Source: Verrucomicrobium spinosum DSM 4136 = JCM 18804 | GTDB lineage: Bacteria; Verrucomicrobiota; Verrucomicrobiia; Verrucomicrobiales; Verrucomicrobiaceae | NCBI RefSeq assembly: GCF_000172155.1 | Contig: NZ_ABIZ01000001.1 | Coordinates: 682,001 to 746,000, forward strand | Direction: 5' to 3' | DNA length: 64,000 nucleotides | Shown here: piece after piece, positions 1 to 64,000 of the stretch | Position numbering within the stretch: position 1 is the first letter of the stretch | Layout: each line of letters opens with the position of its first letter | The notes under the pieces: model-generated | The model's database searches: none | What the model was told of the DNA's origin: nothing | Seen by the model: only the letters and a program-made list of their open reading frames with translations | Program-made: the position numbers and the translations under genes

Positions 1-885
1 GGCAGGGGGTGGGGTTGGCGCTGGTTCCAGTGCCTCCTCTACTGGAGCGACTTCTGGGAACGGGGCTGCGACCGGTGGGGCCAGGACGGCATGGGTCCGT
101 CGGGCGACCTCCAGCCAGGGGAGGGGCTCGTGGCGGTTCGCGCAATGCACCTGGGCTGAGGTGACTCCGGCGGAGTGCAATGCTGCGGTGATCTTCTGGC
201 GGGCCACGTTGGGGCAGTTGCAGTCTTCGCTGAGGTGACCCAGGATCACGTGCTGGAGATGCTCGTGCGCGAGATGCTGCACGAGCTCGGCGGCCTGTTC
301 ATTGGAAAGGTGGCCGTGCCGGCCGCTGATGCGCTGTTTCGTAGCCCAAGGGCGTTTGGTATCAGCTTCCAGCAGAGGGCCATCGTAGTTGGCCTCCATG
401 AAGAGGGTGTGCACCCCCTTCAACCGGTCACGGATGAGGTTGGTGATGAAGCCCACATCGCTGAGCACTCCCAGGCGGGAATCTTCATCCTGAATGAGGA
501 AGCCGACAGGATCGACCGCATCGTGCGGGACCGGGAAACACTCGATGCGGAGATCTTGAAACTGGAAGGCCGCGCCGGTTTGCATGATCCGCCACCGGGG
601 CCTGGCTTTCTCAAAGCTGCTCATCAGGGTTTCCTGGGTGAGCGGGGTGCAGAAGAGGGGTACCTCATGTTTCCGACAAAGGACCTCCAGCCCGGCAGTG
701 TGGTCGCCATGCTCGTGAGTGAGCAGAATGCCATCGAGCTGGCCGACGCTCAAGCCCACCTGTTCCAGCCGCTGAGTGATGCGGCGCGCGCTCAGCCCGG
801 CATCCACGAGCAGGCAGGTGCGCTCTGTGCGGAGCACTGCACAATTGCCTGAACTGCCGCTGCCGAGCACCGTGAGGGAAAGCAT
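1..885 (-). CDS. MBL-fold metallo-hydrolase (YycJ/WalJ-like), C-terminus cut by window edge
   Basis: The minus strand is open from an ATG at 885 through base 1 (295 codons seen, no stop). It begins MLSLTVLGSGSSGN, the usual start of YycJ/WalJ-type metallo-beta-lactamase-fold proteins. The metal-binding motif H57-x-H59-x-D61-H62 (THEHGDHTAG) is intact, and PHDAVDP further on fits another metal ligand. Family members are cytoplasmic hydrolases, some proposed to be nucleases; the substrate here is unknown. The visible end is a proline- and alanine-rich tail, unusual for the family, so the protein probably has an extension beyond the fold. It is transcribed away from the AsmA-like gene. The fold is sure; the exact role is not. 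Confidence 0.8.
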   Translation of the reverse strand, partial: MLSLTVLGSGSSGNCAVLRTERTCLLVDAGLSARRITQRLEQVGLSVGQLDGILLTHEHGDHTAGLEVLCRKHEVPLFCTPLTQETLMSSFEKARPRWRIMQTGAAFQFQDLRIECFPVPHDAVDPVGFLIQDEDSRLGVLSDVGFITNLIRDRLKGVHTLFMEANYDGPLLEADTKRPWATKQRISGRHGHLSNEQAAELVQHLAHEHLQHVILGHLSEDCNCPNVARQKITAALHSAGVTSAQVHCANRHEPLPWLEVARRTHAVLAPPVAAPFPEVAPVEEALEPAPTPPPA

Positions 886-1114
886 GGCCGAGCTTAGCGG
901 GAGATGGCCGTGGTGAAAAGCAGAAATGCCTGCGAGGGAACGCCTTCTGGCGACGGAGCATCTACACAATGCCTTCAGCGTTGAGGGCCTCTCTGACCGT
1001 GCCCCACGTTGGCTCGCTTAGGGCTCTTAGATCGCCGTTGGGGATCAACTTCGGGAGGTGGCCACGGGGAGCGCGACAGTTTGATCCGTTCTCTACAGGT
1101 CCGAAGCAGATTCT

Positions 1115-1143
1115 TTGCACCCGTAGAAAGGGCAGGCTATCAT
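1115..1143 (+). promoter_or_regulatory. Possible sigma70-type promoter for the AsmA-like gene
   Basis: TTGCAC at 1115-1120 and TATCAT at 1138-1143 are separated by 17 bases. The -10 overlaps the first ATG (1142), so if this promoter is real the message would begin near 1150 and translation would start at the in-frame ATG at 1151, almost without a leader. Judged only by match to the consensus. Confidence 0.25.
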
Positions 1144-3856
1144 GCCGGGAATGTATGTGTGGATCCGCCGACTGATCTTGCTGGTGCTGCTGGGCACCGG
1201 CATCTCGGCGGCTGGGTATGTGCGTAGCGATGGGTTCTCCCGCAAATGGCGCGAGTTCGTGATCGAGCAGTTCAAGCACCGTGGGGTGTACTTGACGCTG
1301 GACCGCCTGACGCTGGATCCGTTTGAAGGGGTGGTGGCGCGTGGCATCACCGTGTTTCAGGACGCTGATCGCAAAAGCGTCGTCGCCGAGGTGGACCGGC
1401 TCCACCTGGATCTGGACTACGGGAAGATGCTGCGCAACGAGCTCTTTCTCGAAGGCGTGGACTTGCGGGAAGCAAATTTGTCTTTTGCCGTGGATCCCGA
1501 CGAGGCGGATTCGGAGGTCATCAAGCTGGAAGACATCAGCGCCCGCCTCTACATGATCGGCGATCGCATCGAGGTGCGAAAAGCGGAGGCGAAGCTCTTT
1601 GGCCTGGCGCTGCACCTCCGGGGATCGGTGTTGAAGCCCAAGTTCACCGGCCAGCGTGAGGATCCCGCCGCGGCGGAGGAGCGCAAGCGTCGGCGCATGG
1701 CGCTGCTCAAGGCCCGGCGGGGCTTGATCCTGGACACGGCCCGCGTGCTCAAGCACTTCGAGACGGCGGTGGCACCCAACCTGGATGTGGAGATCACCGG
1801 GGATCTGGCCAAGCCGGAGGAGATGAATGCCACCATGCACCTCCGGGCGAGCAACCTCCGGCATGGCACCTATGTGTGTGAGGATCTGGATGTGCTGGCC
1901 AGCTACTCTGGGGAGACTGTGGACCTTTCCCACCTGCGGGTGCGGGATCGTTTGGGGCAGTTGGAGCTGGCGGCGGCATGGACCTTGGGGGGGCAGGATG
2001 TGGATTTCCACTTCCGCTCCACCGCAGATCTTCCCGGCTTGTGCGCGGCGGTCTTTGAAAAGGAGGCGTTTCGCGAAGTGGTCTTCTATGAGCCCGTGAG
2101 TGTGCGGGCAGAGGGGATCTACCACCTCAACCAGCCCACGGCGGAAGGGCGCGGCCTGCCCGTGAACTGCGTGGGGAGTGTGGATGCAGGACGTTTTGCC
2201 ACCCGGGGAGAGATGCTGGAGGGGTTGTCAGGCAGCTTTGGGCTTGCTCCGGAGGGGTGGTATGTACGAGATGTGCGGTTGAGGCACTCCACGGGCAGCC
2301 TCGGGCTGCAGGCCATGTGGCGTCAGGGGGAGGGTTTCAAGTATCGGGCGCTGCTCCAGATGGATCCGCATGTGTTCCTGCCTTTCACGAACCGTCCCCA
2401 GACGCAGGAGATCATCAAGCGGTTCAAGTTCCGGCACGAATCAAGCATCTTTGCCGAAGTGGAGGGTGCCGGACCGGACCCCAACATCGCCAACTGCACC
2501 AATCAGGGCCGTGCGGAGGTCCACAATTTTGCGTACCGTGGGCAGGACTTCGAGCGACTGAGCGCCGACTTCGAGTTCACCGGACCCCGGGCCACTTACA
2601 GCAGGGTTGAAATTGAGCGTAAGGAGGGGCGGGCCTCCGCCAGAGAGGTCAAAGTCGATGATGCCGCCAAGACAGCATTGCTGTCGGGAGTGCTGTCGGA
2701 TCTGGACCCTGTGGCGCTGACCAGTTGCTTCAACGAGCAGACGGCGGCGGTGATCAAGGGCTACCGTTTTGACAAACATCCCCGTGTGGAGCTGGACGGG
2801 CTGATTGGCTACAAGTATGGCAACAGCGACTTCAAGGTGAAGTTCAAGTCCGCGGGCACCGCGCACTATGTGCTGTGGGATGAGGATTACACGATCCACC
2901 TGCCCGCCGGGGAACTGAAGTTCAAGGGGCGTCAGCTGGGCTATGCCGTGACGGGCAAAGTCTTCGGTCAGGACATGACCTGCCGTGGCGCTGCGGATCT
3001 CACTCCGGATGTGCATGACTACACGGTGTCCTTCCAGTCGGGCAGCTTTCCTTACGGCGTTTTTGGCAAGCCGTTGCCCTTTGAGCGGGTCACAGCGGAG
3101 GTGGTGTGCAAAAAGGGCGTAGTGACGTTCAATGCCGGGGCGCGGCTCTTCAACGGCAGCTTCACGCTGAAGGGTAAGATCAACGACGCGATCCGCCAGC
3201 CCGCCTACGAGGGCGAACTGCGTATGAATGGCCTGAGTTTCAAGCGCTTCGCCCGCGTGTATTCACCCTCCAATGACACCGAGGGGGACCTGACAGGCCA
3301 TTTTATCTTTTCTGGCAAACTGGGGGACTGGCGGACGCTGAAGGGGCGCGGGGCACTCATCATTCTCAATGGCAACCTCTATGCGGTGCCCATCCTCGGG
3401 CCGCTCACTCCCCTGATCGGAGCGCTGCTGCCCCGACCCATGAGCGGTTACAACCTTGCCAAGGAGGCGGATTGCACCTTCCAGGTGGCCGACGGATTTG
3501 TGCGCACGGACGATCTGGAGGCTCTCACGGGAGTGTTCAGGCTGGTTTCCAAGGGGCAGGTGGACTTTCTGGAGGATCGCATCAAGTTTGAAGCGCAGGT
3601 AAAATTCCGCGGTCTGCCAGGGCTGGTGCTTTTCCCAGTCAGCGAGATTTTTGAGTACGTGGGAGAAGGCAGCGTGGGGGAGCCCATGTGGCGTCCGCGA
3701 TACTTCAGCACCACCCAGGAGAAGGAGAAATTTCGCAAACCCGGTGAAGCCCCGGATGTGGAAGCTGCTGCCGGATCGGTGCCCAGGGCCATCCCCGTCG
3801 GACCGCCTGCCCGGAGTGGTCGCGCCACCGGCAGCCCTACTCGCAAGGGCCCCTGA
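1142..3856 (+). CDS. AsmA-like envelope protein
   Basis: This 904-residue protein has one N-terminal membrane segment (about residues 8-26) followed by a long beta-rich region. Near the end (about residues 700-870) is an AsmA-like C-terminal domain, recognisable from the stretch around GDLTGHFIFSGKLGDW. Proteins of the AsmA/YhdP/TamB type are anchored in the inner membrane, span the periplasm and are implicated in lipid transport and outer-membrane homeostasis. The last 40 residues are a low-complexity Pro/Ala/Arg tail. An in-frame ATG at 1151 is an alternative start. It stands about 70 bases before the NusG-like gene and could be co-transcribed with it. The specific cargo is unknown. Confidence 0.75.
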   Translation: MPGMYVWIRRLILLVLLGTGISAAGYVRSDGFSRKWREFVIEQFKHRGVYLTLDRLTLDPFEGVVARGITVFQDADRKSVVAEVDRLHLDLDYGKMLRNELFLEGVDLREANLSFAVDPDEADSEVIKLEDISARLYMIGDRIEVRKAEAKLFGLALHLRGSVLKPKFTGQREDPAAAEERKRRRMALLKARRGLILDTARVLKHFETAVAPNLDVEITGDLAKPEEMNATMHLRASNLRHGTYVCEDLDVLASYSGETVDLSHLRVRDRLGQLELAAAWTLGGQDVDFHFRSTADLPGLCAAVFEKEAFREVVFYEPVSVRAEGIYHLNQPTAEGRGLPVNCVGSVDAGRFATRGEMLEGLSGSFGLAPEGWYVRDVRLRHSTGSLGLQAMWRQGEGFKYRALLQMDPHVFLPFTNRPQTQEIIKRFKFRHESSIFAEVEGAGPDPNIANCTNQGRAEVHNFAYRGQDFERLSADFEFTGPRATYSRVEIERKEGRASAREVKVDDAAKTALLSGVLSDLDPVALTSCFNEQTAAVIKGYRFDKHPRVELDGLIGYKYGNSDFKVKFKSAGTAHYVLWDEDYTIHLPAGELKFKGRQLGYAVTGKVFGQDMTCRGAADLTPDVHDYTVSFQSGSFPYGVFGKPLPFERVTAEVVCKKGVVTFNAGARLFNGSFTLKGKINDAIRQPAYEGELRMNGLSFKRFARVYSPSNDTEGDLTGHFIFSGKLGDWRTLKGRGALIILNGNLYAVPILGPLTPLIGALLPRPMSGYNLAKEADCTFQVADGFVRTDDLEALTGVFRLVSKGQVDFLEDRIKFEAQVKFRGLPGLVLFPVSEIFEYVGEGSVGEPMWRPRYFSTTQEKEKFRKPGEAPDVEAAAGSVPRAIPVGPPARSGRATGSPTRKGP

Positions 3857-3927
3857 TCTGGCCGACAGCAAGATAGCTCTTGCATCCCCCTGCGGACGGG
3901 ATGATGCACCGCAGCAGATCACCCACG

Positions 3928-4479
3928 ATGCCCGAGACTGAGACAGCCCATTGGTATTGCGTTCATACTAAACCGAAGTGTGAACACATCGCGGCAGCCT
4001 CCATGCGGCAGTTGGAGCATGTGGAGACCTTCTGCCCTCGCATCCGCTTCCAGCGCAGCACGCCGCGGGGGAAGGTCTGGTTTGTGGAGGCCCTCTTTCC
4101 CAGCTATTTCTTTGCACGCTTTGTGTACTCGGAAGCGCATCGCGCGGTCAAGCATACCCATAACGTCATCCGAATCGTGGGATTCGGGGGGGATCCGGCT
4201 CCGATCCCAGACTTAACGATCGAGAACCTTCGGGAGGAGATGCAGGGGGCGGAACTCCGTGAGGTGAAATACGGTGTGGAGGTGGGTGACACCGTGGAAG
4301 TGGCGGAAGGTCCCATGCGTGGGCTGAAAGGGGTCGTGGAAAGCCTGGCCAGCGGGGAGCAGCGCGTGAAGCTTCTTCTTGAGTTTCTAGGCCGCCAAAG
4401 TCTCGTGGAGGTGCAGGCTTCCAAATTGCTGAGCGAAAAAGCCCCTCGGGATGTGATGGCAGCCAAAAAAGGCCCGTGA
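3928..4479 (+). CDS. NusG/RfaH/UpxY-like specialised transcription elongation factor
   Basis: From the ATG at 3928 the product is 183 residues and begins MPETETAHWYCVHTKPKCE, the WY-x-x-x-TKP opening of the NusG N-terminal (NGN) domain that binds RNA polymerase. The C-terminal part has a KOW-like segment (VGDTVEVAEGPMRGLKGVV). Upstream TTG (3880) and ATG (3901) codons would add residues that do not resemble the family, so 3928 is preferred. Housekeeping nusG normally sits with secE and rplK; this copy does not, which points to a paralogue of the RfaH/UpxY/LoaP kind that helps polymerase through long polysaccharide operons. Its place about 1.5 kb upstream of a 33-kb surface-polysaccharide cluster fits, but that target is inferred. 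Confidence 0.85.
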   Translation: MPETETAHWYCVHTKPKCEHIAAASMRQLEHVETFCPRIRFQRSTPRGKVWFVEALFPSYFFARFVYSEAHRAVKHTHNVIRIVGFGGDPAPIPDLTIENLREEMQGAELREVKYGVEVGDTVEVAEGPMRGLKGVVESLASGEQRVKLLLEFLGRQSLVEVQASKLLSEKAPRDVMAAKKGP

Positions 4480-4895
4480 GCCCCCTGCGGATCATTTCGC
4501 CATCCGGAGTTGAAAGTACCGCTTGCAAAGCAGGAGGGGGATTTTTTATTTTCGCCGACTTTTTAACTTTGCAAAGCGCCTGGCCGTTATAAAATTACCA
4601 TAATTGTAATGATTTCCGATATTGAGAGTCTGCGGGCGCTGCCAATGTCCACATCCTCACAAGGGGAGATTAGCCGCGAGTCCCACTTTTACGGTGCGTC
4701 TTGCCATTGAAAACGAACGATGTGTTGACGATAACGGTTCTGGCTTGGCCCAGTTGACCGGGGGCGGCAGCTTGATCAGGAGGGGAGAGCCCTCTTTGAA
4801 TCCGACCGATGGCATGCTGAGATTCTGACGAATCACTTGCGCGTCGGCCCCACCCGCGGACTTTGGCCATCCCCCTTTCCACAGGGGACCCGATC
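4480..4895 (+). other. Intergenic region with no convincing gene
   Basis: No credible coding sequence was seen. A nine-base word TTGCAAAGC occurs at 4523-4531 and 4569-4577. An AT-rich patch (4586-4612) contains the -10-like TATAAA at 4588-4593 but no good -35 partner. GGGGA at 4884-4888 serves as ribosome binding site for the DAHP synthase start. A promoter for that gene is likely here but cannot be fixed. Confidence 0.4.
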
Positions 4896-5972
4896 ATGAG
4901 TGACAAGCACCGTACAGACGACCTTCGCATTGAGCATATTCGCGACCTCGTGTCGCCGAGCATCTTCATGGACCAGATTCCCTTGGGAGAGGCCCACGAA
5001 GACTTTGTGACGGCGTCTCGTGTTTCAGCCGAAGACATTCTCATGGGACGCGGCGACCGCTTGCTGGTGGTGGCAGGCCCGTGCTCCATTCACGATCCCA
5101 AGTCTGCCCTGGAATATGCCGAGCTGCTGAAGGGGGCCCGTGAGAAGTATGCGGAGGAGCTGGAACTGGTGATGCGTGTCTATTTTGAGAAGCCGCGGAC
5201 CACCGTCGGCTGGAAGGGCTTCATCAATGATCCTGGATTGGACGAGAGCTTCGACATCAACACCGGTCTGCGGGAAGGCCGCAAGCTGCTCGTGAAGATC
5301 GCGGAGATGGGCGTGCCCGCTGGCACGGAGTTTCTGGATGTGATCACGCCGCAGTACATTGCGGACGTGGTGAGTTGGGGGGCCATTGGTGCCCGCACCA
5401 CGGAGAGCCAGGTGCATCGCCAGCTCGCCTCCGGCTTGTCCATGCCTGTGGGCTTCAAGAACGGCACGGATGGCAATATCCAGATCGCGCTGGACGCCAT
5501 TGCGGCGGCCCAGGGTTCGCATGTATTTCTCTCTGTGACCAAGCACGGCACCGCAGCGATCGTCCAGACCAAAGGAAACAACGCCTGCCATGTGATCCTG
5601 CGCGGGGGCAAAGCCTCCCCGAACTACGATGCCGCCAGCGTGAGCAATGCGGTGGAGCAGCTTCGTTCCCGCGGTCTGCCCCCGCACCTGATGGTGGATT
5701 GCAGCCACGGCAACAGCCTGAAGGACTACAGCCGCCAGCCGCTGGTGGCCAAGGATGTTGCGTCCCAGATCGCCTCTGGCAGCACCGGGGTGGCAGGGGT
5801 GATGATCGAAAGCCACCTCTGCGGCGGGCGCCAGGATGTGAAGCCGGGCCAGGAGCTTACCTATGGTCAGAGCATCACAGACGCCTGCGTCTCCTGGGAA
5901 ACCACGCTGGAGATGTTCGACGACCTCGCCGCGGCAGTCCGGGCACGGCGTGCCCTTGCAGCGAAGGCATAA
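4896..5972 (+). CDS. aroG: 3-deoxy-7-phosphoheptulonate (DAHP) synthase, class I
   Basis: This enzyme condenses phosphoenolpyruvate and erythrose 4-phosphate, the first step of the shikimate pathway to aromatic amino acids. The 358-residue product matches the AroF/G/H family in length. Signature stretches are VAGPCSIHDPKSALEYA, KPRTTVGWKGF, GARTTESQVHRQLASGLSMP and the C-terminal DCSHGNS and ESHLCGGRQ motifs that carry metal and substrate ligands. The ATG at 4896 has AGGGGA just upstream; a TTG at 4863 in the same frame lacks this support. Which feedback class (Phe, Tyr or Trp sensitive) it belongs to cannot be told, so the symbol is provisional. It is the only amino-acid gene in its neighbourhood. 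Confidence 0.93.
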   Translation: MSDKHRTDDLRIEHIRDLVSPSIFMDQIPLGEAHEDFVTASRVSAEDILMGRGDRLLVVAGPCSIHDPKSALEYAELLKGAREKYAEELELVMRVYFEKPRTTVGWKGFINDPGLDESFDINTGLREGRKLLVKIAEMGVPAGTEFLDVITPQYIADVVSWGAIGARTTESQVHRQLASGLSMPVGFKNGTDGNIQIALDAIAAAQGSHVFLSVTKHGTAAIVQTKGNNACHVILRGGKASPNYDAASVSNAVEQLRSRGLPPHLMVDCSHGNSLKDYSRQPLVAKDVASQIASGSTGVAGVMIESHLCGGRQDVKPGQELTYGQSITDACVSWETTLEMFDDLAAAVRARRALAAKA

Positions 5973-6023
5973 AGGGACCGCGCCCCGGCCCGCCCAGACC
6001 GTGATCCAGACTCCCGCCACCGC

Positions 6024-7010
6024 GTGACCTCAGCCGACCTCGCCCGCTTCCGCCAGACCCGCATCCTCGTTATTGGGGATGTGATGCTCGACCACTTTGT
6101 CCGCGGCAACGTGCGCCGCATCTCCCCAGAGGCCCCAGTGCCTGTCGTGGAGGTGACAGAGGAGACCTTCAACCCGGGTGGTGCGGCCAATGTGGCCTGC
6201 AACATCGCTGGCTTTTCCAACCAGGTGTCTTTGATGGGACGGATCGGACGAGACCATGCTGCGGATCATCTGGGGCGCCTGCTCCAGAGCGAAGGCGTGG
6301 GCACCCAGTCCATGCTGGTGAGCAATACGATCCCGACGATCTCCAAGGCGCGCGTGGTGGCCCGACAGCAACAGATTGTGCGGGTGGACCGCGAGAAGCT
6401 CGTGGCCCTGACTGCTGAGGAGCTGGAAGAGGTGGAACAGAAGCTCAGCGCAGCCGCTGGCGAACTGGACGCCATCATCCTGGAGGACTATGGCAAGGGA
6501 TTTATCACGGAGCCATTGATGCGCTCCGTGACTCGCATCGCCCGGGCTTCCAACATTTTGGTCACCGTAGATCCATCGCCTCGCAATCCGTTGCCCTGGA
6601 GCGGAGTGAACCTGGTCAAGCCCAATCGGCTTGAAGCCTTTGCGGCTGCCGGACTGGAGGATCATCATCTGCCAGTGCCGGCGGAGCAGAACGAAGAACT
6701 GCTGCGCGTGGGGCACACCCTCCTGGAGCGCTGGGACACACCCATGGTGCTCGTGACTCTGGGTGAGCAGGGCATGATGCTCTTCCGCCGCCATGAGGCA
6801 CCGCATCACATTCCCACCCGGGCTCGTGAGGTCTATGACGTGAGCGGCGCGGGGGACACCGCCATCGCCGTGCTGACCATGGCGCTGGCCAGCGGGCTGG
6901 ACCCGGTGCAGGCCGCAGACGTGGCCAACCATGCCAGTGGCATCGTCGTTGGCAAGCTGGGCACCGCCTGTGTCACGCCTGAGGAGTTGCGGGCGGCGTA
7001 CGATTCGTAG
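6024..7010 (+). CDS. hldA: D-glycero-beta-D-manno-heptose-7-phosphate kinase (RfaE domain I)
   Basis: A 328-residue PfkB-type sugar kinase with the heptose-kinase signature: GDVMLDHFVRG near the N-terminus, NPGGAANVACN (residues 50-60), DPSPRNPL (183-190) and GAGDTA (275-280), where D278 is the expected catalytic base. It would phosphorylate heptose 7-phosphate at C1 on the route to ADP-heptose for LPS core or other surface glycans. Only the kinase half is present; enterobacterial HldE has a fused adenylyltransferase, so a separate HldC is expected elsewhere. The start is a GTG at 6024. Together with gmhA (8885) it opens the polysaccharide cluster. Confidence 0.9.
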   Translation: MTSADLARFRQTRILVIGDVMLDHFVRGNVRRISPEAPVPVVEVTEETFNPGGAANVACNIAGFSNQVSLMGRIGRDHAADHLGRLLQSEGVGTQSMLVSNTIPTISKARVVARQQQIVRVDREKLVALTAEELEEVEQKLSAAAGELDAIILEDYGKGFITEPLMRSVTRIARASNILVTVDPSPRNPLPWSGVNLVKPNRLEAFAAAGLEDHHLPVPAEQNEELLRVGHTLLERWDTPMVLVTLGEQGMMLFRRHEAPHHIPTRAREVYDVSGAGDTAIAVLTMALASGLDPVQAADVANHASGIVVGKLGTACVTPEELRAAYDS

Positions 7011-7057
7011 CGCTGCCGCGCGTATCAGGACGTCGCTTCCTGAAACCAATCCGGATC

Positions 7058-8014
7058 ATGAACTACGTGTTTGCCAAGGAGGTGGGCCCGGTCCGCTATG
7101 TCTGGAGGCGCTGCCTCTGGCGGCTGCTGCAATCTCTGGGGGGGCGTCCTACGGACTACCTGCTTCCCACCGGCCTCCGGCTTCCCCTGCCCAAGGGGAA
7201 TTATTTTGCCTCGGATGTCTTCGTCACCCAGGCCTCGGTGGACTGGCATGCCGAGCACATTCTGGCGCGGTACCTGATGGAGCATCCCGGTAGCAGGCAG
7301 GGTGATTTCCTCGATGTGGGCTCGCACATTGGATATTACGCACTGCTCCTGGCTCCGCTCGTGCGACGGGTGTATGCCTTTGAGCCTGATCCGAGAAACC
7401 GTGAGGCCATGGCCCGTACGGCCGCCCGTGCGGCCAACGTGGAGGTGGTGGAAAGGGCAGTGGCCGACCAGGACGGCCAGGTGGGTTTCTGCGAAGGAGA
7501 GGCCTCCTCAGTCAGCCATCTCGCCGACAAGGCGGAAGACGCCCAGCAGTGGGTGGAGGCGGTGACGCTGGATCGATTTGTGGAAGAGCGCCAACTTCGG
7601 CCCCTGGCGGTGAAGGTGGACATCGAGGGCTTCGACATTCTCGCCCTGGAAGGTGCGCGTCTGACGGCCCGTCGGCACCGGCCCGTGTTTCTGGTGGAGT
7701 TCAACCTGGAAGACGAGCGGCCCAATTCCCATGAACGCCTCGGAACTTTTTTGGCGGAGGTGGGCTATGAGCTCCTGGCCATCGTCAGGACGGAGGCCGG
7801 GCCCTTTCGCTGTGCATACGAGTTCAAGAAACTGTCCGCCTCTGAGGTGGCAGCCGCCCACACGAAAATGTTGTTTCTTGTTCCTGCGGGCGATCGATGG
7901 TTTGCTGCGTATCTGCAGAGCCGCCCACGCTGGAGTTCCCTCGCACTCCGGCCTGCGGGAGTGTCCCGTGTGCTGGCGGAAAGCGTGCTACCCTCCAACC
8001 CCAAAAACGGATGA
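7058..8014 (+). CDS. FkbM-family methyltransferase
   Basis: A 318-residue SAM-dependent O-methyltransferase-like protein. The SAM motif I is FLDVGSHIGYYALLL (about residues 87-101), followed by VYAFEPDPRNREAM and the FkbM signature VKVDIEGFDILALEGA (about 188-203). FkbM enzymes commonly methylate sugar hydroxyls in polysaccharides and glycolipids. The stop overlaps the next start (ATGA at 8011-8014), indicating translational coupling with the GT2 gene. The acceptor is not known. Confidence 0.85.
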   Translation: MNYVFAKEVGPVRYVWRRCLWRLLQSLGGRPTDYLLPTGLRLPLPKGNYFASDVFVTQASVDWHAEHILARYLMEHPGSRQGDFLDVGSHIGYYALLLAPLVRRVYAFEPDPRNREAMARTAARAANVEVVERAVADQDGQVGFCEGEASSVSHLADKAEDAQQWVEAVTLDRFVEERQLRPLAVKVDIEGFDILALEGARLTARRHRPVFLVEFNLEDERPNSHERLGTFLAEVGYELLAIVRTEAGPFRCAYEFKKLSASEVAAAHTKMLFLVPAGDRWFAAYLQSRPRWSSLALRPAGVSRVLAESVLPSNPKNG

Positions 8015-8856
8015 AAGGTTTGACGGATGAAGCCCAGCCGGCGGTCCCCAAGGCGCCTGTGACAGGTGTGGTGGTGAGCTTCAACGAGGCGGATCTTCTG
8101 GAACGCTGCCTGCCCTCGCTCTCCTTCTGTGATGAGGTGCTGGTGGTGAACATGGAGTGCACGGATGCCACACCGGAGGTGACCGCCCGGCACGGAGCCC
8201 GGATGGTGGAGCACCATCGTGTGCCCACCGTAGAGCTGGTGCTGGAGTGGGCCTCCACCCAGGCTCGGAATGACTGGATCCTGAGCATCGACCCCGATGA
8301 AGTGGTGGACCCCAAGCTGGGGCGTCAGATCACCGAGCTGGTGGCGGGTCCTGAAGAGCCCCGCCTCGCCCGGGTGGAGCTGCCCTGGCTATTCTACTTC
8401 AAAGACCACGCCCTGAAGGGCCCCTACTGGGGCGGGGAGAACTACAAGCGGGGCACGATGTACCACCGCCACCGCGTCACCCATGTGCATCATGTCCACC
8501 ATCGGCCCACCGCAAATGAGGGGTTCGAGTCCCGTGTCATTCCGTGGGAGGGGGACAATGTCTTGCATCACTACTGGATGACCAGCTACGCCAAGTTCGT
8601 GGAGAAGCACCTCCGCTACATCAAGCTCGAGGGACCCCGCCGCAAGCACGCCGGGGACAAGTTCTCGTGGTGGAAGACCATTTGGGACACAGGCTATTCC
8701 TTCGCGTGGTCGGTCATCCGACGTCGCGGTTACAAAGACGGCATGGTAGGCCTGGGACTGAGCGGTCTGTACGCGTGGTACGTCGGGTCTAGCTGGCTCT
8801 CCCTGCGGCGGCTGGAGAAAGAATTGAAAGCTTCCCAGACGGCTCCCAAGGCGTAG
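8011..8856 (+). CDS. Glycosyltransferase family 2, LPS-core type
   Basis: A 281-residue protein with a GT2/GT-A fold: TGVVVSFNEADLLERCLPSL at the N-terminus and SIDPDEVVD supplying the metal-binding acidic motif. The organisation, with a short catalytic domain, a conserved TRARNDW-like segment (here TQARNDWILSIDPDE) and a C-terminal membrane-associating segment, is like WaaE/KdtX-type LPS core glucosyltransferases. The start at 8011 overlaps the FkbM stop by four bases; the same frame is open upstream to 7897 but that stretch lies inside the FkbM gene and is not family-like. The next gene is gmhA, which supports a role in heptose-containing core. Confidence 0.85.
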   Translation: MKGLTDEAQPAVPKAPVTGVVVSFNEADLLERCLPSLSFCDEVLVVNMECTDATPEVTARHGARMVEHHRVPTVELVLEWASTQARNDWILSIDPDEVVDPKLGRQITELVAGPEEPRLARVELPWLFYFKDHALKGPYWGGENYKRGTMYHRHRVTHVHHVHHRPTANEGFESRVIPWEGDNVLHHYWMTSYAKFVEKHLRYIKLEGPRRKHAGDKFSWWKTIWDTGYSFAWSVIRRRGYKDGMVGLGLSGLYAWYVGSSWLSLRRLEKELKASQTAPKA

Positions 8857-8884
8857 ATTCCGGCCTGCCATCCCATCCCATTTC

Positions 8885-9493
8885 ATGAAAGTTGCTGACC
8901 CTTCCGTTGAATCTGAATCTCTGATCCTGAACCACCTAGAGGATCATCTTGCCGTGGTCGCGGCGCTTAAGTCGTTCACGCCGCTCATCGACACCCTGTA
9001 CCGTCGCATCGTCGAAAGTCTGGAGGTCGGCGGGAAAGTCCTCTTCTTTGGCAATGGCGGCAGCGCCGCAGACGCCCAGCATCTGGCTGCGGAGTTTGTG
9101 GTGCGTTTCCGGCAGAACCGCCGGGCGCTGGCCGGCATCGCCCTGACGACGGATACCAGCATCCTGACGGCAGGCGGGAATGACTTTGGTTTTGAGAGCA
9201 TTTATGCCCGTCAAGTGGAGGCGCTGGCCCGACCGGGGGATGTGGTGATCGGCCTCTCCACCTCAGGCAACAGTGCAAACGTGCTGGCCGGGCTGGAGGA
9301 AGCCAGGAAGCAAAAGTGTTTCACCGTGGCATTCACCGCCTTGGGAGGCGGACGGTGCGCGGAAGTGGCGGATCTGGCGTTCAAGGCCCCGTCACCCACC
9401 ACGGCCCGCGCCCAGGAGTGCCACCTGCTGGTGGGCCACATTTTGTGCGATCTCATTGAAGAGCATCTGCTGGCGCAAGAGCGTGGCAACTGA
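8885..9493 (+). CDS. gmhA: Phosphoheptose isomerase (sedoheptulose-7-phosphate isomerase)
   Basis: A 202-residue single SIS-domain protein, the normal GmhA length. It has the typical FFGNGGSAADAQHLAAEFV segment (about residues 54-72), ALTTDTSILTAGGNDFGF and GLSTSGNSANV, which bind the sugar phosphate. It converts sedoheptulose 7-phosphate to D-glycero-manno-heptose 7-phosphate, the first step toward ADP-heptose, and so feeds the kinase encoded at 6024. GmhB and the adenylyltransferase are not in the window. Confidence 0.93.
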   Translation: MKVADPSVESESLILNHLEDHLAVVAALKSFTPLIDTLYRRIVESLEVGGKVLFFGNGGSAADAQHLAAEFVVRFRQNRRALAGIALTTDTSILTAGGNDFGFESIYARQVEALARPGDVVIGLSTSGNSANVLAGLEEARKQKCFTVAFTALGGGRCAEVADLAFKAPSPTTARAQECHLLVGHILCDLIEEHLLAQERGN

Positions 9494-9498
9494 TCTCG

Positions 9499-10410
9499 AT
9501 GAACGGGCGTTTTGCCCAGGATTTCGAGTTTTCATCTGATCTGAAATCCCCGAGCCAATCTGTCTGGATGGTGATCCCGGTGTTCAACCGCCGGGAGATC
9601 ACCTTGGGCTGCCTGGAGCACCTTCATGCCATCGGCGTCATGGGGTGGTGCCAGGTGGTGGTGGCGGATGGGGGCTCCTCAGACGGGACCGTGCAGGCCA
9701 TTCGGACCCGCTTCCCCGAAGTGACGGTGCTGGAAGGCCGGTGGTGGTGGATGGAGGGGATCCGTGCAGGTATGGAGCACGCGCAAAACCAGGGTGCCGA
9801 CATGTATGTCTGGCTCAATGACGACTGCCGCCCCACGGCGGGCAGTGTGGAGGCGCTGGTGGATCGGGCTCACACGACGGGCCATGTCTGCGGTGGCGTG
9901 ACGCGATCCCCGCTGGGGGCGTATGCGGGCATGCGAAAGACTTCTTTCGGTCTGCGGCCGTTGGATGTCTCCGCCTTGAAGCCGGGGGAGGTGCTGCCGG
10001 TGGATTCGCTGGTGGGAAACTTTGTCGCCTGGCCCGGAAAGGTGGTGGCCGCCACTGGGCTGCCGGATGCGGTGGTGTTTCCTCATCTCTGCGCGGATCA
10101 CTACTACACTCTGGAGGCTGGCCGGCATGGTTTTCCGCGTGAACTGGTGGGCGGGGTGGAGGCCGAGGACGTTCATCCTGACATGGGATGGGCCCGGCAG
10201 TCCATCCTGCGGGGCGATCAACCGGTGGGATTTGTCGCCAGGTGGCTGCTCCAGTGGAATCCCCGGGCCGGTCTGCTGCCGGAACTGCGATTGCACCGCC
10301 GCTTCTGGGGGCCGGCGGGGGTGCTGATCCCGCTGGGACCGTGGCTTAAAAAGTGGCTCCTCCTTTCCTTGCGCATTGTTTTGCCAAAGGCGTTGCGGTC
10401 ACGGCTCTGA
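9499..10410 (+). CDS. Glycosyltransferase family 2 protein
   Basis: A 303-residue GT2-type protein. The nucleotide-sugar-binding start is VWMVIPVFNRREITLGCLEHL, followed by VVVADGGSSDGTVQAI and the acidic WLNDDCRP motif, equivalent to DxD. It is a soluble or peripheral inner-face enzyme adding one sugar. It starts six bases after gmhA and ends 12 bases before the acyltransferase. The donor sugar and linkage cannot be predicted. Confidence 0.87.
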   Translation: MNGRFAQDFEFSSDLKSPSQSVWMVIPVFNRREITLGCLEHLHAIGVMGWCQVVVADGGSSDGTVQAIRTRFPEVTVLEGRWWWMEGIRAGMEHAQNQGADMYVWLNDDCRPTAGSVEALVDRAHTTGHVCGGVTRSPLGAYAGMRKTSFGLRPLDVSALKPGEVLPVDSLVGNFVAWPGKVVAATGLPDAVVFPHLCADHYYTLEAGRHGFPRELVGGVEAEDVHPDMGWARQSILRGDQPVGFVARWLLQWNPRAGLLPELRLHRRFWGPAGVLIPLGPWLKKWLLLSLRIVLPKALRSRL

Positions 10411-10422
10411 ACGTTCTATTTC

Positions 10423-11544
10423 ATGAACCCGGTCACACATGATGCAAGAAGACTGCCTTCCCTGGATGGTCTGCGGGCGGTCGCGGCGATGATGGTGGTC
10501 TTCGCCCATTGTCAGGCCACCCAGGGCTGGCCGGACTGGCGGATCCTCAATGAAGCCATCAAAACCGCCTCGGGATTCCTGGGAGTGCAGGTGTTCTTCG
10601 TGATCAGCGGCTTCATCATCACCCGCCTGCTGCTGTTGGAAAAACTAGATGCCGGAGCGGTATCTCTCCCGCGCTTCTGGTCACGGCGGTTTCTCCGGAT
10701 CATCCCCCCGCTGGCGGTGTACCTGCTCTGTTTGTCCTTGTTGAAGGCTCAGGGGGCGGTCTCCGTCACGACGCTCTCCCAGGTGGGCAGTCTCTTCTTC
10801 TTCCGGAATCATCTTCCGGAGGTGGACGGTCTCAATGCCCACTGCTGGTCCCTGTCTGTGGAGGAACAGTTTTACCTGGCCTGGCCGTTCTGCGTGGCCT
10901 TCCTGCAGGTGAAGCACCTGCGTATGGTGGCGCTGACGGTGATGGCGATCTCACTGGTAGCACGGACGGCCACGAATGCGCTTGGTGGCACGGAGTGGCG
11001 GTGGCTGATATATCATGCGGACTGCCTTATGGCCGGGGCGCTGGCCGCCATCTGGCTCCAGGAGAAAGGGTTCGAGGTGATTAAGCCGCTCAAGCGCAGC
11101 GGCATCATCTGGCATTTTGTGGGACTGATGGGGATGCTGATCCTCAGCCGCGCCTGTGCCACGAATCTGTCCCGCTTCTTTGCGCCGATCCAGCCCACCT
11201 TCGTGGCGGTGTTTGTGTCTTGGTGGATCCTCCGCCTCGTGAGTGTGCGGGAGGGGGTGACGTATGCCATCCTGAACACCCGGGTGGCGGTCTGGCTGGG
11301 GGCGATCTCCTACAGCACCTATCTCTGGCAGCAACTCGTGAGCGCCCCGGCCAAGAGCTGGCTCCATGGCACACCCTGGTTTGCCCATTTTCCTCTCAAT
11401 GTGCCCATGTGCATTGTGGCGGGGGCTCTGAGCTACTATCTCCTGGAAAAGCCCCTCCAGAACCTCCGCCGGCGCTGGGATGCGTGGGTGGGTGCCAAAT
11501 CCAAGACCCCGCCTGCGGCCCCGGTCGAGCCGGCGGGAAATTGA
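10423..11544 (+). CDS. Membrane acyltransferase (acyltransferase_3 / OafA family)
   Basis: A 373-residue polytopic membrane protein with the family landmarks: LPSLDGLRAVAAMMVVFAH near the N-terminus (His and Arg of the active region), VQVFFVISGFIITRLLL, RRFLRIIPPL and HCWSLSVEEQFYLAWPF. Members transfer acetyl or other acyl groups onto sugars of O-antigen or exopolysaccharide. No C-terminal SGNH domain is present, so it is the single-domain type. It lies in the middle of the glycosyltransferase run and probably decorates the repeat unit. Confidence 0.88.
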   Translation: MNPVTHDARRLPSLDGLRAVAAMMVVFAHCQATQGWPDWRILNEAIKTASGFLGVQVFFVISGFIITRLLLLEKLDAGAVSLPRFWSRRFLRIIPPLAVYLLCLSLLKAQGAVSVTTLSQVGSLFFFRNHLPEVDGLNAHCWSLSVEEQFYLAWPFCVAFLQVKHLRMVALTVMAISLVARTATNALGGTEWRWLIYHADCLMAGALAAIWLQEKGFEVIKPLKRSGIIWHFVGLMGMLILSRACATNLSRFFAPIQPTFVAVFVSWWILRLVSVREGVTYAILNTRVAVWLGAISYSTYLWQQLVSAPAKSWLHGTPWFAHFPLNVPMCIVAGALSYYLLEKPLQNLRRRWDAWVGAKSKTPPAAPVEPAGN

Positions 11545-11596
11545 GGGCACCATCATCGCGGCCGCCGCTTCAAAACAAGATCAACTGTCATATCCT

Positions 11597-12286
11597 ATGG
11601 CTGAGAACCCGCTTGAAAAACACTGGTTGATGTCCAATCCCCTCCTGCGGGTCATCCGCAAGGTGGCGGCCCGGATTTACTATGACACCCTCATCCGCAA
11701 GACCCAGACTTTTGGTGATGTGACCTGGCTGGGAAGGCCGGTATGGCAGAACGTGCAGGACCTGTGGACGCTCCAGGAGGTAATCTGCCGGATCAAACCC
11801 TCGCTCATCATCGAGTGCGGGACGAATCGCGGGGGCTCCTCCTTCTTCTTTGCGACCCTCTTTGACCTGATGGGGACGGAGGGGAAGATCGTCACGGTTG
11901 ATGTTGAGAAGCTGCACGACATGAGCCATCCACGCATCACGTACCTGCTGGGCAGTTCCACCTCGGATGAGATCTACAACCAGATCAAGGCGATGGCTGA
12001 TGGAGTGACGGGGCCGATCCTGGTCATGCTGGACAGTGACCACTCTCAGAAGCATGTCGCCGGGGAACTGGAGCGCTACGCGCCCCTGGCGACGGTGGGG
12101 AGCTACTGCTTCGTTCAGGACGGCTGCATCGATACCGAATTCATGTACCGCAAGGCGCGACCAGGTCCGCTGCCAGCGATCAAGGAGTACGTGGCCGCCC
12201 ATCCGGAGTTTCAGGTGGATCATGCACTGTGCGAGCGGTTCGTGGTAACACATCATCCTCTGGGCTGGTTGAAACGGGTCGCCTGA
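11597..12286 (+). CDS. CmcI-like (cephalosporin hydroxylase family) methyltransferase
   Basis: A 229-residue Rossmann-fold protein of the CmcI/rhamnosyl O-methyltransferase family, which despite its name consists mainly of SAM-dependent methyltransferases. Diagnostic stretches are IIECGTNRGGSSFFFATLFD (SAM motif I), KIVTVDVE, MLDSDHSQKHV (metal and acceptor site) and YCFVQDG. In polysaccharide clusters such proteins are usually sugar O-methyltransferases. The ATG at 11597 is preferred; the frame is open further upstream into the acyltransferase gene, and a second ATG lies at 11630. Confidence 0.82.
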   Translation: MAENPLEKHWLMSNPLLRVIRKVAARIYYDTLIRKTQTFGDVTWLGRPVWQNVQDLWTLQEVICRIKPSLIIECGTNRGGSSFFFATLFDLMGTEGKIVTVDVEKLHDMSHPRITYLLGSSTSDEIYNQIKAMADGVTGPILVMLDSDHSQKHVAGELERYAPLATVGSYCFVQDGCIDTEFMYRKARPGPLPAIKEYVAAHPEFQVDHALCERFVVTHHPLGWLKRVA

Positions 12287-12314
12287 GGCGACGCCGCGCC
12301 GACATCTCCGCCCC

Positions 12315-13676
12315 ATGGAAGAATCCGCTCCAACGCCCGCCAAACCGCAGTCATTTCTCGCCTGGTTCCGCAAGAGCCGCGGGACGACGGTGGTGAGAAA
12401 CATCGGCTGGCAGTTTGCGACCAAGGTGGTCACCACCCTGCTGGCATTGGCCGCGGCGGGATTCGTGGCAAGAGCCTTGGGTCCGGAAGGCATGGGGCTC
12501 TACCGGAACGGGCAGGCGGTGGCGGGTCTTCTGGCCTCCGTGGGAGGGGTGGTATCCCAGCAGGTGCTGATCCACCGCATGCTGACGCATCCCGACCGTG
12601 AAAGCAGCTACCTGGGCTCGGCCATGGTGCTGGTGGGCGTAGGGGGGCTGGTGGCGATGCTCGTGGGGGCTTTGGTGCCCTGGAGTTTCGAAGGGACGAG
12701 TGGTCGGTTGGTGGTCATGGCGGCGACCTCGTACTTTGTGGTGCTCTTCATGGTGCCCATGGCTGCCTGGTTTGAGTCCCGCATGGCCGGGCGCGTCCTG
12801 GCGGTGTCGAACATGGCGGGGCTGGCCCTGACTCGGGTGTGGGAGATCGGCTGTTCAGTTTTGGGCGTGGGGGTCGTGACTTTTGCGTTCTCGCAGCCCT
12901 TGGGCATGGTGATGATGTCGGCGCTCGTCGTGCTGGCTTATCGGCGGCGCAAGGACCGCCCCGCTCACTTGCAGTGGGACCGGACGGCAGCCCGGGACAT
13001 GCTCACAGCGTCGCTGGCGTGGGCGGGGCTCGGAGTGGTAAATCATGCCCAGTTGCGGTGTGAACTGTTTTTCCTGACCGGGATGAAGGGTACGGCTGCT
13101 GGTGGGCAGTACAGTGCAGCCAGTGAGCTGGTGCAGCCTTTCCTGGTCATCCCCGGGTTCATGATGTCATCGCTCTTTCCCAGTGTGGTGCGATCCTATG
13201 CTGCGGATCATGAACTCGGGCAGGCAAGGCTGGTGCAGTATCTGCGGCTCAGCGCGGCGCTGGGGCTGCTCAGCGCGCTGTCCATTTCCGTGGCAGGGCC
13301 TTTTCTGGCCCATTTGATTTATGGACCCAAGTTTGATGCCGTGGCTCCCATGATCCGGATCCTGGGGTGGTATCTGGTCCCGGCGTTCCTCGCCCCACCC
13401 TGTGTGGCGTGGATGGTGAAGGAGAACCTGGGGTGGCTGGCGGCCATCTATTCGGTGGCAGGCCTGCTGCTCACAGTGGCCATTGATTTGACTTTGATAC
13501 CTGTGGCCGGTGCCATCGGGGCGGCGATCGCGACACCCTTGGCGGCCGTGTTGATTGGGACGGCGCTGCCGCTTCTCCATGGTCGGACGCGCTGGCTGGC
13601 GGCGACCCAATGGCGGGCGCTTTTGTGGCCGATACCGGACCTGCAGGCGATCATTCCAAAGGAAAACAGGACCTGA
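12315..13676 (+). CDS. Polysaccharide flippase (Wzx / MATE-MVF type)
   Basis: A 453-residue, very hydrophobic protein with about 12-14 predicted membrane spans. The N-terminal RNIGWQFATKVVTTLLALAA and FVARALGPEGMGLYR are typical of oligosaccharide flippases that move lipid-linked repeat units across the inner membrane. It is the only flippase in the window, while there are two O-antigen-ligase-like proteins, so this cluster probably works by a Wzx/Wzy-type route. It is followed after three bases by a methyltransferase gene. Confidence 0.87.
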   Translation: MEESAPTPAKPQSFLAWFRKSRGTTVVRNIGWQFATKVVTTLLALAAAGFVARALGPEGMGLYRNGQAVAGLLASVGGVVSQQVLIHRMLTHPDRESSYLGSAMVLVGVGGLVAMLVGALVPWSFEGTSGRLVVMAATSYFVVLFMVPMAAWFESRMAGRVLAVSNMAGLALTRVWEIGCSVLGVGVVTFAFSQPLGMVMMSALVVLAYRRRKDRPAHLQWDRTAARDMLTASLAWAGLGVVNHAQLRCELFFLTGMKGTAAGGQYSAASELVQPFLVIPGFMMSSLFPSVVRSYAADHELGQARLVQYLRLSAALGLLSALSISVAGPFLAHLIYGPKFDAVAPMIRILGWYLVPAFLAPPCVAWMVKENLGWLAAIYSVAGLLLTVAIDLTLIPVAGAIGAAIATPLAAVLIGTALPLLHGRTRWLAATQWRALLWPIPDLQAIIPKENRT

Positions 13677-13679
13677 TCT

Positions 13680-14567
13680 ATGGGCATTGATCTCAATACG
13701 GTGCGCTTTCTCACCTGGACCAAGAGCCGGGGAGTGTCGTTCCGCAAAACGGCCATGCTGGGACGCCAGGGGTTCATGGGGGTGAGGCCGTCCCAGCTTG
13801 CCAGGTGGCAGTCGGCAGCACCGGAGGGTGCCCGGCCCGGGGTGGAGATTCTGACGGATCCCCGGCAGTATTGCGAGCCGCTCTTCAAGGCATTGAAAGC
13901 GGAAACCATTCATAGCTACGACTTCAGCAGCTACGAGAACGCCACCCATCTTTGGGACCTCAATGAAGCGCCACCTGCGGCGTCGCTGGGGGCCTATTCC
14001 GTGGTGTTTGACGGAGGGACGCTGGAGCATGTGTTTGACTTCCCCAGGGCGCTTCAGGGGGCGCTTCAACTCCTCGAACCTGGCGGGCACTACATTTCTG
14101 TGACTCCGGCCAGTGGATGGTTCGGGCACGGGTTCTACCAGTTCAGCGCAGAACTTTTCCAGCAGATCTTCACCGCAGGCAACGGCTGTGAACTCACGGC
14201 GTTGATGATGTTTGAGGATCGGGAGGACGCGGCAATCTATGAGGTGCTGCCTCCTGGACCGGGGCATGAGCGGCACAAGTTTGCCTCCCTGCGACCGGCG
14301 TCTCTCGCGGTCGTGGCGCGGCGGGTCGGGCCCGTGCCTGATCGCTTGCGGGCGCAGCAGTCGGACTATGTCGCCGCTTGGGAGACGAGTTCTGCGGGTG
14401 CTGGCGCCCAAGCGCCGACGATGGCGGGATCTGCCAGCTCCTCGTTGGCAAGCCTGGCTGGCGGGCGATGGGGTGCGGTCATGCGCCGCTGGCTGAAGGG
14501 CCGGTATCTGGCGATGGGAGGGAACCCCTTCTTTGACACCAGCATGTACCGGAAGGTGGAAATGTAA
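13680..14567 (+). CDS. Methyltransferase-like protein with degenerate SAM motif I
   Basis: A 295-residue protein whose central part resembles class I SAM methyltransferases: YSVVFDGGTLEHVFDFPRAL (the motif around the catalytic loop) and LEPGGHYISVTP. However, the glycine-rich motif I expected some 60 residues earlier is not evident; that position reads IHSYDFSSYENATHLWDL. It may therefore bind SAM weakly or have lost activity. The C-terminal third is Ala/Ser rich and less conserved. Its setting between the flippase and the polymerase points to glycan modification. Confidence 0.6.
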   Translation: MGIDLNTVRFLTWTKSRGVSFRKTAMLGRQGFMGVRPSQLARWQSAAPEGARPGVEILTDPRQYCEPLFKALKAETIHSYDFSSYENATHLWDLNEAPPAASLGAYSVVFDGGTLEHVFDFPRALQGALQLLEPGGHYISVTPASGWFGHGFYQFSAELFQQIFTAGNGCELTALMMFEDREDAAIYEVLPPGPGHERHKFASLRPASLAVVARRVGPVPDRLRAQQSDYVAAWETSSAGAGAQAPTMAGSASSSLASLAGGRWGAVMRRWLKGRYLAMGGNPFFDTSMYRKVEM

Positions 14568-14595
14568 GCCCGGGGAGGAGGTAAACCGACATCAC

Positions 14596-16134
14596 ATGAA
14601 CAACCGGCTCATCACAGTCTTTGTCATGGTCCTGGGACTGATCTGCAGCGTCTTCGTGATTCTGCAGATCATCTTCAACCCCACCGGGGGGCTGGCGGGC
14701 CTGCTCAAGTACGTGGCGGTGCCGCTGGTGTTGATCAGTTTCCTGACACCGAAAACGGGGCTGGTACTTCTCTGCTGGGTCAATTTCTACGCAGATTATT
14801 ACAAGAAACTGGCCGTGTACTACGGCACCTCCAGCATGATGACGGTGATGGAGGTGCTGGCGCTCTCCATGGCCATGGTGGGGGCCATTCTGCTGGGCAC
14901 GACGGCCCAGTCTCTGTTGCGCGGACCCGTGCCGGACCGGACGTCGATCATCATCTCCCTCGCTTCTGCCGTCATGACGGCGATGCTGTTCTTCTCCGAT
15001 TCCAGCGGGGGCATGAGCGGGCGGGTGCAGTATGCGGTCAACGGCGGACTCTATCTGGGGCTGTCTGCGGTCATGTGCTATTTGCTGCCCGACAAGGAGG
15101 CGGCCATGAGGCTGTGCCGGTTGCAGTTTTGGCTGGGCGTGCCCTGGGTCCTCTGGGCCGTGCGCCAGTACATCTGGGGCTTCACGGAGATGGAGTGGTT
15201 CTACGCCCGGAAGGGCTTTTCCCCGGTGCTGTCCGGTCAGATGCTGGGGGCGGGGGAGGAGGCCCGGCCTTATGGTTTTGCCGGGAGTTCCTCCGCATTT
15301 GGCGTCATCACCTACCTCTTCATGTTCGGCGTGTGGCATGCCATCCGCTATGAGAAGATGCGGGCGCTGTTCTGGCTTGGCTCCATCATTTATTTCATCG
15401 GACTGGTTGTGTCCACGCAGCGGACGATTCTGATTTTGCCGTTCATCACCTTTGGTGCGTACCTGTTGTTCCGCACCCCGGCTGGGACGAAGTTCTTCTA
15501 CGGTGCGACGGCCGTGGCCCTGCTGTCAGGCATTCTGGCTTCAGACTTTCTCCTGGCACGGCTCGGCGATGCCAATGACAGCATGCGCATTGAAGGGGGC
15601 GGCTGGGCGTCCAAGGTGGTGCAGGTGGGAACCTTTGCCGATCGCCTCAAGGGCTGGACCCGGTTGAAAAAAGCCAAGTCGTACAGCCTGTTTGGGAAGG
15701 GCAACGCGATCGTGGCCTTCGACAGCGATGACTACAGTCACGACGTCATCAACCGTATCTTGATCGACTATGGCATCGTGGGGCTGACGATCAGCATGGG
15801 CTTCCTCATCTGGATGGCCAAGACGGTGCACACCTTCACGTTCCGCATTCGTGATCCAGTGAACCGGGATGTGATCATCTTTGTGGTGGCGGTGGTGGGC
15901 GTGAACGGCATCGGCACGCTCATGTCGGGGAACAATACCCACACCGTTCCCATCAACCTGGTGCTGGCCACGCTCGTGGGCCTGGCCGCCGTGGTGTACC
16001 GTCGTGGTCAGGAAGCAGAGGCAGAAGAAGCTGCGCTGGAGCCAGTGGCCGCCCCGCTGCCCAGAGGTCTGCCGTTGGCAGGCGTGTCAAGAGAGGAGCG
16101 GGCGCGCATCCGCATGCGTCCGAACCGGCGGTGA
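14596..16134 (+). CDS. O-antigen ligase/polymerase-like membrane protein
   Basis: A 512-residue polytopic membrane protein of the WaaL/Wzy type. A periplasmic loop separates two blocks of membrane spans, and the block following DDYSHDVINRILIDYGIVGL resembles the conserved region of the Wzy_C family. AGGAGGT lies about 13 bases upstream of the ATG at 14596. An in-frame start at 14533 would lie inside the preceding gene. The last 60 residues are charged and probably cytoplasmic. It would polymerise repeat units or ligate glycan to a lipid carrier in the periplasm. The stop overlaps the next start (TGATG). Confidence 0.78.
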   Translation: MNNRLITVFVMVLGLICSVFVILQIIFNPTGGLAGLLKYVAVPLVLISFLTPKTGLVLLCWVNFYADYYKKLAVYYGTSSMMTVMEVLALSMAMVGAILLGTTAQSLLRGPVPDRTSIIISLASAVMTAMLFFSDSSGGMSGRVQYAVNGGLYLGLSAVMCYLLPDKEAAMRLCRLQFWLGVPWVLWAVRQYIWGFTEMEWFYARKGFSPVLSGQMLGAGEEARPYGFAGSSSAFGVITYLFMFGVWHAIRYEKMRALFWLGSIIYFIGLVVSTQRTILILPFITFGAYLLFRTPAGTKFFYGATAVALLSGILASDFLLARLGDANDSMRIEGGGWASKVVQVGTFADRLKGWTRLKKAKSYSLFGKGNAIVAFDSDDYSHDVINRILIDYGIVGLTISMGFLIWMAKTVHTFTFRIRDPVNRDVIIFVVAVVGVNGIGTLMSGNNTHTVPINLVLATLVGLAAVVYRRGQEAEAEEAALEPVAAPLPRGLPLAGVSREERARIRMRPNRR

Positions 16135-17267
16135 TGGCACGTGAACCTTCGCCAATGAATCGTCCCGTCAGACTGCTCCTGGTGTCCTTCACTCTGCCGC
16201 AAGTGGGCGGGCTGGAGACCATGGTCAGGTTGATCGCCCGTGAGTTTGTACGGCTCGCGGAGGTGGAGATCCGCATTGTGACACCCACAGCAGGTGAGTG
16301 GGATCCACATTTGCCCGGCGTCACCGTGCACCGTCAGCCCTCACTGATGCAACTTCACAGCCACTACCAGTGGGCGGATGCGGTGTTCTTCAACCACTTC
16401 TATTTGAAGGTTGCCCTGCCCTTGTTCTGGATGCCGTCCAAGCCCGCGGTGCTGTCCATCTCTGGATACACGCCGCCTGCGCAGGTGGAGCACTGGAAGC
16501 ACCGCTGGATGGGCAGACTGATGCTGGCATTACTGTTTCGGGCGCACGCCGTGATTGCGTGCAATGCCTGGTGCCGGGATCTGTTGCCGGTGGAATCCAC
16601 GATCGTGCGCAATCCCTATGACGAAGAACGGTTCACACTGCATCCTGTGGAAGGAGCCCGTCCGGGTGATGTGCTGTTTGCCGGGCGGATCACCTGGTCA
16701 AAAGGATGCGAAGAGTTGATCGAAGCTTTTGCGCAGATTCTAGGGCCAGCACCGGCGGACGACTCACCCCGGCTCACTCTGGTGGGGGATGGCGAACTGC
16801 GAGAAGTGCTGATCGCTCGTGCGGCCAGTTTGGGAATTGCCCGTTGGGTGACCTTCACCGGACCCACGGATGGCGAAGGCGTGGTACGGGAAATGCGCCG
16901 CCATCGCATCTTGGTGGTGCCATCCCGGTACCAGGAGCCGGTGGGTATCGTGGCGCTGGAAGGCATCGCCTCCGGCTGTGTGGTGGTGGGCTCTGAGGGC
17001 GGCGGGCTGGCGGAGACCATCGGGCCCTATGGATTCACTTTTCCCAATCGCAATGTGCCGGGGCTGATTCAGGCACTAAAAGCGGCGCTGGCGCTCTCTC
17101 CGGCAGAACGCGCGGAGCGTTTGCAGGGGCGTGAGTTGCACCTGGAGCCCTACCGCGCCGGCGAGGTGGCCCGCGGCTATTTGAAGGTTGTGTCCGGCGT
17201 TCTGCCGCCGGATTTGCGCGTGAGTTTCCCCGCTCTGTTCGCGGGCTCCCCATCATCCCCCCACTGA
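16134..17267 (+). CDS. Glycosyltransferase family 4
   Basis: A 377-residue GT-B enzyme. N-terminal LLLVSFTLPQVGGLETMV is the glycine-rich acceptor-side loop; the C-terminal half has VLFAGRITWSKGCEELIEAF and PSRYQEPVGIVALEGIASG, the EX7E-type motif of GT4 retaining enzymes. The ATG at 16134 shares one base with the preceding stop; a later ATG at 16155 is possible. It is one of five GT4 proteins in the window, and the donor cannot be assigned. Confidence 0.9.
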   Translation: MAREPSPMNRPVRLLLVSFTLPQVGGLETMVRLIAREFVRLAEVEIRIVTPTAGEWDPHLPGVTVHRQPSLMQLHSHYQWADAVFFNHFYLKVALPLFWMPSKPAVLSISGYTPPAQVEHWKHRWMGRLMLALLFRAHAVIACNAWCRDLLPVESTIVRNPYDEERFTLHPVEGARPGDVLFAGRITWSKGCEELIEAFAQILGPAPADDSPRLTLVGDGELREVLIARAASLGIARWVTFTGPTDGEGVVREMRRHRILVVPSRYQEPVGIVALEGIASGCVVVGSEGGGLAETIGPYGFTFPNRNVPGLIQALKAALALSPAERAERLQGRELHLEPYRAGEVARGYLKVVSGVLPPDLRVSFPALFAGSPSSPH

Positions 17268-17276
17268 GTTTTCCCC

Positions 17277-17966
17277 ATGTTGCGATCCCTCTTCCGAAGA
17301 TTCTGCTACACCCAGAACACCATCCGCTACCGGGTGGAATGGCCCCGGCTGCGTGATGCTTTCGAAAAGATTCCCCGGGCGGGGGTGTTGTTTGACGGTG
17401 GTGCCGGTTCGGGCGAGTTCATGCGCAAGGCGCTGGTGGGCGGCTATGCGGAGAAGGGAATCGCCCTGGAGTTTGATGAGCCAACTTTTCAGGTGATGCG
17501 CGCCAACCTGGGACGGCGTCCGGATGCGACGCTCATCCAGGGCTCTCTGCTGGAGGTGCCGCTGCCGGATCACACGGCGGACGTGGTGATGTCCACCCAG
17601 GTGCTGGAGCACATCGAAGATCACCAGAAGGCGGCTTCGGAGCTCATCCGGGTGCTCAAGCCGGGCGGCCACGCCATCATCACCGTGCCGCATCCGCCGG
17701 AGCCCTTCCCGAATGACGGGCATGTGCGGGAGGGCTACACCGAGGAGGATCTGCGTGCGCTGTTTGAGCCGCTGGGCATGACCCTGCTTCATACAGATTA
17801 TTTCCTCACCCGGGGCACGGTGAACCGGTTCATGAAGGCGGACAAGCTGCCGGTGCACGGGGCCTTTGTCCCGGTGGCGCTCATTGACGCGGAGACCTCC
17901 CTGGGGCCGGAAGACCGCCGCGCTGACCTTCCCTTTGGGATTCTGGGCCTGTTCAAGAAGGCATGA
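17277..17966 (+). CDS. Class I SAM-dependent methyltransferase
   Basis: A 229-residue methyltransferase_11-type protein: VLFDGGAGSGEFMRKAL (motif I), ADVVMSTQVLEHIEDHQKA (post-motif region) and LKPGGHAIITVPHPPEPF. It has no membrane segment. Its stop overlaps the start of the next GT4 gene (ATGA at 17963-17966). Probable role: methylation of a sugar or of a lipid-linked intermediate; the substrate is not evident. Confidence 0.82.
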   Translation: MLRSLFRRFCYTQNTIRYRVEWPRLRDAFEKIPRAGVLFDGGAGSGEFMRKALVGGYAEKGIALEFDEPTFQVMRANLGRRPDATLIQGSLLEVPLPDHTADVVMSTQVLEHIEDHQKAASELIRVLKPGGHAIITVPHPPEPFPNDGHVREGYTEEDLRALFEPLGMTLLHTDYFLTRGTVNRFMKADKLPVHGAFVPVALIDAETSLGPEDRRADLPFGILGLFKKA

Positions 17967-19135
17967 AGCTGCTCATCGTCGATCCAAACGTCAGTCTGAC
18001 CAGCCCCTCCATGAAGGGCGTGGTGCGGTCCCTGCCGCGCTTCAAGGAGCAGGGCTTCGAGATTGAGGTCTGGTGCTGGTATTGCGACGAGGGGTTGCCG
18101 ATTGACCGGATCGTGAAACTTCCCGCTCTGGGGCGTCTGCATACCATTGGTGGTTATGTCTTTGCCCTCTGGGCACGTCTGCGCTCCTGGTGGTTGTTCC
18201 AAAAGAAGCGTCAGCCGCGTCCCGATCTCGTGTACACCATCGCGTGGTATCTGCCGGACTGTGACGTGTGCCATGTGCAGTTCTCCCCCTTTGACTGGGA
18301 ACTGCGCCAGCGGGTGCTGGGCATCAAGTCCCTGCGGGATGTGTACGAGCGGGTGGTGAACCTCGTGACGCTGGTGATGGCCCGGCATTTCTTGAAGACC
18401 ACCACGGCGCGCCTCTTCATCCCGGCGTCGGATGCGGTGGCGAATGATCTGCGTGAGGAGGGGCTGGAGACCCGCATCCAGGTGCTGCCAAACTCCTACG
18501 ACGCCGCGCGCTTCCATGAAGGGGTGCGGGCGCTGCATCGTGAGGCGACAAGGAAACAACTCAACCTGCTGCCGGGTGACCGGGTGTTTGTGTTCGCCAG
18601 CGCCGGTCACTACCGTCGCAAGGGCTTCTTCCTGGCGGTGGAGGCGCTCAGGATCGTGCGCCAGCGGCACCCGCAGGTGAAACTGCTCGTGGTCGGCGGC
18701 ACGCCGGCAAGACTCCAGGCCCTGCAGGATTCTCTGGACAAGTCGCATCCCGACTGGCGGGAGTGGATGGTGTTCTCCGGCATGGTCTCTGATGTGGAGC
18801 GCTACTATGCCGCGGGGGATGCCTTTCTGTTTCCTTCGTACTCAGAGGCTTTTGCCCTGGTGGAGGTCGAGGCCGCAGCATCGGGGCTGCCGCTCTTTCT
18901 CACCCGTCATCATGGCTCTGAGATGATCCTGGATGACGGACGCAACGGCCGGTTCATGGAGTTTGACCCGGTGCAGATGGCGGAAGTGATTGAGCCCTTT
19001 GTGACAGGGGCATGGCAGCCGGGAGATCTGCATGTGCATGCGGCCATGGACAGCGAGACGTATGCCCGCCGTCTGGCGGACGAACTGGTGATGACGGCGG
19101 CCGCCAAACCGAGGAGTGAGGTGCAGGATGTCTGA
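17963..19135 (+). CDS. Glycosyltransferase family 4
   Basis: A 390-residue GT-B protein. The C-terminal half is clearly GT4: VFVFASAGHYRRKGFFLAVEAL, VKLLVVGGTPARLQAL and FLFPSYSEAFALVEVEAAAS (the EX7E region). It overlaps the preceding methyltransferase by four bases and the following GT4 gene by eight, so all three are translationally coupled. Confidence 0.88.
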   Translation: MKLLIVDPNVSLTSPSMKGVVRSLPRFKEQGFEIEVWCWYCDEGLPIDRIVKLPALGRLHTIGGYVFALWARLRSWWLFQKKRQPRPDLVYTIAWYLPDCDVCHVQFSPFDWELRQRVLGIKSLRDVYERVVNLVTLVMARHFLKTTTARLFIPASDAVANDLREEGLETRIQVLPNSYDAARFHEGVRALHREATRKQLNLLPGDRVFVFASAGHYRRKGFFLAVEALRIVRQRHPQVKLLVVGGTPARLQALQDSLDKSHPDWREWMVFSGMVSDVERYYAAGDAFLFPSYSEAFALVEVEAAASGLPLFLTRHHGSEMILDDGRNGRFMEFDPVQMAEVIEPFVTGAWQPGDLHVHAAMDSETYARRLADELVMTAAAKPRSEVQDV

Positions 19136-20324
19136 ACCGACGGTGGCCATCGTGACCAAGGCTCGCGGTACCTTTTTCAAGCCGCTGTACGAGGCCTTCG
19201 CCCAGGCTCAGCCGGAGGGCTGGCGCACGATGCTGCTCTGGCCTGCGGAGCACGGCAGCGAACATCCTGAGGAACTGGTGACACCGCGTGCTGACAATCT
19301 CGATATCGTGCCGTTGCATTCGACGAGTCACGATCTGAAGGCCAATGATGCCGCTTTGGAAGGACGGGCCACGCGATACCAGACACAGTTGCCAGCCCGG
19401 GAGATGTGGGCCCGGCTCGCGGAGCGCGATGTGCGGGGCATCTTGATCCACGAGTTCTCGCCCTTCACGTTGCAGGCTCTTCTGTACGCCCGATGGCACC
19501 GGATTCCTGTCTGCGTCTCCACCGAGGTGGGGCGGGGGAATGCACCGTTCTTCGGGCGTCGTACGCGCTGGTGGCATGCGCTCTGGGGCAGGCTCGTAGA
19601 TGGTGTGGTGGCGTGTTGCCCAGCCGCGCATCATCCGCTGAGCCGGAAACAGTTGCCGACGGTCTCGACTTATCATGCGGTGGACAGCCGCCTCTATGTG
19701 CCGGTTGACCACGCTCCAAGCCAGGTGGTGACCTTTGCCTACCTGGGCCAGTTGATTCGCCGCAAGGGCTTGGACCTGCTTCTGCAGGCCGCCGCCCGCA
19801 TGAAGGAGAACGGAGAGAACCGCTTCCGGATCCGGCTCATTGGAGGAGGGGATGCGGGTTGGCTCCATGAACTCGCCCACGCCCTGGGCCTGTGGGAGCA
19901 GGTGGAGTTTACCGGGTTTCTGAGCGGCGCGGCCATCCGCGAAGCGCTGGCCAGTGCCGATGTCTTTGTGCTGCCCACTCGTCAGGACACTTACGCTGCC
20001 GTGGTGCACGAGGCCGCCTGCCTTGGTCTGCCCTTGCTCATCAGCAAGCACGCGGGGGCGGCGGAGGCGCTCGTGAAGCCCGGGCGGAACGGATACATTT
20101 TTGAGCCTGAGGACACCGCCTCTTTTGCCGCGAAGATGCAGTCGCTCATGCCCGCCCGGGTGAGGGAGCCGATGCGGAAGATCTCCCGCGAAGTGGGCGA
20201 GGCCCACAGCGCGCATGCCCGGGGTGCCGCCCTCTGGGAATGGATGGTGGATCATGCCCTGGTCACCACGCGGCACGGGGAAGTGACGCTGGAGCGCCAC
20301 GTCACCCAGGAGGCCGGACTCTAG
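19128..20324 (+). CDS. Glycosyltransferase family 4
   Basis: A 398-residue GT-B enzyme. The ATG at 19128 (MSEPTVAIVTKARGTFF) is chosen over a GTG four codons earlier. The C-terminal domain shows FAYLGQLIRRKGLDLLLQAA and VFVLPTRQDTYAAVVHEAA, the GT4 nucleotide-sugar site. It overlaps the previous gene by eight bases and ends seven bases before the next GT4. Confidence 0.9.
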   Translation: MSEPTVAIVTKARGTFFKPLYEAFAQAQPEGWRTMLLWPAEHGSEHPEELVTPRADNLDIVPLHSTSHDLKANDAALEGRATRYQTQLPAREMWARLAERDVRGILIHEFSPFTLQALLYARWHRIPVCVSTEVGRGNAPFFGRRTRWWHALWGRLVDGVVACCPAAHHPLSRKQLPTVSTYHAVDSRLYVPVDHAPSQVVTFAYLGQLIRRKGLDLLLQAAARMKENGENRFRIRLIGGGDAGWLHELAHALGLWEQVEFTGFLSGAAIREALASADVFVLPTRQDTYAAVVHEAACLGLPLLISKHAGAAEALVKPGRNGYIFEPEDTASFAAKMQSLMPARVREPMRKISREVGEAHSAHARGAALWEWMVDHALVTTRHGEVTLERHVTQEAGL

Positions 20325-20330
20325 GACAAC

Positions 20331-21455
20331 ATGGCTGTGAATCATCCCATCATCCTGCTGGCTCCTGTGCTCCGTGCGGAGAAGTGGACCAGCATCGACC
20401 TGCACAAGGCGAACACGCTGGAGCAGTACGCCCGCTCTGCGCCGGACTGGCGGGTCGTGGATATCGCCCCGGAGGAAGGGCTGGCCAGCCTCCCGTTTGG
20501 CAAGCGGATCATTCGTGATTTCCTTTATCCCTGGCGTGCCCGTCGTATGGGGGCGCAATACAACCAGAGCGGAACCCGGCCGATCCTCCATGTCATTGAC
20601 CACAGTTACGGACATCTCTGTGCGGCGTGGCAGCCCAGTGTGGTGACCTGCCACGACCTGAACCATTTCACGGCGCCGACCCTCACGGGACCCGCCCTGC
20701 ATGCCTGGAGGCTGCGGGTCAGCATGATGAAGCGCGCCGAGCGCATCTTTACTGTGAGCGAGACTCTCGCCAGGGAGGTGCGTCACCATCTGGATCTGCC
20801 CGATGAGAAAGTCGTGGTGGCTTACAATGGCATCGATACGGAGGTGTTTCGCCCCCTGCCGCGCGAGCTTGCCGCGGCAAGGTTCCCGGAACTGGCGGCA
20901 CTGGCGGAGGGGAATCTGCTGGTGCTGAACATTGGGAACAACATCGAGCGGAAGAATCTGCCGACGCTGCTGAAAGCGGTGGCCCATCTTCGGAAGGAAA
21001 GGGGCTTGCCGGTCCAGCTCGTGAAGGTGGGTCCCAACCTGCGGGGAGATGGCTTTGGGCCGATGATCGATGAACTGGGAATTTCGGAGGCGATCATTGA
21101 TTTGGGAGTGATCCCGCCCGCAGATGTGGCGCTGGTCTGCCAGCTTTGTCACGCGCTGTCCTTTCCCAGTACGTATGAAGGATTTGGGAGACCTACTCTT
21201 GAAGCCCAGGCCTGTCGTCTGCCCGCCGTGCTGGCAGATGCCTCCTGCATGAAGGAGGTGGGGGGCGCTGGAGCCCTGTACCATGAGCCAAAAAACCCAG
21301 TGCAACTTTCACAATTTCTGGAAAAAGTAATGACGGATGCACCCGTTCGTGAAAGGCTTTGCGATGAAGGGGAAAAAAACATCCAGGGCTTTACCTGGGA
21401 GGCTCATGTGAAGAAGCTGGTATCCGTTTACGAAGAGATCGCTGCCAAAGCATGA
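20331..21455 (+). CDS. Glycosyltransferase family 4
   Basis: A 374-residue GT-B protein of the mannosyltransferase-like GT4 group. Recognisable stretches are VVTCHDLNHF, ERIFTVSETLAREVRHHL, VVAYNGIDTEVFRPLP and SFPSTYEGFGRPTLEAQAC, which carries the EX7E motif. The stop overlaps the exosortase start (ATGA at 21452-21455), linking glycan assembly genes directly to the exosortase. Confidence 0.91.
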   Translation: MAVNHPIILLAPVLRAEKWTSIDLHKANTLEQYARSAPDWRVVDIAPEEGLASLPFGKRIIRDFLYPWRARRMGAQYNQSGTRPILHVIDHSYGHLCAAWQPSVVTCHDLNHFTAPTLTGPALHAWRLRVSMMKRAERIFTVSETLAREVRHHLDLPDEKVVVAYNGIDTEVFRPLPRELAAARFPELAALAEGNLLVLNIGNNIERKNLPTLLKAVAHLRKERGLPVQLVKVGPNLRGDGFGPMIDELGISEAIIDLGVIPPADVALVCQLCHALSFPSTYEGFGRPTLEAQACRLPAVLADASCMKEVGGAGALYHEPKNPVQLSQFLEKVMTDAPVRERLCDEGEKNIQGFTWEAHVKKLVSVYEEIAAKA

Positions 21456-22444
21456 GCACCCTCTCGGACACTTCTGCCGCCGCGCCCTCAGCCTCCCAGG
21501 TTGAGTCGGATGGATCATGGAAGCGGTGGATCCCATTAGGGCTGGTGATGCTTCCGCTCTTCTGGCTGGTCTTCATCCTGCCGTATGCGGCGGGCTACGG
21601 AGATTTCCGTCGCACTATTTTCAAGATGCTGTTGAACTCCTGGTCTGACCCCACCTGGCAGCATGGTGCGCTCGCGCTGCCCATGGCGGTCTTTCTGGGC
21701 TGGCGGCGGAGAAAGGAACTTGAGTCGCTGCCCGAGCAGCCGTCTGTCTGGGGGCTGGTGGTGGCTTTTCTGGCCATGGCGATGTACTGGGCGGGCTATC
21801 GGGGGAACTTCTACTACTTTGGCTACGCCAGCATTCAGCTCTTCGTGGCGGCCATCATCCTGTGGCTCTGGGGATGGCGGCAATTTCGCGTTCTCGTGTT
21901 TGCCTGGTTCATCCTGGGGTTTGCGTGGCCCTATCTGTTTCTGGAAGACACGCTGGCCTTCAAGCTCCGGTACCTGATGGTCACGGTGACGGCCAAGGTG
22001 CTGAACTTCTTCTCGGTGGACACGGTGCAGGATGGCACCCGTCTCATCTCGGCGGCGACGCCCACCCGGCTGGAGGGAAGCTGGTTTCGCCTGAATGTGG
22101 ACGGGCCCTGCAGCGGTCTGCGGTCACTCTTCGCGCTCATCATGGTCTCGGCATTGTTTGCCTACTTTCGCCAGCGGACGTTCTGGCGTCAGGTGGTGCT
22201 TTTTGCCATGAGCATCCCTCTGGCGATTGTGGCGAACATGATCCGGATCCTGGCCCTGATCGGTGCGACGATGCTCTTCGGGCAGGAGTTCGCCTTGGGC
22301 AAAGGGGAGGAGTACACCTCAAACTTTCACCTCATCACTGGAGTGGCTGTCTTCATTCTCGCCATCGCCGGCCTGATGGGGGTGGAAACTCTGCTCAATC
22401 GGGTGCTCGGACCGGAGAAACCCCGCTCCTACTGGAAAGATTGA
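21452..22444 (+). CDS. Exosortase (exosortase/archaeosortase family transpeptidase)
   Basis: A 330-residue integral membrane protein with about eight spans. The exosortase catalytic residues are all present: Cys220 in NVDGPCSGLRSL, Arg265 in IVANMIRIL and His293 in SNFHLITG. Exosortases cleave C-terminal PEP-CTERM-type sorting tails and anchor proteins to the envelope or surface glycan; they normally sit in exopolysaccharide clusters, as here. The associated EpsI protein is encoded separately, 13 bases downstream, rather than fused. The subtype (which CTERM signal it reads) cannot be told, and no cargo with a visible sorting tail was found in this window. Confidence 0.92.
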   Translation: MSTLSDTSAAAPSASQVESDGSWKRWIPLGLVMLPLFWLVFILPYAAGYGDFRRTIFKMLLNSWSDPTWQHGALALPMAVFLGWRRRKELESLPEQPSVWGLVVAFLAMAMYWAGYRGNFYYFGYASIQLFVAAIILWLWGWRQFRVLVFAWFILGFAWPYLFLEDTLAFKLRYLMVTVTAKVLNFFSVDTVQDGTRLISAATPTRLEGSWFRLNVDGPCSGLRSLFALIMVSALFAYFRQRTFWRQVVLFAMSIPLAIVANMIRILALIGATMLFGQEFALGKGEEYTSNFHLITGVAVFILAIAGLMGVETLLNRVLGPEKPRSYWKD

Positions 22445-22457
22445 GAAGCCTGATGTC

Positions 22458-23207
22458 ATGATCTACCGCGCCCTCATCATCAGCCTGTTCCTCACCGCCA
22501 CCGTGGTGGTGTGTATCTATTCCCCCGAGATCCGGGGTGGGCAGGAGTCCGGAGTGATCATGACGCTGCCTGAGGATCTGACCAAGTTTGTGGCGGAGAT
22601 GGAGGAGCCTGATCCGGTGGAAAAGGCTCTTTTGCCGGAAGATACGGAGTTCGCCAAGGCGAAGTATTACACGCCGACATTGGACCTGAATCGACGCGAC
22701 ATTGCCCACTGCTCCATTGTGCTCAGCGGCGCGGAACGCAAGAGCATCCACCGTCCGGAAGTGTGCCTCCAGGGACAGGGCTGGAACCTGATGGAGAGCC
22801 GCATCATTCAGGTGGAGCTGGGCGAAGGGAAGAGGCTCCGGGTGAAGGACCTGTACATTGCGAAGCCCATCACGATGTCAGACGGCAGCAAACGCCAGTT
22901 GCGCGGGCACTATCTCTACTGGTTCGTAGGCACGGATGTCACCACCCCCAGCAACAGTGAACGCATCTGGCTGACCCTCTGGGACAACGTGGCCCGCAAT
23001 ATCAATCACCGCTGGGCCTATCCGTCGGTGATGGCCATCGTGACGGAGGACTTCACCCCGGAAGAGGTGGGGCAGCGACGTCGGAACAGTGATGAGACGG
23101 TGGCGATGCTGGCGGACCTGATCCGGCAGCTGGCTCCGAAGTTTCAGAAGGGATTGATGCCGGACAGCCCTGACAAGGGCCATGCGGCCGTGAGTCATGG
23201 GAAATAA
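22458..23207 (+). CDS. Exosortase-associated EpsI-type protein
   Basis: A 249-residue protein with one N-terminal membrane segment (about residues 3-20) and a periplasmic domain. It carries the EpsI (DUF3485) hallmark HRPEVCLQGQGW, with H98 and C103, after a segment on hydrophobic strands. EpsI-type domains accompany or are fused to exosortases, and their function is unresolved; the conserved Cys/His pair suggests a catalytic or accessory role in sorting. It overlaps the larE start by 11 bases. Confidence 0.87.
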   Translation: MIYRALIISLFLTATVVVCIYSPEIRGGQESGVIMTLPEDLTKFVAEMEEPDPVEKALLPEDTEFAKAKYYTPTLDLNRRDIAHCSIVLSGAERKSIHRPEVCLQGQGWNLMESRIIQVELGEGKRLRVKDLYIAKPITMSDGSKRQLRGHYLYWFVGTDVTTPSNSERIWLTLWDNVARNINHRWAYPSVMAIVTEDFTPEEVGQRRRNSDETVAMLADLIRQLAPKFQKGLMPDSPDKGHAAVSHGK

Positions 23208-24045
23208 CGAAACCGGGATCCTCATGGGGAAGCTGGACGCGTTGCACCGCCATCTGGCGGAGATGAAGCAGGCGGCAGTCGCTTTCTCGGGCGGGGTGGA
23301 CAGCTCCCTGTTGCTCAAGGTGGCTGTGGATGTGCTGGGGGATGATGCTGTGGGAGTCGTGGCGGTGTCTGCCAGCCTGCCCAGAAAGGAGCGCGACGAT
23401 GCTTCTGAACTGGCGAGGTTCATGGGAGCCAGGCTGGTGTTCCTTGAGACCCAGGAGCTGGATGATCCTGCCTATGCGGCGAATGCTCCCAACCGTTGTT
23501 TTCACTGCAAGGATCATGTCTATGCCGCCCTGCTGAACTACGCCCGGGGGCAGGGCATACCCCACATCCTGGATGGCATGAACGCCGAGGACACGCTTGA
23601 TTTGAGACCGGGGCGGGCTGCGGCGAAGAAGCACGGTGTGTCCAGTCCCCTGCATGAACTGGGCTTCAGCAAGGCGGAAGTCCGGGAGGCCGCACGGCAT
23701 CTTGGTCTGCCAAACTGGGACAAACCTGCCGCTGCCTGCCTCTCCTCCCGCATCCCGTATGGCACTGCGGTCACCAGCAGCCTTCTGGCGAGGATCGAGG
23801 CCGCGGAGATGTTTGTCAGGTCCCTTGGTTTCCGCGAACTCCGCGTCCGTCATCATGGCGACATTGCCCGTCTGGAAGTGCCCTCATCAAGCTTCGCCCA
23901 GGCTTTGGAACGTCAGGCTGAATTGGTCGGTGGACTTAAGGCGCTGGGATGGGTGTACGTCACCCTGGATCTGGACGGACTTTCCATGGGCAGCATGAAC
24001 AAAGTGTTGAAGACGGGCCGTGGTGCCCCGATGCAAGATCCCTGA
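23197..24045 (+). CDS. larE: LarE, ATP-dependent sulfur transferase for nickel-pincer cofactor synthesis
   Basis: A 282-residue PP-loop ATPase with AFSGGVDSSLLL (SGGVDSS at 31-37) and the LarE-specific CLSSRIPYG. LarE adenylates and sulfurates the pyridinium intermediate in NPN cofactor synthesis. Three cysteines occupy telling positions: C101 and C104 (NRCFHCKD) and C181 (AAACLSSR). Classical LarE of Lactiplantibacillus plantarum gives up the sulfur of one cysteine at the last position; LarE proteins with all three cysteines are reported to hold a 4Fe-4S cluster and act catalytically. The start overlaps epsI by 11 bases; an alternative ATG is at 23224. Confidence 0.92.
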   Translation: MGNNETGILMGKLDALHRHLAEMKQAAVAFSGGVDSSLLLKVAVDVLGDDAVGVVAVSASLPRKERDDASELARFMGARLVFLETQELDDPAYAANAPNRCFHCKDHVYAALLNYARGQGIPHILDGMNAEDTLDLRPGRAAAKKHGVSSPLHELGFSKAEVREAARHLGLPNWDKPAAACLSSRIPYGTAVTSSLLARIEAAEMFVRSLGFRELRVRHHGDIARLEVPSSSFAQALERQAELVGGLKALGWVYVTLDLDGLSMGSMNKVLKTGRGAPMQDP

Positions 24046-24083
24046 CGGCTCGGTTCCACACCCATCCTTAAAGTTGTCTCCTT

Positions 24084-24995
24084 ATGAGCTCGCTAAACCC
24101 ACCTCCCCAACCGTCGCCTGAATCAGACGATCAGGCCCGGGCTATTGAAAAATGGGGCACGCAGCGGACGACGAATCTCAATCACGAGATCGAAGCGTCG
24201 GATCTGGCGGTGAACGAAAAGAACCGGGTCTGGTGGGAGAATCTTCCCATGACCTATGCGGATTGGGAATCACAACAGCGTGAACCGGTGACCGCAGAGG
24301 ACTTTGACCGGACGGACGGGTTCTATTTTGGCACCAATCCTTACATCCGTGAACAGGTTGATTTCACTTCCCTTGCGGGCAAGCAGGTGCTGGAAATTGG
24401 CTGCGGCGCGGGTTCTGCCGCCTGTGCCTTTGCCCGGGCGGGAGCCCATGTCACCGCGGTGGACATCACAGAACAGGCGGTAAAGCTCACCCGGAGAAAT
24501 GCCGAGCTCAAAGGCATCACCAACCTGGAGGTGCTGCGGATGGATGCGGAGAAGCTGGACGGGCTTGCAGATGGGCGTTTTGATTTTGTGTACTCCTGGG
24601 GGGTGCTGCATCACAGCAGCAACCCTGAGCGGTGCTACCAGCAGGTGGCCCGGGTGATGAAACCCGGGGGCACCGGTCTCATCATGGTGTACCATCGCAA
24701 CAGCATGCGTTACTGGTTGAAGGGGCTGTACTGGCTGGTGGTCAAGGGGAAGGTCCTGCAGGGACATTCGTTCCCGAGTGTCCAGCGCTTCTACACGGAC
24801 GGGTATTATCACAAGCACTATTCCGCCAGCCAGTGTGCCGAATCCCTGCATCAGGCGGGGTTGGTGACGGAGCGCACTGCGGTCACGCACATGAGCTCCC
24901 GCATGATCCCGTTTGTGCCTGAAGGACTTCGCCAGTGGTTGAAGTCCCGGATCGGCTGGCTGCTGGTGGCCCATGTGAGGAAATCCGACTCATGA
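24084..24995 (+). CDS. Class I SAM-dependent methyltransferase between larE and larB
   Basis: A 303-residue methyltransferase. Motif I is VLEIGCGAGSAACAFARAGA, followed by HVTAVDITEQAV and YSWGVLHHSSNPERCYQQV; KPGGTGLIMVYHRNSMRYWL begins a C-terminal region with a hydrophobic stretch. The resemblance is to methyltransferases found in surface-glycan clusters. Its stop overlaps larB (ATGA at 24992-24995), so it is translationally coupled into the lar block. No role for a methyltransferase is known in NPN synthesis; it may act on the glycan, on the product of the unknown NPN enzyme, or on the cofactor itself. Confidence 0.85.
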   Translation: MSSLNPPPQPSPESDDQARAIEKWGTQRTTNLNHEIEASDLAVNEKNRVWWENLPMTYADWESQQREPVTAEDFDRTDGFYFGTNPYIREQVDFTSLAGKQVLEIGCGAGSAACAFARAGAHVTAVDITEQAVKLTRRNAELKGITNLEVLRMDAEKLDGLADGRFDFVYSWGVLHHSSNPERCYQQVARVMKPGGTGLIMVYHRNSMRYWLKGLYWLVVKGKVLQGHSFPSVQRFYTDGYYHKHYSASQCAESLHQAGLVTERTAVTHMSSRMIPFVPEGLRQWLKSRIGWLLVAHVRKSDS

Positions 24996-25744
24996 GCAAC
25001 GGCTGGAACATTGAAGAGCTCTTGCAGGGGGTCGCTGCGGGGCGGGTTGGGATTGAGGAGGCAACGGAGCGTCTCCGCTCGTTGCCCTTCAGTGAGTCAC
25101 CTGGCTTGACGCTCGACACGCACCGTGTGCTGCGGCTGGGCCTGCCTGAGGTGGTCTATGGCCGGCACAAGAGCGAAGCGCAGATCCGGGCGGCCCTGGA
25201 GGGCCTGGTGGCGGCGCATGGCTGTGCTCTGGCCACCTGGGTTTCCCAGGCGCACTCGAGCAGTCTCTTGAAGACCTTTCCGGAGGGAGCCTACGATTCG
25301 ACATCGAGGTTATTTCAAATAGGTCGCATGCCGGTGCCTGCCGCAGTGAAGACGGTGGCCGTCGTGTGTGCTGGCACGTCGGATCTTTCCGTGGCGGAGG
25401 AGGCGGCGCGCACGGTGGAGTTTGCGGGGCATCACGCTCTGCGGGTTCACGACGTGGGCGTGGCGGGATTGCATCGCCTGCTGGCCCGGCTGGACGATTT
25501 GAAATCAGCCCGGGTCATCATTGCTGTTGCAGGGATGGAGGGTGCCCTGCCCAGTGTGCTGGCGGGGCTGGTCCGGCCCCCAGTCATCGCGGTGCCGACG
25601 AGCGTGGGTTATGGCACCAACCTCGGCGGACTCACTGCGCTCATGGCCATGCTCACCTCCTGCTCCACCGGCATCGGTGTGGTGAATGTGGACAATGGCT
25701 TTGGTGCGGCGATGCTGGCGCTGCGTATCGTACAAGGGGATTGA
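24992..25744 (+). CDS. larB: LarB, nickel-pincer cofactor synthesis carboxylase
   Basis: A 250-residue LarB. The N-terminal part carries GLPEVVYGRHKSEAQI, and the C-terminal PurE-like domain has VVCAGTSDLSVAEEAARTVE, AVAGMEGALPSVLAGL and the VPTSVGYGTNLGGLTALMAM loop. LarB carboxylates and hydrolyses nicotinic acid adenine dinucleotide to pyridine-3,5-biscarboxylate mononucleotide, the first step of NPN formation. The length is normal and the key motifs are intact. The ATG at 24992 is within the overlap with the methyltransferase stop. Confidence 0.93.
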   Translation: MSNGWNIEELLQGVAAGRVGIEEATERLRSLPFSESPGLTLDTHRVLRLGLPEVVYGRHKSEAQIRAALEGLVAAHGCALATWVSQAHSSSLLKTFPEGAYDSTSRLFQIGRMPVPAAVKTVAVVCAGTSDLSVAEEAARTVEFAGHHALRVHDVGVAGLHRLLARLDDLKSARVIIAVAGMEGALPSVLAGLVRPPVIAVPTSVGYGTNLGGLTALMAMLTSCSTGIGVVNVDNGFGAAMLALRIVQGD

Positions 25745-25781
25745 GACTGACCCCCAGACCTGCCAGATCTCGAATTATTTC

Positions 25782-26978
25782 ATGAAAACCGCCTACTTTG
25801 ACTGCATTGCCGGAGCCAGTGGCGACATGCTCCTGGGCGCGCTGCTGGATGCTGGCTTGCAAGAAGCCGACCTGCGGGCGGAACTGGCCAAGCTCCCCAT
25901 CAGCGGTTGGGACATTCGCGTCCGCCGCGTGGACAAGAACTGCTTTACCGCCACCAAGGTGGATGTGCTCGTGAGTCCCCAGCCGCATTCGCGGCCCCTG
26001 CCCGAGATTGAAAGGGTGGTGCGGGAGAGCACGCTGAGCGACGCGGTCAAACAGCAGGCCTTGCAAGTGATTCGCATCATCGCCGCAGAGGAGGCCCGCA
26101 TCCATGGCATGCTTGTGGAGGAGGTGCATCTGCATGAGGTGAGCGGTGAAGACGCCATCATCGACATCGTGGGCACCATCGCCGGGATTGAACTGCTGGG
26201 AATTGATCGTGTTCATTGCAGTCCGCTGCCTTTGGGGCGTGGCTTCATCCAGGGGGCGCATGGCTCCATTCCGCTGCCCTCACCGGCCACGGTGGGCATC
26301 TTGAAAGGCGTGCCCATTGTGGGATCGCCCATCCAGGCGGAACTGGTGACTCCTACGGGAGCGGCCTTGCTGAAACATTTGTCTTCGCATTTTGGTGAGT
26401 TGCCGGCCATGCGTCTGGATGCGGTGGGCTATGGAGCGGGCACATGGGATCTTACCATCCCGAATCTCTGCCGTGTGTTCATTGGCGAAGGTGCTGGTGA
26501 TTTGAAGTTCGACACAGACACCGTGGCGGTGCTGGAGACCAACATCGATGATCAGACGGCGGAAGAACATGGCCACGTCATGGAGCGGCTGCTGGAGGCT
26601 GGAGCCCTGGATGTGACCATGACGCCCACGCACATGAAGAAGAACCGCCCAGGCGTGATCTTGAATGTGATCGCCAAGCCGGAGGATCAGCCGGCCATGC
26701 GGGAACTGATTCTCACGGAGACGAGCTCCCTGGGGGTGCGTGAGCAGAACATGCAGCGCAGCACGCTGCCGCGGGACTGCATCCGGGTGAGGACCCAGTT
26801 CGGCGAGGCCATTGTCAAAGTCTCCCATCTTCCCGGAGGGGCGCACAAGTATGCGCCGGAGTTCGAGGAATGTCGCATTCTGGCCCGCAAGGCCGGGGTG
26901 CCCCTGCGCGATGTGTATGTCGCGGCCGAGGCGGCAGCACGGTCGGTTCATGAAGGGGCGCATGGTCACAAACACTGA
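25782..26978 (+). CDS. larC: LarC, nickel insertion protein for nickel-pincer cofactor
   Basis: A 398-residue LarC in a single continuous frame, unlike L. plantarum, where LarC needs a ribosomal frameshift. The N-terminus AYFDCIAGASGDMLLGALLD is diagnostic; a His-bearing middle segment (HGMLVEEVHLHEVSGEDAI) and the C-terminal cyclometallase part (ETNIDDQTAEEHGHVMERLL; TPTHMKKNRPGV) follow. It uses CTP to insert nickel into the pincer ligand. The C-terminus ends in a short His-rich tail (HEGAHGHKH) that could bind nickel. It starts 37 bases after larB. Confidence 0.94.
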   Translation: MKTAYFDCIAGASGDMLLGALLDAGLQEADLRAELAKLPISGWDIRVRRVDKNCFTATKVDVLVSPQPHSRPLPEIERVVRESTLSDAVKQQALQVIRIIAAEEARIHGMLVEEVHLHEVSGEDAIIDIVGTIAGIELLGIDRVHCSPLPLGRGFIQGAHGSIPLPSPATVGILKGVPIVGSPIQAELVTPTGAALLKHLSSHFGELPAMRLDAVGYGAGTWDLTIPNLCRVFIGEGAGDLKFDTDTVAVLETNIDDQTAEEHGHVMERLLEAGALDVTMTPTHMKKNRPGVILNVIAKPEDQPAMRELILTETSSLGVREQNMQRSTLPRDCIRVRTQFGEAIVKVSHLPGGAHKYAPEFEECRILARKAGVPLRDVYVAAEAAARSVHEGAHGHKH

Positions 26979-26979
26979 C

Positions 26980-28377
26980 ATGGGAACTCCCACTGACTTG
27001 ATTCCTGGCTTTGGTGTTCCTCTGGTCTCGGTGGAGCAGGGCGCTGCCACCTATGGAGACGGACCAGAAGTGGTCGCGATGACGCGAAGGGCGCTGGATG
27101 CGCTTGATCTGGCGTCGGACTTCATCCGGCCCGGCGAGAAGGTCGTGCTTAAACCCAACTGGGTGAAGGAGCATGATGAACGTCATCCTGGCCCGGATCA
27201 ATGGGAGCATGTGGTGACCCATCCCGCCGTGATCGAAGGAGTCATCCGCTGGGTGGCACCGTTGTTGCATGAGAGCGGCTCCATCATCATCTGCGATGCT
27301 CCCCAGACGGACTCATCCTTCGCGACTCTGCGCAAGTATTGCCGCCTGGATGAGATGGTGGCCCGTTGCCAGCAGGACTTTCCGGGGGTGAAGATTGCCC
27401 TGCTCGATCTGCGACCCGAGGAGTGGCATGCGGTGGACGGTGTGACGGTCAGCAAGACGGAGCTTCCCGGTGACCCGCTGGGCTCCACCCATGTGCGGTT
27501 GAATGCGGACAGTGAGTTCGTCCGCTTCCACGGGCTTGGAAAACTCTACGGGGCCTCCTACAATATGGCGGAGACCAATGAGCGCCATCAGGAGGAGACG
27601 CATGAGTACATGCTCTGCCGCACGCCGATGGATGCGGACGTGCTCATCAACATCCCAAAGCTCAAGTGCCACAAGAAGGTGGGGCTCACCTGTGCGCTGA
27701 AGAACCTGGTGGGCATCAACGCCAACAAAAACTGGCTGCCCCACCATACTGAGGGTACTCCCGATCAGGGCGGCGACCAGTTTCCGACGGCGACGGTGAA
27801 GGCGAAGCTGGAACACTCCCTCATGGGCAAGATCAAGAAGGTGCTCTTTGGCAAGCACATCCTGAGCAAGCTCTTTGTCCCGTTGAAGAAGGTGGGGCGA
27901 CTCATCTTCGGCGACACGCAGAAAGTGGTTCGATCCGGCAACTGGCATGGCAACGACACTTGCTGGCGCATGGTGGTGGACCTCAACAAGTGTCTCTTCT
28001 ACTTCGACGGTTCTGGCGCGCCACGCACGACCCCCCGCCGCTATCTCGCGGTGGTGGATGGCATTGTGGGCGGGGAGGGGAATGGCCCGATGGCTCCTGA
28101 TCCCAAAGCCTGCGGCGTGATCGTGGCCGGGCAGAATCCGCTGGCCGTGGATACCGTGTGCGCTGGCCTGATGGGTTTCGACTGGCAAAAGGTGCGCATG
28201 CTGACCGGAGCGTTTGCGGTGAATCGCAAGCCAGTGTCCGGATTCAAGTTCGATGACATCACGGTGCGGTCCAATGATCCGCGCTGGAGCCGTGCCCTGA
28301 GCCGGTTCGAGACGGCGGATACGTATCATTTCAAGCCGCACTTCGGCTGGGTAAACCATGTGGAGCGGAAGTCGTAG
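26980..28377 (+). CDS. DUF362-domain protein of unknown function, adjacent to larC
   Basis: A 465-residue protein with the DUF362 pattern: VVLKPNWVKEHDERHPG, ICDAPQTDSSF, VLINIPKLKCHKKVGLT and CALKNLVGINANKNWLPHH, then AVDTVCAGLMGFDW near the end. DUF362 domains occur in some iron-sulfur proteins, but this one lacks a ferredoxin module. The gene begins two bases after larC (an alternative ATG at 26962 overlaps it), so it belongs to the lar block. With no LarA in sight it is a candidate partner or user of the cofactor, but nothing in the sequence proves this. Confidence 0.8.
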   Translation: MGTPTDLIPGFGVPLVSVEQGAATYGDGPEVVAMTRRALDALDLASDFIRPGEKVVLKPNWVKEHDERHPGPDQWEHVVTHPAVIEGVIRWVAPLLHESGSIIICDAPQTDSSFATLRKYCRLDEMVARCQQDFPGVKIALLDLRPEEWHAVDGVTVSKTELPGDPLGSTHVRLNADSEFVRFHGLGKLYGASYNMAETNERHQEETHEYMLCRTPMDADVLINIPKLKCHKKVGLTCALKNLVGINANKNWLPHHTEGTPDQGGDQFPTATVKAKLEHSLMGKIKKVLFGKHILSKLFVPLKKVGRLIFGDTQKVVRSGNWHGNDTCWRMVVDLNKCLFYFDGSGAPRTTPRRYLAVVDGIVGGEGNGPMAPDPKACGVIVAGQNPLAVDTVCAGLMGFDWQKVRMLTGAFAVNRKPVSGFKFDDITVRSNDPRWSRALSRFETADTYHFKPHFGWVNHVERKS

Positions 28378-28393
28378 CACTCCTGCCTGATTC

Positions 28394-29770
28394 ATGTCCC
28401 TGGAAGACAAGCTCTACCCGCTCCTGCGGGTTTACGAGGCAGCCCCCCAGCCGGTGAAATCGCTGGTGGGACGGGCCTACCGGGCCATTCCGGCCAGGCT
28501 GCGCCATGGCAAGGAATATGAGCGCTTCCAGCGCGAGGCTGCGGCCTCGGAAGGCTGGTCTCCGGAAGAGATCGCGAAGTATCAGGTGAAGGAGTTGCGG
28601 GAGACATTGCTCGCGGCCGGTGAGTCTTCCTTCTATCGGGAGCGATTTCAGGATGCAGGGGTGGATCCCAGGAAACTGGAGTCGCTGGAACAGTTGAAGG
28701 ACTATCCTCTACTCACCAAGCAGAATTTGATCGCGAGTCGCGAAGAGATGGTGAATCCGCGCTTTGGTGCGGCAGACCGGCTCTACATCACCACCGGCGG
28801 AAGCAGCGGCGTCCCTGTCGGCTTTTACCTTCAGAAAGGCGTGAGCCGCCCCAAGGAGCAGGCCTATCTGGAGGCGCAATGGTCTCGGCGTGGCTACCGG
28901 GTGGGGGACAAGGTGGCGGTGGTCCGGGGGATGGTGACCTCATCCAAGGCCCGCGGCGGCATCAGCTACTTTGACGCCACGCGGAACTGGCTGGTGCTTT
29001 CATCGTACCACCTGACTCCGGAGCGCATGGATGAGTATGTGACTGCGCTGAACAGGTTTCAGCCGCGCCATCTTCACATGTATCCTTCGGCGGCACTGAT
29101 CCTGGCGAGGTTGCTGGAGCAATCTGGTCGCAAGCTGGAGTTCAAGCCGGTGTCGCTGCTCTGCGGTTCCGAAAAGTTGACGCTGGAAGCTCAGCAGTAT
29201 CTGGAGGGCGTGTTCGGTGCTCCCGTGTTCCATTGGTATGGGCACAGTGAGCGGGCAGTGCTGGCGGGGCAGGGCCGACAGTCCAATCTGCTCCATTTCT
29301 GGCCGGGCTATGGTTACGTGGAGTTCGGAGCGCCCAATGATGAAGGATTTCAGGAGGTCATTGGCACCACGTTTCACAACCATGTGATGCCCTTGGTGCG
29401 CTACCGCACGGGAGACTACGTGAAGCTGGCGTCCCAAGGCGCAGGCGAGTGGCCGTGGCCCGCCGTGGAAGCCGTGGCCGGCCGGGAGTATGAGTTTCTT
29501 GTCAGCGCCACGGGTCGGCAGATTTCGTTTACGGCCATTAACATGCACGACCGGATTTTCGATGGCTTGTGCGCCGTGCAGTTCTATCAGGCAGAACCCG
29601 GCAAGGTGGAGTTGCGGTATCAAACCGGCCTGGGATGGACTGGGGCCACCCGCGGCATCCAGGAAGGTTTGAGCCGGAAGTTGGGCGATGATTTTGAGCT
29701 GGTGATGCGTGAGGTTCAGGAAGTGGAAAAGACCGCCGCAGGGAAGCACAAGTGGCTGGTGAAGAAGTAG
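28394..29770 (+). CDS. CapK-like adenylate-forming enzyme (phenylacetate-CoA ligase family)
   Basis: A 458-residue member of the PaaK/CapK branch of AMP-binding enzymes. The P-loop-like TTGGSSGVPVGFYLQ (about residues 132-146) and the later LVRYRTGDYVKL (adenylate-binding Asp) are present. CapK-type proteins are common in capsule and exopolysaccharide clusters, where the activated acid and acceptor are mostly unknown. It lies 16 bases after the DUF362 gene and is the last gene before the repeat island, so transcription of the lar-containing run may end here. Confidence 0.82.
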   Translation: MSLEDKLYPLLRVYEAAPQPVKSLVGRAYRAIPARLRHGKEYERFQREAAASEGWSPEEIAKYQVKELRETLLAAGESSFYRERFQDAGVDPRKLESLEQLKDYPLLTKQNLIASREEMVNPRFGAADRLYITTGGSSGVPVGFYLQKGVSRPKEQAYLEAQWSRRGYRVGDKVAVVRGMVTSSKARGGISYFDATRNWLVLSSYHLTPERMDEYVTALNRFQPRHLHMYPSAALILARLLEQSGRKLEFKPVSLLCGSEKLTLEAQQYLEGVFGAPVFHWYGHSERAVLAGQGRQSNLLHFWPGYGYVEFGAPNDEGFQEVIGTTFHNHVMPLVRYRTGDYVKLASQGAGEWPWPAVEAVAGREYEFLVSATGRQISFTAINMHDRIFDGLCAVQFYQAEPGKVELRYQTGLGWTGATRGIQEGLSRKLGDDFELVMREVQEVEKTAAGKHKWLVKK

Positions 29771-29782
29771 CGGAATGCGGAA

Positions 29783-29833
29783 GATGAGGCCTTGTGGAAG
29801 AAAGCGGGCTTGGTCTTGAATCCGGCGTATGAG
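29783..29833 (+). pseudogene. Decayed 3' end of an IS200/RAYT-type transposase gene
   Basis: This segment reads DEALWKKAGLVLNPAYE, nearly the same as the last residues of the intact transposase ending at 30895 (YEAMLKKAGLVLNPAYEY). It is followed by the same REP-like hairpin set in the same order. The rest of the gene is missing. It is a remnant of an earlier copy lying directly behind the CapK-like gene. Confidence 0.75.
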
Positions 29834-29974
29834 CTTTGGGATATGGCGTCAGGGGCGGGCAAAGCGATGGGCGAACCGCTCCGCGGTTCAGATCTGGCCC
29901 TGTGTACCATAGGTAGTCCTCGCTCCGCTCGGCCGACCTATGGCTATTCATGGTGAACCCTCCGGGTTCGAGTT
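29834..29974 (+). repeat. REP-like hairpin set (copy behind the transposase remnant)
   Basis: Three hairpins follow one another: GAACCGC-TCC-GCGGTTC, CCATAGGT...ACCTATGG and GAACCC-TCC-GGGTTC. The same series follows the intact transposase at 30930-31026, almost base for base, so the two blocks are copies of one repeat. Confidence 0.75.
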
Positions 29975-30036
29975 TCGAAGCATTCCAAGGTTTGTCGTGC
30001 AAAATGAGTCCTTCGAATTCCGGTCGTTTGCATTAC

Positions 30037-30200
30037 CCTAAAAAGGAAGATGGAAGTGGTGAAAACAGCGCTTCCCGCTGTGTTGCAACGATTTGAACCG
30101 GAGGACGTTATCATTTAAAAGTTTCATCGCGGAGCGATGGGAATTCATACATCGTGAAGGCCTTGGGCATCTTCACTGTAGTTTCATTTTCCTTTTTAGG
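30037..30200 (+). repeat. Small inverted-repeat (MITE-like) element with internal hairpins
   Basis: CCTAAAAAGGAA at 30037-30048 faces its exact reverse complement TTCCTTTTTAGG at 30189-30200, with partial similarity beyond both ends. Inside are hairpins ACAGCG-CTTCC-CGCTGT (30065-30081) and CATCGC-GGA-GCGATG (30125-30139). There is no coding capacity. It resembles a non-autonomous element or a mosaic of REP-like units. Confidence 0.5.
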
Positions 30201-30327
30201 ATTACGAAAGCGGGGGGCGAGCCCCGAAGCTATTGCTGCCTACAAGAGCCCAATTTGTGTCAGGCATCACCCATTCTCTCGCACGGCACTTGTGGTGAAC
30301 TTATCTGTTTTGGAGTGTACGCAGCCT

Positions 30328-30424
30328 GAACCCGGAGGGTTCGCCAACCGTAGCCATGGGTCGGCCGAGCATAGCGAGGACTACCCATGGTAGAGGCAGA
30401 GCAACTTGAACCGCGAAGCGGTTC
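30328..30424 (+). repeat. REP-like hairpin set upstream of the transposase
   Basis: GAACCC-GGA-GGGTTC (30328-30342), CCATGGGT...ACCCATGG (30354-30390) and GAACCGC-GAA-GCGGTTC (30408-30424) are the same three hairpins as those downstream of the transposase, but in opposite order and orientation. The transposase gene is therefore bracketed by an inverted pair of REP-like units, the arrangement expected of a RAYT and its target repeats. Confidence 0.75.
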
Positions 30425-30448
30425 GCCCATCGCAGCCAACCGCCCCTG

Positions 30449-30895
30449 ATGTCCACCTACACCCAGATCCTCTACCACGTGGTGTTCTCGACCAAGGATC
30501 GAGAGCGGGTCCTTGCCAAAGCCGGACGCGATGATCTCTACCGTTTCATCTGGGGCACGCTCAAAGAGCGCGAATCGCATCTCTATCGGATCGGTGGCGT
30601 GGAAGATCATGTGCATATGCTGATCACGTTGCATCCATCTATTGCGCTGGCGGATCTTGTGAAGGAGGTGAAAACCGCCTCATCCAAATGGATCAAGGGC
30701 ACCGGCACGTTCCCCCATTTCACAAGTTGGCAGCCGGGATATGGGGCGTTTACGCACTCCCTGGCGGAGAAGGACGACTTGATTGAATACATCAAGAGCC
30801 AGGAGGAGCATCACAAGGTGGTGTCCTTCCGGGAGGAGTATGAGGCCATGTTGAAGAAAGCGGGCTTGGTCTTGAATCCGGCGTATGAGTATTGA
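30449..30895 (+). mobile_element. IS200/IS605-type Y1 (RAYT-like) transposase
   Basis: This complete 148-residue HUH single-strand transposase has the His-x-His metal motif H54-V-H56 in VEDHVHMLITL and the catalytic tyrosine Y114 in LIEYIKSQEEHH. GYGAFTHS and the length are typical of the IS200-related group. It is bracketed by inverted REP-like hairpin sets (30328-30424 and 30930-31026), so it is best described as a REP-associated tyrosine transposase rather than a classic IS200, though the two grade into each other. The reading frame is intact, and a truncated relative lies about 650 bases upstream. Confidence 0.9.
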
Positions 30896-30929
30896 GGATA
30901 TGGCGTCAGGGGCGGGCAAGGCGATGGGC

Positions 30930-31026
30930 GAACCGCTCCGCGGTTCAATCCTCGGCACGCCAACCATAGGTAGTCCTCGCTCCGCTCGGCCGACCTATGG
31001 CTATTCATGGTGAACCCTCCGGGTTC
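30930..31026 (+). repeat. REP-like hairpin set downstream of the transposase
   Basis: GAACCGC-TCC-GCGGTTC (30930-30946), CCATAGGT...ACCTATGG (30964-31000) and GAACCC-TCC-GGGTTC (31012-31026) form the right-hand unit of the inverted pair around the transposase. It is nearly the same as 29855-29970. These hairpins could also act as weak transcriptional or RNA-stability signals. Confidence 0.75.
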
Positions 31027-31150
31027 GAGTTGCGCTGCATTACATGGTTCGGTGCTGAGCTGACGATGGAGGCGCTTCGTGCCTAATGTCGGATCCAGAA
31101 CGCGCCTTGGGATTCGTCTTCCTCATAGCCCGCCCGCCCGCCGCCATCCC

Positions 31151-31190
31151 AATCCTGTTAATCTTTAGAAATCTTGTTAATCCTGTCTGA
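31151..31190 (+). repeat. Short imperfect tandem repeat (AATCCTGTTAATCTT type)
   Basis: Within the 334-base gap between the transposase and the next gene, the words AATCCTGTTAATCTT, AATCTTGTTAATC and CTGTC follow each other in imperfect tandem. Such short AT-rich repeats recur in intergenic DNA of some Bacteroidota and PVC bacteria. Apart from this and the REP-like set, no gene was seen in the gap. Confidence 0.5.
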
Positions 31191-31229
31191 AAATTCGCCC
31201 ACCCCACCCTTTCACACTCTCTCCCCACT

Positions 31230-33395
31230 TTGAAACAACTCGCGCAATATCAGGACGGCCGGCTTGAACTTCAGGAGGTGCCTGCACCGACGCCTCCTCC
31301 GGGGGGCATCCTCGTCCGGGTCACGCACTCGGTGATCAGCCCGGGTACGGAAAAGATGAAGGTGGAGCAGGCCCGTATGTCGCTGCTGCAAAAGGCGAAG
31401 GCGCGGCCGGACCAGGTGAAGAAGGTGCTGGACACGGCCCGCACCCTGGGTTGGAGGGCGGCGATGGAGAAGGTGAAGAACCGCCTCGAATCGCCTTCGC
31501 CACTCGGTTACAGCGCGGCGGGGGAAATCATCGCGGTGGACGAAGGCAACACCCGGTTCCGCGTGGGGGATAAGGTGGCGTGTGGGGGGGCGGAGTGCGC
31601 GTTTCACGCCGAGCTCGTGGCGGTGCCGGATCTCTTGGCTTCTCCGGTGCCGGATGGCGTCGCGGGCTGGCAGGCGGCTTACACCACGCTGGCCTCCATT
31701 TCCATGCAAGCCGTCCGGCAGGCCGATGTGAAGCTGGGAGATCGCGTGCTGGTCGTGGGCCAGGGGCTGGTGGGGCAGTTGGCCACGTCGCTCCTCGCTG
31801 CCAGCGGCGCGCGCGTCATGGGTGTGGACCTCGTCTCGTCACGTCTGGAGGTGGCCCGGCAGATGGGCGCGGAGCGCGTGGTGCATCCCGGTCAGACGAA
31901 GGTCGAAGATGCGGTGCGCGAATGGACGGAAGGCCTGGGAGTAGATGCAGTGCTGCTCTGCGTGGGGGGCAAGTCTCCGGCTCCAGCCGAGCAGGCGATC
32001 ACGTGCCTGCGGGATCGCGGCACCATGGTGATCGTCGGTATCTATGACGCCACGCTGGAGTGGAAGACCGCTTACATGAAGGACATCCAGGTGCGCTACT
32101 CCCGCAGCTATGGTCCGGGGCGCTACGATCCCCAGTATGAATGGGGCGGTCGGGATTACCCGGTGGGTTATGTGCGGTGGACGGAGAACCGCAACTTTGA
32201 AGCGGCGTTGCACTTGATGAAGTCCGGCGGATTGAATCTGTCACCGGTGACGACGCGGCGGGCCGCCTTTCATGATGCCGTCTCGGTGTATAACGATCTG
32301 ATGGCTTCAGACAACGCAGACATTGGCGTGGTCCTGGAGTACGCAGCGTCTTCCTCGGGATCGGGCGAGATTGTGCCAACCATCAACACCCGCCCGGCAC
32401 CGGAGGTTCGAGGAGAGAAGAAACTGACGGGGCCCGTGCCCGCGCTTCACGTCATCGGGGCGGGCAACTTTGCCCGCACCATGCTGCTGCCGCATCTGAA
32501 AGGGCGGGTGCCTTTTGGAACCATCGTCAACCAGACCAGTCTGAGTGCCCGGCATGTGAAGGAGAAGTTCGGCTTTGCTGAGGCGGCGACTGATGCGGCC
32601 TCCGTGCTGGCCGCCTCGCCGGAAAGAGCAGGCGTGGTCATTGCCACCCGACATCACTTGCATGCGCCCCTGGTCCTGCAAGCGCTGGCAAAGCAGGCGC
32701 ACGTCTTTGTGGAGAAGCCGTTGTGCCTCACTCGTCAGGAGCTTGCCGAGATCGATGCGGCCATGGCCTCTTCTTCCGGCAGCGTCCTGGTGGGTTTCAA
32801 CCGTCGTTTTGCCCCGGCCACAGCGGAAGTGAAGAAGGCGCTCTTTGGTATTCCCGGGCCAAAGACGCTGTCCTTCCATGTCTTTGCCGGCAAGCTGGCC
32901 CCTGACCATTGGTATGCGAACTTGGATGAAAGCGGCGGTCGGGTGTTGGGGGAGGCCTGCCACTTCTTTGACTTTGCCTGCCACCTCTTGGGGCGTCCCG
33001 TTCAGGTCACGGCACAGACGGTCTGGCCGGTGCGAGGAAGCCACAGCTTCCCGGACTCTGTCACGGCACAGATCGCGTTCGAAGACGGATCCTGCGCGCA
33101 GATCATCTACACGGCAGAAGGCGACTACGCGTTCCCCAAGGAGACGTTCCGCGTCTTTGCCCCGGGTCTGGTGGCGGAGTGTGAGAACTTCCAGAAGCTG
33201 ACGCTGTACAAGGGTCGCAAGGCCGTGACGCATAAGTACGGCTCCAAGGGCCACGCGGAGGAGATGCAGCAGTGGGCTGCTTTCCTGAGCGGCGGCGCTC
33301 CTCATCCGCTGCCTTATGTGGACTCGCGCCAGAGCATGTTGCTGACCTTTGGTGTGCTGGAGAGCCTCCAGCAGAATGCGCCGGTCAAGCTGTAG
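31230..33395 (+). CDS. Bi-domain oxidoreductase (zinc-type dehydrogenase + Gfo/Idh/MocA)
   Basis: A 721-residue fusion. Residues 1-375 form a medium-chain dehydrogenase-like domain (VRVTHSVISPGTEKMKV; the nucleotide loop VLVVGQGLVGQLATSLL). From about residue 405 a Gfo/Idh/MocA oxidoreductase domain begins (LHVIGAGNFARTMLLPHL; HVFVEKPLCLTRQEL; LVGFNRRFAPAT). Such fusions are frequent in exopolysaccharide clusters next to heparinase-like genes, and the presumed role is NAD-linked remodelling of a sugar. The family-like start MKQLAQYQDGRLEL uses a TTG codon at 31230; no ATG fits. Confidence 0.88.
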   Translation: MKQLAQYQDGRLELQEVPAPTPPPGGILVRVTHSVISPGTEKMKVEQARMSLLQKAKARPDQVKKVLDTARTLGWRAAMEKVKNRLESPSPLGYSAAGEIIAVDEGNTRFRVGDKVACGGAECAFHAELVAVPDLLASPVPDGVAGWQAAYTTLASISMQAVRQADVKLGDRVLVVGQGLVGQLATSLLAASGARVMGVDLVSSRLEVARQMGAERVVHPGQTKVEDAVREWTEGLGVDAVLLCVGGKSPAPAEQAITCLRDRGTMVIVGIYDATLEWKTAYMKDIQVRYSRSYGPGRYDPQYEWGGRDYPVGYVRWTENRNFEAALHLMKSGGLNLSPVTTRRAAFHDAVSVYNDLMASDNADIGVVLEYAASSSGSGEIVPTINTRPAPEVRGEKKLTGPVPALHVIGAGNFARTMLLPHLKGRVPFGTIVNQTSLSARHVKEKFGFAEAATDAASVLAASPERAGVVIATRHHLHAPLVLQALAKQAHVFVEKPLCLTRQELAEIDAAMASSSGSVLVGFNRRFAPATAEVKKALFGIPGPKTLSFHVFAGKLAPDHWYANLDESGGRVLGEACHFFDFACHLLGRPVQVTAQTVWPVRGSHSFPDSVTAQIAFEDGSCAQIIYTAEGDYAFPKETFRVFAPGLVAECENFQKLTLYKGRKAVTHKYGSKGHAEEMQQWAAFLSGGAPHPLPYVDSRQSMLLTFGVLESLQQNAPVKL

Positions 33396-33410
33396 GTCCG
33401 GTTTCAATTC

Positions 33411-35234
33411 ATGTCGATAGGATGGTATCTGCATCGCCTCCGGGCGATGAGCCCCCCGGAGCTTTGGCACCGGGTGACGGAGCGCTGGAAACACCGGTCT
33501 GACGCGGGTTTTGCAGCGCGTGTGCGCCCTGTGAAAACCGGTGAGTGTGTGCCGGGTGTCCCTCATTTGCCAGAGGCAGGCGATGCTCCTCCATCGTTGA
33601 AACAACGGCTCGCTAAAGATGCCATCAACCTGCGGGCAGGGAGATGGCATCTCTTTGGCTGGCGGGAGGTGCAACTTGCCTGTCCGCCTTCATGGCATCG
33701 GGATCCCTTGGGCGATCTTGTGACGCCCAAGGACAGGCTGGCACATCGATTGAATCACCGGTCGCTGCCCGCCGGAGTGGATGTACGCACCCTCTGGGAG
33801 ATCAGCCGGTGGTCAGAGATGGTGCGTCTGGCCATGCACGGCTGGCTGAACCAAGATGCCGCCGCCATCTCGACCGCCCAGGACTGGCTGGAGGACTGGG
33901 TTCAGGAAAATCCGGTGGGCTACGGCATCCACTGGACGAGCCCGCTGGAGGCGGGGCTGCGGCTTATCAATTTCACCTGGTTCGATGCCCTGGTGCACGC
34001 AGGTGGCGACTCGGCCCTGCTGGAGCGTCAGTCCCGGCTGGTCCAGCAGGTGGTGGTGCCTCACGCGCTGTGGGTCTGGCGCTACCTGTCCTTTGGTTCC
34101 TCTGCCAACAACCACTTGCTGGGCGAGCTGGCGGGACTGCTGCACGCGGTGAAACGCTGGCCGGATCTTGAGGCGGTGGTCTGCCCGGCCGGCCGGCTGT
34201 GGTCCGAGGTGGAGCGTTGTGTCCTCGAACAATTCGCGCCGGACGGGGGCAACCGTGAACAGGCGCTGCACTACCACCTCTTTGCGTGGGAGATGGCGTG
34301 GCACTGCGCCCGCCTCATGAAGGTGGAGCGGGGTGAGCCCTGGAACCGGCTGCTGCGGGCGGCCTCATTCTTTGCCCACGCGGTGCAGCCTACGGAACCC
34401 TGGCACTACGGAGACTCTGACGACGCCGAAGTAGTGCCTCTGTGCCTGGACCGGCATCTGGCGGAGGGCGAGTGGCAGGCCTGGCTCATGGGGCAACCAA
34501 CTGGTGAATCCCTGCGTTTTTGGCTGGGGACCCCGCCCAAGGCCTCGGCGACCACTTCAGGATGGTGGGTGGCTCCGGACAGCGGGATGGCGACCTATGA
34601 AAACCACGGGTGGAAGCTGCGGGTGGATGCCTCGCTGCTCGGGTTTGGGGCCATGGCCGCCCATGGGCATGGGGACGCGTTGCACGTCTCCGTATGGGAC
34701 GGCGAACTCGCGCTCATCATTGATCCGGGGACCGGTGGCTACTACGGCATGAAAGAGCAGCGCGCAGCTCTGGCCGCCTGGGAGGCCCACAATGGCCCGC
34801 AGCCCGTGGGAGGCTTCCAAACCCCGCGCCGCCTGGGCACATTTCTCCTTCTGGACCACCATGTGGCTCCCCGATTGGAGGATGAAAGCGGCAGGCTGAC
34901 TGCGAGTCTCCAGCACGAGGGCAGGGATTGGAAACGGTCCGTGATGATCGTCGGAGGGGGCCGGATCTGCATAGAGGATGCCGTGACGGGAGGCTCCGCT
35001 TTTGACCTGCGGACCCGCTGGCATCTGGCTCCTGAGGTGGAGGTGACTCCTGCTGGTGAGGCTGAATTCCTGCTACGGCGGCAGGGCAGGCGCTGGCGGG
35101 TATCCTTTGAAGACGCCACCTCCTGCACTTTGATGACCGGGATGGCGTCCCGTCGTTATGGCAGCTTTGAGGACTGCCAGGTGATCGAGGTGGTCGGAGA
35201 ATTGAACATAAAAAGTGTTTGGACGCGGGAGTGA
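33411..35234 (+). CDS. Heparinase II/III-family protein
   Basis: A 607-residue protein with an alpha-toroid N-terminal half (around HWTSPLEAGLRLINFTWF and FGSSANNHLLGELAGLLH) and a beta-rich heparinase II/III-like domain (AAHGHGDALHVSVWDGELALIIDPGTG). The HGHGD stretch matches the conserved core. Members cleave uronic-acid-containing glycans by beta-elimination. No signal peptide is obvious, so where it acts is unclear. It starts 15 bases after the bi-domain oxidoreductase and precedes a uronic-acid-forming dehydrogenase; all three fit a polymer containing uronic acid. Confidence 0.85.
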   Translation: MSIGWYLHRLRAMSPPELWHRVTERWKHRSDAGFAARVRPVKTGECVPGVPHLPEAGDAPPSLKQRLAKDAINLRAGRWHLFGWREVQLACPPSWHRDPLGDLVTPKDRLAHRLNHRSLPAGVDVRTLWEISRWSEMVRLAMHGWLNQDAAAISTAQDWLEDWVQENPVGYGIHWTSPLEAGLRLINFTWFDALVHAGGDSALLERQSRLVQQVVVPHALWVWRYLSFGSSANNHLLGELAGLLHAVKRWPDLEAVVCPAGRLWSEVERCVLEQFAPDGGNREQALHYHLFAWEMAWHCARLMKVERGEPWNRLLRAASFFAHAVQPTEPWHYGDSDDAEVVPLCLDRHLAEGEWQAWLMGQPTGESLRFWLGTPPKASATTSGWWVAPDSGMATYENHGWKLRVDASLLGFGAMAAHGHGDALHVSVWDGELALIIDPGTGGYYGMKEQRAALAAWEAHNGPQPVGGFQTPRRLGTFLLLDHHVAPRLEDESGRLTASLQHEGRDWKRSVMIVGGGRICIEDAVTGGSAFDLRTRWHLAPEVEVTPAGEAEFLLRRQGRRWRVSFEDATSCTLMTGMASRRYGSFEDCQVIEVVGELNIKSVWTRE

Positions 35235-35269
35235 TCTCGTGATGGTGGGCGCGAGCACTTCACAGCACT

Positions 35270-36571
35270 ATGCAGGTTAGCATCTTTGGACTCGGATATG
35301 TCGGCGCCGTCACCGCAGCCTGTCTTGCGGACAAAGGTCATGGAGTCATCGGAGCCGATGTGCAACAGGCCAAGGTGGATGCCTTTAATGCCGGGGAATC
35401 GCCGATTGTCGAACCCGGTCTGGATGCGCTGATGCAGGCTGCCCGGCAGGGCGGGCGGCTGCGGGCCACCACGGATGTGGCGGAGGCCGTCTCGGAATCG
35501 GAGGTCTCGATTGTCTGTGTGGGCACGCCTTCGCTGGAGTCCGGGCGGCTGAATCTGGACTTCGTGCGGAAGGTCTCCCAGCAACTGGTGGACGCCGTCA
35601 AGGAAAAGGACGGGGCGCACACCATCATCTTCCGCAGCACCATGCTGCCCGGGAGCACCCGCACGATGGTGCACGACTTCTTCCAGCCGCTGCTCGATGC
35701 CGGGCTGGTGACCATCTACTACTGCCCGGAGTTCCTGCGGGAAGGCACGGCGGTGCGGGATTTCCGTGAACCCTCCCTCTGCGTGGTGGGGACTCATGAC
35801 GGCGGTCCTCCCACTGGCACGGAGCCGTTTGAGCTTCTCGGCGAGAATGCCGAGATCCTCGCATGGGAAGGGGCGGAGACCATCAAGTACGCCTGCAACT
35901 ACTTCCACGCGCTCAAGGTGGGGTTTGCCAATGAGATTGGCCGCATCAGCAAGCACCTGGCCGTGGACGGTGCCCGCATCATGGATGTGGTCTGCCGGGA
36001 TGAGAAGCTGAACATCTCCCGTTATTACATGAAGCCCGGCAACCCCTTTGGCGGCTCCTGTCTGCCGAAGGACGTCAGCGCGTTGAGCTCCTTCGCCCGC
36101 ATGGAGGGGGTGAGCCTGCCGGTGCTGGACAGTGTGCTGAGCAGCAACCAATCTCACCTGGATGCGCTGTTGAAGCTCATCACCAGCAAGGGTTCCCGGA
36201 AAGTGGGCATCCTGGGTCTGGCCTTCAAGTCGGATACGGATGACCTGCGGGGCAGTCCGATGGTGGCGGTGGCGGAGACGCTGCTCGGCCGGGGCTACCA
36301 GTTGAGCGTGTACGACCCACAGCTCAACCTCTCCCGTCTGATGGGGGCGAACGAGGCGGAGATGCAGCGCCGCATGCCGCACCTGGCACAACTGCTGCGG
36401 GCCACCGCAGCCGAGGTGGTGGCGCAGAGCGAGGTGGTGATCGCCGCGCAGAAGTGTGCGCCGCTGGAGGAGCTGGCCACGGCAGTGACGGCGGACCATT
36501 GGGTCATCGATGTCAACGGATGGCGGGAGCTCGATACGCTGTCCTGGAAGTACGAGGGCAGCTGCTGGTAG
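35270..36571 (+). CDS. Nucleotide-sugar dehydrogenase, GDP-mannose 6-dehydrogenase (AlgD)-like
   Basis: A 433-residue UDP-glucose/GDP-mannose dehydrogenase family enzyme. The N-terminus is the NAD-binding SIFGLGYVGAVTAACLA, and the catalytic Cys264 lies in NPFGGSCLPKDVSAL. Several stretches read like AlgD (SPIVEPGLDALMQ; VGILGLAFKSDTDDLRGSP; the RYYMKPGNPFGGS approach to the cysteine). It would oxidise a nucleotide hexose twice to the uronic acid, supplying an acidic building block. GDP-mannose is the most likely substrate by resemblance, but UDP-sugars are not excluded. Confidence 0.88.
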   Translation: MQVSIFGLGYVGAVTAACLADKGHGVIGADVQQAKVDAFNAGESPIVEPGLDALMQAARQGGRLRATTDVAEAVSESEVSIVCVGTPSLESGRLNLDFVRKVSQQLVDAVKEKDGAHTIIFRSTMLPGSTRTMVHDFFQPLLDAGLVTIYYCPEFLREGTAVRDFREPSLCVVGTHDGGPPTGTEPFELLGENAEILAWEGAETIKYACNYFHALKVGFANEIGRISKHLAVDGARIMDVVCRDEKLNISRYYMKPGNPFGGSCLPKDVSALSSFARMEGVSLPVLDSVLSSNQSHLDALLKLITSKGSRKVGILGLAFKSDTDDLRGSPMVAVAETLLGRGYQLSVYDPQLNLSRLMGANEAEMQRRMPHLAQLLRATAAEVVAQSEVVIAAQKCAPLEELATAVTADHWVIDVNGWRELDTLSWKYEGSCW

Positions 36572-36576
36572 AGCCC

Positions 36577-37767
36577 ATGTCGAAGCCCCTGCGCATCCTC
36601 ATCATTGTCGAGAACCTGCCGGTGCCTCTGGATCGACGGGTGTGGCAGGAGGCCTGCGCGTTGCGGGATGCCGGGCACGATGTCACGGTGATCTGTCCGC
36701 AGATGCGGGGCTACACCACGCCGGAGGAGATCCTGGATGGCATCCAGATCTACCGGCACTGGATCACCGAGGAGGCCAAGGGCATCAAGGGGTTCCTGGG
36801 AGAGTACGCCAGTGCGTTGTGGGGTGAGCTGGGCTGCGCGCTCAAGGCCTGGCGTCGCAAAGGGTTCGATGTGGTGCATCTGTGCAATCCGCCTGATCTG
36901 CTGTTTCTGGTAGCCCTGCCCTTCAAGTTGATCGGAGGCGTGAAGGTCATCTTCGATGTGCATGACCTTTGGCCTGAGATGTTCGAGGCCAAGTTTGGCC
37001 GGCGGGGGCTGCTCTACTGGGCGGTCCGAATGGCGGAGCGCTGTACTCTGGCTGTCGCGGATGTGGTCATGGCCACGAACCAGAGCGTGCTGGCGGCAGT
37101 GAAGCGGCGTGGCGGGAAAAAGGACGACGAGGTCTTTGTGGTCCGCACCGCGCCGAACCGTCTCAACACCTCGCTTCCCGCTGACGAGGGCCTCAGGAAG
37201 GGGCGCAAGCATCTGGTCGGATACATCGGGGTGATGGGCAATGCCGATGGCGTGAACTATCTGGTGGATGCCGCCCGCTACATCGTGCAGGACCGCAGGC
37301 GGAATGACGTGCAGTTCCTGCTGATGGGGTCTGGCCCCGAGCATGCGGATTTGGTGAAACAACGCGACGCGCTGGGCCTGCAGGATCATGTGGACATGCC
37401 GGGGCGGGTCAGCAACGAGTTCCTTTTCACCGGGCTGAAGACGATGGACCTGGGCGTGGCGTGTGATCCCATCAACGACTACAACGACCATTGCACCATG
37501 AACAAGACGCTGGAGTACATGGCGTTTGGCAAGGCGCAGGTCATGTTCGGCACGCGGGAGGGGCGTTATTCCGCCGGAGGGGCGGCCCGCTACGTGATGG
37601 AGAACTCCGCGGAGCGTCTGGGGGATGCGATCCTGGAGATGCTGGACGATCCTGTTGAGAGCGCACAACTGGGGCGCATCGGCTACGACCGTCTGACCCG
37701 GGAGCTGAGCTGGGAGAAGTCCGTCGAGCAGTTGCTGGCGGCCTATGAGCGGGCGCTGCAGCCCTGA
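36577..37767 (+). CDS. Glycosyltransferase family 4
   Basis: A 396-residue GT-B enzyme starting MSKPLRILIIVENLPVPLDR. It has the RRVWQEACALRDAGHDV and DVHDLWPEMFEAKFG segments seen in GT4 enzymes of capsule clusters. The nucleotide-sugar domain has VGYIGVMGNADGVNYLV and NKTLEYMAFGKA, a variant of the usual EX7E region. The ATG at 36577 is five bases after the dehydrogenase stop; the longer upstream frame lies inside that gene. Confidence 0.9.
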   Translation: MSKPLRILIIVENLPVPLDRRVWQEACALRDAGHDVTVICPQMRGYTTPEEILDGIQIYRHWITEEAKGIKGFLGEYASALWGELGCALKAWRRKGFDVVHLCNPPDLLFLVALPFKLIGGVKVIFDVHDLWPEMFEAKFGRRGLLYWAVRMAERCTLAVADVVMATNQSVLAAVKRRGGKKDDEVFVVRTAPNRLNTSLPADEGLRKGRKHLVGYIGVMGNADGVNYLVDAARYIVQDRRRNDVQFLLMGSGPEHADLVKQRDALGLQDHVDMPGRVSNEFLFTGLKTMDLGVACDPINDYNDHCTMNKTLEYMAFGKAQVMFGTREGRYSAGGAARYVMENSAERLGDAILEMLDDPVESAQLGRIGYDRLTRELSWEKSVEQLLAAYERALQP

Positions 37768-37782
37768 GGCGACAAAGGAACC

Positions 37783-39678
37783 ATGGCCGCACGATTCATC
37801 ACTGCCGTCATCGTCGGGCTCTTCCTGCTGGGCCTGCTGCTGACGGGCGTGCTGGGCACAGAGACGCGGTTGCTCTTCTACTGGCCTGCCTGCGTGGCAC
37901 TGGGGCTTGCGGCCGTGGGGGCGTCACTAAGATGGCGCTGGCGGCTGAAGTTTGCGCCCGCGGACGTCTGCCTGGCGTCAGTGCTGGTGCTGGCGGTCTA
38001 TTTTGTCGGTCGGCAGCTGACATCGCCCGTGGTGACTCATGCGCGGGAGGATCTCTTCATCCTGCTGGGCTGTCTGGTCACCTACACGCTCTCGGCCACG
38101 GTGTTGAGCCATCCTGGAGCGAGGCTGTGGGTTCTAGGAGTATTGCTTTTCACCACGCTGGGAAATCTGGTGGTGGGCTTCATTCATTTCTCGGGCCGGT
38201 GGTCGTTTCACGTGGTGCCCAGCTACATGCGTGCCTTCGGCGAGGAGCAACGCATCGGCGGATTTTACAACAACCCCAACCACCTTGCGGCCTTCCTGAC
38301 GATGATGTCCCTGGTGCTGGCCGGGATGGCGTTGTTCGGCCGTGGAGGGGCGGCCAGGAAGCTGCTCCTGGGATTTGTCGCCCTGTCGGCCGCGATTGGC
38401 GTGGCGCTGACGGTCAGCCGGGGTGCCCTGGTGGGACTGGCCGCCGGCGGGGTGGTGCTGGCGGCGTTGAGCCTTTTCATCTTGTGGAAGACCTACCCGC
38501 ATCTGGTCGGGAAGCTGCTGGTCGCGACGGCGGTGGTGCTGGCCATGGGGGGCATGGTGCTCTTTGGCGTGTTCTCAGAGCAGTTGCAGCGTCGCTTTGG
38601 CATGTCGGCGTTTTCTGAGGGGGAGCCCCGCATGCAGATCTGGAAGGCGGCGCTGGAGCAGCATCAGACGCATCCCCTGATCGGCGCGGGAGCCCGCATG
38701 TTCTATGAAGGGTGCGTGACCTACCGCCAGGCCATCGCGCCCCTCTGGCTCCAGGAGGCGGAGTTTGTACACAATGAATGGCTGCAGACACTGGCGGACT
38801 ACGGCTGGGTGGGGCTGGGGCTGGTGATCGCGGTTCTAGGCATTCACCTGCGCAATGTGGCCGGATTCCTCCGGTGGTTCGTCACAGACAAGTTCGACCG
38901 CACCGCCACGGTCATGAGCAACGGGCTCGGACTCGCCGTCGGTGCCGCGGCTGCCATTGTGGCCACCATGGCGCATGCAGGGTTTGAGTTTCACTTTCAC
39001 GTGGCGGCACCGGCCCTGCTTGCTGCCTATCTGCTGGGGGTGCTGGCCAATCCGGGATTCTCTCCCGAGGGGTGGAAGCCGTTGCGCGTGCCCGGGTGCC
39101 GGCCGTTGTTGAAGTTCGCGCTCTTCGCCGCCGGAGCGGTCATGCTCTTCGGTTCATGGAAATATGGCCGTGCCGAATTCTACGCGGAAAAGGCCTCGCT
39201 GCTTGAGAAGGACAAGAGCCCGGAGGTGACGATGGAGCGGCTCGACTGGCTGACCCGTGCGGCAGAGCTCGATCCTGAGAACGGAGACTACTGGTACCAG
39301 CGCGGTCTGGTGCGGCTTGAGACTGCGGCTGGCCAGCCCGAGACCCTGGCGAAGAGTCTGTTGAAAAGAGGGGCAGAGGACCTGGATCGTGCGCACCGCC
39401 TCAATCCCTATAGCATGTACCCTTCCCTGGCGCTGGCCGACGCGTACGACGCCCTTGATGAACCCACGCGGGCAGTGCAGGCCATTGATGATGCGCTCCG
39501 CGTCGCGCCGCTGTATGAGATGCCCCGGCTGGCCTATGCCCTTCATCTGCACCGCCAGCGGCGCTGGGCAGAGGCGGAGGAGGCCTACTTCTGGGCGGAT
39601 CAGGCGGCAGCCGGACGGACAGGGGAGGCGCACCCGTTTTACTTGAGGATGCTCAAGGACGCTGCCGCAGCCCCGTAG
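37783..39678 (+). CDS. O-antigen-ligase-like membrane protein with C-terminal TPR-like domain
   Basis: A 631-residue protein. Residues 1-460 hold about 11-12 membrane spans with O-antigen ligase landmarks: GGFYNNPNHLAAFLTMM and, after the large periplasmic loop, EFVHNEWLQTLADYGWVGLG. Residues 470-620 form helical repeats like TPRs (AELDPENGDYWYQRGLVRLE; LALADAYDALDEPTRAVQAI). Several Wzy/ligase proteins carry such tails, which may recruit partners. It ends the cluster, followed by a terminator at 39716. With the protein at 14596 it makes two ligase/polymerase-like proteins in one locus. Confidence 0.85.
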   Translation: MAARFITAVIVGLFLLGLLLTGVLGTETRLLFYWPACVALGLAAVGASLRWRWRLKFAPADVCLASVLVLAVYFVGRQLTSPVVTHAREDLFILLGCLVTYTLSATVLSHPGARLWVLGVLLFTTLGNLVVGFIHFSGRWSFHVVPSYMRAFGEEQRIGGFYNNPNHLAAFLTMMSLVLAGMALFGRGGAARKLLLGFVALSAAIGVALTVSRGALVGLAAGGVVLAALSLFILWKTYPHLVGKLLVATAVVLAMGGMVLFGVFSEQLQRRFGMSAFSEGEPRMQIWKAALEQHQTHPLIGAGARMFYEGCVTYRQAIAPLWLQEAEFVHNEWLQTLADYGWVGLGLVIAVLGIHLRNVAGFLRWFVTDKFDRTATVMSNGLGLAVGAAAAIVATMAHAGFEFHFHVAAPALLAAYLLGVLANPGFSPEGWKPLRVPGCRPLLKFALFAAGAVMLFGSWKYGRAEFYAEKASLLEKDKSPEVTMERLDWLTRAAELDPENGDYWYQRGLVRLETAAGQPETLAKSLLKRGAEDLDRAHRLNPYSMYPSLALADAYDALDEPTRAVQAIDDALRVAPLYEMPRLAYALHLHRQRRWAEAEEAYFWADQAAAGRTGEAHPFYLRMLKDAAAAP

Positions 39679-39715
39679 CGGTCGCTTCAAGGTCTTCAAC
39701 ATCACACCCAAATGG

Positions 39716-39739
39716 GGCCGGGGCGTTGCCCGGCCTTTT
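39716..39739 (+). terminator. Rho-independent terminator closing the polysaccharide cluster
   Basis: GGCCGGGC-GTT-GCCCGGCC forms a perfect eight-pair G+C-rich stem with a three-base loop, followed directly by TTTTT. It lies 38 bases after the stop of the O-antigen-ligase-like gene and 60 bases before prs. Confidence 0.85.
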
Positions 39740-39798
39740 TCGTTTCCCTGCATCGCCGGGTTGATTTGTCAGGGAATCTTTGTTCACTGCCTTCGTTC

Positions 39799-40737
39799 AT
39801 GAACAACAAGCTCCGAATCCTCAGCGGTACTGCCCATCCTGCCTTGTCCCAAGCCATCGCGGACAACCTGGGGGTGCCCTTGGGTTCAGCAGTGGTTGAG
39901 ACCTTCCCGGACGGCGAGACCTTCGTGCAGATCAACGAGAACATTCGTGGGCGTGACGTCTTCATCGTGCAGCCGACCTGCCCACCGGCCAACCAGAACC
40001 TGATGGAGCTGCTCATCATGGTGGATGCCGTCCGCCGCGCCAGTGCGCACCGCATCACCGCCGTGCTGCCGTTCTTCGGCTATGCCCGTCAGGACCGCAA
40101 GGACCGCCCCCGTGTGCCCATCACCGCCAAGCTGGTGGCCAACCTGCTGGTGGCTGCCGGGGTGAACCGCGTGCTCACCATGGACCTGCACGCTGGCCAG
40201 ATTCAGGGCTTCTTCGACATCCCGGTGGATCATCTGTACGCTTCCCCTGTGCTCATCAAGGCCATCCGCGAGCGGGGCTTGGAGGACATCGTCGTCGTAT
40301 CACCCGACGTTGGCGGTTTGAAGATGTCCCACGCTTATGCGAAGGCCCTGGGCGCTCCGTTTGCCATTGTCGCCAAGAATCGCATCAGCGCTGAAGAAGT
40401 GGAGGCTCTGAGCGTGATCGGCGATGTGAAGGATCGCAATGTTCTGCTCGTGGATGACCTTACGGAATCCGCCGGCACCCTCACTGCGGCGGCCCGGTTG
40501 CTGGCGGAGAAAGGGGCCAAGAACATCTACGCGGGCGTTTCCCACGGCGTCCTGAGTGAAAAAGGGCACGAGCGCCTGAAAAATTCACCGATTATCGAGC
40601 TCTTTTCCACGGATTCCGTTCCGCAGGCACATGGCAATAAAGTCACCGTATTGAGTGTGGCACCTCTGCTGGGCGAGGCGATTAAACGCATCCATTCGGA
40701 TGAGTCGGTGACGTCACTCTTTGACATCAGGGGTTGA
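39799..40737 (+). CDS. prs: Ribose-phosphate pyrophosphokinase (PRPP synthase)
   Basis: A 312-residue PRPP synthase of normal length: FPDGETFVQINENIRGRDVF, the ATP-site motif GYARQDRKDRPRVPIT, MDLHAGQIQGFFDIPVDHL and VVSPDVGG. It makes 5-phosphoribosyl diphosphate from ribose 5-phosphate and ATP for nucleotide, His and Trp synthesis. The PRPP loop reads DDLTESAGTL rather than the canonical DD-x-IDTAGT, so one of the usual acidic residues is Glu. The ATG at 39799 gives the family start; the frame is open upstream through the terminator, which is not coding. Confidence 0.94.
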   Translation: MNNKLRILSGTAHPALSQAIADNLGVPLGSAVVETFPDGETFVQINENIRGRDVFIVQPTCPPANQNLMELLIMVDAVRRASAHRITAVLPFFGYARQDRKDRPRVPITAKLVANLLVAAGVNRVLTMDLHAGQIQGFFDIPVDHLYASPVLIKAIRERGLEDIVVVSPDVGGLKMSHAYAKALGAPFAIVAKNRISAEEVEALSVIGDVKDRNVLLVDDLTESAGTLTAAARLLAEKGAKNIYAGVSHGVLSEKGHERLKNSPIIELFSTDSVPQAHGNKVTVLSVAPLLGEAIKRIHSDESVTSLFDIRG

Positions 40738-40761
40738 CAGTTTTCGGAAAGCGGGTAGCTT
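40734..40761 (+). promoter_or_regulatory. Probable promoter of the rplY-pth-rpsF run
   Basis: A perfect -35 TTGACA at 40734-40739 is followed after 16 bases by TAGCTT at 40756-40761. The start of transcription would leave a leader of about 40 bases before rplY, with AGGAG close to the ATG. The -10 also lies in a small GCGGG...CCCGC hairpin followed by TTTT that might instead end prs transcription. Confidence 0.45.
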
Positions 40762-40806
40762 CCCCGCCCTTTTCCCAAAACCGATATACCTCAGGAGACC
40801 TCGATC

Positions 40807-41481
40807 ATGGCCAAAATTCTCGATTTGCAAGCCAAGGTGCGCACCGCCGAAGGCACCAGTGCCGTCAAGCGCCTGCGCAAGGCCGGCAGCATCCCTGCCG
40901 TCATCTATGGCAAGAAGCACTCGAACGCCAAGGTCGAAGTGAACAGCAAGACGTTCACCGCCATCATCGAGCACAGCGCCTCCGACAACATCCTCGTCAA
41001 CCTGAAGATCGACGGTGAAGCCAATGACGCTCTCGCCCTGGTTCAGGAAGTGCAGCACGACTACCTTCGTGGTGGCATCCTTCACGTTGATTTCCACGCG
41101 GTGGCCGCTGATGAAGACATTCACGCCGCCGTGCCGGTGGTGCTTAGCGGTATTGAAGCTGCTGAGAAAAAAGGCGGCAAGCTCGAGTTCGTGCTTCACA
41201 GCCTCGAAGTGCATTGCCTTCCCAAGGATCTTCCTGAGTCCATCGCTCTTGACGTGTCCTATCTGAACGTCGGCGAAGCCACTCACGTTAGCGAGCTCGC
41301 TCTTCCTGAAGGCGTCTCCTCCAAGCTGGAAGGCGACGTGGTCGTGGCCATCTTGAAAGAGCCTCTCGTGGCTGAAGAAGCTCCCGCTCCTGCCGCTGAC
41401 GCCAAGGCTCCTGCCAAAGGCAAGGGTGCCCCGGCAGCCAAGGCCGCCGCTCCGGCTGCAAAGCCCGCCGGCAAGAAGTAA
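40807..41481 (+). CDS. rplY: Ribosomal protein L25 / general stress protein Ctc
   Basis: A 224-residue long-form L25 (Ctc/TL5 type): an N-terminal 5S-rRNA-binding domain (LQAKVRTAEGTSAVKRLRKA, IPAVIYGKKH) and a C-terminal beta domain, then an Ala/Pro/Lys-rich tail. It binds 5S rRNA in the large ribosomal subunit. The ATG at 40807 has AGGAG upstream. The order prs - rplY/ctc - pth is a common bacterial arrangement. Confidence 0.94.
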   Translation: MAKILDLQAKVRTAEGTSAVKRLRKAGSIPAVIYGKKHSNAKVEVNSKTFTAIIEHSASDNILVNLKIDGEANDALALVQEVQHDYLRGGILHVDFHAVAADEDIHAAVPVVLSGIEAAEKKGGKLEFVLHSLEVHCLPKDLPESIALDVSYLNVGEATHVSELALPEGVSSKLEGDVVVAILKEPLVAEEAPAPAADAKAPAKGKGAPAAKAAAPAAKPAGKK

Positions 41482-41501
41482 TCATCTTCTTTTGACTGGA
41501 T

Positions 41502-42131
41502 GTGTCCGGGGGTGGCCAAAAATTGTTGATACGGCCGAGATTGATTGTCGGCTTAGGCAACCCCGGACGCGAGTACGCCGATACGCGCCACAACATTGGA
41601 TTCATGGTCGTGGACGCGCTCGCCGGTCAATTCTCCGCCTCTTGGGGGCACGAGAAGCGCTGGGATTGTGCCCTCGCCAAGTTTTCGGGTGGGTGGCTGC
41701 TCAAGCCATTCACTTATATGAATGCCAGCGGCGAGGCGGTGTCATCCGTCTGCCGCTTTTACAAGATTCAGCCGGAGGAGGTGCTCGCCGTCTATGACGA
41801 CGTGGATCTGTCCCTCGGCTCGATGCGTTTCCGGATGAACGGCCGACCAGCCGGTCACAACGGTGTCAGATCTCTGATTTCCCATCTCGGCACGGAGGAG
41901 TTTCCCCGGTTGAAGGTGGGGATTGCCGGGGAGCAGGGCCGTCCCGCGGGTGACCGCATGGTGGGCCATGTGCTGGGTCGCTTCAGCGAGGCTGAGCAGC
42001 CCCTGGTGCAGACCGCCGTGAGCCGGGCCGTGGAGGCCGTGCGCTCCGCGCTCAACACCGGCCTGGAAAACGCGATGAATCTCTACAACCGCAAAGAATC
42101 AACCACGAACCAAACTACGCCAAAACCATGA
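41502..42131 (+). CDS. pth: Peptidyl-tRNA hydrolase
   Basis: A 209-residue Pth with LIVGLGNPGREYADTRHNIGF (the His of RHN is catalytic), LLKPFTYMNASGEAV, VYDDVDLSLGSMRFR and GRPAGHNGVRSLISHLG. It releases peptides from peptidyl-tRNA that drops off the ribosome. The start is taken as GTG at 41502; TTG codons at 41523 and 41526 are alternatives nearer the conserved core. Its stop overlaps the rpsF start (ATGA at 42128-42131). Confidence 0.94.
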   Translation: MSGGGQKLLIRPRLIVGLGNPGREYADTRHNIGFMVVDALAGQFSASWGHEKRWDCALAKFSGGWLLKPFTYMNASGEAVSSVCRFYKIQPEEVLAVYDDVDLSLGSMRFRMNGRPAGHNGVRSLISHLGTEEFPRLKVGIAGEQGRPAGDRMVGHVLGRFSEAEQPLVQTAVSRAVEAVRSALNTGLENAMNLYNRKESTTNQTTPKP

Positions 42132-42412
42132 GCCGCAAATACGAAGCGATGATTGTCCTCGACATGAAGGGCAAAGAGGAAAACGTCGAGACCCTGGTCA
42201 GCCAGCTGGGCCGCGAGTTCGAACAAAACGGTGCCAAGCTCGAGCAGGTGGACAACCTCGGGAAGAAGAAGTTCCCCTATGCCCCGCGTCACGTGGAGTC
42301 CGGCTACTACATCAACTTCCACTTTGAAGCCGCTCCTGAAGCCATCAACGGCCTCCAGACGAAGCTCAAGCTCAACGAGAACATCTATCAGCAGTACTTC
42401 CAGCGCCGCTAA
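42128..42412 (+). CDS. rpsF: Ribosomal protein S6
   Basis: A 94-residue S6 of normal length: KYEAMIVLDMKGKEE, then LEQVDNLGKKKFPYAPRH and YYINFHFEAAPEAI. S6 pairs with S18 in the platform of the small subunit. It is translationally coupled to pth. The partner gene rpsR and rplI, which often follow rpsF and ssb, are not in this window. Confidence 0.95.
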   Translation: MSRKYEAMIVLDMKGKEENVETLVSQLGREFEQNGAKLEQVDNLGKKKFPYAPRHVESGYYINFHFEAAPEAINGLQTKLKLNENIYQQYFQRR

Positions 42413-42610
42413 TTGCGGTGATCTGGGCTGCGTGCTCCTCCGCCCCGTGGGTCCTCGGATCCAGGGCCGGGAAGTGAGGTGCTCGCTGCTGTCTGTTTTG
42501 CAGTTCCTCCAGCGGGCGGATTCATGATCCGCCCCGCCCTCCAGCCAGTTTTCTGCTGTGCCCGGGCTGGTCGTGTCTTGGAGACACGGGTCGTAAACTC
42601 CAAAAACCTG

Positions 42611-42639
42611 TCGCCAAACTAGGCGGCGCCCGCTAACTT
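42611..42639 (+). promoter_or_regulatory. Possible promoter for ssb
   Basis: TCGCCA (42611-42616) and TAACTT (42634-42639), separated by 17 bases, lie just before the ssb start. If used, transcription would begin within a few bases of the ATG. A perfect palindrome at 42514-42534 (GGGCGGAT-TCATG-ATCCGCCC) lies earlier in the same gap but has no T-run. Confidence 0.25.
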
Positions 42640-42648
42640 CACCGCGCT

Positions 42649-43248
42649 ATGGCTTCGTACAACAAAGTGATGCTCATGGGGAATCTCACGCGAGATCCCG
42701 AAGTCCGGTACACCCCCAAAGGCAGCGCTGTGGCTGATTTGGCGATCGCGGTGAACCGTGTGTACACGGCCGAGAATGGCGAAAAGCGTGAGGAAGTGAC
42801 CTACGTGGACGTGGTACTGTGGGCCCGATTGGCGGAGTTGGCCGGTCAGTACCTGCACAAAGGCCGTCCGGTCTTCATTGAAGGCCGTCTTCAGATGGAC
42901 CAGTGGGAAGACAAGCAGACTGGCCAGAAGCGCAGCCGACTGCGCGTGGTGGGCGAGGTGATGCAGTTCCTCGACAGCAAGCGCGAAGGCGGCATGGATG
43001 ACGCCGGCCAGGGTGGCGGCGCAAGCAGCAGCGGTCCCAGCGGCGGCGGCGGTGGCGGTGGCTACCAGCAGCGTCCCCCGCAGCAAGCCCGTGGTGGTGG
43101 TGGTGGTGGTTACGGCGGCGGTGGTGGTGGCGGCAGCTATGGTGCCCGCCCGCCGCAGGGCGGCAATCGTCCGGCTCCCGCAAACAGCGAAGACTTCGGC
43201 GACGGTCCGATCACGGACGGCCTGGAAGACGATGACATCCCGTTTTGA
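42649..43248 (+). CDS. ssb: Single-stranded DNA-binding protein
   Basis: A 199-residue SSB. The OB-fold domain (residues 1-110) begins ASYNKVMLMGNLTRDPEVRY and has VVLWARLAELAGQYLHKGRP; a Gly-rich linker with runs of six or more glycines covers about residues 120-175; the acidic tip EDDDIPF docks partner proteins. It coats single-stranded DNA in replication and repair. The Gly linker is coded by long GGT/GGC runs, a likely spot for slippage. The gene stands alone between a 236-base gap and a terminator. Confidence 0.95.
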   Translation: MASYNKVMLMGNLTRDPEVRYTPKGSAVADLAIAVNRVYTAENGEKREEVTYVDVVLWARLAELAGQYLHKGRPVFIEGRLQMDQWEDKQTGQKRSRLRVVGEVMQFLDSKREGGMDDAGQGGGASSSGPSGGGGGGGYQQRPPQQARGGGGGGYGGGGGGGSYGARPPQGGNRPAPANSEDFGDGPITDGLEDDDIPF

Positions 43249-43288
43249 TCGGCGCTCTCGCGATTCGCGATATTGATTTCAAGCAACG

Positions 43289-43320
43289 AAGGACCGGCTT
43301 AGGCCGGTCCTTTGTTGTTT
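43289..43320 (+). terminator. Rho-independent terminator after ssb
   Basis: AAGGACCGGC-TTAG-GCCGGTCCTT forms a perfect ten-pair stem with a four-base loop, followed by a T-rich tail (TGTTGTTTT). It lies 41 bases after the ssb stop. Confidence 0.85.
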
Positions 43321-43492
43321 TAGGGATCGGGGTGTGCCGAAGGCGGAGGCGAAAGGGATGGCGGTGGCAGGATGCTCAGGGTGTTGGCTGGCAGGCGGTT
43401 GTTCCGTCCCTTTGGCGAACTGAGCCGATGGGGACCGTCGGACGACTCCTGTGGCCTCGCTGAAGGGGTAGTCCGAGCCCGCCCGACCGTTC

Positions 43493-44398
43493 CTACTGTC
43501 CCGGCCTCGAGCCCGGCTCGGCCCGGTCCCAGACTTCCACTTCCTCTTTCTTCAGTACCATGATGACCTCGTGGCCATTGCGCAGCAATCCCTCAAACTC
43601 CCAGGGGAACCCGAAGTCCGCCTTCAGTCTCATGAACATTTCCAGCATGTCGAACTGGGTCCACACGTGGAAGTGGATGTCGAGGTGGGGCAGGGCGTGG
43701 ACTTCCTCGCGAGTGAGGAGTTCCTTGGTCATCGTGTTGGAGCCCACCCCTTTGATGGCGTTGTGACGATGCACATCCAGATAGTGATCGTACAAGCTTT
43801 GCGCGGGGCCTTCCTGGTGGTCCTTCACCAGGTGTTCGTAGGGGGTGATGGGCCGGTTGAAGTCGAATGTGTAGCGTTTGTCAGGGAGGGTGATGAAGAG
43901 GTGGCCACCCAGCTTCAACTTGCTCATGAAGACCTGCAGCGTGCCGATCACATCCTGGCAATGTTCCAGCATGTGGTTCGCTATGAGATGATCCAGGCTG
44001 TCGTCAGGGATCAGTTCCAGCTTTTCGCCGTCGCCCACATAGTCCACATGCACGAGTTCGTTGCCCTCGGCCGCCAGTTCCGGGCAGCGGGCCTTGTTGT
44101 CTTCTGCGCTCAAGTAGTCGTAGTACTTGGTCACCACGCCATCGGCGGTGGGGGTGGGGCGATGCAGGGCACCGATCTCCAATCCCTTCCCCCGCAGGAA
44201 ACGGATGCTCATGAAGGCGCGTCCTTCATCGATCATGGGCCCGACGCCCTTGTTCTTGCCCAGGCGTTTCCGCGCAGCATGCACCTCCTTTTTCAAAGTG
44301 CCCAGTTCCTTCTGCGCCGCTTCAAGCTTCTGGCGTGTGTCGTCGAGTTTCTGACGCAGGGAGCTGGCGGTCTTGGCTTTGACGAACGGAAATTTCAT
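43493..44398 (-). CDS. Class I SAM-dependent methyltransferase with N-terminal coiled coil
   Basis: A 301-residue minus-strand protein. Residues 10-48 (KLDDTRQKLEAAQKELGTL and onward) form a charged heptad-like helix, likely a coiled coil. The catalytic part has KGLEIGALHRPTP (motif I), YYDYLSAEDN and DHLIANHMLEHCQDVIGTLQ, then GGHLFITLPDKRYTFD. Similar proteins appear in glycan clusters and act on sugars, but this one stands alone between ssb and opcA. It is convergent with ssb, whose terminator lies beyond its 3' end. Confidence 0.8.
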   Translation of the reverse strand: MKFPFVKAKTASSLRQKLDDTRQKLEAAQKELGTLKKEVHAARKRLGKNKGVGPMIDEGRAFMSIRFLRGKGLEIGALHRPTPTADGVVTKYYDYLSAEDNKARCPELAAEGNELVHVDYVGDGEKLELIPDDSLDHLIANHMLEHCQDVIGTLQVFMSKLKLGGHLFITLPDKRYTFDFNRPITPYEHLVKDHQEGPAQSLYDHYLDVHRHNAIKGVGSNTMTKELLTREEVHALPHLDIHFHVWTQFDMLEMFMRLKADFGFPWEFEGLLRNGHEVIMVLKKEEVEVWDRAEPGSRPGQ

Positions 44399-44594
44399 GG
44401 AACTGGGTGGAGCGCTCGTGGCTCTTGTGGCCCGTGCGGAGCGCCTTTGGCTGGTATTTTTGCCGTGTGTTTAGCACCGATGTTCTCCGCCCAGAGAGCA
44501 TTTTGCATGCACTTTGACAAGAGCATTCGACATGGAGGCGACTTGATTCAGTCGAATCAATCCCGCCGGGGGGGAGCGTTCCTGTGGTAGTCTG

Positions 44595-44629
44595 CAAACA
44601 AAAGGCCGCAGTCCGAAGACTGCGGCCTT
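44595..44629 (-). terminator. Rho-independent terminator after opcA
   Basis: Read on the minus strand, AAGGCCGCAGTC and GACTGCGGCCTT form a perfect 12-pair stem with a four-base loop, followed by a T-rich tail (TTTGTTT). It lies 37 bases beyond the opcA stop. Confidence 0.75.
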
Positions 44630-44665
44630 GATGATTGGGCACCAATGGGTGGGGAAGGGCAGGGC

Positions 44666-45721
44666 CTACCCCAGCATCTGGCGGAGTACGGGCACCATCT
44701 GCACATACAGACTCTGACCGCCGAGGCGGCTGAGCTGGTCGGTGATGAGGGCTGGATCGTCTGGGAGGTCGGCGGGCAGGCTCTCTTCGTTGATGTGCTC
44801 ACCCAGTTCCACGCGCGTGCAGATGCGGTTGCCGCCGCAGGTGCGATTCACGGTGAACTTGCCGCCAGCGGTGACCAGCGTCATTTCCTGGAGCGGCTCG
44901 GTGCCAGTGCCTTCATGCACATTGACCGTGACCGTTTGGCCGTCGGGCAGGACCAGTGCGAAGCGGTCGCCTTCGCGTTTCAATTCGCATTTCATGCGGA
45001 CTGTCATCCAGGCGACGAGCAGCAGGCCGGCGATGCGCTGGCCTGGGGCGTGGGCCACCTCGATGCTCTGGAGTTGCCGCAGCTCCGCAATGGCGGCGGT
45101 GGACTGGAAGCAGGAGGCCAGCGCAGTGCGGAAGAGGTGGGAGCGCAGCCAGCTCAGATCGTAGCTGCGGAAACGGGCGGTCTTCTGGCTCTGGGCTTCT
45201 TCCAGGGTGGAGAACGCCTTCGCGGGGTCGGTCCAGGTGGAGCTGTCCACAAAGAGCAGGTCAAAGACGCTGTAGAGGCGCTCGCTGAAGCTCTGGGTGA
45301 GATCGCCCTGCCACCAGCAGACCAACGGGAGGTCGGAGTCCAGGTGGGCGAAGACGATGTTCCGGACTTCGTCCAGATTGCCGCCCTGTAGCAAGAAGGA
45401 AATCTGCTCACTGCAGACGGACTTGTGTCCTTCATGGAGCTGGCAGTGGGCGGTGATCCAGGCGCGCGGGGTGGTGGCGGTCTTGCCTGGCTGAGCCAGG
45501 ATGAGCAGGCCACGGCAGGCGTGTTCCTGGGTGATCTCGGCCAGGAGGGTGGTGTTCTTCTCCAGGGAGGATGACTCCTCGCTGTAGATGGCAAAGTTCA
45601 TCAGGGAGGCCTTGGTGCGCGCGTTGTCCGCGCCCCAGAGTTCCTTTAGCGCCTTGTCCACGCGGCCGAGGGGGACTTCCTGGCCCAGGATGGCTAGCGA
45701 ATCTTCCGTAAGGGTGCTCAT
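44666..45721 (-). CDS. opcA: Glucose-6-phosphate dehydrogenase assembly protein OpcA
   Basis: A 351-residue OpcA-type protein. Recognisable regions are KELWGADNARTKASLMNFAIY near the N-terminus, EQISFLLQGGNLDEVRNIV and LPLVCWWQGDLTQSFSERLY. OpcA was described in cyanobacteria and actinobacteria as an activator or assembly factor for G6P dehydrogenase. The ATG at 45721 is chosen; the longer frame runs into the zwf gene. It lies 56 bases downstream of zwf on the same strand and so probably forms an operon with it. Confidence 0.88.
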   Translation of the reverse strand: MSTLTEDSLAILGQEVPLGRVDKALKELWGADNARTKASLMNFAIYSEESSSLEKNTTLLAEITQEHACRGLLILAQPGKTATTPRAWITAHCQLHEGHKSVCSEQISFLLQGGNLDEVRNIVFAHLDSDLPLVCWWQGDLTQSFSERLYSVFDLLFVDSSTWTDPAKAFSTLEEAQSQKTARFRSYDLSWLRSHLFRTALASCFQSTAAIAELRQLQSIEVAHAPGQRIAGLLLVAWMTVRMKCELKREGDRFALVLPDGQTVTVNVHEGTGTEPLQEMTLVTAGGKFTVNRTCGGNRICTRVELGEHINEESLPADLPDDPALITDQLSRLGGQSLYVQMVPVLRQMLG

Positions 45722-45777
45722 GTGCTCAGTCAGCAGGGGTAGCTTAGCTTGGGCTTGGCAGACAGGGGAAGAGGCGA

Positions 45778-47319
45778 CTAAAGACGACGCCAGACGCGGC
45801 CATCGCTCTGGAGGAGCTCGTCCGCTTCCTTCGGGCCCCAGGAGCCGGCGGGGTACTCGCACATGGGCGGCTGTGGGCCGTCATTGTGCCAGGCGTGCTC
45901 GATCTCGTCGATGAAGGCCCATGCGTTCTCCACTTCGTCGCGACGCGCGAAGAGGGTGGCGTCACCGGCCATCGCGTCCAGGAGCAGGCGCTCATACGCC
46001 TCCGGGCTGGCCTTGCCGAAGCTGGTGCTGTAGCGGAAGTCCATCTTCACCGGCTGCATGAGGAGCTGCACGCCGGGGAGCTTGGACATCATGCGCAGGG
46101 AGATGCCCTCATCCGGCTGGATGCGGAACACCAGCACGTTGCGGGTGCCGCCCTGACCTTTGGTGGCGAAGGGGACCTGCGGCGGGTGGTTGAAGTGCAC
46201 GGAGATCTCCGTCGCTTTCTTGGGAAGCTGCTTGCCCACGCGCATGTAGAAGGGCACACCCTGCCAGCGCCAGGTGTCGATGAAGAGGCGCAGGGCCACG
46301 TAGGTTTCCGTGTTGGACTGCGGGTTCACTCGGTCTTCCTGGCGGTAGCCCACGCGCTCCACACCGTCCACGCTGCCCTTGGTGTACTGGGCGCGGATCA
46401 CGTTGCGGGCGATCTCGTCCGTCCCACGCCAGCGGCGCAGGGAGCGGATGACCTTGACCTTTTCATCGCGGACGGCGTCGGCGCTCAGGCCGGTCGGCGG
46501 CTCCATGGCCACCAGGCTCAGAAGCTGGAAGAGGTGGTTCTGCACCATGTCACGCAGGGCTCCGGCGGTGTCGTAGTAGCCGCCGCGGCCGCCTTCCATG
46601 CCGAGGTTCTCGGCGCAGGTGATCTCCACGTGGTCGATGAATCGGCTGTTCCAGAGCGGCTCAAAGATGTGGTTGGCAAAGCGCATCACCATGATGTTCT
46701 GGGCGGTTTCCTTGCCCAGATAGTGGTCGATGCGGTAGGTGTCGCTCTCGTGGAAGGTGGCGTTCACCACTTCGTTGAGGTGACGGGCGGTCTTGAGATC
46801 CTTGCCGAACGGTTTTTCACAGACCACACGGGCCCACTTGCCGCCCGCGCCTTCGTTCAGGCCGCTCTCGCGGAGCATGAGCATGATCTGGTCAAAAAAC
46901 TCAGGGGCCGAGGCGAGGTAGAAGAGTCGGTTGGCGGGGGCGCCGCGCTCCGCATCGAACTTTTCCAGCAGGGTCTTGAGTTCTTTGTAGCCTTCCAGGT
47001 CCTGGAATTCGCTCTTGTGGTAATGGATGCTGCTGCCGAAGTTTGCCCAGACCGTGTCGTCGTGGCCCTGGCGGGAGTGCTTCTTGTTGGCCGCCTCCAG
47101 CTCGGTGCGGAACTCGTCGTCAGACTTGTCGCGCCGGGCAAAACCCACCACCTTGAACTGCGGGGGCAGGTCGCCGCCCACGGCCAGATTGTAGAGGGCG
47201 GGGATCAGTTTGCGATGGGTCAGGTCCCCAGTGGCACCAAAGATCACCACGGTGCAGGGCTCGGCGCTGTGGCGTTGAATGAGCGTTTCCTGGAAGGGAT
47301 TCTCGAAGTCTTCGGACAT
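45778..47319 (-). CDS. zwf: Glucose-6-phosphate 1-dehydrogenase
   Basis: A 513-residue G6PDH with the NADP-binding VIFGATGDLTHRKLIPALYN near residue 25 and the active-site RIDHYLGKETAQNIMVMRF, plus GYYDTAGALRDMVQNHLFQ. It oxidises glucose 6-phosphate to 6-phosphogluconolactone and makes NADPH. The start MSEDFENPF at 47319 is taken; an upstream in-frame Met (47412) would add 31 residues not seen in the family. It is paired with opcA. Confidence 0.95.
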   Translation of the reverse strand: MSEDFENPFQETLIQRHSAEPCTVVIFGATGDLTHRKLIPALYNLAVGGDLPPQFKVVGFARRDKSDDEFRTELEAANKKHSRQGHDDTVWANFGSSIHYHKSEFQDLEGYKELKTLLEKFDAERGAPANRLFYLASAPEFFDQIMLMLRESGLNEGAGGKWARVVCEKPFGKDLKTARHLNEVVNATFHESDTYRIDHYLGKETAQNIMVMRFANHIFEPLWNSRFIDHVEITCAENLGMEGGRGGYYDTAGALRDMVQNHLFQLLSLVAMEPPTGLSADAVRDEKVKVIRSLRRWRGTDEIARNVIRAQYTKGSVDGVERVGYRQEDRVNPQSNTETYVALRLFIDTWRWQGVPFYMRVGKQLPKKATEISVHFNHPPQVPFATKGQGGTRNVLVFRIQPDEGISLRMMSKLPGVQLLMQPVKMDFRYSTSFGKASPEAYERLLLDAMAGDATLFARRDEVENAWAFIDEIEHAWHNDGPQPPMCEYPAGSWGPKEADELLQSDGRVWRRL

Positions 47320-47383
47320 GTGCTGTGGCAGAGGGGAGAGGGAGATTGGAATCGCCTGAGGCCCGGAGGCCATCAGGGTGGGG

Positions 47384-47412
47384 AGACTACGCCGCGAAAA
47401 ACCGCCGCGCAA
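47384..47412 (-). promoter_or_regulatory. Possible promoter for zwf-opcA
   Basis: On the minus strand TTGCGC (47412-47407) and TAGTCT (47389-47384) are 17 bases apart, leaving a leader of about 55 bases before the zwf ATG. The match is weak but spacing and position are suitable. Confidence 0.25.
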
Positions 47413-47603
47413 CCACGGAGCGAGCCCCCTGCAAGGCGGGGCAATGAAAGGTTTTCATGCGGGTAATGAGCGGGAACCGGCGGATCATGAACGGGTAACG
47501 ACTGATCGGCGCAGGGAGATGCAGGGGGGGGAAGTGTCGAAAAAGCTCCATCGGCACCCTGCTTGCGGAGTCTGCCCAGGTGGTGCAGGTATCGGGCCAC
47601 GCC

Positions 47604-48695
47604 ATGACGCCTGCTGAAGCTGCCCGCACTCGATCCGTTTCCCAAGGCCTGGCTGCCGGAGGTCCGCCCTTCAAATCGGCCGGGGAAGTGGTGGAGCACT
47701 TGGGGGGGATGCAGGCGCAGGATTTCCTTCAGGCTCTGTGGGCGCTGGGCTCGCGCCTGCCGGAGGGCACGACGGAGATTCGGGTGGAGGAGGCCATCGC
47801 CCGCCGGGAACTCGTCCGCACCTGGCCCATGCGTGGGACGTTGCACTTTGTCCCGCCGGCGGATGTGCACTGGATGCTGGAGCTGCTCACGCCGCGGGTC
47901 ATCGCAGGCACCGGCACCCGGCAGAAACAACTCGAGCTGGATGCCAGTGTTTTTGCCAAGGCGGAGAAGGTGCTTCTCAAAGCGCTGCGCGGTGGCGGCA
48001 TGCTGAGCCGGGAGGACATGCAGGCGACGCTGGACAAGGCGGGCATCTCCACGGCCGGACAGCGGGGCTACCACATCCTCTGGCGGCTGAGCTCCGAGCG
48101 CCTCCTCTGCGTGGGGCCGCGCATGGGCAAGTCGCAGACCTTCGTGCTGCTGGATGAATGGGTGACGGCTCCCCGCAAGCTGGACCGGGTGTCGTCGATC
48201 GCCCTGCTGGCGGAGCGTTATTTCCTGAGCCGGGGGCCGGCCTCGGTGGCGGACTTTGCCGCCTGGTCGGGGCTGACCATGCCGGACGCCCGCGCCGGAC
48301 TGGAGGCGGTGAAGCCGAAGCTGGCGAAAGACACGCTGGAGGGGAAGGAGGTCTGGCATGCGCCGGATGTCGCGCCGCCTGCTGCGCAGAAGCCGCAGGT
48401 ACGGCTGGTCGCCGGGTTTGATGAAATGATCCTCGGCTACAAGGACCGCAGCCCTTCCATCACGGATCCGGCCCATGCCGCGAAGATCGTCCCCGGTGGC
48501 AATGGCATGTTCCATCCCGTCATGCTGGTGGACGGACGCGTTACGGGGATCTGGAAGAGGACGATCAAGAAGAAGTCCGTAGAGGTGCAACTGCAGCCCT
48601 TCAGCCCGCTGGGCCAGACGCAGAGCAGGGCATTCGCCCGGGAAGCAGGACGGTATGGTGATTTCCTCGGACTGCCGGCGGAGGTGGTGCTGTAG
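47604..48695 (+). CDS. Winged-helix DNA-binding-domain protein (PF06224 type)
   Basis: A 363-residue protein of the winged-helix family that includes YcaQ-like proteins. Typical stretches are HLGGMQAQDFLQALWALGSR, ELVRTWPMRGTLHFV, LVAGFDEMILGYKDR and GNGMFHPVMLVDGRVTGIWK. Relatives of the YcaQ branch are DNA glycosylases acting on interstrand crosslinks; many others have no known function. The ATG at 47604 is preferred to GTG codons at 47580 and 47583. It is convergent with the DeoR-type regulator, with only five bases between their stops. Confidence 0.82.
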   Translation: MTPAEAARTRSVSQGLAAGGPPFKSAGEVVEHLGGMQAQDFLQALWALGSRLPEGTTEIRVEEAIARRELVRTWPMRGTLHFVPPADVHWMLELLTPRVIAGTGTRQKQLELDASVFAKAEKVLLKALRGGGMLSREDMQATLDKAGISTAGQRGYHILWRLSSERLLCVGPRMGKSQTFVLLDEWVTAPRKLDRVSSIALLAERYFLSRGPASVADFAAWSGLTMPDARAGLEAVKPKLAKDTLEGKEVWHAPDVAPPAAQKPQVRLVAGFDEMILGYKDRSPSITDPAHAAKIVPGGNGMFHPVMLVDGRVTGIWKRTIKKKSVEVQLQPFSPLGQTQSRAFAREAGRYGDFLGLPAEVVL

Positions 48696-48700
48696 GCGCA

Positions 48701-49528
48701 CTACACCACCTCGACCTCCATCCCCAGGCTTTCGATCTCCCGTCGTGCCGTGGTGGGCAGCCCGTGGTCTGTGATGAGCACCTGTGCGGCTGTGAGCGGG
48801 GCCACGCGTACCATGCCGGAGGTGGACCACTTGCTGGAGTCTGCCAGCAGGGTGACCCGCCGCGCGGAGCGGATCATGGCGCGCTTGATCTGGGCGATGT
48901 CGAGGTTCGTGTCTGTCACGCCGTGATGAAGGTCCATAGCCTGCACGCCCATGAAGAGATGGTCCACGAGCAGCTCCTTGAGCATCTCTTCTGTCCTCGA
49001 ACCCAGCGTGCTTCCTGAATCCCTGCCCACCGTGCCACCCAGCAGGATGACGTTGGCGGAGGTGTGGGCCGTGGCGGCCAGGGCGACGTTCAGCGCATTC
49101 GTGACGATGGTGAGCCCCTCCAGCTGCGCCAGATGGGGGATCATCTCGATGGCTGTGGTGCCGGCGTCCAGGATCAGGGACTGCCCGGCGTGAATGCGCC
49201 TTGCGGCGGCCGCGGCAATGCGGCGCTTCACCTCAATGTGCAGGCTCATGCGGTGATCCAGATCTGGCAGGGCGGTGACCGTACGAGTCATCACCACAGG
49301 GAGCGCCCCCCCGCGATCCCGCACCAGTTTGCCTTCGCGCTCCAGGTGATCGAGGTCCGTCCGGATGGTCACCTCCGAGACACCGAAGCGTTTGGCCAGC
49401 TCCGTGACGCGCACCGCGCCCTCCTCGCGCACCAGCGCCGTGATCTGTCCGCGGCGTTGCGCCGTCATCAATGTGGCATCTGACGGGGGAGTGGACGCTT
49501 TCGCCGTATTTTTGGAAGGGGTTCCCAT
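48701..49528 (-). CDS. fruR: DeoR/GlpR-family transcriptional repressor, probable fructose operon regulator
   Basis: A 275-residue DeoR-type regulator. The N-terminal helix-turn-helix is RRGQITALVREEGAVRVTE followed by LAKRFGVSEVTIRTDLDHLE; the C-terminal sugar-phosphate sensor domain has LDAGTTAIEMIPHL and TLLADSSKW. Such repressors release DNA when a phosphosugar, often fructose 1-phosphate, binds. It is divergent from fruA, with two palindromes in the 129-base gap. The start could be the ATG at 49528 or a later one at 49468; the first 20 residues are low complexity. The symbol is functional inference. Confidence 0.87.
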   Translation of the reverse strand: MGTPSKNTAKASTPPSDATLMTAQRRGQITALVREEGAVRVTELAKRFGVSEVTIRTDLDHLEREGKLVRDRGGALPVVMTRTVTALPDLDHRMSLHIEVKRRIAAAAARRIHAGQSLILDAGTTAIEMIPHLAQLEGLTIVTNALNVALAATAHTSANVILLGGTVGRDSGSTLGSRTEEMLKELLVDHLFMGVQAMDLHHGVTDTNLDIAQIKRAMIRSARRVTLLADSSKWSTSGMVRVAPLTAAQVLITDHGLPTTARREIESLGMEVEVV

Positions 49529-49612
49529 CACAAGTATTCGAAGGCGTTTACAAGAATTCGCAAGGGAAATCCCCTGTGAGTTGCCGACTTTTGCAATTTT
49601 AGGCTCGACATT

Positions 49613-49650
49613 TTGCGAAAACTTTCGCAAACTTTCGTTAATTCACGAAA
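49613..49650 (+). promoter_or_regulatory. Probable operator pair between the DeoR regulator and fruA
   Basis: A perfect palindrome TTGCGAAA-AC-TTTCGCAA (49613-49630) is followed at once by a second, TTTCGT-TAATTC-ACGAAA (49633-49650), sharing the TTTCG half-site typical of DeoR-family operators. They end seven bases before the fruA start codon. A -35-like TCGACA at 49605-49610 with a poor -10 (CAAACT, 49628-49633) would place the promoter inside the operators. Binding by the adjacent DeoR protein is inferred. Confidence 0.6.
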
Positions 49651-49657
49651 ATAGCCG

Positions 49658-51409
49658 ATGAAAATTGCCGCACTCACATCTTGTCCCACTGGCGTCGCCC
49701 ATACCTTCATGGCGGCGGAGGCGTTGAAAAAGGCCGCTGCCATCCTGGGGCATACCATCCGGGTGGAGACCCAGGGGGCGCAAGGCACCCGGGACGCTCT
49801 GACGGAAGCGGAGATCGCGGAGGCCGACGTGGTGATTCTCGCCACCGACGTCCGGGCCGATGTAGGGCGCTTCGCGGGCAAGCCGACCTTGGAGACTTCC
49901 ACAAGCGAGGCCATCCGTCATACTCGCGAGGTGATCGAACGAAGTATGGCCATTGTGCCTGCTCGCCAGGAGGTCACTGCGTCGGTTGACTCTGCGGCTC
50001 CGGCCGTCCTGGCCCCGGCGGTGACTGGCGGCAAGAAACTCGTCGGCATCACCTCCTGCCCCACGGGGATCGCGCACACCTTTATGGCTGCCGAGGCGTT
50101 GCAGAAGGCCGCCAAGGCTCTGGGGCATGAGATCAAGGTGGAGACACAGGGCTCTGTGGGCGCTAAGAACCAGCTGACTCCTGAGGATATCGCCGCTGCG
50201 GATGCGGTGGTCATCGCGGCCGATGCCAAGGTGGACACCTCCCGCTTTGCCGGGAAGCCGCTCTTCATGACGGGCACCAAGCATGCGATGCACAAGGGCA
50301 AGGAAGTCATCGAGACGGCGCTCAAACAACCCGTCAGCACCGGAGGCGATCTGGTGAGCGCGATGGAGCAAGCGAAGGCGGAGCGCTCCAAGTCCCGCAC
50401 GGGACCCTACAAACACCTGATGACGGGAGTTTCCTATATGCTGCCCATCGTGATTGCGGGTGGTCTGGCCATCGCGCTTGCGTTTGCTTTCGGTGGGATT
50501 TACGCGGGAGATCAAAAGGGCACGCTGGCCGCAGCGTTGAGCCAGATCGGCGGGGGCGCGGCCTTCAGTCTCTTCGTCGCGGTGCTCTCCGGCTTCATTG
50601 CCTACTCCATCGCCGACCGGCCTGGCATCGCGCCCGGCATGGTGGGGGGCCTGTTGGCGCAGAATCTGGGCGCGGGTTTCCTGGGCGGCATCGTCTCCGG
50701 TTTCCTGGCGGGGTATCTCACGCGCTTCCTGGCGGACAAGATCAAGCTGCCCAACACGCTGGAGGGGCTGAAGCCGGTGCTCATCCTGCCGTTCCTTTCG
50801 ACCATCATCGTGGGCCTGCTCATGATCTTTGTGATCGCGCCTCCGGTGCAGGGGGCGCTGAATGCGATGACGGAGTGGCTCAACAGCATGCGCGGCACGA
50901 ATGCGGCGCTGCTGGGCATCATCCTCGGTGCCATGATGGCCTTCGACATGGGCGGCCCCATCAACAAGGCGGCCTACACGTTCTCTGTGGGGCTGCTGGC
51001 GAGCAAGGTGTACACGCCCATGGCGGCGACGATGGCGGCGGGCATGACGCCGCCGCTGGGTCTGGCGCTGGCGTGTTTCCTCTTTAAGAACCGGTTTGAT
51101 GCTGAGGAGCGCACGGCGGGCACCCCCGCCCTGGTGCTGGGCTTTTCCTTCATCACAGAGGGGGCCATCCCCTTCGCGGCCAAGGATCCGCTTCGCGTCA
51201 TCCCGGCGCTGGTGCTGGGCTCGGCGGTGGCAGGGGCCATCTCCATGGCCAGCAATGTGCAGCTCCTGGTGCCGCATGGCGGGATCTTCGCCGCGATGAT
51301 CCCCGGGGCAGTGACCAATCTCGTGCCCTACCTCATCGCCATCGTGGCCGGCACGGTCGTCACCACCACCGCCCTGTTCTTCCTTAAACGTCCTGTTGTG
51401 TCCGCATGA
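49658..51409 (+). CDS. fruA: Fructose-specific PTS enzyme IIBC with two IIB domains
   Basis: A 583-residue PTS permease. Two IIB-fructose domains are in tandem: Cys9 in [17 protein letters not shown] and Cys134 in [17 protein letters not shown]. The membrane IIC domain begins near residue 250 ([20 protein letters not shown]) and has the conserved [15 protein letters not shown] and [17 protein letters not shown]. It imports fructose and phosphorylates it to fructose 1-phosphate. In E. coli FruA the first IIB-like domain lacks phosphorylation, but here both keep the cysteine. It overlaps the next gene by four bases. Confidence 0.95.
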
Positions 51410-53937
51410 GCTCCCGTTCTTTCCCGAAACCACCGACCGGAACTGCCGTCCTCACCGAACCTACGCACACCATGATCACCCTCGCGCCGCAAAACATCCG
51501 CCTGCAGGCCAGAGCCCGAACCAAGGAGGAGGCCATCCGGGCCGCTGGCCAGGTGCTGGTGGACTGCGGGGCCATCGCCCCCGGGTATGTGGACAGCATG
51601 ATGGGCCGCGAGCGCCAGGCCAACACCTACCTGAGCCACGGCATCGCCATCCCCCACGGCATGCCGCAGGACCGGGAGCTGATCCATCGCACGGCCATCT
51701 CTGTGGTGCAGGTGCCGGAGGGCGTGATCTGGAACGACGGCCAGACGGTGCGGCTGATCGTGGGTATCGCGGCGAAGTCAGACGAGCATCTGGGCATCCT
51801 GGCGGCACTGACGGATGTGCTGGATGATGCCGGTGCCGCCGCCCGCCTTGCGCATACCTCGAACCCTCAGGACATCATCGCCGCCCTCTCCAGAAGACAG
51901 GAGACGGGCGGGGCGGGCGCGGATCTCGCGGGAGCGAAGGAGGTGGAGGTCATCATGGCCTGCAGTGCGGGATTGCATGCCCGGCCGGCCACGTTCTTCG
52001 TGGAGGTGGCGTCGAAGTTCTCCTCGGACATCGCGGTGAAGTTCGGGGAAAAAACCGCCAACGGCAAGGCCATGGCCTCGCTGCTGAAGCTGGGTGTTCC
52101 CGGAGGTGCCAGCGTGCGCATTCAGGCGGCGGGAGCCGATGCCGACGCGGCGCTCAAGGCGCTGGCGGAAGCGGTGGCCGCGGGCCTGGGCGATGAAGAG
52201 GAGGAGGACCTGGTCCCCGCAGCGGGAGCGATGGCCGCCTGGACGGCGCATTCCTATGGCCGGGCGATCACCGGGGTCTCCGCCTCGCCAGGCCTGGCGA
52301 TTGGGCGGCTCCACATCTTCCAGCCCACGCGGTTGTTCTTCAGCGACTCGGCACAGAATCTGGAGCTGGAAAAACGCTCTCTGATCGGGGCGCTCGAAGC
52401 GGCCCGCATTCAGCTCGACGAGATCCACGACGCCGTGATGGCCCGCTGTGGCAAGAGCAAGGCGGCCATCTTCAAGGCGCATCAAGCTTTGCTGGATGAT
52501 GAAGACCTTCTTCACGAGGTGCAGGTGCGCATCGACTCCGGTCGCAGCGCCGCGTGGTCCTGGCAGCACAGCATTGAGAACCGCGTGGTGGAGATGCGCC
52601 AGATCGCGGACGAACGGATCGCCGCCCGCGCCGTGGATCTGCATGATGTGGGGCAGCGGGTGCTGCGCCTGCTGGCGGGTGCGGATCACGAGACGTCTCT
52701 GCCGGAAGGCGAGCCGGTGATCCTGGTGGCGGATGATCTCACGCCGTCGGATACGGCCAAGCTCGATCCCAGTCGTGTGCTTGGCCTCTGTACTGCCTCC
52801 GGTGGCCCGACCTCCCACACGGCCATCATCGCCCGCTCGCTGGACATCCCGGCGGTGGTAGGTGCCGGGCAGGCCGTGCTGGAGCAGACCAACGGCATCC
52901 TCTGCATCCTGGACGGGGCCACGGGTCAGTTGTACATCGAACCCAGCGCCCAGGACATCGAGTCCGCCCGCCAGTATCAGCAGGATCTGCATTCCCGTCG
53001 TGAAGACGAAGCCGCAGCCCGTTATCAGCCCGCGATGCTGACGGATGGTCACCGCGTGGAGGTGGTGGCCAATATTGGCAAGGTGTCCGAAGCGGCGGCG
53101 GCGGTGGAGGCCGGGGCGGAAGGCGTGGGCCTGCTGCGCACGGAGTTCTTCTTCCTGGATCGCGATGCGCCGCCCTCTGAACAGGAGCAGTATGAGGCCT
53201 ATCGGACGATGATCGAGGCACTCAACGGGCTGCCGCTCATCATTCGCACGCTGGACATTGGTGGTGACAAAGTGTTGCCCTACCTGCCACTGGCGGAGGA
53301 GGAGAATCCCTTCCTGGGAGTGCGGGGCATCCGGCTCTGTCTGCGCAAGCCGGAGATCTTCATCCCGCAACTGCGTGCCATCTACCGGGCGTCGGTGCAT
53401 GGGCCGGTAAAGATCATGTTCCCCATGATCGCCACGCTGGAAGACCTGCGCGCGGCGCGGGAGATGGCGGAACAGGTGCGCCAGGAGCTGGGCGTTGCGC
53501 CGGTGGAGATCGGCATCATGATCGAGGTGCCCTCGGCAGTGATGATGGCGCATGAACTGGCGCGTGAGACGGACTTCTTCTCCATCGGCACCAACGACCT
53601 CACGCAGTATGTCCTGGCCATGGACCGCATGCACCCCGCGCTGGCGAAGCAGGTGGACGGCCTGCACCCGGCGGTGCTGCGCATGGTGGACCTCACGGTG
53701 AAAGCTGCGCAGAAGTGCGGCAAGTGGGTGGGCGTGTGCGGCGGCGTGGCGGGCGATCCCCTGGGGGCGGCCATCCTCACCGGGCTGGGTGTGGCGGAGC
53801 TGAGCATGGCCGTGCCGAGTGTGGCGGCGGTGAAGGCGCGGCTGAGGGAGCTCTCCCTGCCTGCGGCCCAGAAACTGGCGCGGCGTGCTCTGGCTTGTGC
53901 CAGTGCCACAGAGGTGCGGGCCCTGGCCGTGAGCTGA
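51406..53937 (+). CDS. Fused PTS phosphotransferase IIA(Fru)-HPr-Enzyme I
   Basis: An 843-residue multiphosphoryl transfer protein with three domains in order. IIA-Fru: residues 23-165, active His84 in GIAIPHG. HPr: 177-262, active His191 in GLHARPA. Enzyme I: 285-843, active His471 in [20 protein letters not shown], then the C-terminal PEP-binding barrel ([19 protein letters not shown]). It carries phosphate from PEP to the IIB cysteines of FruA, so the system needs no separate general PTS proteins. The arrangement is that of Rhodobacter capsulatus FruB. The ATG at 51406 overlaps the fruA stop; MITLAPQN at 51472 is an alternative start nearer the IIA domain. Confidence 0.93.
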
Positions 53938-53967
53938 GGACTGCGGCAAATAAAGACACTCTATTTC

Positions 53968-54897
53968 ATGAACCCAGCAGAGATCATCACCGTCACCCTC
54001 AATCCGGCGATCGACCGGACCCTCACCATCCCGCAATTCACTGCCGGGGAGGTGAACCGGGTGGAGCATGTGCGGGACAATCCCGGGGGTAAAGGAGTCA
54101 ACGTGGCCTCCTCCCTGGCGGACCTCGGTCACCGGGTGGTGGCCACGGGGTTGCTCGGGCGGGAGAACTGCGGCCCCTTTGAGGAGCTCTTCACGCAGAA
54201 GAACATCGAGGATGCCTTTGTCCGGCTGCCTGGTTCCACGCGGGTGGGCATCAAGATCCTGGACCCGGTCAAGCGCCAGACCACGGACATCAACTTCCCC
54301 GGCCTGGCCCCGACGCGGGAGGATGTAGCAGCCCTGCGTGAGCGCATCGAGACCCTGACGGCTCCTTGGTACGTGCTGGCAGGGAGCCTGCCTGCGGGAC
54401 TTGATGCCAAAGAGTACTACCGTCTGGTGCAGACGATCCACGGGCGGGGCGGGCGCGTCATGCTGGACACCAGCGGTGCTCCATTGCTAGAAGCGCTGGC
54501 TGCGGGTCCGGATGCGATCAAGCCCAATGCGGATGAACTGGGGGCCATGCTGGGCCGGTCTCTGGACTCGCATGACGAGGTGGTGGCCGCGGCCCGGGAG
54601 CTGGTGCAACAGGGCGTGAGTCTGGTGGTCGTCTCCATGGGAGCAAAGGGGGCGGTGTTTGTCACCGCTGACTCGGTCGTCACCGCTTGCCCCCCGCACA
54701 TGGAGGTGCGCAGCACCGTGGGAGCGGGTGACGCCATGGTGGCGGGCACGGTCTCCGGCTTGTTGCGTGGACTGCCGCTGCCAGAGGTGGCGCGCCTGGC
54801 CACGGCCTGCTCCATGGATGTCCTGTCCCGCCCTGAACCGGGCCTGCCCTCTGATGTGAATTTTGATGCGCTGCTCGCCAGCGTGACCATCACCTAA
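53968..54897 (+). CDS. fruK: 1-phosphofructokinase
   Basis: A 309-residue PfkB-family kinase: VTLNPAIDRTLTIPQFTAGE and NPGGKGVNVASSLADLGH at the N-terminus, SLPAGLDAKEYY in the middle and TVGAGDAMVAGTVSGLL with the catalytic Asp near the C-terminus. It makes fructose 1,6-bisphosphate from fructose 1-phosphate delivered by FruA. It follows the fused PTS protein after 30 bases. A weak hairpin CCTCCGC...GCGGAGG at 54910-54932 follows it. Confidence 0.94.
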   Translation: MNPAEIITVTLNPAIDRTLTIPQFTAGEVNRVEHVRDNPGGKGVNVASSLADLGHRVVATGLLGRENCGPFEELFTQKNIEDAFVRLPGSTRVGIKILDPVKRQTTDINFPGLAPTREDVAALRERIETLTAPWYVLAGSLPAGLDAKEYYRLVQTIHGRGGRVMLDTSGAPLLEALAAGPDAIKPNADELGAMLGRSLDSHDEVVAAARELVQQGVSLVVVSMGAKGAVFVTADSVVTACPPHMEVRSTVGAGDAMVAGTVSGLLRGLPLPEVARLATACSMDVLSRPEPGLPSDVNFDALLASVTIT

Positions 54898-55082
54898 GTC
54901 AACCCACGTCCTCCGCATTCCCCAAGCGGAGGCATTTCCCACCCAACCCCACAACGCTCCAAGCAAAGCATACACGGCGGCCTGCCGTGGCGGGAGATCT
55001 CACGCCTGCGTCCTGCGCCAACCAGCTTTCCCCCAACTCGACTCGTTCAGCTCAAACTAAACCACAACTGCCTCTACTGAAT

Positions 55083-56381
55083 ATGAAACACACCTCCCTG
55101 TCACTCCTGGTTGCAGCGTTCGCTGCCCTGCCTGCGCCCGCGCTCCTGGCGGGAACTCCGGCCGATGCCGTCACTCCCGCTGCGCCTTCCTCCACCCGCT
55201 GGGTGGATGGCGACTACTTCACCGGAGACTGGGGCGGTCTGCGCACTGATCTCGCCGCCTGGGGCCTCACGGTCGATGCGTATTACGTCAACAACTTCGC
55301 GGGCAATGTCTCGGGAGGTTTTGACCAGGGCTCAGAGTATGCGGACAACGCGTATCTCGGTCTGCTGTTTGACCTGGAAAAGATCTGGGGCTGGGATGGT
55401 GCGAGCTTCCTCGTCAGCGGCATCAACCGCTCGGGCGACAGCATCACGGCGAACTACGTGGGCAGCCAGTATGACTCCATGCAGGTGGTGGGAGGCCAGA
55501 CGATCTTCCTCTACCAGGTGCTCTTTGAGCAGAAGTGGGCGGATGACCGGGCCTCGCTGAAGATCGGCCGCTTCAGCGCCTCGGACGACTTCAACACGTC
55601 CTCGCTCTACGGTTACTACATGAGCAATGCGTTCGACGGGAACCTGCGTGCGGTGTTGTTCAATACGCAATTCTCCGCCTATCCCTTCGCCACCTGGGGG
55701 GCGCGGGTCCGGTTTGACCCCACGCCGGAGTCGAACCTCCAGTTCGGCATCTTTCAGGCGCAGGACGATGTGTTTGACCGTGACCTGCATGGCCTGGACT
55801 TCGGCGTGGAATCCGGTGACGGCGTGTGGATGATCACCCAGCTCGGCTGGACGCCCACCTTCGGCGGCGATGAGAAGACGGGGCTGCCGGGGCACTACTG
55901 GTTTGGCGCGTACTATTCGCCGTGGGAAGGGTACACGCAGTTCCGCACCGGGGAAAAGGTGGGGGACTCGTACGGCTTCTATGTGCATGGGGACCAGATG
56001 GTGTATCGGGAAGCGGCAGGCAGCGACCAGGGCCTGGTGCTCTGGAGCGCCGTGACGCATGACCCGAATGAGGACATCGCCATTGTGCCGTTTCAGGTGA
56101 ACGTGGGTGCGGTGTACCGCGGGCTCATCCCTGGGCGTGATCGCGACGCGACCATCCTGGGTTTTGCCTACGGCAAGTTCAGCGATGACTATGCAGATGT
56201 GGTGGAGGCCCGCGGGGACGGCCGGCCCAAGCATGAGATCGTGCTGGAGGCGGCGTACCGGTATGAGCTCACCAAGTTCGCTTATGTACAGCCGGGGGTG
56301 CAGTACGTCATCCGACCCGGCGGGACCGGGCAAATCGGCGACGCATTTGTACTGGGCCTGCAAATGGGCATCAAATTTTAA
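55083..56381 (+). CDS. OprB-type carbohydrate-selective porin
   Basis: A 432-residue outer-membrane porin. The first 23 residues (MKHTSLSLLVAAFAALPAPA and onward) form a signal peptide. The OprB signature follows: YFTGDWGGLRTDLAAWGL, then alternating beta strands, and the protein ends in VLGLQMGIKF with the C-terminal Phe expected for assembly by BamA. Its place between fruK and glpX suggests it admits fructose or fructose-containing sugars. The start at 55083 is chosen by the signal peptide; the frame is open further upstream. Confidence 0.9.
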   Translation: MKHTSLSLLVAAFAALPAPALLAGTPADAVTPAAPSSTRWVDGDYFTGDWGGLRTDLAAWGLTVDAYYVNNFAGNVSGGFDQGSEYADNAYLGLLFDLEKIWGWDGASFLVSGINRSGDSITANYVGSQYDSMQVVGGQTIFLYQVLFEQKWADDRASLKIGRFSASDDFNTSSLYGYYMSNAFDGNLRAVLFNTQFSAYPFATWGARVRFDPTPESNLQFGIFQAQDDVFDRDLHGLDFGVESGDGVWMITQLGWTPTFGGDEKTGLPGHYWFGAYYSPWEGYTQFRTGEKVGDSYGFYVHGDQMVYREAAGSDQGLVLWSAVTHDPNEDIAIVPFQVNVGAVYRGLIPGRDRDATILGFAYGKFSDDYADVVEARGDGRPKHEIVLEAAYRYELTKFAYVQPGVQYVIRPGGTGQIGDAFVLGLQMGIKF

Positions 56382-57493
56382 TGCACAAAGGTCGCATGGC
56401 GATACAACTAGGCAAAATGATGACTGAACTGACGTCCAACCGCGACATCGAGCGCCTGATCCAGCTTGACTTCCTCCGCGCCACGGAAGTGGCCGCCCTC
56501 AACGTGATGAAATGGGTGGGGAAGGGGAACAAGGAGGCTGCCGATGAAGCGGCTTGCGACGCCATTCGCGGGATGTTCGACCTCATGAACATCCGCGGCG
56601 AGGTGGTGATCGGTGAGGGCATCAAGGACGAGGCTCCGGGCATCTTCAAAGGGGAGAAGGTGGGCACCTGGCTGGCAGGCACGCCCAAGTTCCACGTGGC
56701 GCTGGACCCCGTGGACGGCACCACGAACTGCAGCAAGGGCATGCCCAACTCCATCTCCTGCATCGCGGCGGTGAAGGTGGACGACGGCGAAGAGGCCCAC
56801 CTGCTGGACATTCCGGCGTTTTACATGCGGAAGCTGGCCTATCCCCAGGTGGTGCGGCGTGCGTGGATGGCCGATCCCTCCCTGCCCATCAGTGTGGACG
56901 CTCCCATCAAGGAAGTGCTCCCGGTGGTGGCGAAGCTGCTCGGCAAGTCCGTGCGTGACGTCACGGTGATGGTGCTGGACCGCCCGAGAAACCAGGATCT
57001 GGTGGATGACGTCCGGAGCATGGGCGCCTCTCTGCGCATGATCGCAGAGGGTGACATCACGGCCTGTCTGGCCCCGGCTCTGCCGGGCTCGGGCATTGAC
57101 CTGTACTGCGGCATCGGCGGTGCGCCAGAGGGCGTGCTGGCAGCGGCCGCACTGCGCTGCCTGGGTGGCGGCATGCAGGGCAAGATCTGGCCTGCCAATG
57201 ACCGCGAGAAGCAGTCGCTCATTGATGCGGGCTGGGGCCACCGGCTGGACGAGGTGTTCCGCTCCCGCGACCTGGCCTTTGCCGATGAGATCATCTTCTG
57301 CGCCACCGGCATCAGCGACAGCCCGCTGCTCCGCGGCGTGCGCGTGCAGGGCCACACGGCCACCACGCACAGCGTGCTCATGCGGGCGAAGAACCACACC
57401 GTGCGGTTCATTGAAACGCACCACGACCTGGAGGCGAAGACCATTCACCTGCGCTCCTCGAAGCAGGAGGTGTTCCTCAACCAGCCGGGTTGA
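56381..57493 (+). CDS. glpX: Fructose-1,6-bisphosphatase class II (GlpX)
   Basis: A 370-residue GlpX-type bisphosphatase: DFLRATEVAALNVMKWVGKG near the N-terminus, IRGEVVIGEGIKDEAPG, the metal site VALDPVDGTTNCSKGMPNS and GIGGAPEGVLAAAALRCLGG. It hydrolyses fructose 1,6-bisphosphate to fructose 6-phosphate. The start is uncertain: ATG at 56381 shares one base with the porin stop (TAATG), with further in-frame ATGs at 56396, 56417 and 56420, the later ones closer to the usual family start. Placing it after fruK lets fructose carbon enter the hexose-phosphate and pentose-phosphate pools. Confidence 0.93.
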   Translation: MHKGRMAIQLGKMMTELTSNRDIERLIQLDFLRATEVAALNVMKWVGKGNKEAADEAACDAIRGMFDLMNIRGEVVIGEGIKDEAPGIFKGEKVGTWLAGTPKFHVALDPVDGTTNCSKGMPNSISCIAAVKVDDGEEAHLLDIPAFYMRKLAYPQVVRRAWMADPSLPISVDAPIKEVLPVVAKLLGKSVRDVTVMVLDRPRNQDLVDDVRSMGASLRMIAEGDITACLAPALPGSGIDLYCGIGGAPEGVLAAAALRCLGGGMQGKIWPANDREKQSLIDAGWGHRLDEVFRSRDLAFADEIIFCATGISDSPLLRGVRVQGHTATTHSVLMRAKNHTVRFIETHHDLEAKTIHLRSSKQEVFLNQPG

Positions 57494-57706
57494 CGGGCTT
57501 GCGGGGGCTGACGGGAGGCGTGTGGGTTTCCTGAAGCCGGAGGGTTCGCCATGTTGCCATGGGCAGCATTCACCCGCCTTGCGCATGCACGTCAGGTTGA
57601 CGGGCAATGTCTGAGCGGTGAGGGTGAGTCCTTGTCTTCATGGCGGAAGCCCACGCCAACGGCGTGATACATAACAGCCCGGGGTGGCGATACGATGGTG
57701 CGGAAC

Positions 57707-57862
57707 TCCAAGGGTGTGGTAGTAGTAGAACAACCCCTCCGCGCCCATGCCGGGGTTCTCCTCCACCGAGTAGTACTCCCCCAGCCATTGCAGCGCCTCC
57801 TGCACGCGGGGATCCTCCGGCGTCAGACCGGCGTAGATGAAGCTGGGCATGCTCGCGAGTGA
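57707..57862 (-). pseudogene. Fragment of a squalene/prenyltransferase-repeat protein gene
   Basis: On the minus strand the stretch SLASMPSFIYAGLTPEDPRV, QEALQWLGEYYSVEENPGM and GAEGLFYYYHTLG reads like part of the repeat domain of squalene-cyclase-like proteins found in Planctomycetes and Verrucomicrobiota. The likeness stops sharply after TLG, where a sequence resembling an intergenic repeat begins (57630-57706). Neither the upstream nor downstream part of the gene is nearby, so this is a relic. Confidence 0.55.
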
Positions 57863-57936
57863 TGGCGGCCTGCACCTCGTGAAGTTCTCATGGCAGGTGA
57901 AAAGACGCTGTTTGCGTGGGGTCAACGTGGGGGCGG

Positions 57937-58042
57937 TTCGTCGATTTCGTGCATTTCGTGCTTTTCGTACTTCGTACGGCGATATTCAGCGCCGCAGGGC
58001 TGCTGGTCCATTTCGTTCTTTTCGTGCATTTCGTACTTCGTA
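57937..58042 (+). repeat. Short TTCGT-type repeats
   Basis: The words TTCGTCGA, TTTCGTGCA and TTCGTACTTCGT repeat in two clusters (57937-57977 and 58009-58042). The same words occur in reverse complement (ACGAAGTACGAAATGCACGA type) inside each copy of the 0.7-kb tandem unit downstream, at about 58858, 59570 and 60284. No coding function is seen. Confidence 0.6.
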
Positions 58043-58142
58043 AAGTGATTTACGGAGGCGGGTCGGCCAACGGGCCCGGCCTGAGCATGGTCCGCAAGGC
58101 TGGCCAGTGGAGTGTCCAGGATGATGGTGTGTGATATTGTAT

Positions 58143-58220
58143 GGAGAAAAAACGCGGTAGGGGAGAAACGCACGCGTTTTCTCCCTGGCTCTCTCTCTCC
58201 TCTCTCTCTCGCTCTCTCGT
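58143..58220 (+). repeat. Inverted repeat and CT microsatellite
   Basis: GGAGAAAAAACGCG (58143-58156) faces CGCGTTTTCTCC (58173-58184), followed by a CT/CTCT simple repeat to about 58220. It lies between the TTCGT repeats and the tandem array. A structural or slippage-prone site with no coding likelihood. Confidence 0.5.
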
Positions 58221-58290
58221 AGAGAGACGAATTGGAGAGGAGGGAAGCTGTCCAGTAGTCTATCCTGGGCAGCCTCTGGTAGCTGGTGGG

Positions 58291-58980
58291 ATGGCACATC
58301 CGGCCTACACCCGAGGCGACGCAGCGGGCGTAGTCCGAGGGTCCCCGTCGGCGCGGGAGCGAAGGGGGATGATGGGAGAAGTCGAGGACAACAGACCGAC
58401 CCGCTGGCGGCGTCCTGGTCGGAGAGGGTGCCTCTCGACAAACTCCGCATCCTGCGCGCGCGTGTGGCGGACCAGAGTCTGTCGAAACTGGGTGACCTCG
58501 GCCAGCAGGCGAGGCTTGCAGACGCATCAGCTAGTGCCCCCTCACGTTGACAACTACAGGGGCGCTGCAGTGGGTGAGAGCAGAGGCGTGGGCCATCGGG
58601 GTGTGTGCGGAGGCAGAAGGTCTTTGAGGAAACCCTCTGCCGTGTGGCCAACAACGTCGGTCGTAGTTGACGACGTGAGGAGGCGCTAACTCCCCGGTAT
58701 GCGGTGTTTCCCCATGGAGTGCTGCCAAGTGCCCAAGGGCTGCTCTATGGCCGCGAGGCGCGACAGAACCAAACACTCCAGACATCTGCTTCCCGAGGAG
58801 GGTGCAACTTCGGAATGAGGCGGGCATTCCAGGCACCGCAGGAGCGGATCTTCTCTTAACGAAGTACGAAATGCACGAAAAGAACGAAATCGACGAACCG
58901 ACGCGACCTGGGCAGCGAGGCCCCTGAGGCGAAGGAGATTGGTGATTTGGACGCGTGCGTTCCTGCGGCGACTGAGCCGG
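58291..58980 (+). repeat. Tandem 0.7-kb repeat, copy 1 (690 bases)
   Basis: The copy begins ATGGCACATCCGGCCTACAC. It is near-identical to copies 2 and 3 except that about 20 bases are missing or changed near 58567 and a CG dinucleotide run is two bases shorter near 58460. It contains the inverted-repeat element at 58529-58691. Open frames in it conflict between strands and carry no recognisable domain. Confidence 0.85.
58529..58691 (+). repeat. Inverted-repeat element inside the tandem unit (three copies)
   Basis: Two 29-base arms, starting AGCTAGTGCCCCCTCACG (58529) and ending GTGAGGAGGCGCTAACT (58691), are reverse complements at 24 of 29 positions and enclose about 105 bases. The same element lies at 59221-59403 and 59933-60115, each 183 bases. 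Size and imperfect terminal repeats suggest a MITE-like or REP-like mobile relic carried along in the tandem duplication. Confidence 0.6.
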
Positions 58981-59692
58981 ATGGCACATCCGGCCTACAC
59001 CCGAGGCGACGCAGCGGGCGTAGTCCGAGGGTCCCCGTCGGCGCGGGAGCGAAGGGGGATGATGGGAGAAGTCGAGGACAACAGACCGACCCGCTGGCGG
59101 CGTCCTGGTCGGAGAGGGTGCCTCTCGACAAACTCCGCATCCTGCGCGCGCGCGTGTGGCGGACCAGAGTCTGTCGAAACTGGGTGACCTCGGCCAGCAG
59201 GCGAGGCTTGCAGACGCATCAGCTAGTGCCCCCTCACGTTGACAACTACAGGGGCGCTGGGTGGTGAGCGAGCAAACACCAGTGGGTGAGAGCAGAGGCG
59301 TGGGCCATCGGGGTGTGTGCGGAGGCAGAAGGTCTTTGAGGAAACCCTCTGCCGTGTGGCCAACAACGTCGGTCGTAGTTGACGACGTGAGGAGGCGCTA
59401 ACTCCCCGGTATGCGGTGTTTCCCCATGGAGTGCTGCCAAGTGCCCAAGGGCTGCTCTATGGCCGCGAGGCGCGACAGAACCAAACACTCCAGACATCTG
59501 CTTCCCGAGGAGGGTGCAACTTCGGAATGAGGCGGGCATTCCAGGCACCGCAGGAGCGGATCTTCTCTTAACGAAGTACGAAATGCACGAAAAGAACGAA
59601 ATCGACGAACCGACGCGACCTGGGCAGCGAGGCCCCTGAGGCGAAGGAGATTGGTGATTTGGACGCGTGCGTTCCTGCGGCGACTGAGCCGG
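58981..59692 (+). repeat. Tandem 0.7-kb repeat, copy 2 (712 bases)
   Basis: This is a full-length copy, nearly identical to copy 3. It starts with the hairpin CCGGATG-GCA-CATCCGG at the junction with copy 1 and ends with the ACGAA-type short repeats plus a 70-base joining segment. Confidence 0.9.
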
Positions 59693-60322
59693 ATGGCACA
59701 TCCGGCCTACACCCGAGGCGACGCAGCGGGCGTAGTCCGAGGGTCCCCGTCGGCGCGGGAGCGAAGGGGGATGATGGGAGAAGTCGAGGACAACAGACCG
59801 ACCCGCTGGCGGCGTCCTGGTCGGAGAGGGTGCCTCTCGACAAACTCCGCATCCTGCGCGCGCGCGTGTGGCGGACCAGAGTCTGTCGAAACTGGGTGAC
59901 CTCGGCCAGCAGGCGAGGCTTGCAGACGCATCAGCTAGTGCCCCCTCACGTTGACAACTACAGGGGCGCTGGGTGGTGAGCGAGCAAACACCAGTGGGTG
60001 AGAGCAGAGGCGTGGGCCATCGGGGTGTGTGCGGAGGCAGAAGGTCTTTGAGGAAACCCTCTGCCGTGTGGCCAACAACGTCGGTCGTAGTTGACGACGT
60101 GAGGAGGCGCTAACTCCCCGGTATGCGGTGTTTCCCCATGGAGTGCTGCCAAGTGCCCAAGGGCTGCTCTATGGCCGCGAGGCGCGACAGAACCAAACAC
60201 TCCAGACATCTGCTTCCCGAGGAGGGGGCAACTTCGGAATGAGGCGGGCATTCCGGGCACCGCAGGAGCGGATCTTCTCTTAACGAAGTACGAAATGCAC
60301 GAAAAGAACGAAATCGACGAAC
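59693..60322 (+). repeat. Tandem 0.7-kb repeat, copy 3 (ends early)
   Basis: Same as copy 2 with very few substitutions seen (for example a T-to-G change near 60227 and an A-to-G change near 60253). Similarity ends after CGACGAAC at 60322, so the joining segment at the end of copies 1 and 2 is missing. Confidence 0.9.
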
Positions 60323-60822
60323 TGTAACCTCCCCTCTGAGCCAACCACCCGGTCCCTTGCTGTTTTGGCTGGGTGAACGGTTGAACAACCAGCGTGACCT
60401 CGACCCTTGTGCAAACCGTCGCACCCGCCCAGAAAAATTTCCATTGGACAAATTCCCCTCGGTGGCTACCTTCAATCCACACTAAACCAGTGTGAATGCA
60501 TCCGATCTCGGAGCATTTGGCCGATCCGCACGAAGGAAGGTTCTCGTTTCAAACTTCCTGCCCGATCCCACCTGGGAAGCCTGTCAGGTCTCCACCGTCT
60601 CGTGACGGTCCCGTTCCCATGTCCGTGCTCCTGCTTGATCCATACAGACCCCGCCCCATCCGCATACCGGTCCCGCGGGGCAGAGACTGCTGCTGACGGT
60701 CTGCGCTGAATCGCCGTCCCATCTCATCAACCACCTTTTGAACGCCTGCCCCACTGCGGGGCGGTGCGGATGAGCCTGCATGCCTCTGTGCCAGGACCAA
60801 CCCTGCTTCTGCGAGTAATTTA
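60323..60822 (+). other. Non-coding region upstream of the beta-strand-repeat protein
   Basis: No convincing gene was seen. It has a promoter-like pair at 60444-60472 and then a possible leader of about 340 bases. The leader has hairpins ACCGTC-TCGT-GACGGT (60594-60609) and GCCCC-ACTGC-GGGGC (about 60748-60762). These could be regulatory, but nothing matches a known riboswitch by eye. Confidence 0.35.
60444..60472 (+). promoter_or_regulatory. Possible promoter for the beta-strand-repeat protein
   Basis: TTGGAC (60444-60449) and TACCTT (60467-60472) are 17 bases apart in a locally AT-richer patch. It is the best sigma70-like pair in the gap upstream of the surface protein gene. Confidence 0.3.
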
Positions 60823-63800
60823 ATGTTCTTTCCCATATCCTCTATCCTTCAGTCCCGACGCCCACCTGCTGGTGCCGGAGCTCCCTTGATCATGCCCCTG
60901 CTGCTCGCTTTGTTGCTGGCGGGGACCTCCCGATCCTTTGCGGCCCCCTTGTATTGGGATCTCAATGGAGATGTCGCAGGCAGCGGCTCCGCGACACCCA
61001 CTGGCGTGTGGGACCTGACCACGCAGAACTGGAATGCCACCGCTACAGGAGATGTCACACTGCCTGGCGTGTGGGCCAACACCGGTGCCGATACGGCCGT
61101 CTTTTCCGCAGGGACAGACGCGACTGGCAGCTATGAAATCACGGTAAATGGCGCGCTGCTGCTATCCGGCATCACCATTGAAGAAGGCGGCCCCATCACG
61201 CTGGCGCAGGGCACGGATGCGGCCCTGGGTTTCGGTGCCGTGCAGGCGCAGATTTATGTCGCTCCGGGAGCCACCTTGATCTCCAACGTCGCTCTCTCCG
61301 GCACGGCGGGACTCGCCAAGTCTGGCGCAGGCACGCTGTATCTGAACAACGCCTCTGCTCCCTCCGGTCCGTATCTGGTCAGCTCCGGCACGCTGGTGAT
61401 TGGCGACGGCCTGTCCATCAGCGGGACGACGCTGAATCTGGGTGGCGTGGCAGGGCTGTCCTCCACCGTCACCCTGGGCACGGGCACCGTCTATAATCTG
61501 GCAGGCGCGATTAATTTCCTGAATGCCAACACGCCCCTCACAGCGCTCATTCAGGGCGGGACCATCACGCTCAATGGCACGCGCAACCTCTCCGCGCAGA
61601 ACATCGCCGCGCTGATCGATCTGGAGATTCGATCGGTCATCGCGGACGGCACGGCTTCCTCCGGCGTTAACAAGACTTCTGCAGGGACGATCCTCCTCTC
61701 TGGCAGCAACACCTACACCGGGGTCACCAACGTGACGGCCGGGACGCTGCAGATTTCAGGCGGTGGTTCCATCGCCTCCAGTTCTGCCGCGACGGTGGCG
61801 GCTGGCACCACACTCACCTTTGGTTCCAATACCGACACCGTGGCGGTGAACCGCGTGGGAGATGCAGCCATCATCACACTCACGGCCGGAGGCAACAACG
61901 ATGTGACCAACCTCAACTTCAATGGCTCCGATTTCGCGACCCAGACCGTGCAGGTGGAAACCGTCGGTGGGCTGGTCATTGCCGGCCAGGCCCGCTCATA
62001 TGTATCCCTAAAGGCGGGCGCTGGCGATGAGTATGAACTGAGACTGGGCTCTCTCACCCGGAGCGGGGACGCCTTGGGGTTGATCCGCGCAGACGGCCTG
62101 GGGCAGAGTGCGGGAACGGCGGGGGCTGTGAGAATTTATGTCAGCGAACCGCTCAATCTCTTCGGCACTACAGGCGGCATTTTGACCTGGCTGGTGGGAG
62201 ATTCATCCACCACGGGAACGGGCACCGGATTCCTCACCTATGACTCCACGAACGGCCTGCGTCTGCTGAACTCCAGCGAGTACACCCTGGTCACGGCCAC
62301 CTCCCTGACGGCAGGGGTGAATGCCGTGAAATCCGCTGCCGGTGCCTTGACGCTGTCGAACTCAGTGCGCGTGAACTCCTGGGCGGCGAACAACACGGGT
62401 GCGGTCACTCTGGGCACAGGCGTGACCCTGGGCATTGACAGCGGCGGTCTGCTCTTCTCCGCCAATGGAGCCTTCACGGCAGGTGTGGTGGATCTCGCCT
62501 CCTACACTCAGGGCATCGTGCATCTGGCGAGCGGCGGCAACCTCACCGCCACCATCAGCAGCGTTCTGGCCGGGGATTCCGGCGTGCTCTACAACGGCAC
62601 CGGCAGCGGCACCAAGATTCTCGCGTTGGGTGGAGACAACACTTTCACCGGTGGATTGACTGTGATGAACGGCACGGTGGAATTGAGGACCAGCGAGGCC
62701 CTGAACAAGTCAGGAGTCAACTCGCTCAACATGCTGGGTGGCACACTTCGACTGAATGGCTACAATGCGACCGTCGCCTCGTTGGATGGAGGCGGCACGG
62801 TCAACAACAACGCCGCCACTGCCAGCACGCTTACCGTCAATGGCGGCGGCACCTTCACTGGCAACCTCAACAACGGATCGACCGGCGCGCTTGCGTTGAC
62901 CAAAAAAGGGGGCGGAACCTTGATCCTCGGAGGTGCCAACGCCTACACCGGAGAGACGATCGTGGAGGAGGGCATCCTCTATGTGAACCAGACCGGAAAT
63001 TCGAGCACTGGCGGCACCCTCAGTGGCACCACCACCATCACGGTGAAGCAGGGCGGCACCTTCCGCATCAACAACGGCAATGCCAGCAACAACAGTGGCA
63101 ACCGCGTCAACGATGCTGCGGTGATCACCTTGGCCGGCGGTGCGTTTACGTATGCTTCCAACAATACGGCCGGGTTGAACTACAGTGAAACTGTGGGCAC
63201 CTTGAATCTCACCACCGGAGCGAGCGTGCTCACCACGCAGCCTGCGGATGCGGCCAACACCTCCACGTTCACCTTTGCCAGCTTCGGCACCCGCGCTGCT
63301 GGTGCCACGTTAAACTTCGGCGGCGGCAGCCTGGGCACAACCCAGAACAAAGTGGTCTTCATCAGCGGTGTCGCTGACGGCTTTCTGGGGGGCTGGGCCA
63401 CGAGCGGTAACGAATTTGTGAAGTACGTCACCGGCACCGGCATCATCGCCATGAGCGGCTCGGATTATCTCACCACCGCCGCCACGGGCTGGAATTCCAC
63501 CGTCCACGCCAAGCCCTCAGCCGACCAGACGCTCAGCACCTCCTATGACGTTGCCTCATTGAACCTCGTGGCGGGGATCGACGTGAATCTGGGAGCTAAT
63601 ACCCTGGCCACAGCCAGCGGCGGCTTGATCAAGTCCGGCGGCACGGTGGATGGCACAGGCTCCAGCATCAGCATCATCTCGGGTACCGGCAAATTGACGG
63701 CGGGAAACACGGCGGCGGCGGCCGAACTGTTTGTAAGAATCACCGGGGCCAATCTCCGCGTAGGGGCCGTGGTGGGCGACAATGCAGCAGGCGGCGTTGT

Positions 63801-64000
63801 CTCCGTGGTGAAGGCCGGAGCGGGTACGGTCGAACTGAATGTCGCGAACACCTACACTGGCAGCACCTACTTCAATGAAGGCACGATCCTGATCAGTCAT
63901 GGGGATGCCTTGGGGGTTGGCGGCTCGCTGATCTTCAACGGCGGCAAACTCAAGTACGCGAGCGCGGCAACGGCATTCGATGCCTCCACCCGCAGCACCT
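60823..64000 (+). CDS. Autotransporter-associated beta-strand repeat protein, C-terminus beyond window
   Basis: The frame is open from an ATG at 60823 to the window end (over 1,050 residues, no stop). The N-terminus has two arginines, then a hydrophobic segment MPLLLALLLAGTSRSFA that looks like a signal peptide; an ATG at 60892 with GGAG upstream is an alternative start. The mature part is rich in Gly, Thr, Asn and Ser, with repeated units such as SGSNTYTGVTNVTAGTLQIS, GGANAYTGETIVEEGILYVN and VANTYTGSTYFNEGTILIS, the PATR pattern. These fold into a beta-helix displayed on the surface. Whether the missing end is an autotransporter barrel or an exosortase sorting tail cannot be seen. Confidence 0.88.
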   Translation, partial: MFFPISSILQSRRPPAGAGAPLIMPLLLALLLAGTSRSFAAPLYWDLNGDVAGSGSATPTGVWDLTTQNWNATATGDVTLPGVWANTGADTAVFSAGTDATGSYEITVNGALLLSGITIEEGGPITLAQGTDAALGFGAVQAQIYVAPGATLISNVALSGTAGLAKSGAGTLYLNNASAPSGPYLVSSGTLVIGDGLSISGTTLNLGGVAGLSSTVTLGTGTVYNLAGAINFLNANTPLTALIQGGTITLNGTRNLSAQNIAALIDLEIRSVIADGTASSGVNKTSAGTILLSGSNTYTGVTNVTAGTLQISGGGSIASSSAATVAAGTTLTFGSNTDTVAVNRVGDAAIITLTAGGNNDVTNLNFNGSDFATQTVQVETVGGLVIAGQARSYVSLKAGAGDEYELRLGSLTRSGDALGLIRADGLGQSAGTAGAVRIYVSEPLNLFGTTGGILTWLVGDSSTTGTGTGFLTYDSTNGLRLLNSSEYTLVTATSLTAGVNAVKSAAGALTLSNSVRVNSWAANNTGAVTLGTGVTLGIDSGGLLFSANGAFTAGVVDLASYTQGIVHLASGGNLTATISSVLAGDSGVLYNGTGSGTKILALGGDNTFTGGLTVMNGTVELRTSEALNKSGVNSLNMLGGTLRLNGYNATVASLDGGGTVNNNAATASTLTVNGGGTFTGNLNNGSTGALALTKKGGGTLILGGANAYTGETIVEEGILYVNQTGNSSTGGTLSGTTTITVKQGGTFRINNGNASNNSGNRVNDAAVITLAGGAFTYASNNTAGLNYSETVGTLNLTTGASVLTTQPADAANTSTFTFASFGTRAAGATLNFGGGSLGTTQNKVVFISGVADGFLGGWATSGNEFVKYVTGTGIIAMSGSDYLTTAATGWNSTVHAKPSADQTLSTSYDVASLNLVAGIDVNLGANTLATASGGLIKSGGTVDGTGSSISIISGTGKLTAGNTAAAAELFVRITGANLRVGAVVGDNAAGGVVSVVKAGAGTVELNVANTYTGSTYFNEGTILISHGDALGVGGSLIFNGGKLKYASAATAFDASTRST

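Follow-up and report, generated by a model that had tools for sequence, protein, structure and literature searches.

The window analysed in this work is a 64,000-nucleotide stretch of the genome of Verrucomicrobium spinosum DSM 4136 (G000, a single contig of 8,220,857 bp), covering C1:682001-746000. Upstream of the array lie an OprB porin gene and glpX, and the gap that contains it, of about 3.3 kb, is followed by a putative reading frame near 60830. An earlier, sequence-only reading of this DNA had described three near-identical tandem units of about 0.7 kb without an obvious gene. As listed in Table 1, three direct copies in register were confirmed, with starts 690 and 712 bp apart and a period of 712 bp. 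The window contained neither a tRNA nor an Rfam family at gathering score, and the array held short mechanical ORFs only, so the absence of an obvious gene is supported as far as these tests go. Tandem Repeats Finder, run with a longest period of 500, listed only the inner ACGAA repeats in the array region.

Table 1. Features of the array and of its surroundings, in positions of the window
Feature	Position	Strand	Remark
Y1 (RAYT-like) transposase gene	30449-30895	+	among the five best Y1 matches; inverted repeats of about 130 bp at 30320-30449 and 30906-31034; further copy at 29849-29969
Inverted ACGAA (TTCGT) array upstream of the units	57937-57975	-	
Second inverted TTCGT array upstream of the units	58012-58041	-	
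Unit copy 1	58289-58978	+	690 bp; CG run shorter by 2 bp, M by 20 bp
REPIN, copy 1	58289-58351	.	two inverted GTAG-tagged REP hairpins
P module, copy 1	58472-58538	+	
M module, copy 1	58540-58682	+	inverted K motifs at its borders; 20 bp deleted
R module, copy 1	58683-58825	+	
ACGAA array, copy 1	58859-58897	+	five ACGAA, mostly at a 9-bp period
81-bp spacer, ACGAA array to next REPIN	58898-58978 (copy 1), again 59610-59690	+	once per locus in two relatives
REPIN, copy 2	58977-59041	.	two inverted GTAG-tagged REP hairpins
Unit copy 2	58979-59690	+	712 bp; reference
P module, copy 2	59164-59230	+	
M module, copy 2	59232-59394	+	
R module, copy 2	59395-59537	+	
ACGAA array, copy 2	59571-59609	+	five ACGAA
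REPIN, copy 3	59689-59753	.	two inverted GTAG-tagged REP hairpins
Unit copy 3	59691-60322	+	632 bp; ACGAA array is its last part, the final 80 bp being absent
P module, copy 3	59876-59942	+	
M module, copy 3	59944-60106	+	
R module, copy 3	60107-60249	+	
ACGAA array, copy 3	60283-60321	+	five ACGAA

Copy 1 aligned with copy 2 without a substitution; the two gaps, one of 2 bp in the CG run and one of 20 bp after 58567, are the shorter CG run and the 20-base change noticed before. Copies 2 and 3 differed by 2 substitutions across 632 positions, and both counts support the recent duplication that had been proposed. Copy 1 had also been taken for an older copy, which was not borne out. As no substitution separates it from copy 2, it is not older; meanwhile, the 20 bp absent from its M module were kept in all 28 of the other full-length M copies aligned (full-length copies only, the shorter ones, e.g. 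L017, L018, L019, L023 and L028, being left out). Hence, the gap marks a loss in copy 1 rather than a sign of age. With only these 2 positions telling copies 2 and 3 apart, the array might be taken for an assembly artefact, with one copy in the genome. We regard this as very improbable, since 22 bp of gaps distinguish copy 1, and copy 3 has two substitutions and a right flank of its own.

Modules of the unit and their dispersed copies

Dispersed non-coding repeats are combined in the unit, which is a mosaic of a GTAG-type REPIN (unit positions 1-63), a P-M-R element with K motifs (174-560) and an ACGAA array (592-631). M measures about 162 bp and is bordered by inverted copies of the 20-bp motif K, CTCCTCACGTCGACAACTAC. 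The hairpin, the inverted-repeat element and the ACGAA repeats named in the sequence-only reading are present in the units as the REP palindrome, the K ... K' pair around M and the ACGAA arrays, respectively.

The first REP of the unit reads GTAGGCCGGATGTGCCATCC on the minus strand, and in copies 2 and 3 it closes to CCGG; its inverted partner GTAGTCCGAGGGTCCCCGTCGG stands about 21 bp off in all three copies. When up to 3 mismatches were permitted, the first REP was found at 29 places of the genome, 3 of them being the array itself, while the reversed control gave 4. Among the loci looked at, which represented 20 of the 29 places, a second GTAG lay at most about 30 bp away at 10 of the 17 other REP loci. 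As for a cognate RAYT gene, the exact REP did not flank any of the five best Y1 genes, and it gave no match in 15 Y1 loci (of 39 Y1 matches). The Y1 gene of locus L168 carries on both sides GTAGCCGGTGGTGACAACCACCGG, a similar, non-identical GTAG hairpin. The Rfam family Acido-Lenti-1 (RF01687) matched the GTAG hairpin beside this transposase gene (L168:1312-1357), the sole Rfam match in eight related or Y1 loci; the Acido-Lenti-1 candidate RNA may partly be a REP element.

As DNA, the unit matched in 3 of 38 genomes, all of one genus, and a fourth genome of that genus (76% complete) was without a match. Allowing at most 2 mismatches, K occurred at 66, 104 and 74 sites in G000, G001 and G003 (BvORR106), respectively, against 1, 0 and 1 for the control; by letters, six of the 66 sites in G000 belong to the array. 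G003 was identified as BvORR106 because two of its loci occur letter for letter within L086. Three genomes of other genera contained 0 K sites. In the own-genome search for the unit, 40 of 103 candidates were scored, so copy counts are lower bounds, and the loci compared are the best-scoring ones rather than every copy.

Module maps were drawn for 22 other loci of the same genome. The order P-M-R was found at three (L004, L006, L013) and E, a hairpin module described below, followed by M-R at four (L005, L007, L008, L012). P-M followed by an inverted E was found at six (L009, L010, L011, L014, L015 and L028, with R seen at 4 of them). Single loci showed P-E-R without M (L021), E-M (L023) and a reversed form in which M and E are both reversed beside P (L016), while the remaining six had partial, single or no modules (L017, L018, L019, L020, L024, L029). 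Elsewhere, the REPIN also lay near P-M-R modules, as REPIN-P-M-E' in the same order as here (L074), as R, spacer end and REPIN (L083), and as R and REPIN (L020). Thus, the company of REPIN and P-M-R is not unique to the array. A tandem repeat of about 143 bp adjoins P-M-R on the left side in L004:901-1499 and on the right side in L006:1858-2292. Two relatives hold four copies (L245, L250, L253, L259) of a second K-bounded element, of about 180 bp with a GTAG start and a CTAC end, whose K motifs face outwards; this element, N, gave weak interior matches in L171, the best at 1.8e-4.

The ACGAA motif was found at 11 places in three regions of the genome, with both orientations in every region and 0 places for the reversed control. 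Inverted TTCGT...ACGAA arrays frame about 0.9 kb in L062:298-1196 and about 5.4 kb in L063 (351-473 and 5817-7567), and several of them have the core CTTCGTACGGAG. We also considered the ACGAA arrays as a phylum-wide element and rejected the idea. The exact four-fold 9-bp pattern occurred in 9 of 194 genomes, our own included, and elsewhere the repeats were mostly perfect copies of a single 9-mer of different letters, so that no common ACGAA element is shown.

An expressed non-coding RNA was among the functions offered for the unit. In one form, the unit would encode a structured RNA whose gene was amplified for dosage, and the 83% mean column identity of M over 29 copies from three genomes, with its outer stem conserved, speaks for it. 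However, the window gave no Rfam hit and the eight related or Y1 loci gave a single one, a hairpin beside a Y1 gene. Folding was no better than that of dinucleotide shuffles (z -0.25 for the unit and -0.85 for the core), the covariation term for M was 0, with one double-sided change at each of 4 of 33 pairs, and among the copies the module order varies and parts are lost. The stem of M is conserved by sequence rather than by covariation. On sequence grounds, therefore, an expressed RNA found no support, and amplification of an RNA gene is quite unlikely.

The hairpin module E and Y1 transposases

E is a 300-360-bp cluster of hairpins that lies mostly at one point of K and carries no transposase gene. 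In three Verrucomicrobium genomes, matching pieces of the family number at least 44, 47 and 57, with at most 40 candidates scored per genome. In a wider search that scored at most 12 per genome, E was matched in 13 of 57 genomes: three belong to the same genus, and 10, with short pieces only, to other genera of the family. Thirty E loci were compared, and the left end could be aligned in 21. GTGCC stood directly left of E in 19 of these 21 (exceptions L187 and L207), and K stood at the right end in 14, the other 7 ending otherwise. Among E pieces whose alignment reached the right end, K came next in 15 of 16.

Cross-species pairs of loci with different E content were set against each other. 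The pair L005 (E present) and L067 (E absent) was clean on both sides and showed no target duplication. The pair L016 and L076 had the same K junction, but about nine letters before GTGCC also differed, and L076 starts at a contig end. In the pair L007/L073 the difference was a replacement upstream of K, and the pair L011/L066 was not colinear. The filled and empty pairs indicate that E can occur or be missing as one block, whichever the direction of change.

E stands on either side of M in mirror orientation. A shufflon-like inversion of E-M blocks was considered and judged unnecessary: because K faces opposite ways at the two ends of M, a single rule of insertion accounts for both arrangements. 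Locus L016 remains unexplained by that rule. An IS110 or bridge-RNA origin of E was provisionally dropped, the search for the IS110 domain having returned two hits, both below the family cut-off. The 40 most recurrent ORFs listed (137 loci) look like readings of E, and none of them was a recurrent transposase near K.

The Y1_Tnp domain had 39 matches in the genome. Each of the five best (E <= 1.8e-21), the only ones examined for flanks, lies between inverted repeats of about 95-130 bp or more, and one of these genes is in the window (Table 1). A weaker match, L177, spans most of the family. Positions 220-290 of E matched hairpins on both sides of the Y1 gene at L164 three times, inverted between the sides, with 67, 54 and 46 bits; the best score over 200 shuffles of E was 33.7. 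E-like hairpins were seen at this 1 of the 15 Y1 loci examined, and the matching part is one fifth of E. For M, P and R, no match below an E-value of 0.8 was obtained beside a Y1 gene in 15 Y1 loci (of 39 matches) and 2 IS110-like loci. Eleven places carry a Y1 domain broken into two matches, with 145-166 bp between them, in frames of about 272-392 aa; these represent a relative of the Y1 transposases that exists in multiple copies.

These observations allow a more speculative reading, in which K would be a dedicated landing site and transposase-less hairpin cassettes such as E would be moved in and out by a Y1 transposase encoded elsewhere. Verrucomicrobium genomes would in this way build and reshuffle nested intergenic mosaics (P-M-R, P-E-M-R, P-M-E'-R, E-M-E') at many sites, much like a gene-less cassette array. 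We put this forward as a tentative idea that is rather doubtful at present.

The locus in two relatives and the origin of the array

Judged by the neighbouring glpX protein, the nearest named relatives are Verrucomicrobium sp. BvORR034 (L085, 99%) and BvORR106 (L086, 98%). The BvORR106 locus runs from the left flank through the E block, ACGAA array 1, the 81-bp spacer, the REPIN, P-M-inverted E-R and ACGAA array 2 to the right flank. BvORR034 has the same order, except that P-M-R is absent and a weak R-like piece precedes array 1. In the window, the left flank is followed by REPIN-P-M-R-ACGAA three times, with the spacer between copies, and then by the right flank. Positions 58281-58288 and 60323 to about 60425 did not align with the relatives, which indicates that other rearrangements happened at the array edges. 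Further upstream, 57713-57857 on the minus strand is a 145-bp remnant of a gene lying within the BvORR034 minus-strand ORF L085:7921-9750 (residues SFIYAGLTP...YYYHT), the rest being missing here. The 101-aa window ORF of this remnant had no Pfam hit, and the gene product looks like a prenyltransferase-repeat protein.

A search of the genome and of relatives, which had been named as a check on the array, brought out both dispersed modules at other loci and an unamplified arrangement in two relatives. Since both relatives hold the spacer and the REPIN once between direct ACGAA arrays, the period corresponds to the ACGAA-to-ACGAA interval. The array would then most likely have originated by unequal exchange between the direct ACGAA arrays. 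Against this, the interval varies, being about 270 bp in BvORR034 and about 795 bp in BvORR106.

The 631-bp REPIN-P-M-R-ACGAA block might instead be one mobile element inserted repeatedly side by side. The array does begin at a REP palindrome and end at an ACGAA array, copy 3 is without the spacer, and REPIN and P-M-R modules are close together at L074, L083 and L020. However, no other place among the 40 scored of the 103 own-genome candidates matched the whole block. Moreover, the spacer, the REPIN and the two ACGAA arrays are already in both relatives, so duplication in place explains the copies, and repeated insertion of the block is unlikely.

Taken together, the array likely arose, in our judgement, when an old intergenic mosaic of miniature, non-autonomous, BIME-like repeats was recently triplicated in place. 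On the simplest account, the amplification would have begun with slippage or unequal exchange at the pair of direct ACGAA arrays and continued between the 712-bp copies. Repeats of 40 bp, however, are short for RecA-dependent exchange. The leftmost E block would have been lost in V. spinosum, and Y1 (RAYT/IS200-like) transposases may have spread the REPIN and E modules in trans. The array itself probably encodes no product, and effects, if any, would arise from further recombination or from hairpins in transcripts that read through it.

Two other functions had been offered for the unit. A recombination site is partly apt: ACGAA direct repeats do bound the amplified interval and E does lie at a fixed point of K. 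Duplicated junk comes closest among the functions offered, in the sense of a patch of miniature repeats that was duplicated.

As repeat biology, the array is mostly ordinary; the feature that merits further attention is E nested in K. The locus shows how a gene-free island can grow, as miniature hairpin elements nest and short direct repeats then amplify the patch. In addition, the filled and empty sites of E and K could be a natural assay of whether Y1 enzymes of the RAYT or TIRYT type move miniature elements in trans.

Comparison with known repeat systems

Among the titles and abstract openings listed by our literature search on Verrucomicrobium and Verrucomicrobia, in a library with few subscription journals, there was no paper on these repeats. 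The BOX elements of Streptococcus pneumoniae are modular repeats with outer parts and variable inner parts. They resemble the present mosaics in this modular layout, and the difference is that E stands here on either side of M in mirror orientation.

Like the GTAG REPs and REPINs that go with RAYT transposases, the array has paired, inverted, GTAG-tagged hairpins that are also dispersed. Here, however, the REPIN is one piece of a 712-bp mosaic, and a RAYT gene was not found beside the exact REP in the 15 Y1 loci examined. GTAG REPs, REPtrons and TIRtrons are known, and GTAG repeats are reported from the PVC superphylum, including Opitutus terrae of the Verrucomicrobia (PMC3733652). TIRtrons are described there as Y1 transposase genes between long inverted repeats, and some of these repeats are dispersed as families as well. 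Five Y1 genes of the present genome are flanked likewise, one of them with hairpins matching part of E; E differs in being a hairpin cluster mostly at one point of another repeat, K. From their sequences, the flanked Y1 genes at L164 and L168 would fit the TIRtrons and REPtrons as outlined in that source (PMC3733652).

Insertion sequences in REP sequences, e.g. ISPpu9, likewise place one mobile element at another repeat, whereas E carries no transposase gene (PMC8450116). REPINs and tandem REP arrays are known as well (PMC3116915). With the BIMEs (PMC2817692) and the tandem REP arrays (PMC3116915), the present array shares its composition of mosaic and tandem palindromic repeats. The tandem REP arrays are described with spacings of 112 and 72 bp (PMC3116915), whereas the period here is 712 bp and the interval is bounded by ACGAA arrays.
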